A stretch of 20,650 bases of DNA from a virus: positions 1 through 20,650 of the IMG/VR virus record IMGVR_UViG_3300025889_001171. One strand, 5' to 3'. The notes beneath the pieces are model-generated. The model searched no databases and was not told the DNA's origin. It saw only the letters and a list, made by a program, of their open reading frames with translations. Position 1 is the first letter of the stretch. The number at the start of each line of letters is the position of its first letter. Shown here one piece after another: positions 1 to 20,650 of the stretch. Made by a program: the position numbers and the translations under genes.

Positions 1-58
1 GTAATTGCATTACACCTGTTGTTGGGCAAGCTAACTCAGATTCCTGGAAATATTTCAT
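1..58 (-). CDS. M15-type peptidase, probable endolysin (3' part outside window)
   Basis: Only the first 19 residues are visible. They begin MKYFQESELACPTTG, which resembles the N-terminus of phage M15-type peptidases (Peptidase_M15_3-like; pattern F-x-x-x-E-L-x-C-P-x-T-G). Members of that family cut peptidoglycan cross-bridges or act as D-Ala-D-Ala carboxypeptidases, and phages use them as endolysins. The start at 58 is chosen over the in-frame ATG at 64 because an AAGGG ribosome site lies six bases upstream of 58. The position just after the virion genes suits a lysis gene. The zinc ligands (HxxxxxxD...H) lie beyond the window, so the call rests on a short N-terminal resemblance recalled from the family. 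Confidence 0.55.
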   Translation of the reverse strand, partial: MKYFQESELACPTTGVMQL

Positions 59-122
59 GTTCATCCCTTTCGTCTTTTTTACTGAATAAGTTTATAATAA
101 ATACTTTTAGTTTTCTAATCAT
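36..122 (-). CDS. Possible 28-aa peptide, basic/hydrophobic
   Basis: An ATG overlaps the stop of the preceding virion gene as TAATG, the junction used repeatedly in this operon, and opens a 28-codon frame (MIRKLKVFIINLFSKKDERD...) ending in TGA. It has a short hydrophobic stretch after a basic start and a charged tail. It overlaps the peptidase start by 23 bases. No good Shine-Dalgarno sequence precedes it, so translation would depend on coupling. It may only be a re-initiation leader that carries ribosomes to the peptidase gene. I recognise no family. Confidence 0.3.
   Translation of the reverse strand: MIRKLKVFIINLFSKKDERDEHEIFPGI
65..69 (-). promoter_or_regulatory. Ribosome binding site of the M15-type peptidase
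   Basis: AAGGG on the minus strand lies six bases upstream of the ATG at 58. It is only one base from the alternative ATG at 64, so it favours the downstream start. Confidence 0.55.
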
Positions 123-1411
123 TATTTGAACATGTATCCTAGACCATCTCCACTATTAAAAGGTAAACTTAAAGATACTCTAGGAACAAAATTACCAGTA
201 TCATTCACAGATGCACCTATGTTTACAGGAAAACCAATATTTGAAGTTGGATAAATTGATTTTAAAAGGTCAATAGTAGTATTTACTCCAAGAGTATTGC
301 CCGCCGGAGAAGCACCAAAATAAGGGGTCACTATAGCAGGACTATTTGTACCTATATTTAAAGGAAAAGATTTTGAAATAGAAGCACCCGGAGCATCGTT
401 AGACGAAATACCTGCTGATAAACCTACACCATAAGGTAGCTGAGTTCCTATCCCTAAGTTGTAAGAATTATCATCAAAATTGTAGCTCCCACCATAACCG
501 ATACCAAAATTATCGCTTAAAGGTAAATAATTTCCTAAATTAGCCGATTGGTTTAAAGCATTTAAATTCACTTCTCCGACAGGGGTATTTAAGTTTACCC
601 CTCTTTGTGCCGCATCATAATAATCTACTGCTTTTTCTAAAACACTTGTAGGACTTGGAATACTCAAGTTCAAGGCAGTAGCGTTTGCTAATTTTTCTTC
701 TAAAGTTCTATTATCACTGTAATCTTTATTTGCATTTTCCATAGCTATTTGAACTAGCATATCGTTAGGGTTTGTCGCAGCTATCCCTGTGTCTACTCCC
801 ATTGAACTAAAATAATCTTTCATATCTGAAGTAGGTTGAGGAAATTGAGTTTCAATTCCTTGTGCTTGAGTTTGTGAACCTGTGCCAAAATAGTCTCTAA
901 GCTTGTTCCACGCATCGCTAACAGCACTTCCTATTTTAGTTGCTGTACTAACAAAAGGAATTCCATATGCCTGTAACATTTTACTAGCACCATAACCAAT
1001 ATCTCCCATAATTTCCTTTGGAGTAGGACCAAACCTGTATGCAAAATCTCTTGATACATCACCTACAGATCTTCCTCCAGGAAACTCTGTTAAATATACA
1101 GGTTCACCTGTATTAGGGTTCATTACAGGATTTCCTTTTGAATCTTTTAAAACTCTACCACTATCTATGAGAGCTTGTTTAAATTGATTGACACCACCTT
1201 CTTGGCGAGTTCTTCTTAAAACTCTTTCTTCAGGAATATCTTTTCTATCACCAAAAAACTTTTGTCTTTGAAGATTAACAAAAGCGTCTTTCTTACCTGA
1301 GGAAGGAACAGAAGATATACCACCAGATTGACCCTGATAGCCATGATACTTAGATTCTTTTGGAGCAGATATCTTTTGCTTTGCTTTTGCCTGTTCCCAT
1401 GGAGAAGCCAT
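122..1411 (-). CDS. Probable internal-virion/ejection protein with beta-rich C-terminus
   Basis: 429 residues, last in the run of large virion genes, starting at an ATG that overlaps the previous stop (TAATG). The first 100 residues are basic and Gln/Lys rich (MASPWEQAKAKQ...). The middle is helical and acidic-polar. Residues about 301-429 change character: alternating hydrophobic/polar strands rich in Gly, Asn and Tyr (segments such as GIGYGGSYNF, LGIGTQLPYGVGLSAG, PRVSLSLPF), ending in an aromatic residue. This resembles membrane beta-barrel or beta-solenoid sequence more than a coiled coil. No named family is recognised. Its place in a block of ejection-type genes suggests a virion component that leaves with the DNA. 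An outer-membrane pore role for the C-terminus is speculation. Confidence 0.6.
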   Translation of the reverse strand: MASPWEQAKAKQKISAPKESKYHGYQGQSGGISSVPSSGKKDAFVNLQRQKFFGDRKDIPEERVLRRTRQEGGVNQFKQALIDSGRVLKDSKGNPVMNPNTGEPVYLTEFPGGRSVGDVSRDFAYRFGPTPKEIMGDIGYGASKMLQAYGIPFVSTATKIGSAVSDAWNKLRDYFGTGSQTQAQGIETQFPQPTSDMKDYFSSMGVDTGIAATNPNDMLVQIAMENANKDYSDNRTLEEKLANATALNLSIPSPTSVLEKAVDYYDAAQRGVNLNTPVGEVNLNALNQSANLGNYLPLSDNFGIGYGGSYNFDDNSYNLGIGTQLPYGVGLSAGISSNDAPGASISKSFPLNIGTNSPAIVTPYFGASPAGNTLGVNTTIDLLKSIYPTSNIGFPVNIGASVNDTGNFVPRVSLSLPFNSGDGLGYMFK

Positions 1412-3933
1412 TACGATACCACCTGTGGTTTTTTAAATTTCTTTGGTTGAATAGTTGCTAATCCACCTTCGTTCGCGAAAAACGGAAGACCAACAGATTC
1501 TAAAGAAGCAATTGTATTTGGGTTAACTGATTGTGATGAAGCACTACCTCCAAGAGGAGGTAAATCTAATCCTAACATGGAAGGAGGGGCAGATGGTTTA
1601 GTAGAAGCAACTTCAACAGGAGCTGATTCTAATGTTTTCATGCCTAACTGCTCTAAAAGTCCGGGAGGAGATGTATTAGGTTTATTAAATTTTGCTTGAA
1701 TATTTAATATTGCAGGATTGTCATTTTCTTCAGAAGTTAAATCAGAGTCTTCTACTTTTTTATACCATTTTAAATCTTTTTTAACTTGATCTGGATCAGG
1801 AAAAATATCGTCTACAATAGCTTCATCGACAAATCTTTTTGCTAAAATAGGGTCCACTAAATTATTTGCTACTAAATTATTGACCACTTGAACAAATGAA
1901 CGTGCATATTTATTGGTTCCTGATTTTGCTATTTCTAGATTTAATAAATTATCGACAAAAGTTTTATCAGAAAAAAGTTTTGCAATACCTGCCGGACCAC
2001 CTAAGATAGCTAAAGCACCTCCAATAGCAAATGGACTACCTCCTCCTAAAGTCAATACAGTTGTTGCTGCACCAAACTGACCTGAGATAAATGCAAGAGA
2101 TCCTTTTTGTTTCTCAATACCTTTTGATTGAGCAAGAACCATTGCGTTTAAATATTTTTCCATGTTTTTAAGAGTATCTTTACTTCCATAAAACAATTCA
2201 TTAAGGATCTTTCCACCCGGTCCTCTTTTACCTGATATAAAATCTAAAACTTTTTTAGGATTAATAATTCCTTCTTCAGTTGCGTTTTTTAATACATCAC
2301 TAAAATATTGCCCTTGAAGTTTTTGTCTAATTAAATTAGCACCATCTTTTGAAATAATCCCTTTTTCAATGCCATTATCAATTAACTTAAAAAATTCTCT
2401 TGTTCTCCCTGGTTTGTCGCCTGCTCCAACAATTGTTTTGTATATATTATCAATCGCGTCCAGTGATGCTTTAGTTGTTTGTCCTGATGTTTCATCTAAT
2501 AAAAGTTGAGCGACAAACTTAGTGTTAAATGTTTCTTTTCCTTGTTTATAAACTTGATTTGCACCCCTGTATGAACTTAAAAGTTCAGCAGCAGCCTCGG
2601 CAGTTAGCTTTTCATTTTTAACTGCTTGTTTAACAGAGTCATCCATTAATTTTGTTGTATAACTAGCCATGTCTCCCGCAATTTTATTTAAATAACTAGG
2701 GGCAGTAGTACCGGAAGTAGTATAAAAACCAGTTTTAGATAAAAAATGAGATCTAATATTTTTAGCTGTTAAAAAATCTACCCCACCTTTTCCTGTTTCA
2801 GCAAAATTCAAAATATAATTTCTTAAAGCCTGCACACTAGGGTCTGCCATATCCCCACCTTGTGCCTTAACTTTTCTGTCAAAAGCAGCCAACATTTTAT
2901 TGGTATCAACGATTTTATTGTTTCTTAAAGATTTTTTTGCAATTTGATTTAAACCTTTGTATGCTCCATCAACTGCTGCTGCATAAAAATCTCTTCCTTT
3001 TAATAAAAAGTTTTTCATCAAATCGTCTACATTTTCAAAAGAAGCTTTATTCATAAAATTAGTAACAAATTCTTTTTCTGCTTTAGTAGGATAATAAAGA
3101 TCCATTAAATACTTACCTAGTTGTTCTTGGGAAACTTCCACACCTTTTTCACCAACAGCTCTTATTTTTCCTCCACCTAAAAAAGAAACTTCTGCTAATT
3201 GTTCAATCATATCAATAGTAGGTGATTTAGATAATCTAGCTGGAGTCAAAGTTGTACCACCATCTGAAAGAATTTTTTGAGAAGATTTAGCTCCTGCTTC
3301 TAAAGACTCACCTTCTTTTCCTCTAAATAATTTTCTAAAAGCTCCACCGAATATTCTTTGAAGACCTTGAAAAGCTCCTTCGCCGGCCGCTTCCCGCGCT
3401 CCGTAGCCCAATGCTTCTAATTTACTTTCAGTGAAAGGGGCTGATCCTGCTGTTCCTCCAAAGAAAGCGGCAAGTGTTTTCCCCCATCGAGGGTATTTAG
3501 TAACAAAATTAGCTATAGATGCCGGTAAACCTGCGCCGCCTGTTACCATTGACGGGGCTACGATACCTCCAATAATAGCTCCTGCTTCTGCTAAATTTTC
3601 AGGATCAGTAACAAAATCTTTTGCTCTTTCTAAGGAATAATAAATACTAGCTACATCTACATCACTTAGCTCTGAAATATCTTGTTCAATCCATTCTCCC
3701 CCTTTTTCTGTTCCGGCATATATGGGTTGAGAAATCATTTTTTTAAAATCTTGAAACTCTTCAATTGATACTGGCTGTAAAGGTTTTGGATAATTACCTA
3801 ATCTTCTTTCTTCTTCTACAGCTGTTAAAATATCGTCTGGTAATAAACCAAATCTTTCAAGATTTAGTATTTTTTTCATATCATCAGTGACTCTGTTATT
3901 GGACACTAAATCATTAAAGGTAATGTATTCCAT
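1411..3933 (-). CDS. Large internal-virion (DNA ejection) protein
   Basis: 840 residues, the largest protein here. It is mostly helical, Lys/Ala rich and lacks a signal peptide. Two hydrophobic Gly/Ala-rich stretches stand out: about 115-165 (AGAIIGGIVAP, TLAAFFGGTAGSAPF) and about 615-660 (TVLTLGGGSPFAIGGALAIL). They could insert into a membrane. The C-terminus carries a short motif, FFANEGGLATIQP, similar in style to Gly-Gly motifs in two neighbouring proteins. Size, composition and position between other virion genes match the internal proteins of short-tailed phages (analogous to T7 gp14-16 or P22 gp7/16/20) that form a conduit across the host envelope. I see no lytic transglycosylase motif. 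The gene starts one base after the preceding stop. Confidence 0.6.
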   Translation of the reverse strand: MEYITFNDLVSNNRVTDDMKKILNLERFGLLPDDILTAVEEERRLGNYPKPLQPVSIEEFQDFKKMISQPIYAGTEKGGEWIEQDISELSDVDVASIYYSLERAKDFVTDPENLAEAGAIIGGIVAPSMVTGGAGLPASIANFVTKYPRWGKTLAAFFGGTAGSAPFTESKLEALGYGAREAAGEGAFQGLQRIFGGAFRKLFRGKEGESLEAGAKSSQKILSDGGTTLTPARLSKSPTIDMIEQLAEVSFLGGGKIRAVGEKGVEVSQEQLGKYLMDLYYPTKAEKEFVTNFMNKASFENVDDLMKNFLLKGRDFYAAAVDGAYKGLNQIAKKSLRNNKIVDTNKMLAAFDRKVKAQGGDMADPSVQALRNYILNFAETGKGGVDFLTAKNIRSHFLSKTGFYTTSGTTAPSYLNKIAGDMASYTTKLMDDSVKQAVKNEKLTAEAAAELLSSYRGANQVYKQGKETFNTKFVAQLLLDETSGQTTKASLDAIDNIYKTIVGAGDKPGRTREFFKLIDNGIEKGIISKDGANLIRQKLQGQYFSDVLKNATEEGIINPKKVLDFISGKRGPGGKILNELFYGSKDTLKNMEKYLNAMVLAQSKGIEKQKGSLAFISGQFGAATTVLTLGGGSPFAIGGALAILGGPAGIAKLFSDKTFVDNLLNLEIAKSGTNKYARSFVQVVNNLVANNLVDPILAKRFVDEAIVDDIFPDPDQVKKDLKWYKKVEDSDLTSEENDNPAILNIQAKFNKPNTSPPGLLEQLGMKTLESAPVEVASTKPSAPPSMLGLDLPPLGGSASSQSVNPNTIASLESVGLPFFANEGGLATIQPKKFKKPQVVS

Positions 3934-3934
3934 T

Positions 3935-6211
3935 TTAAGGCTTCTTCTTTATTCCTAGGTTTATCAAATAATCGTCCATTAGTTTTTGATTAGTTAAAGA
4001 ACCAATTATGTCGTTATCAAACTGTATTCCTACTACAATATTATCAACATTCTCTGTTCCAAATATGTTCCCAGCTATTTTCTTATACTCATCCTCTGTA
4101 TCTTTATATATACTTATTGATTTATCTAAAATACTGGCGGCAGTTGATAAGAACTCGTCTCTTTGACTGTCCAACAGTCTTTCACCTGTTTTTGCTTTGT
4201 TTAAAAGCTTATTTAACTTTAACATTAAAGGACTTGCATCTTCAGCTAACTGAAATTCACCCTCTTTAACTACAGAGTTTGGATCAACCATTCTCATAAA
4301 TTCAAAAATGAAAGCTACATCTCCTGCTGCGGAATTCTCGGCAGCAGCAGCTAAGAGATTATTATAAGCTGTATATCTTTGATCAGCATTTTTATAAACT
4401 TGTAATTGTTTAAACTCTTTTCTAAAGCTAGCTTCTGAGTTTATTTGTTCAAAGTTAAGCTGCTTTTGTTCTGATATTAATTTATTAATTGTTTCTTGTT
4501 TTTCAATTAACTCTAAGGTCTGCATTTTATCAAAGTTTTGCAGCTCTATCATACCTTTTTCATTTGTAATAGCTTGGCCAGCATTTTTACCTAATACTGA
4601 ATCAATATCTGCGTTTAATTTTTCTAATCCTAAGTCCTTTTCTAATGGCAGGTATTCGTTTTCAATAACTTTTCTAGCATTTGATAATTGAGTATCAATG
4701 TTAGCTAATAATTTACCTTGAAGTTCTGCATCTTGTTTACCTTCAGCAAACTGATTTACAATAGTTTGATACTGATTATCTAACTGCTTTTTCTCATTGT
4801 CATATTGTATTCCATAAAGCTGTTCTAATTGTGTCTCAATATTTAGCTGTAAAGTTTGAGGAAGATACTTTGATTCAGTTTTCATTTTTTCTAAAGCAGC
4901 TATAGAGGTGTCTAGATCTACTTGCAGCTGAGTAGGTAGTACACCTACTTTAATTTCTTTTTCAAGATTATCTAAAGTTTTAGAACTTATCTCTAAAGCA
5001 TTAAGAGCAGTTTGTTGTGGATCCTTAAAAGCATTTTCAATTACACTAGGAAGAATTGCATTCATAAAACCAGTTTCTTTTGCTTCTTCTTTTGCTTTAT
5101 CTTGTAAGGCTAATTGTAAAGCAGTATCTTGAATTTGTTTTGTTTGTTTACCAATATCTGTACCAAACTTTGCTAAATTTGTAGCACCGACAGTAAGAAC
5201 ATCAGTTAAGGTTGCCTCTGGATTTAAAGCAGTAGCACCTAATTGTAAAAATAAAGGAGCTGCATCTAAATAAGCTTGCTCCCTCATTTTATCTTTGTCC
5301 ATTAACATCTGCTCGTATTGAGCACGAGCAGCTTGGGTATCAAACTTTTTTCCACCTACCCCATATTCCTTAGCTAATTGTTGCACTATATTAATCATTT
5401 TAGGGTCGTAAACACCACCCATAGTGCTAAAAAAATCGTTTCCCTCTCCCCCTTGATTAGTTCCGTTTGCACGATAAACTATACCGCCTTCTTTCATTTG
5501 CATAGGAGCTTGTTGCATCATTTGTTGCGCTCCGGGGGCCGCGGCTAACCCACCTTGTTGTTCTTGTAATTCAAAAACTGGTTGTACTAAAGCTAAGACA
5601 GATAAAGGAGTTGCTTGCGCGTCTTTCTCTCCCACAGTCATGGCTAGTTCTTGGATTCTTCCTTCTAAAGGAACTTCATCACCACGAACTTGGTTCATTA
5701 ATTCGACATATTGTTCAGGGGAAACTTTTGCTATACCACCATTAGAATCAACAGGCATTGACTCTTGATCTAAACCATCAGCAATACCCACAGCATCAGA
5801 TCTTTCTCCTTCCATAGGAGATCCTTCAGCTCTTTTCTTCATGACATTTTCTAACATCATTTCCATGTATCTTTTATCTTCAGGTGTTTCAGACTCACCT
5901 TTACTAATTATTTGTCCTTCTGTTTGTTTTTTAGCTTTATAATTAGTGAATTCATTTAATAAAGGAATTAACATACTAAAGTTATCGGGATTGTTTCCTT
6001 CTAATAAAACATCAAGAATTCCTTGGCCCATATCTCCGTAAGACTCTAATAAAAAATTTTGAAAATCAGGATCCATTAAACTCTTTGAGTAATCATCCAT
6101 TTCAGGCTTGTTCTTCATTTGAATAACCATTTCACCCATAGGAGGAGTGCCAGATTGTCTTCTTACAATCTGTGGCCTAAACATTGGTCTTTGTAAAACT
6201 GAATTCATCAT
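3935..6211 (-). CDS. Internal-virion protein with long coiled-coil half
   Basis: 758 residues. The N-terminal third is Met/Gln/Pro rich. Around residues 188-220 it has a segment (LAMTVGEKDAQATPLSVLAL) that I recall as common in marine podophage virion proteins. It is followed by a Gln/Met-rich linker and a Gly-Gly motif MKEGGIVYRANG at about 239-250. From roughly residue 290 to the end it is Gln/Glu/Lys/Leu rich with heptad-like spacing, predicting long helices or coiled coils. The start ATGATG overlaps the upstream stop (TAATG). No enzymatic motif is visible. It is most likely an ejection or internal scaffold component; this is inferred from context rather than from a named domain. Confidence 0.6.
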   Translation of the reverse strand: MMNSVLQRPMFRPQIVRRQSGTPPMGEMVIQMKNKPEMDDYSKSLMDPDFQNFLLESYGDMGQGILDVLLEGNNPDNFSMLIPLLNEFTNYKAKKQTEGQIISKGESETPEDKRYMEMMLENVMKKRAEGSPMEGERSDAVGIADGLDQESMPVDSNGGIAKVSPEQYVELMNQVRGDEVPLEGRIQELAMTVGEKDAQATPLSVLALVQPVFELQEQQGGLAAAPGAQQMMQQAPMQMKEGGIVYRANGTNQGGEGNDFFSTMGGVYDPKMINIVQQLAKEYGVGGKKFDTQAARAQYEQMLMDKDKMREQAYLDAAPLFLQLGATALNPEATLTDVLTVGATNLAKFGTDIGKQTKQIQDTALQLALQDKAKEEAKETGFMNAILPSVIENAFKDPQQTALNALEISSKTLDNLEKEIKVGVLPTQLQVDLDTSIAALEKMKTESKYLPQTLQLNIETQLEQLYGIQYDNEKKQLDNQYQTIVNQFAEGKQDAELQGKLLANIDTQLSNARKVIENEYLPLEKDLGLEKLNADIDSVLGKNAGQAITNEKGMIELQNFDKMQTLELIEKQETINKLISEQKQLNFEQINSEASFRKEFKQLQVYKNADQRYTAYNNLLAAAAENSAAGDVAFIFEFMRMVDPNSVVKEGEFQLAEDASPLMLKLNKLLNKAKTGERLLDSQRDEFLSTAASILDKSISIYKDTEDEYKKIAGNIFGTENVDNIVVGIQFDNDIIGSLTNQKLMDDYLINLGIKKKP

Positions 6212-7131
6212 TAAAATAATCCTGACAATCCTTTCAATCCACTAAGAGCTCCTAGGCCTAATGAACCGTAACCTATTATTTGTTGTAAAGGGGAAACCGA
6301 TCCGCCGCCCGCGGTACTAAAAGAAGGAATAGATGGAGCATAGCCAAATGCAGAGCCTAAGAACCCTAATTCAGTGAATGGTTGCTGGTACTGTGCTAAC
6401 TGATTAGCATAATCAATATCATATCCTTTTTGTTCTTGTTGTTGCTGTAAGTTTGCAAAATCTAACATTGTACCAATATCAGTAAGACCTGCTTGTTGAG
6501 CGCCAAATCCAAGACCTGCCTGACCTGAACCTAAAGTACCATAAAGAGAGCCTAGCCCACCTAAACCTTGTGCAGTTGCTCCAAGTCCTGTGGCAGCAGC
6601 TTGTTGAGATCCAAAATATTGTTGTAAACCTTGTGTATAAGCATCAGCTTGAGCTCTAGCTAATGCATCAGCCCTATTTCTTTCTAATTCAGATCTTTGA
6701 ACGCCTTCTCTTCCGCCACCAAAAGCATTTGCTCCAATAGCTCCGGCAGCAGCTTGATTAGCAGCAATATCATAAGCACGATTGATTTCACTTTGAACCG
6801 CTTGTTGATAAGGGTTCATATAAGGTTGAATCTGTTCTAAAGTAGGGGCTTTCCCTAATCCTGTGTAAATATCTGCTGCCTGTCCATAAATATCTGCAGC
6901 TCCACCTAAACTTTCAACACCAGTAGCCATTGTGTTCACAGCTGTATTAACATAAGGTTGATAAGCTCCAATACCTGAAGTAAAGGCTGTCTGAGCTTTA
7001 TCATATAATTCATTTAAATCGGCTAATTTTTGCTCAGGAATACCAGTAACATCACCGGCTTTGATGTCTTTAATAAGCTGTTGGATACTGTCTAAGTATC
7101 CTAAATATTTACCCTGAATCTCTTCTTCCAT
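6211..7131 (-). CDS. Ala/Gly/Gln-rich virion protein
   Basis: 306 residues. After a helical start, residues 104-155 hold a segment (YMNPYQQAVQSEINRAYDIA and then NAFGGGREGVQRSELERNRA) that recurs in marine phage virion proteins as I recall them. The centre is a low-complexity Gly/Ala/Gln tract (repeats of GLG and QQ), and the C-terminus has a Gly-rich hydrophobic tail ending GLSGLF. Residue 273 falls in an Ala-Gly-Gly-Gly-Ser site written in unusually GC-rich codons (positions 6298-6313). Start and stop overlap both neighbours as TAATG. The composition suggests a flexible or membrane-active ejection protein, like P22 gp7-type proteins, but I cannot show homology. Confidence 0.6.
   Translation of the reverse strand: MEEEIQGKYLGYLDSIQQLIKDIKAGDVTGIPEQKLADLNELYDKAQTAFTSGIGAYQPYVNTAVNTMATGVESLGGAADIYGQAADIYTGLGKAPTLEQIQPYMNPYQQAVQSEINRAYDIAANQAAAGAIGANAFGGGREGVQRSELERNRADALARAQADAYTQGLQQYFGSQQAAATGLGATAQGLGGLGSLYGTLGSGQAGLGFGAQQAGLTDIGTMLDFANLQQQQEQKGYDIDYANQLAQYQQPFTELGFLGSAFGYAPSIPSFSTAGGGSVSPLQQIIGYGSLGLGALSGLKGLSGLF
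6298..6313 (-). repeat. GC-rich 16-bp motif, copy 1
   Basis: The minus-strand sequence fits CGCGGRCGGCGGNYCG and encodes Ala-Gly-Gly-Gly-Ser. It differs from copy 2 at one base. It stands out sharply from AT-rich surroundings and overlaps a CCGCGG palindrome at 6309-6314. Confidence 0.7.
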
Positions 7132-8138
7132 TATGCTCTCCCTACTATTCCCAAGCTTTGTTGAGATAAGTTACCACCATTTTCTAAATTTTTCATCAAC
7201 TGATACATCTTTTTTGCTCCCTCTTTCCGCGAGCCGCCGCCCGCGTTTCTCACTGCCTGAGCAGTCATTACAAATTCACCATCACTTAACATTGCAGGGA
7301 TATCGTCCGATGTTCCTGTTCCTTTACCAGCTATCTCACCGATACGTCTTGGATGTTCTTTTACGTTCCCATCAGGGTGTTCAATTTTTTGGCCACTGCC
7401 AGCTGCATAACCGGTTATCGGACCGCCGTCCGCGGCATAAGAAATGAAGAAATCATCTCTTGCTTGTTGTACATAATCTGTATCATCTACTTCAGGTTTA
7501 GGTAAAACAAAAGGTAGAGCTGCACTACCTGCTAAATATAAAGGACCATAACGACCCATAAAACTTCTTTCTGGTTTGATACCTAATTTTAATACGTCAA
7601 CAGGATCCATTCCATATTCTTCTACATATTTTCTAAAAACAGGGTTTTCTATAGACGCTTCACTAAATGGGTTTAATCTTGCGCCTAAACCTTCAGTAAA
7701 AAAGTCTTTTGTTGCTCCACCTATTTTTTGAAAAAATCCTGGCTTATCTGAAACAGTTTGTATTCCTTTTGATGCTCCACCTAAGTCACTTAAGAAAGGA
7801 TAATCTTTTCCTCCACCAATTGCCGCTGTTCCTGTATCAATGGCTGATTTAGTTCCAGTAGCAGCTTTACTAAATCCACCAGTTAACCCTGTAAGAGCAG
7901 TTTGTATTGCTAAATTTTTTGCAACGTCTGCTGGCTTTTGACCTGCGGCTAAATTAATTCCTGCACCAATACCTAATTGTGCAAGTGGTCCTATGCCAGG
8001 TATAAAAGGTAAAACATAAGGAGCGACAGGGGCAACAGCTTTCGCTACACCTGTTACTGTATCTTTAACATTTTGAAAAAAATCACCAATAAGAGATCCA
8101 AGACCTAATTCATATACCTGTGGATACTCTTGATTCAT
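7131..8138 (-). CDS. Virion protein with SDDIPAMLSDGEFVM motif
   Basis: 335 residues. Residues about 28-66 form a hydrophobic Pro/Gly/Ala-rich segment (KAVAPVAPYVLPFIPGIGPL) that could enter a membrane. The C-terminal 65 residues contain GTGTSDDIPAMLSDGEFVMT followed by AQAVRNAGGGSRKEGAKKMY. I know this motif from many phage virion proteins, including tape-measure-like and ejection proteins; its function is unknown. A Gly-Gly site, AADGGPITGYAAG, lies at about 234-248. Both that site and the later AGGGS are encoded by the GC-rich motif reported separately. The start at 8138 is supported by AAGGA eight bases upstream; the stop overlaps the next ATG. It is probably an internal-virion or distal-tail protein ejected with the DNA. 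Confidence 0.6.
   Translation of the reverse strand: MNQEYPQVYELGLGSLIGDFFQNVKDTVTGVAKAVAPVAPYVLPFIPGIGPLAQLGIGAGINLAAGQKPADVAKNLAIQTALTGLTGGFSKAATGTKSAIDTGTAAIGGGKDYPFLSDLGGASKGIQTVSDKPGFFQKIGGATKDFFTEGLGARLNPFSEASIENPVFRKYVEEYGMDPVDVLKLGIKPERSFMGRYGPLYLAGSAALPFVLPKPEVDDTDYVQQARDDFFISYAADGGPITGYAAGSGQKIEHPDGNVKEHPRRIGEIAGKGTGTSDDIPAMLSDGEFVMTAQAVRNAGGGSRKEGAKKMYQLMKNLENGGNLSQQSLGIVGRA
7230..7245 (-). repeat. GC-rich 16-bp motif, copy 2
   Basis: One mismatch to copy 1. It encodes the same Ala-Gly-Gly-Gly-Ser pentapeptide at the C-terminus of a different protein, using GCG, GGC and TCG codons that look rare elsewhere in the window. Confidence 0.7.
7419..7434 (-). repeat. GC-rich 16-bp motif, copy 3, with hairpin
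   Basis: Same consensus; it encodes Ala-Asp-Gly-Gly-Pro. Here it can also form a small hairpin: CGGAC at 7419-7423 pairs with GTCCG at 7428-7432 around a four-base loop. It overlaps CCGCGG at 7430-7435. A perfect 12-bp palindrome, ATAACCGGTTAT, sits just beside it at 7407-7418. Confidence 0.65.
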
Positions 8139-8144
8139 TTTTCA

Positions 8145-8399
8145 TTATCCTTTTTTAACCACAGCACCTGTAAATAGTTTCGGTGCAATAACATTAACAT
8201 CTCTCCTAATATCCGACACAGTAGTAGCAGTAGAAGGATTAGCCACGTCAGCAGCACAATGATCCTCAGACTCATACGTTTCACCAGTTCGGGTATTAGT
8301 AATTGTGGTCTCGACTTTACAGCTATAAACAGGGATTTGGTTCCCTTCAATATCGTACTCATAGCGTAAGATGACCGGTTCATCTACTATTTTATGCAT
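8145..8399 (-). CDS. Small conserved marine-phage protein
   Basis: 84 residues (MHKIVDEPVILRYEYDIEGN...). It has a Thr-rich centre with TNTRTGETYESEDHCAADVA and an ending around DIRRDVNVIAPKL. Similar small proteins (an E-Y-x-S-x-x-x-x-x-A-D-V pattern followed by I-x-R-D-V) occur, as I recall, in virion regions of cyanophages and pelagiphages; their function is unknown. Among the minus-strand frames here this one has balanced composition; the overlapping frame is a Leu run without family resemblance. No Shine-Dalgarno precedes the ATG. The 24-base gap upstream holds AACTATA-like direct repeats and a TATACT, so leaderless translation from a local promoter is conceivable but unsupported. Confidence 0.6.
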   Translation of the reverse strand: MHKIVDEPVILRYEYDIEGNQIPVYSCKVETTITNTRTGETYESEDHCAADVANPSTATTVSDIRRDVNVIAPKLFTGAVVKKG

Positions 8400-8423
8400 A
8401 GTATAGTTTTATAGTTGTTTTAT

Positions 8424-8987
8424 CTAGAAATCAATGGTTTTACTGTAATCAAAAGCTTTAAAGTCTTCTTTATATATCTCATATATCTTGTCTTTTCTCT
8501 CTTTAGTTAAAAGTTTCTTGTAATCAATTTCTACATTTTTAGGATTAAAATTACCGAACCTTCTAACAGGCATATCAAATAACTTTTGCATTTGAGTTAG
8601 CTTTTCTTGAAAGTTCTCATATTTGACAACTAGATTAATTTTATCTAGGTAGTCTTTTAGGTATTCTGAAATAGGCATATTATGAGTTTCAATGTGGGCT
8701 GTTGTTCCTCTAAAATTCCAATCTAAATATTCATCAAAAGAAGCTGTATTTCTTATCCAAGTGGATCTAATGGCTTGTTGCCAACAAGAAACAGTTCTTG
8801 TGTAAGGGTGTCGAACAGTTGTAAATATAAAATAGTTTTTATTTAAGGCCTCTTCTATCATTGATTTGTTATTTTTTTCCCAAAGGTATCTAATATTATG
8901 GGTAACATTTTTTGAATGAATAGGACCGAGCCAATCGTTCACGGTACTCGAAGCAGTCTTAGCGGTTCGTAGATAAAGAAGTGTCAT
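8424..8987 (-). CDS. PAPS-dependent sulfotransferase family protein
   Basis: 187 residues, a compact member of the sulfotransferase superfamily (Sulfotransfer_2-like). Residues 6-14 (LRTAKTASS) match the 5'-phosphosulfate-binding loop, usually xxPKTGxTS, with Lys10 as the expected PAPS contact. Residues 57-67 (TVRHPYTRTVS) match the 3'-phosphate-binding motif R-x-P-Y-x-R-x-x-S. VKYENF at 121-126 matches the conserved v-x-y-E-n-l step. Such enzymes move sulfate from PAPS to a sugar or tyrosine hydroxyl. The PKTG proline is replaced (RTAKTA). There is no signal peptide, so it would act in the host cytoplasm. It starts two bases after an oxygenase-like gene, with no Shine-Dalgarno, so the pair is probably coupled. 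The acceptor is unknown; virion glycan, fibre or host surface saccharide are all possible. Confidence 0.8.
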   Translation of the reverse strand: MTLLYLRTAKTASSTVNDWLGPIHSKNVTHNIRYLWEKNNKSMIEEALNKNYFIFTTVRHPYTRTVSCWQQAIRSTWIRNTASFDEYLDWNFRGTTAHIETHNMPISEYLKDYLDKINLVVKYENFQEKLTQMQKLFDMPVRRFGNFNPKNVEIDYKKLLTKERKDKIYEIYKEDFKAFDYSKTIDF

Positions 8988-8989
8988 TA

Positions 8990-9523
8990 TTATTGAAAAG
9001 TTAAGCTTAAATTACCAGCTATAGTAATAGCGTTGTTTGTCTTTTTAACATAATGCTCAATAAAACTAGGAAATATTATAATCTGATTTTCTCTACATTC
9101 TGGAACGTAATTTAATGGTCCAAAAAAAGTCTTTTTTCTGTTACAACTACTATAAAAAGACTCTATAAGTTTATTAGTTGGATGTAAAAAAACTGTTCTT
9201 GATTCATCTATTTTTTTATAAATTATAAAAGACAAATCAGATTGAATATGAATATGTTTTTCTTGGAAGTCAGAATCAATATAGTGATTTTCCCAAATGT
9301 TTATTATTTGTAATTGATAAGGATTTTTAATTGTTTCATCAAGCAGTCCAATAATTTTTTTATATAAATATTCAACAGACTCTTTAGTTATATTGGTTCC
9401 TTTAGAATAAGAAGTTAACATTTCAGAACCAAAGGAAGTTTTTAGTTCTTCTTGATCTAACTTTATTAGAGAAGAGTCTATATTTCCAATCCATATTGGA
9501 ACAGAGAATAAATCTATTTTCAC
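8990..9523 (-). CDS. 2OG-Fe(II) oxygenase-like protein, HxH type, 2OG arginine missing
   Basis: 177 residues beginning at GTG, which overlaps the previous stop (TAGTG). The core has His90-Ile-His92 followed by QSDLSFIIY, then FPSFIEH with distal His157, then a strand ITIAGN. This is the double-stranded beta-helix layout of 2OG-Fe(II) oxygenases in which HxH...H replaces HxD...H. It resembles the 167-aa protein at 15227-15730 (shared HIH, SFIIY and IAGN blocks), so the two are probably paralogues. In that paralogue an Arg (DRIVIAGN) sits where 2OG carboxylate binding is expected; here the position is Ala165 (NAITIAGN). It could use another residue, a different cosubstrate, or be inactive. It directly precedes the sulfotransferase, far from the main oxygenase cluster. 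Confidence 0.65.
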   Translation of the reverse strand: MKIDLFSVPIWIGNIDSSLIKLDQEELKTSFGSEMLTSYSKGTNITKESVEYLYKKIIGLLDETIKNPYQLQIINIWENHYIDSDFQEKHIHIQSDLSFIIYKKIDESRTVFLHPTNKLIESFYSSCNRKKTFFGPLNYVPECRENQIIIFPSFIEHYVKKTNNAITIAGNLSLTFQ

Positions 9524-9864
9524 TAAACTGTATTTAACCCTCTGTTTACTTCAAGAATAGAAACTGTACCACTGATGGTGGTATTACTTGTACTACTTAA
9601 AACAAGAGTATCACTCTCTTCTAAGATGATAGGACCTTTGGCTATATTACAAATAGTGGGTCCTGAGATATTAGCGTAGGCTATCTGAGTAGCAGTGTTA
9701 GAATTACTACTGTCAAAAACATAAGCTCGAACAATGGCACTTCCTCCTGTATTGGTTATTTGTATGTTTTGAATAACTGCACGAGTTTCTGTGTTCGGTG
9801 CATAGACTACAGTGTTTGCTGTATCAGCAGGATTAAAGAATGCGTTTTTATATATATTTGCCAT
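9523..9864 (-). CDS. Small beta-rich virion protein
   Basis: 113 residues, almost wholly beta-strand and Thr/Ser/Asn rich (ETRAVIQNIQITNTGGSAIV, NTTISGTVSILEVNRG). I recognise no named domain. Its style matches small head- or neck-associated structural proteins of marine phages, and it sits directly after another beta-rich structural gene with a TAATG overlap. It starts MANIYKNAFFNP. It ends in TAGTG, coupling it to the 2OG-like gene. A structural role is inferred from composition and position. Confidence 0.55.
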   Translation of the reverse strand: MANIYKNAFFNPADTANTVVYAPNTETRAVIQNIQITNTGGSAIVRAYVFDSSNSNTATQIAYANISGPTICNIAKGPIILEESDTLVLSSTSNTTISGTVSILEVNRGLNTV

Positions 9865-10637
9865 TAATATCCATCCTGTACTAATAATAAATCAAAAGAT
9901 GCAGAAGCAGAAGAGGTAGAACTTGCTAATGCTGAAACATAAATATCTGACTTTTGAGGTATTACATTAATTGCATTAAAGATAACATTTGTTTGTCCAC
10001 CTCTAACATTTAAAAATTGTTTTGTTTGAAATGCTGCGTTAGCAATACTGTTATCTCTTTGTATAAATTTAAAATCCATTTCTTGATCTTTACCAGATGA
10101 TATATTCATTGATAATAAATAACCAGTATAACCTGCGGGTATTGTATATAAACACATTAAAGTTTGACCATTGCCGGGAGATATAGTTGCTGCTACATCA
10201 ACTCCCCCTGTATAAGTAACTGTAATTGTACCTTCATTGTTTCCAAAAGATCCTGCTGTCTCTACAGACATTCTAAAAACTCTTAAAAATTGTTGTGTTG
10301 TAGTGACTGTGTTTGTACCATCTAAATCGACAGTCTCTTCTACTAAAGCATAAGAAGAATCAAGTCCTTGTATTCTTAAAGTTCTTGCAGCTGTTCCTGC
10401 TACATCATCATTAGCATTATCACTGACTACATCAAGAGTAGCTTGAGCTGTTTGCCAAGGATAGTTGTCTCCTGTTTCCCAAATTGTTTCAAAATCACCT
10501 GAACCAATACTAGAATTGTATCCAAATTTATTAATCATCGAGTAACCAGGAACTTTACCTTGCTGTACAGCTAAATAAAATGGAATGTCATCAACCGTAC
10601 TTCCACCTGTTATTGGATTGACATTATTACAACTCAT
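9864..10637 (-). CDS. Beta-rich structural protein, probably neck/tail-associated
   Basis: 257 residues with no charged clusters. There are many beta strands, a central ARTLRIQGLDSSYALVEETV segment and a C-terminus rich in Ser/Ala (SALASSTSSASASFDLLLVQ). It carries no enzymatic motifs. It is flanked by TAATG overlaps on both sides, between the 56-aa gene after the gp10-like protein and another small beta protein. I recall related proteins next to gp10-like genes in marine podophages. A virion decoration, neck or tail-tube accessory protein is the most reasonable role, but no specific one can be assigned. Confidence 0.55.
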   Translation of the reverse strand: MSCNNVNPITGGSTVDDIPFYLAVQQGKVPGYSMINKFGYNSSIGSGDFETIWETGDNYPWQTAQATLDVVSDNANDDVAGTAARTLRIQGLDSSYALVEETVDLDGTNTVTTTQQFLRVFRMSVETAGSFGNNEGTITVTYTGGVDVAATISPGNGQTLMCLYTIPAGYTGYLLSMNISSGKDQEMDFKFIQRDNSIANAAFQTKQFLNVRGGQTNVIFNAINVIPQKSDIYVSALASSTSSASASFDLLLVQDGY

Positions 10638-10807
10638 TATCGACTAAAATACCAAGCCTCAGCTTCGGACTTTTCCTCAGAGTCTACTGGATAAGTAGAG
10701 TTTAATTGTTGTATAAGCGATTCCAAAATACGAATTAATTCAAAGAAGTTCCTAGGTTCATATTCTTGTCCTGGATCAGGGAATCTGTTTAAGGTTATTT
10801 TTGCCAT
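10637..10807 (-). CDS. Conserved 56-aa protein between tail-hub genes
   Basis: A complete 56-codon frame exactly fills the space between two structural genes, with TAATG overlaps at both ends. The product begins MAKITLNRFPDPG and continues FFELIRILESLIQQLN, ending EAEAWYFSR. It has an amphipathic central helix, an acidic EEKSEAEAW segment and a terminal aromatic/basic tail. I recall small proteins of this pattern (helix containing R-x-L-E-x-x-x-x-Q-L-N followed by an EAxxWF ending) right after the stabilisation protein gene in marine phages. It could be an assembly factor or small virion component. The exact fit of start and stop to both neighbours makes it very likely real despite its length. 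Confidence 0.75.
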   Translation of the reverse strand: MAKITLNRFPDPGQEYEPRNFFELIRILESLIQQLNSTYPVDSEEKSEAEAWYFSR

Positions 10808-12630
10808 TATCTTCTACCATCGGGTTGTACTTCAAAACGAAGTGTGCCTAATCTCCATGCAGTTCCTGTTGTATTAGAAACTAAGTTAGCTGTAAAGGAT
10901 CTTCCTCTTCCTCGTAAATCTACCTTGTTAGTTGTAGAGGTAAAACTGGTTGATTTAGATACAGGTGTTGTATCATTGGGATATCTAGAAAATTCAAAGT
11001 CTAAATTTAAAACACCACTTTGATTTTGTATATCAGGAATCAATCTAGAAACAAAAGCAAACTCATCGCCCTGTGCAATCTGCACATCGCCTGATTTAAG
11101 ATAGGCAGTGATTGCTGCTCCGTCTGCATCGGTTCCTTGTTCTTGTAAGTAAACAGTAGAGGCACCATTAGTTAAACCTAAGATAGTTTCATTATTGGCA
11201 GTTGCTGTTGAATCATAATAAGTAGCAATAGGGTTATCAAATACTTCTCTGTCTATCCAAGATGTTCTTCTTAAAGTTCCTGTCCACCAAGTACCCTCAA
11301 CATAATTGTAAGCTACAACTGCATTGATTTGATCCGAGCCTGTTCTAGCATAGAACCATAAAACCTCATTAAACTCACCATTATGTCCTGTAAAAGTATT
11401 CTCGGAAGCTGTTTGATTTAAATTACTAAAGACATATTGTTCTACAGTACAAGGCAGTTTTTTTACCGAACCATCAAATAAATAGAAAGAGTCTTGAGAC
11501 ATCCAATAAGAAACACCGTTTAAATCAATTGCACCGTGTTGACCAATAATACCACAGTTCTGACCAAGCTGTCGTAAACCAAAAGTAAAAGGAGGGCCAA
11601 TGTATTGTAGTGACTGTAGTGATGTATCTGTCCAAACTAATATCTGACCACGAGATCGTTCGGCGGCAATGATCCGTGATCCGTCAGTGATTCTCAGTGA
11701 ACCAGCAGTATTAATCGCTGTCGGTGCATAGTCGTTGATATTCTCTTGGTCAGAGAATCGTAAGAATAAATCATCTTGTGTAGCAGGATTACCAATCGTT
11801 GTTTCCGTACCTAATAAAATTAAATGTCTATCAGGAGTAGAAACTAAACTTAATCTAGAAGCAGTGGGAGCATTTGCTACAGCAGTTGCTCTTGTAGAAG
11901 TTCCAGCAGAAGTGTCCCAAATATAAGTACCACCATTTAAAACTGTTGCAATCAAGTCCTCTCCATAATTGTCCAGGGACCACTGACGAGCCTCCAATGT
12001 TACATTGGAAGAAGAAGAAGGACTTCCCCACCCACCTAAACTCCAACCATCTGTTCCCCAACCATACGCTGGTACAGAGAACTCAGGACCAGTTTGTATT
12101 TGATAAGCTGCATTACCTGTTCCTCCACCTGTAGAAGAACCTGAAGCAGTATCGGTGTGAGTGACTGTGTAAGCTGAAGTATTAACTACTTGTGTAATTT
12201 CAAACTCTTGATTCATATCTAAACCATCAATGGTAGAGAAAGAATCATAGGTAACAAAGTCGCCTGCTACAGCACCATGTCCCGCATCTGTAACTAAAAC
12301 AGTTGAAGTGCCATTCGTTGTAAAAGGATCAGTAAGAGCTTCTGTTGCTCGAAGAGGAGTGATGTCACTAACTATACCTTCTGAATAAACATAAAGCTTT
12401 CGATCTGTACCAAAAGCATCATAGCGTGTGCCGTCTAAAGATACCCAAGCGTGCTGATCTCTAACCACACCCACAATAGTCGTGGAGACGAACTTCTCCC
12501 ATCCTTTGATTTTCTGTGGCAATCCTTGAAAGAAGCGTACATTATCCGAGTCTACCCATTTGCCTTCGCCTGTGTAGTCGGTTACTTCTTTATTGATGCC
12601 TGGTGCTGGTCTAAAATTAGTAAGTGGCAT
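10807..12630 (-). CDS. P22 gp10-like packaged-DNA stabilisation / tail hub protein
   Basis: 607 residues. The N-terminus (RPAPGINKEVTDYTGEGKW, then DNVRFFQGLPQKIKGW) is the signature I associate with the phage stabilisation family of P22 gp10, which plugs the portal and forms the tail hub after packaging. The rest is beta-rich with Trp/Tyr/Gly blades (YGWGTDGWSLGGWGS about residues 190-205; GGTYIWDTS; GVSYWMSQDSFYLFDG; YNYVEGTWWTG), fitting a beta-propeller. The C-terminal third is a beta-sandwich-like region ending LRFEVQPDGRR. The ATG at 12630 has AGG five bases upstream and begins five bases after the glycosyltransferase stop. The stop overlaps the 56-aa gene. This is the best marker of a short-tailed phage here. 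Confidence 0.75.
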   Translation of the reverse strand: MPLTNFRPAPGINKEVTDYTGEGKWVDSDNVRFFQGLPQKIKGWEKFVSTTIVGVVRDQHAWVSLDGTRYDAFGTDRKLYVYSEGIVSDITPLRATEALTDPFTTNGTSTVLVTDAGHGAVAGDFVTYDSFSTIDGLDMNQEFEITQVVNTSAYTVTHTDTASGSSTGGGTGNAAYQIQTGPEFSVPAYGWGTDGWSLGGWGSPSSSSNVTLEARQWSLDNYGEDLIATVLNGGTYIWDTSAGTSTRATAVANAPTASRLSLVSTPDRHLILLGTETTIGNPATQDDLFLRFSDQENINDYAPTAINTAGSLRITDGSRIIAAERSRGQILVWTDTSLQSLQYIGPPFTFGLRQLGQNCGIIGQHGAIDLNGVSYWMSQDSFYLFDGSVKKLPCTVEQYVFSNLNQTASENTFTGHNGEFNEVLWFYARTGSDQINAVVAYNYVEGTWWTGTLRRTSWIDREVFDNPIATYYDSTATANNETILGLTNGASTVYLQEQGTDADGAAITAYLKSGDVQIAQGDEFAFVSRLIPDIQNQSGVLNLDFEFSRYPNDTTPVSKSTSFTSTTNKVDLRGRGRSFTANLVSNTTGTAWRLGTLRFEVQPDGRR

Positions 12631-12635
12631 GAAGC

Positions 12636-13448
12636 CTACTTTACATCATCTTTTCTCGCAAATAAAGAGCCAACATGACCTTTGAATGCCTTATTTCCAA
12701 AGTGTGTCAGAGGCATAGAAACATCAGCCCATATCTCTCCTCCACATTCTTGCCATAGTCTAGAGAAGTAATAATCTTCTGATAAGTATCTTTTTAAACC
12801 TGGTCTTGTTTCATAGACACCAGCGCAGAATAAATCATAGCAGTTATCAGAGCTAAAGGATTTACCATTAATAATCTGATCGGATTGATACTTGCGTTCA
12901 GGAAACTTTTTAAACATTGTTCTAAAGACTTCTCTTTTAACTAACATCATCCCTGTGGCAGCTTCATTCACTTTACAGAAACCATTTTCCATTTTGACAT
13001 TTTGAGGATCATCAAAATTTAGATTATAGCCTAGTGATTTTACCTCTAATTCGTCAGGGGAAGCATTAGGATTATCTTTTAATATTTGAGGTATCTTTTC
13101 AAAGTGAATATGTTTTCTTGGGTAAATACCACACACAACTTCTTTATCAAAACAAAGTAATCTTTCTATATTTCGCGCATCAAATCCAATATCAGAATCA
13201 ATAAATAATAAGTGGGTAGCTACATAGTCTGTTGCATCCATCATCATAGAAACAACAGTATTACGAGCTCTTGTAATAAGACTTTCATTACCCATGGATT
13301 GAACTCTCATTCCTACTCCACGAGCCATGCACCACTGTTGTAGATTTAATAATCCATGCATAGTGTTCTCTGTTAACATTCCGCCATACATTGGCATTCC
13401 TAAGAATATTTTAAAATTCTTATCTTTTAGTTCTTCTGGTTTAATCAT
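12636..13448 (-). CDS. GT-A fold glycosyltransferase
   Basis: 270 residues. After a ten-residue leader, FKIFLGMPMYGG starts the Rossmann-like GT-A strand. HLLFIDSDIGFD carries the Asp84-Ser-Asp86 (DXD-type) metal/nucleotide-sugar motif. ATGMMLVKREVF is the acceptor-side strand. LSEDYYF at 222-228 supplies an Glu224-Asp225 candidate base, and LTHFG has His249, a typical third metal-side residue. The enzyme would transfer a sugar from a nucleotide-sugar donor; donor and acceptor cannot be read from sequence. The start is fixed by AAGGAG seven bases upstream. Its first ten residues are identical to those of the preceding 2OG oxygenase because of a 29-bp DNA repeat. It lies between the oxygenase block and the tail hub gene, so it may modify a virion protein or a hydroxylated residue made by its neighbours. 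Confidence 0.75.
   Translation of the reverse strand: MIKPEELKDKNFKIFLGMPMYGGMLTENTMHGLLNLQQWCMARGVGMRVQSMGNESLITRARNTVVSMMMDATDYVATHLLFIDSDIGFDARNIERLLCFDKEVVCGIYPRKHIHFEKIPQILKDNPNASPDELEVKSLGYNLNFDDPQNVKMENGFCKVNEAATGMMLVKREVFRTMFKKFPERKYQSDQIINGKSFSSDNCYDLFCAGVYETRPGLKRYLSEDYYFSRLWQECGGEIWADVSMPLTHFGNKAFKGHVGSLFARKDDVK
13420..13448 (-). repeat. 29-bp direct repeat, copy at glycosyltransferase start
   Basis: Identical to 13930-13958 over 29 bases. It encodes the initiator and next residues (MIKPEELKD plus two bases of K10) of the glycosyltransferase. The copies are 510 bp apart and bracket the 2OG oxygenase gene. Confidence 0.9.
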
Positions 13449-13451
13449 ACT

Positions 13452-13958
13452 TTACTCCTTAAATTTAAATACCACAGTAAAACGTGGCTGTGTTTTAAAC
13501 GATGAGGCTGAATGTGATATACTAGCATCAAATACAGCTATTCTTCCTGGTATAGGTAAAACCGAAACTAAAGTATTATTCTCAGAAAGAAATTTTGTTT
13601 CTCCTCCTTCATTTAAATCATATTCTAAATTAGGGTAGTATAACAAAGTATATCCACTATAGTCATCTATATGAAAATTAGCATTTTCTTTAGGGGAAAA
13701 GTAATTTACATAGGATCTTGTTATTTTTTTATTTTTTAAGAAATCATTTTTCTTAATAAAAGAATGTATTGCCCTATAACAATAATGCACATTTGTTATT
13801 TCAGAAACTAAACCAGTGGGTAAATCCTTTGGATTATCTCTTTCACCATAAAAATAAGGCAATCCTTTTACCTCTACAAAAATAGCTTCTTTATCTTGAA
13901 TTTGATTATCTATTATCTTAATCATTTTTTTATCTTTTAGTTCTTCTGGTTTAATCAT
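13452..13958 (-). CDS. Prolyl-4-hydroxylase-like 2OG-Fe(II) oxygenase
   Basis: 168 residues. RSYVNYFSPKENANFHIDDY gives the HxD pair His96/Asp98. TLLYYPN...NEGGETKF is the classic strand-turn (YLN...EGGET) of P4H-type oxygenases. GRIAVFDASISHS gives distal His149, and PRFTVVFKF gives the 2OG-binding Arg159. All four key residues are present, so activity is likely: hydroxylation of a peptide or small molecule with 2OG, O2 and Fe(II). The first ten residues duplicate those of the glycosyltransferase. A second ATG at codon 12 (MIKIIDNQ) may be the ancestral start, but the AAGGG site six bases before codon 1 supports the long form. It begins nine bases after the JmjC/cupin-like gene. Confidence 0.8.
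   Translation of the reverse strand: MIKPEELKDKKMIKIIDNQIQDKEAIFVEVKGLPYFYGERDNPKDLPTGLVSEITNVHYCYRAIHSFIKKNDFLKNKKITRSYVNYFSPKENANFHIDDYSGYTLLYYPNLEYDLNEGGETKFLSENNTLVSVLPIPGRIAVFDASISHSASSFKTQPRFTVVFKFKE
13455..13460 (-). promoter_or_regulatory. Ribosome binding site of the glycosyltransferase
   Basis: AAGGAG on the minus strand, six bases before the ATG triplet at 13448-13446, embedded in the end of the upstream oxygenase gene. It supports using the repeated MIKPEELKDK start. Confidence 0.7.
13930..13958 (-). repeat. 29-bp direct repeat, copy at 2OG oxygenase start
   Basis: Exact copy of 13420-13448. Downstream of the repeat the reading frame goes straight into the oxygenase, whose own internal Met12 follows two codons later. 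Confidence 0.9.
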
Positions 13959-13964
13959 TATTTT

Positions 13965-13969
13965 CCCTT
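13965..13969 (-). promoter_or_regulatory. Ribosome binding site of the P4H-like oxygenase
   Basis: AAGGG lies six bases before the ATG at 13958, whereas the internal ATG at codon 12 has only AAAAGATAAAA upstream. This favours translation from the duplicated leader. Confidence 0.55.
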
Positions 13970-14507
13970 ATTCAATATTACATGTCATAGACAGTTTTGG
14001 TTGGTTAATTTCTATCACTTGATGGTCAATAAATTTATCAAACCAAATGAAATCATTATCTTTAACAATAACTTCTTTTTCTTCTAAAATCCATTTAGAT
14101 TGTCCGTATATGTTTTTAACTATAACTGGATAATGGTGAGAATGTTTTTTAAAAGAAACTGATTTTTTTCCATTTCCAAAATAAAAATTGCAATTTATAG
14201 GTAAATTATAAAAATTTTTTAGTCCTTGATGTAATATCCAAGTATCTTTAGAAAAACCTTGGATTGCTGATAAAATTAAAGTGTAACCTTCTTCGTAACA
14301 TTTTATACATTTTTCAGAATCCAAATATCCATCTTTCCAAAAAAAATCGTTATGTTTTGATCCATCTTCATTAATTGCTTCAACACTAGGTTGATTCCAA
14401 GGGTATAGAACTGGCCATCTCATTCTATCTAATAATCTTTCTAAAATGTCATCTTCAGAAATATTAATTACTTTTGTTTTTAATAAATTAAATAATGTCT
14501 TATCCAT
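13968..14507 (-). CDS. JmjC/cupin-like oxygenase with HxH motif
   Basis: 179 residues. The N-terminal 100 are mixed, with C67xxC70 and WP-LYPWNQP. The C-terminal 75 look like a JmjC/cupin core. NFYFGNGKKS is followed by His122-Ser-His124, then Gly135 and Lys138-Trp139, close to the spacing in JmjC enzymes such as FIH (HxD, Gly 11 residues after the Asp, then Lys). NDFIWFDKFIDH places His162 exactly where the GDxLYxPxxWxH histidine falls. So the candidate metal triad is His122/His124/His162, with His in place of the usual Asp/Glu. FIH-type enzymes hydroxylate Asn or other side chains; this one's substrate is unknown. A non-enzymatic cupin is the alternative. It starts three bases after the neighbouring stop with no visible Shine-Dalgarno. 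Confidence 0.55.
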   Translation of the reverse strand: MDKTLFNLLKTKVINISEDDILERLLDRMRWPVLYPWNQPSVEAINEDGSKHNDFFWKDGYLDSEKCIKCYEEGYTLILSAIQGFSKDTWILHQGLKNFYNLPINCNFYFGNGKKSVSFKKHSHHYPVIVKNIYGQSKWILEEKEVIVKDNDFIWFDKFIDHQVIEINQPKLSMTCNIE

Positions 14508-14510
14508 ATT

Positions 14511-15227
14511 TTATTTATTAAAAGGACATTTTGTTGCTTTAGATAAAAAATCATTAACAAATCTAGACCTTATATTTTCATACTTTTTAAATTCTTGATC
14601 ATCTACTAGATGATAGACTAGTTTTATTTTTTTATTAGTCAAAGGTATTAAGTGACTGATAGGAGTGTTCTGTGAAATAAATATTGGATCCTTTTGACTT
14701 GGAAAAAATAAATTAATATTTACCATATGTATATTATAAAAATCTAATATACCTGAAGAAACACTTAATTTAAATGGATTTAAATTCCAATAAGGAGATG
14801 TCATATACCATTGAAATAGTTTTTTTGTTTTTATAGCCCATGGTGTATCTATTTTTAAATGAAAGTAATCTTTAGGGTTTAAATAAGTATTCCATTGTTT
14901 AGCACTATGGCTAGATATACTAGTTTGTTTATCTGCTGCCTCCCAATTTATTTGATAAGAATCTTCTGAAATAAATTTTTGTTGTATTAATAAGTCAGTC
15001 CATAAAGGAACAATAATGCCTGTTTTATAGTTATTAATTAATCCAGCGCAAGTTTTTAAAGTTAAACCAGGAGCAAGAGAATTATCTATTTTAAAATTTT
15101 TTTCAGTTTTTTTCCACCAATTAGGTAAAAATTTACTAGCTTTATCTATTTTATAATCTTTAAATGCTCTCTGATGATTTGTGAAAACATCCACATATAA
15201 CGGTTTAGTTAGAAACTTAAATAACAC
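14511..15227 (-). CDS. Conserved marine-phage protein of unknown function (DUF6065-like)
   Basis: 238 residues starting at GTG that overlaps the upstream stop (TAGTG). The order of motifs is FLPNWWKKT (about 33-41), LKTCAGLINNYKTGIIVPLW (about 57-76), SSHSAKQW (about 104-111), DTPWAIKT (about 127-134) and a C-terminal FFPSQKD...ISQNTPISHLIPL. This matches the layout I recall for an uncharacterised protein in cyanophages and other marine phages (P-x-W-x-K; K-x-C-x-x-x-x-D-x-x-x-x-G; W-D; PW; G-T-P-I-x-x-I-I-P-L), which I believe is annotated as DUF6065, and which sits near 2OG oxygenase genes there. The late GTPI...IIPL strand pair is reminiscent of a beta-helix enzyme, but I see no convincing HxD/H triad. 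Function is unknown; co-location suggests a partner of the oxygenases. Confidence 0.6.
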   Translation of the reverse strand: MLFKFLTKPLYVDVFTNHQRAFKDYKIDKASKFLPNWWKKTEKNFKIDNSLAPGLTLKTCAGLINNYKTGIIVPLWTDLLIQQKFISEDSYQINWEAADKQTSISSHSAKQWNTYLNPKDYFHLKIDTPWAIKTKKLFQWYMTSPYWNLNPFKLSVSSGILDFYNIHMVNINLFFPSQKDPIFISQNTPISHLIPLTNKKIKLVYHLVDDQEFKKYENIRSRFVNDFLSKATKCPFNK

Positions 15228-15730
15228 TATCCGTTGTAAGTATTGCCAGCTATTACTATTCTATCTTTTTTATGATATCCTGTATCTGGTGCGTGAGTTA
15301 AAAAAGAATTCCACACATATAAAGTATCTACTTCTGGAGTTAAATAAAATATATTTGCATGTATATCTTTAAATATAGTTCCTTTTTCAGTTGGGGTAAC
15401 ATAGATTATAAATGAAAATTCCGTGTCCGCATTACTCATTTGATGAATATGCCAATTTAATCTTTCTATAATTGTATTACCTTGTTGTAAGTAAGCCCAA
15501 CATCGTAGCTTAGTTTTTTCATTAAATTCAGGATAATTAGACAAAGATTTGATAATAAAAGAATTAATATCTTTCATAAAATCTTGTTGTAAAAGACCAG
15601 CATCACTTTGAATTTTAGGATGAGTACATTTAGGATATTCACTACAACAAGGATTAGATCCTATATATTTATTTAATTTTGAAATAGTTTCTGAACTAAT
15701 TAAATTATTAAATTTAAAATTATTGATCAT
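15227..15730 (-). CDS. 2OG-Fe(II) oxygenase family protein, HxH type
   Basis: 167 residues. CWAYLQQGNTIIERLNWHIH ends in His94-Ile-His96, SFIIYVTP follows, and then VDTLYVWNSFLTHAP carries distal His146 and KKDRIVIAGN carries Arg157. This is the complete layout of the HxH-type phage 2OG oxygenases (2OG-FeII_Oxy_5-like). The N-terminal part has a Cys-rich turn, CCSEYPKCTH at 28-37, which could bind a metal. The start is well supported by GAGGAG seven bases upstream, even though it overlaps the preceding gene by 11 bases. It is the likely paralogue of the 177-aa protein at 8990-9523. The substrate is unknown. Confidence 0.72.
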   Translation of the reverse strand: MINNFKFNNLISSETISKLNKYIGSNPCCSEYPKCTHPKIQSDAGLLQQDFMKDINSFIIKSLSNYPEFNEKTKLRCWAYLQQGNTIIERLNWHIHQMSNADTEFSFIIYVTPTEKGTIFKDIHANIFYLTPEVDTLYVWNSFLTHAPDTGYHKKDRIVIAGNTYNG

Positions 15731-16286
15731 TTTTAATCTCCTCTATTGTAGCATTAAATGCTAAAGATAATCTATCTTCATTTGAAGTATGTTTAGAAAC
15801 ACTATGTTTTACACTTGCTAGAAAAAATATTAATGAATTACTTTGTAAAGTACAAGCATCTCTAAAATCTGGAAAACCCATTATAGTATCTGTTGTTGGA
15901 ACTCTAGCATAAAATCCTCCAGAAAATCCATTTAAACAATGTATATGATGAGCAGTATGATCTCCTAGTGAATGCCTCATTCCCCAACACTCATATATCT
16001 TAGTTCTTAAAGGAATACTTGGATTAGGGCTTCTTAATTTATATGTTATTGAAATTGTATCCATAATTTTTTTAAGTAAGAAATGAAATTTAGGTTCTTG
16101 CAGTATAGCTACCCACCCTGTCATCTTAGCGTGTACATTTGTTTTATATTTTTGCGACTGATCTTTTTTTGTAAGTTCGTCTAAAGCATTAGTAACAAAA
16201 GATAATTCTTCCTCAGATAAAAAATCTTTGTAGAGATATACAGCGTTTATACTACTTTCATTGTGTTGTAATATATCAATATTCAT
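15720..16286 (-). CDS. 2OG-Fe(II) oxygenase, 2OG-FeII_Oxy_5-like
   Basis: 188 residues, starting at an ATG that overlaps the previous stop (TAATG). KIYECWGMRHSLGDHTAHHIH gives His114-Ile-His116, and NGFSGGFYARVPT is the SGxxY-x-x-x-P strand typical of the phage/bacterial 2OG-FeII_Oxy_5 type. SNSLIFFLASVKHSV supplies distal His161 and EDRLSLAFN supplies Arg172. The full metal and 2OG set is present, so I expect an active enzyme. N-terminal residues 14-48 look like the helical cap of this family (YLYKDFLSEEELSFVTNALD). Related genes are common near fibre genes in marine cyanophages; their substrates are not established as far as I know. No Shine-Dalgarno is visible, so translational coupling to the double oxygenase is likely. 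Confidence 0.78.
   Translation of the reverse strand: MNIDILQHNESSINAVYLYKDFLSEEELSFVTNALDELTKKDQSQKYKTNVHAKMTGWVAILQEPKFHFLLKKIMDTISITYKLRSPNPSIPLRTKIYECWGMRHSLGDHTAHHIHCLNGFSGGFYARVPTTDTIMGFPDFRDACTLQSNSLIFFLASVKHSVSKHTSNEDRLSLAFNATIEEIKNDQ
15738..15743 (-). promoter_or_regulatory. Strong ribosome binding site inside upstream oxygenase gene
   Basis: GAGGAG is seven bases before the ATG at 15730 and is embedded in the last codons of the 188-aa oxygenase gene. It is the clearest Shine-Dalgarno in the cargo block, where other genes rely on stop-start overlap. Confidence 0.7.
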
Positions 16287-17503
16287 TATTTAAAATAAGG
16301 ACCTACTAGCCAAGTAACAACTGATCTTCTTATTCCACTTTTTACAGGCTCTACTCCATGCGCTAAAAAAGAAGGAAAAATAATTACATCACCTGGATTT
16401 TGAGAAGGATAAATTTTTTCTTTAGCTATTTCAAGATATAACTGACCACCCTCAAAGTCATCATTTAAAATTAAAATTACTGTTAATTTTCTACACTGAT
16501 CACTACCATACTCTTGTAATATGGTATCAATATGAGTTGCAAAATGTCCATTTTCATCATATCGAAGATATTCTGATTGATTACTATTAGTAATATGAAA
16601 ATTCCAAGAATTTTTATTTGCAGCTAAACCAATACCAGTTAAGGTCGCTCCTAGTCCTATACTATTATTTTGAATTATTTTTTTAGTATCTCTAATGGAT
16701 AAGTCTAATTGGTCTCCTATTAATAAAGCAGGGATTAAATTATCTTGATTTGATTCAAATTTATTAATAATTCTTTGACATCCTTCTTTACTAAAAGCTT
16801 CTTTAGCAACAAGAAATCTACCATTATCAGGATTATCTGTTTCTTTTTTTAAATCTTTTTTATTATTCTCAAGAAAAGATAATAAATTTTTTCTAAATTC
16901 TTTTCCTTTTTCTAATTTAATACTGTTTTCTTTTAATATTGCATGATGCTCTAATTCTTTTCTTTTATCATATTTCCATTCAGCATTAGGTCCATTTTGA
17001 TCTACATAGTGTATAAAAACTTGCGCTTGCCATTGTCCTTCTACATATTTTTCTCTCCAATGAAAAAGTTCACAGCCTTTATAAATGACAGCATCTCCGA
17101 TATTCATATCAATTTTTCTAGCATCTTGTTTATTAAATTCATGACCAACATAAATAGGCCATTGATTTCCTTCAAAACCTAAATTAATAGTTGCGCTAAT
17201 TTCACAAGCAGGTCTATCTCTATGAATTTTTAATTCATCTCCTGGCGCATACCAACGAGCATAAGCATAAGTTGGAAATAAACTTAATCCTGTTATTTTC
17301 TCCATAGCAGGAGTTAATTCATCTAATAAATTATCAAATAAAGCACAGTGTCCTACTGAATGAGAAAGAGGACATTGTTGATCTTGAAAAGTATCTCCTT
17401 GATCTATTAAAGCTTTAAAGGCTTTTACATGTTCTTGACATGATTCTAAGTCTAGTAAATTAGGAACATGTATATATTTTTGCGTATGAAATAATTCTTG
17501 CAT
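16286..17503 (-). CDS. Fused double 2OG-Fe(II) oxygenase
   Basis: 405 residues with two separate catalytic cores. Domain 1 (about 1-185): YARWYAPGDELKIHRDRP gives His94/Asp96, SATINLGF follows, and GDAVIYKGCELFHW carries distal His148, ending AQVFIHYV. Domain 2 (about 228-405) is P4H-like: NGHFATHIDT gives His324/Asp326, RKLTVILILNDDFEGGQLYL is the YLN-EGGxL turn, PGDVIIFPSFLAHGVEPV carries His382, and IRRSVVTWLVGP carries Arg392/393. A charged Lys/Glu linker (about 186-227) joins them. Both metal triads are intact. Usual family members are single domains of roughly 200 residues, so this is a fusion. It is the first gene of the cargo block, 47 bases after the small tail gene. A hydroxylated peptide or sugar product is expected; the substrate is unknown. 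Confidence 0.82.
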   Translation of the reverse strand: MQELFHTQKYIHVPNLLDLESCQEHVKAFKALIDQGDTFQDQQCPLSHSVGHCALFDNLLDELTPAMEKITGLSLFPTYAYARWYAPGDELKIHRDRPACEISATINLGFEGNQWPIYVGHEFNKQDARKIDMNIGDAVIYKGCELFHWREKYVEGQWQAQVFIHYVDQNGPNAEWKYDKRKELEHHAILKENSIKLEKGKEFRKNLLSFLENNKKDLKKETDNPDNGRFLVAKEAFSKEGCQRIINKFESNQDNLIPALLIGDQLDLSIRDTKKIIQNNSIGLGATLTGIGLAANKNSWNFHITNSNQSEYLRYDENGHFATHIDTILQEYGSDQCRKLTVILILNDDFEGGQLYLEIAKEKIYPSQNPGDVIIFPSFLAHGVEPVKSGIRRSVVTWLVGPYFK

Positions 17504-17518
17504 TTAGTTCTTAAAGAA

Positions 17519-17546
17519 AGAATACCTATTTTTTAAAATAATTCAA
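17519..17546 (-). promoter_or_regulatory. Weak promoter-like pair before the oxygenase cluster
   Basis: In the 47-base gap upstream of the double oxygenase, the minus strand reads TTGAAT (17546-17541), 16 bases, then TATTCT (17524-17519). Each box matches four of six sigma-70 consensus bases. In DNA this AT-rich such pairs occur by chance, but this is the largest gap in the window and precedes the cargo block. Confidence 0.15.
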
Positions 17547-17550
17547 TTAA

Positions 17551-17853
17551 TTATTCAGGAATAGGTTGACTTATTTCACCAGGATAAGTGGCATGTGGTA
17601 CTACTTTACAAGTATTATCACTTGTGTCAAAATACCATAAATCTGCTTTACAATCATTAGAGCAATCTACCCATTTAAAACCATTGGGATTTACTTCAAA
17701 AACATTTGAATCTTCTTCTACTTGACAAATTCTTTGAGCATTAGAAAGAAGGTCAATATTACTAGAATAGCTCGTTGGAGTTGTATTTGGAATCTCTGTC
17801 CATGAAGTAACATAATATATTTTTGTTTCCTGTGTACTAACTAAAGCTTTCAT
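17551..17853 (-). CDS. Small tail-associated conserved protein
   Basis: 100 residues, ATG overlapping the fibre stop (TAATG). The centre reads NVFEVNPNGFKWVDCSNDCK and continues DLWYFDTSDNTCKVVPH. I recall a small family in cyanophages and other marine phages with the pattern F-x-V-x-x-x-x-F-x-W-V-D-C followed by D-x-W-Y-x-x-x-x-x-T, encoded downstream of fibre genes; its function is not known. Cysteines at about 63, 84, 88 and 98 could form metal or disulfide links. It is probably a fibre-associated virion component or assembly factor. Confidence 0.6.
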   Translation of the reverse strand: MKALVSTQETKIYYVTSWTEIPNTTPTSYSSNIDLLSNAQRICQVEEDSNVFEVNPNGFKWVDCSNDCKADLWYFDTSDNTCKVVPHATYPGEISQPIPE

Positions 17854-18704
17854 TAATAAAATTCCTCTACTATAACAGCACCTGAGGCACCTGAACCACC
17901 ACTATATGGTCCACGTTGAGCATCAGTTGCGGTAGCACTTGAACCACCACCACCAAATCCAGCACCTGGTGTTCCATTTACCGCACTCATACTTTCTTTA
18001 ACTCCACCAGGACCATAAAAACTTGAACCACCTTGATCTGGTTGCCCTGTGGAGCCATTAATATTAATTTGACCACCTGAACCACTTCCACCAGGTCCAC
18101 TTTGATTTGGTCCTGGATTTCCATAACCACCTGTACCACCTGAACCCGAACAAAATGCCCCAAAAGAAGATGTACCACCTGGATTTCCATAACCTGTTGA
18201 ATTATAACCAGGAGGGCCATTTGGATTTCCACCTGGACCGACTGTAACACTAACTGGACCGGGTATACTTGCGGCAGGTATATATTCTATGGCTGTTCCA
18301 CCTCCACCACCTGACTTACTAACTTGAGTCATAGGAGCGCCCCGTGCACCACCAGCACCTCCACCTCCACCAACAACTGTTACTTTTATAGCAGCGACAT
18401 TGGCTGGCTTTGTCCATGTAGTTGATCCTGTATAAACTTGTTGTATATAGTTTCCACCTCCACCAGCAGCACCAAACTCAAGACCAGTGCCACCTGCATT
18501 TACTTTTAAAACTTGGTCAGCAGAACCAAGAGCAGTTAATCCTGTTCCACCTTTAGATACGGGTACAGTGGGAAGTCTATCGGAAGCTAAAGTTCCTGAT
18601 GAAACGTTGGAAGCATTGATTGCAGAAACACCTGCACCAGGACCTGTAATGGTACTAGTTGTATCGAGTGTTCCTGTAACTGTGGTTGATGTTAAATTTG
18701 CCAT
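17853..18704 (-). CDS. Gly/Pro-rich tail fibre / adhesin-like protein
   Basis: 283 residues. Residues 24-57 (NASNVSSGTLASDRLPTVPV and then SKGGTG) are a fibre shaft repeat of the kind found in many phage tail fibres; a related SSGTVADARL lies in the fibre at the right edge. After YTGSTTWTKP (91-100) comes a glycine-rich receptor-binding-like domain to the end: poly-Gly blocks at 112-120, 132-136 and 250-254, with Gly-Pro and Gly-Asn-Pro runs (GPGGNPNGPPG, YGNPGPNQSGPGG), finishing GAVIVEEFY. This layout resembles the Gly-rich adhesins of tailed phages, whose loops form polyglycine-II-type bundles. Its many Pro and Asn residues make it the most plausible substrate for the oxygenase cluster that follows, which is inference. 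Poly-Gly here uses GGT/GGA codons. Confidence 0.75.
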   Translation of the reverse strand: MANLTSTTVTGTLDTTSTITGPGAGVSAINASNVSSGTLASDRLPTVPVSKGGTGLTALGSADQVLKVNAGGTGLEFGAAGGGGNYIQQVYTGSTTWTKPANVAAIKVTVVGGGGGAGGARGAPMTQVSKSGGGGGTAIEYIPAASIPGPVSVTVGPGGNPNGPPGYNSTGYGNPGGTSSFGAFCSGSGGTGGYGNPGPNQSGPGGSGSGGQININGSTGQPDQGGSSFYGPGGVKESMSAVNGTPGAGFGGGGSSATATDAQRGPYSGGSGASGAVIVEEFY

Positions 18705-18709
18705 GTGTT

Positions 18710-19537
18710 TTACCTACCTTTTTTTAGCATATCTAAGTCTTTTTTCAAATCCTTAATTGCGTGTAAAAGATACACTGCGAGTTTAGTATATTTAATACCT
18801 TCAGGATTTCCGTCTTTTAAATGCACCAACTCAGGTGCAATTTTGTAGACTTCCTCAGCGATTAAGCCTACTTCATTTTTTTGACTACCATCTTTCCTGT
18901 CATAAACAACAGGATCCATAGATAAGATAGCCTCTGTTGTAGCCTCTAGGCTACGGATATTTTCTTTATAGGCAATACTCGATGTTTCCACCACAGTGCC
19001 TGCGGTCATTGTGCCTGTAACGGTTATATTAGCAGAAGCAGTGACATTGTCTGTTAAAGTGGTTGTTCCTGTGACAGTTAAGTTGCCTGATAAAGTGACA
19101 TCCTCTAATGCTAGATCAGAGAAAATATTTTTAACATTGTAGTTAGAAGCACCATCACAATACAAATAAGAATAAGCACCTTGAGTAACAGCTACACCGT
19201 TGGCATCATGTCCTGTCGCTGCAACAGTAATAGAATAAGCACCTGAGGTGTTGTTATAAATTACATAATTATTTTCTACGGCAGGAATAAAAACATAAAT
19301 ATTTCCTGTCAGTGTTCCATTTAAATCAATTACTTTATTAGAAGATTCAGCAGTCGGATCAGCATTAGCTGTAGTTAGTGTAACATTCGAAGATCCTGCA
19401 ACGCTCTTGGATAAAAAGCCAGCAGAGAAAGCATCAACTGTTTCTAAATTTGTATTTGTATTATTGCCCCAGGTATTCGCATTAGCGCCTGTTTCCATTA
19501 ACTCTAATTTTAATCTACTTGAATAGGTACTAGCCAT
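18710..19537 (-). CDS. Tail fibre with C-terminal peptidase S74 chaperone domain
   Basis: 275 residues. The N-terminus (TYSSRLKLELMETGANANTW and then GNNTNTNLETVD) is a virion-attachment type segment I recall from marine phage tail proteins. The middle is a beta-rich shaft with repeated VTGT and TVTG units (about 150-180). Residues about 183-275 form an S74 intramolecular chaperone: SSIAYKENI, DPVVYDRKDG, NEVGLIAEEVYKIAPELV and GIKYTKLAVYLLHAIKDLK, ending in a short coiled coil. By spacing, Ser186 and Lys191 fit the autocleavage dyad (Ser and Lys five apart), so the chaperone is probably released after trimer folding. The start overlaps the previous gene by eight bases and has AAGGA eight bases upstream. 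Confidence 0.82.
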   Translation of the reverse strand: MASTYSSRLKLELMETGANANTWGNNTNTNLETVDAFSAGFLSKSVAGSSNVTLTTANADPTAESSNKVIDLNGTLTGNIYVFIPAVENNYVIYNNTSGAYSITVAATGHDANGVAVTQGAYSYLYCDGASNYNVKNIFSDLALEDVTLSGNLTVTGTTTLTDNVTASANITVTGTMTAGTVVETSSIAYKENIRSLEATTEAILSMDPVVYDRKDGSQKNEVGLIAEEVYKIAPELVHLKDGNPEGIKYTKLAVYLLHAIKDLKKDLDMLKKGR

Positions 19538-20650
19538 TTAATTTTTCCTTTAATAATTGTATTTCTTGATTTTGTTTTTTCAAGGCTTCTAATAGATACA
19601 TAGTCATCTTGGTGTACTTCACTGCATCAGGTTTACCATCTTTGCATTCCACTAGATCAGGTAAAATTTCATATAGTTCTTCTGCAATCACACCGACTTC
19701 ATCTTTTGAAGAGCCATCTTTTCTATCATATTTCACTGCATTAACATTGTAGATTGCTTCATTGAACTCGAGTGGTTGTACGTTTTCTTTGTACGCTAAA
19801 CTTGAAGATTCGACCACGGTTCCTGTTACAGAAATACCTGTAGCTGTGGTTTCTAATTTTTTTGATCCATTATAATAAAGGTCTACTGAACCATTATCAT
19901 TCATTACTGTATATAATTCAGTGGCATTTCCATTCGCAAAAACAATACCTGCTCCATCACTTTGTATATATAGACTTCCAGTGCCATTATCTTTTATTTG
20001 ACTGTTGGTACCATTATGTGAGATTATTAAATCACTTGATGCACCAAACCTTAAATAATCATTATCACCTAACGATACGTTAGCAGTGAATGTTGCACCA
20101 CCTGTGACTGCTAAAGTTGAGCCATCATAAGTTAAACCAGATTCAGCATTAAGTGTATCAGCTGTTCCACTACCTGTAATAATTCTGTTATCAGCATTAT
20201 TATTTATGGTGGTTAAATTTATTGTTCCAAATGAAACTGCTCCCGAACCGTTGGTTGTTAAAACTTGTCCTGAAGTACCGTCTGAAGTAGGAAGAGTATA
20301 TGCACTGTTAACATTGGTTGTTCCTGTTAATTTAATTGTATCCGCTTGAACATTAATCGAACCACCAACGTCTGCATCTTTAATAACAGATACGCCATTC
20401 GCATGATCGTGATAAATTTGATATTCGCCTGTTGGACCCATTAAGATATAATCAAGATCACCTAAAGCAACATTTCCTGTAAAGGTTGCACCTGAAGTCA
20501 AGACTACGTTTCCTGATAATCGACCATCGGCTAAAGTTCCTGCACTAATAGTAGATGCATTGTTTAAAGTGACATTTGCACTTAGTCTAGCATCAGCTAC
20601 TGTACCAGAAGAAACATTAGAACCATTTAAGTTTGTTAAGTTAGCTCCAC
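19530..20650 (-). CDS. Tail fibre with S74 chaperone domain (5' end outside window)
   Basis: The frame is open to the right edge, adding 49 codons upstream of the first TTG at 20501, so the true start lies outside. The visible part begins with shaft repeats (NGSNVSSGTVADARL, ISAGTLADGRL). Two roughly 130-residue-spaced copies of a GATFT-x-NV-x-LGD-x-DY segment follow, each with IxH...IKD and a Q-x-D turn, of the type seen in phage fibres. The end is an S74 chaperone: SSSLAYKENV (Ser and Lys five apart), VKYDRKDGSSKDEVGVIAEE, AVKYTKMTMYLLEALKKQ and a terminal heptad region. It is about half identical by eye to the S74 domain of the next gene. Likely host-range fibre, self-cleaving after folding. 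Confidence 0.82.
   Translation of the reverse strand, partial: GANLTNLNGSNVSSGTVADARLSANVTLNNASTISAGTLADGRLSGNVVLTSGATFTGNVALGDLDYILMGPTGEYQIYHDHANGVSVIKDADVGGSINVQADTIKLTGTTNVNSAYTLPTSDGTSGQVLTTNGSGAVSFGTINLTTINNNADNRIITGSGTADTLNAESGLTYDGSTLAVTGGATFTANVSLGDNDYLRFGASSDLIISHNGTNSQIKDNGTGSLYIQSDGAGIVFANGNATELYTVMNDNGSVDLYYNGSKKLETTATGISVTGTVVESSSLAYKENVQPLEFNEAIYNVNAVKYDRKDGSSKDEVGVIAEELYEILPDLVECKDGKPDAVKYTKMTMYLLEALKKQNQEIQLLKEKLNG

Follow-up and report, generated by a model that had tools for sequence, protein, structure and literature searches.

Organization of the oxygenase cluster

On what substrate does a row of oxygenases act when its genes lie in the midst of the virion genes of a marine phage? 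This question was raised by the window, the whole stretch of 20,650 nucleotides analysed in this study (positions 1 to 20,650 of IMG/VR virus record IMGVR_UViG_3300025889_001171). In this phage fragment the cluster at 13452-17503 sits on the (-) strand between the tail-fibre genes and the tail-hub gene, with a predicted Anp1-like glycosyltransferase adjoining. All six ORFs, F, E, D, C, B and A, were found at the expected place and strand, and the ORFs, profile matches, motifs and F model bear out the proposal of the sequence-only reading that five of the genes, carrying six domains, are oxygenase-like (the double F, and E, D, B and A). The same reading had described genes on one strand, as they are, and as mostly overlapping, which they are not: neighbours are either 3-9 nt apart or share 1-11 nt.

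The surrounding genes, all likewise on the (-) strand, are those of a tail. The upstream border is a tail-fibre protein with a C-terminal S74 chaperone domain (18710..19537; PF13884, E=2.5e-10, and tail-fibre PHROGs). It is followed by a glycine-rich fibre-tip protein (17853..18704), assigned from its sequence and from relatives in which it adjoins the fused oxygenase, and by the small fibre-tip-associated protein hs (17551..17853), assigned from gene maps and the class table of loci; hs directly precedes the fused double oxygenase in 7/7 loci with that fusion. The anchor on the other side is a tail hub or stabilization-type virion protein (10807..12630; phrog_3287, E=4.4e-83; relatives annotated as stabilization protein). 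The enzyme set reaches past the cluster, with a 2OG oxygenase gene, X (8990..9523), and an adjoining sulfotransferase gene (8424..8987; PF03567, E=8.5e-13) on the far side of the hub; both lie outside the range first considered, and X was missed by the sequence-only reading. Promoter and terminator scans of the window gave signals no higher than the shuffle level, tRNA and Rfam searches gave no match, and the search for a host among GTDB contigs matched only MAG contigs with mixed labels (Maricaulis, Flavobacteriales and others).

Prediction of the encoded enzymes

F (16286..17503) is a predicted double 2OG-Fe(II) oxygenase, with matches to PF13640 in its C-terminal half (E=1.1e-15), phrog_2954 and phrog_61. 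The N-terminal half carries H94-x-D96...H148 (HRD...H), and the C-terminal half H324-x-D326...H382...R392/R393 (HID, AHG, RR); both correspond to the iron triad, and an Arg for 2OG is assigned in the C-terminal half only. As judged from the AlphaFold2 model (pLDDT 84.7), F folds as a double-stranded beta-helix of the 2OG-Fe(II) oxygenase superfamily, the best Foldseek matches being PHD2, P. putida P4H (TMt 0.74) and two-barrel Tpa1/OGFOD1. With the prolyl hydroxylases Tpa1/OGFOD1 it shares the predicted arrangement of two barrels per chain, but F has the HxD...H triad in both halves and its sequence similarity to them is remote.

Relatives of the F N-terminal half carry the annotation 'ferrochelatase'. 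This name was rejected, as Pfam ferrochelatase matched neither F nor the relative L057:5206-5823 and the HxD...H triad was found instead. Because this triad is invariant across 18 relatives (alignment A5) and the F model agrees, the 'ferrochelatases' of related phages look like oxygenases. In hhalign the match of this family to the Oxy_3 family spans only 30 columns, and a PDB profile search with the family gave no useful match.

The other members are smaller. E (15720..16286; H114-x-H116...H161...R172) and X (H90-x-H92...H157) are predicted 2OG-FeII_Oxy_5-type oxygenases scoring above the curated PF13759 cut-off of 27 bits (34.3 and 29.4 bits, respectively), X also matching phrog_81 (E=5.6e-25). 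D (15227..15730; H94-x-H96...H146...R157) is a divergent predicted 2OG-type oxygenase with the triad present; it matches phrog_81 (E=1.9e-9), its Pfam score of 14.8 bits lies under the cut-off, and BLAST among the loci of relatives gave no relative. A (13452..13958; H96-x-D98...H149...R159) is a predicted P4H-like 2OG oxygenase (phrog_274, E=3.5e-25), for which PF13640 (22.6 bits, cut-off 27) and an NCBIfam FlmC-family 2OG profile (E=2.3e-17) stay under their cut-offs. B (13968..14507; H122-x-H124...H162) is a predicted JmjC/cupin-like protein (phrog_29157, E=9.3e-36) with weak Pfam JmjC_2/cupin matches (PF08007/PF07883, E 0.015-0.03), and its family profile matches the JmjC histidyl hydroxylase MINA53 (E=0.0028). 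The HxD/E/H...H...R/K/N pattern is kept in 308/308 non-redundant relatives labelled 2OG, and occurs in 83/277 other ORFs of similar size.

C (14511..15227), the DUF6065-like protein, stands in the row of oxygenases but, as judged from its model and fold search, is not one itself. Its AlphaFold2 model (pLDDT 86.8) resembles the dUTPase fold and has no double-stranded beta-helix, and its Foldseek matches in PDB and BFVD are dUTPases and dCTP deaminase-dUTPases (PDB E 2.5e-4, TM by target 0.4-0.6); the expected beta-helix core was thus obtained for F but not for C. By sequence, no dUTPase match was found for C and nothing in Pfam matched C itself, while Pfam DUF6065 was matched by 21/26 of its aligned relatives (best 3.6e-10). 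These relatives were found only through hub-anchored loci, a direct protein search of viral contigs and phages giving none. The near-invariant H107 and Q111 and the altered motif III (GILDFY) of the family do not look like those of a standard dUTPase.

A variable island in related phages

The density of oxygenase genes had first been taken as unusual beside the single 2OG genes known near fibre genes of marine cyanophages. It is usual in this lineage and surpassed in other loci, and many more than one 2OG gene is known from cultured cyanophages, with 24 in S-SCSM1. A census of four slots around the hub in 65 non-redundant relative loci gave 337 accessory genes, including 268 (80%) 2OG/JmjC genes, 25 DUF6065 genes, 22 other transferases or halogenases, 20 unidentified genes and 2 p257 genes; the slot between glycosyltransferase and hub contained 65 2OG and 2 DUF6065 genes and nothing else. 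Fibre, fibre tip, hub, p113 and p84 plus the glycosyltransferase form the fixed frame, and rarer cargo in the lineage comprises sulfotransferases, carbamoyltransferases, halogenases and methyltransferases. Two or more 2OG genes were present in 46 of 54 non-redundant halogenase loci, and a gene for fibre, tip, hub or p113 was likewise present in 46, with up to 12 2OG genes near one halogenase; some relatives have both a halogenase and a carbamoyltransferase. The same kind of gene set lies beside the hub in 8/8 large relative contigs, and in these eight (36-59 kb) all Pfam 2OG matches but one (G002:50083) lie no more than about 6 kb from the hub. Since all eight are similar and the motif is so uniformly kept, the cluster is not a chance assembly. 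From this gene content, we infer that the window cluster is the local form of a variable island common to a large lineage of marine podovirus-like phages.

Altogether 31 families are represented among the 412 related 2OG ORFs. Only 25 of these ORFs have a BLAST match within their own locus, none of them as high as 70%, whereas the median best identity between loci is 86%; tandem duplication was thus rejected as the origin, in agreement with the sequence-only reading. In comparisons of two loci whose hubs are at least 70% identical, the family of the first oxygenase is shared by 273/419 pairs having one tip type vs 19/1752 pairs with different tips, a difference of 0.64 compared with 0.003 +/- 0.024 in 200 shuffles. 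The oxygenase just before the hub tracks the tip weakly (27/189 vs 19/902). By these family assignments, one oxygenase (F in the window) is locked to the fibre-tip type and the others are exchanged independently, gene by gene.

Single-gene mobility is also indicated by insertion scars made of copied glycosyltransferase ends, in the window and in the relative L008. A direct-repeat pair (family D3), with one copy at the 5' end of the glycosyltransferase gene (13417..13453) and the other at the 5' end of gene A (13927..13963), brackets A and, on its sequence, is an insertion scar; the first 10 codons of A are a copy of the glycosyltransferase gene start, and natively A probably begins at Met12, inside the ORF. 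The glycosyltransferase itself (12636..13448; phrog_34859, E=1.3e-5; DSD at residues 84-86) is predicted to be GT-A-like, in accord with the original assignment, and its family, with invariant DxD and ED, is a conserved neighbour present in 84/87 sequences searched. Anp1 Pfam matched 5/18 of its relatives (best E=2.7e-4) and not the window protein.

Comparison with known phages

HTVC023P-type pelagiphages (HTVC023P, HTVC027P and 023Pt genomes; PMC9599517) likewise have several non-orthologous 2OG genes in the fibre-hub region and a 'ferrochelatase' adjoining a 2OG gene, but their hub is only 40-43% identical, the oxygenases are fewer, and in HTVC023P and HTVC027P the glycosyltransferase is located elsewhere. 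That report treated these genes as metabolic, nearby though not adjacent, and took the 'ferrochelatase' at face value. The T4-like cyanophage S-SCSM1 has a double-domain F homologue, a 453-aa protein under the name ferrochelatase, together with further 2OG genes in among the tail-fibre genes, but unlike the window it represents a large myovirus with 2OG genes scattered genome-wide; the available part of its description (PMC9602691) gives 24 2OG genes, including one two-domain protein, and interprets them as host reprogramming. Within the collection of annotated phages, DSL-LC04 (OR003939) comes nearest by its hub, at 48% identity, and has one annotated 2OG gene in the region. A cyanophage cluster of halogenase, carbamoyltransferase and 2OGFeDO genes (PMC7824862) contains the enzyme classes of the wider island in relatives, while the window lacks halogenase and carbamoyltransferase.

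Possible role of the island

We consider a variable island for tailoring of virion proteins, its putative substrate, the best reading of these data, and give this reading a probability of about 0.5. The enzymes would be made together with the tail proteins and would hydroxylate the fibre-tip and tail proteins on their side chains as these proteins assemble, and part of the hydroxyls would subsequently be glycosylated or sulfated. An enzyme swap would then give a new chemical surface to an adhesin with its gene unchanged, and so change receptor binding, stability or recognition. The gathering of 2OG genes near the hub, the cargo specific to oxygenases and a few other enzyme types, and the likeness of F to the protein hydroxylases PHD2, P4H and Tpa1/OGFOD1 and of B to MINA53 are consistent with this role, as are the single-gene insertions and the similar layout of the halogenase loci. 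Of the two targets first proposed, a virion protein or a host surface molecule, the former is favoured by the tie of the first oxygenase to the tip type, although the locked gene adjoins the tip gene, and physical linkage of the two could give the same pattern. A fixed order of hydroxylation and then glycosylation on one substrate is not supported, as the glycosyltransferase is constant amid changing neighbour oxygenases and shares the zone with sulfotransferases, carbamoyltransferases and halogenases. Counting against tailoring, the fold likeness is also common to 2OG enzymes with other substrates, and in L040/L041 and HTVC027P the oxygenases lie on the strand opposite to the virion genes. 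Halogenation of tip Trp was rejected, the tips being Trp-rich (4.6-5.0% vs 1.5%) equally with and without a halogenase (p=0.18), and Pro-Gly, as a P4H target in the glycine-rich tips, is weakly enriched (9 observed vs 5.2 expected in the window). The available parts of two virion proteome reports (PMC9602691, PMC9964418) mention no search for such modifications.

A possible but clearly less probable alternative is that the enzymes decorate host-surface polysaccharide or build a small secondary metabolite, for example for phage exclusion or host fitness, the tail-side place being only a region tolerant of insertion. A metabolite or capsule decoration was proposed for the PMC7824862 cluster of carbamoyltransferases, halogenase, 2OG enzymes and cupins, and sulfotransferases, carbamoyltransferases, TylF-type methyltransferase and glycosyltransferase typically decorate sugars; however, the slots have no visible transport, scaffold or sugar-nucleotide genes, the first oxygenase follows the fibre-tip type, and a neutral insertion site would be expected to collect a more mixed cargo. 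It is unlikely that host proteins such as EF-Tu or ribosomal proteins are hydroxylated to steer translation in infection: the folds nearest to F and B do include P. putida P4H (4iw3, the complex with EF-Tu), Tpa1/OGFOD1 and MINA53, but at least 11 different oxygenases in one island, exchanged with the fibre type, are ill-suited to a few conserved targets. Still less likely is a nucleic acid target, with DNA repair, as proposed for cyanophage 2OG genes (PMC3037559, PMC9146016), or hypermodification, in which C, by its predicted fold, would be a dUTPase-like nucleotide enzyme. Against it stand the departures of the C family from standard dUTPases, the position of every gene of the set among virion genes, and the Tet_JBP profile, which reached E=0.11 in F (12.2 bits vs a cut-off of 34.9) and was absent from the other cluster proteins, so that membership in the TET/JBP DNA hydroxylases was rejected. 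A role in lowering cellular 2-oxoglutarate or in otherwise redirecting the nitrogen or iron metabolism of the host, jointly with 'ferrochelatase' partners, as published proposals have it (PMC3037559, PMC9599517, PMC12753301), is hardly credible, as these partners resemble oxygenases and the consumption of one metabolite does not need many diverged enzymes.

Returning to virion tailoring, a wider and more tentative generalization is that marine phages carry interchangeable peptide- and sugar-tailoring islands of oxygenases, halogenases, sulfotransferases, carbamoyltransferases and glycosyltransferases that chemically diversify their own tail adhesins. Such islands would be to post-translational chemistry what diversity-generating retroelements are to sequence, and would work by combination.

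Implications for marine phages

Genes for 2OG oxygenases rank with the most common of the unexplained 'metabolic' genes in marine phages, and the literature interprets them variously through DNA repair, nitrogen signalling or iron. The reassignment of 'ferrochelatase' corrects an annotation used in the iron-metabolism argument, and cultured phages with such islands exist. Since relatives swap different oxygenase sets at the same spot, these phages may themselves give their tails a chemical finish. If virion tailoring is true, many genes of auxiliary metabolism would really belong to particle building, and chemistry would join sequence as a source of variation in phage adhesins.

Organization of the window and identity of its enzymes

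All main genes of the virus contig (20.65 kb, 34% G+C) lie on the minus strand. The order of transcription is two S74 fibre proteins, a fibre-tip protein rich in glycine, the small tip-associated protein 'hs' (17551-17853), genes F, E, D, C, B and A (17503 down to 13452), a conserved glycosyltransferase (GT, 12636-13448) and the tail hub protein (10807-12630; phrog_3287), followed by gene families p257 and p113, the oxygenase gene X (8990-9523), a sulfotransferase and then ejection-type proteins. The sulfotransferase and X, an additional 2OG oxygenase, lie at 8424-9523, past the hub and beyond the 13452-17503 cluster. The F-to-GT genes, described as mostly overlapping in the sequence-only reading, are indeed tightly packed, but abut or overlap by 1-11 nt; some are preceded by Shine-Dalgarno-like sequences, an arrangement as in a putative single operon. 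A promoter and terminator scan of the window gave no signal exceeding that of shuffled sequence. An ORF of 429 aa (122-1411) had no relative by BLAST against all loci.

The HxD...H triad is present in both halves of F, and its predicted structure aligns with those of protein prolyl hydroxylases as well as of Tpa1 and OGFOD1, both two-barrel proteins, in agreement with its initial description as a double 2OG oxygenase. E and X both exceed the PF13759 curated cut-off, the oxygenase assignment of A and D is based on PHROG matches and triads, and the JmjC/cupin-like B has MINA53 as the nearest solved relative. C (14511-15227) is DUF6065-like, its relatives matching this Pfam family, and stands apart from the other genes in that the structural neighbours of its model (pLDDT 86.8) in both structure libraries are dUTPases; a dUTPase-like fold is predicted for DUF6065. 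The family consensus GIVDTDxY is reminiscent of dUTPase motif III, but the window protein has GILDFY instead, making its dUTPase activity doubtful. In the DUF6065 alignment (A1), H107 is near-invariant and Q111 invariant.

The N-terminal half of F belongs to a family labelled 'ferrochelatase' in HTVC023P and cyanophages. In this family H131, D133 and H184 are invariant among 18 relatives (alignment A5, HTVC023P-row numbering), and a Pfam search gave no ferrochelatase match. The proteins so annotated in HTVC023P (gp67; L083, 5295-5915) and S-SCSM1 (L088, 10001-11362) look like 2OG oxygenases; the presence of two such domains in one S-SCSM1 protein was already remarked (PMC9602691). Among PHROG names, oxygenase-like families include phrog_2954 'ferrochelatase' and phrog_274 'DNA endonuclease V'. 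F-like genes are close to tail-fibre genes also in cyanophages S-T4 and S-SCSM1.

A fixed frame with variable enzyme cargo

Scanning viral contigs with the hub protein gave 524 relatives, of which 80 were kept. As to the search in other phage contigs proposed with the sequence-only reading, hub relatives carry oxygenase sets of varying make-up between fibre tip and hub. Their gene maps show a fixed frame with varying contents, in the order fibre, tip, first oxygenase(s), variable genes, GT, variable oxygenases, hub, variable genes, p113, variable genes and p84. Most loci carry three to seven oxygenases, and three near-identical loci carry eleven 2OG ORFs. After removal of near-duplicates, the four slots (accessory-gene intervals around the hub) of 65 loci contained 337 accessory genes: 258 2OG, 25 DUF6065, 10 JmjC, 10 sulfotransferase-like, 5 carbamoyltransferases, 5 glycosyltransferase-like, 2 halogenases, 2 p257 and 20 unidentified. 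Pfam confirmed carbamoyltransferase, Trp halogenase (E=3e-102), methyltransferase and sulfotransferase on cluster representatives, while some '-like' labels (such as the sulfotransferase of cluster 40) are our own reading, made without Pfam confirmation. The 2OG labels are clean, the triad-like pattern being kept in 308/308 non-redundant ORFs, and all but one of the Pfam 2OG hits on eight larger contigs adjoin the hub. In L040, L041 and L084 (HTVC027P) the fibre-hub oxygenase set and the virion genes are encoded on opposite strands. Hub relatives of 38-46% identity also occur on several contigs assigned to a single Maricaulis MAG (L239, L241-L243, L245 and L250), which are probably co-binned phage contigs.

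The same plan, running from fibre and tip through oxygenases with halogenase and sulfotransferase to the hub, was found in contigs retrieved with F or the halogenase. Among 54 non-redundant halogenase loci, 2OG genes are present in 49, at least two in 46 and at least three in 39. In L222 (739-9494), an unbroken run of about 14-15 enzyme genes, of 2OG, JmjC, DUF6065, TylF methyltransferase and Trp halogenase types, extends from a Trp-rich tip protein to the hub; Pfam confirms several as 2OG, JmjC and TylF/Methyltransf_24.

Gene exchange and linkage to the fibre tip

The 412 2OG ORFs (399 without four reference phages) form 31 families at 30% identity. Paralogues inside a locus are rare and diverged, and close copies sit in other loci, as anticipated by the proposal that the cluster is not simple tandem duplication. 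In the window, a direct repeat (13417-13453 and 13927-13963, 29 bp identical within) covers the starts of the GT gene and A and brackets A, the first 29 bp of A being a copy of the GT gene start. L008 represents the mirror case, a 27-bp repeat (7136-7162 and 7772-7798) in which the GT 3' end is copied past an inserted oxygenase. In both cases the repeat resembles a scar left where a single gene was inserted next to the fixed one. A second, imperfect GT-start copy is located upstream of an oxygenase in L027.

By class, the first oxygenase goes together with the fibre tip (normalised mutual information 0.95; shuffled, 0.25). The first oxygenase is of the same family in 65% of same-tip locus pairs versus 1% of different-tip pairs; for the oxygenase directly before the hub, the values are 14% and 2%. 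Fused F occurs in seven loci, each time after a glycine-rich tip and 'hs'. Part of this link could come from physical adjacency, so it is evidence for a functional tie but not proof of one.

Relation to published proposals and putative role

Multiple 2OG genes are already published for pelagiphages (PMC9599517) and cyanophages (PMC9602691), as is a halogenase/carbamoyltransferase/2OG cluster (PMC7824862). The searchable open-access literature gave no account of a variable island that spans fibre tip to hub or of the link of oxygenase to fibre tip, no explicit statement of the 2OG triad of the 'ferrochelatase' family, and no mention of DUF6065 or of a dUTPase-like fold for it. Two attempts at finding a substrate signature in tip proteins (Trp content versus halogenase; Pro-Gly in glycine-rich tips) did not succeed. 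Published alternatives for such enzymes are action on a host polysaccharide or metabolite, DNA repair, and nitrogen or iron metabolism. The position of the island, the specificity of its cargo, the fibre-tip linkage and the likeness to protein hydroxylases support tailoring of virion proteins as the most likely role of these enzymes.
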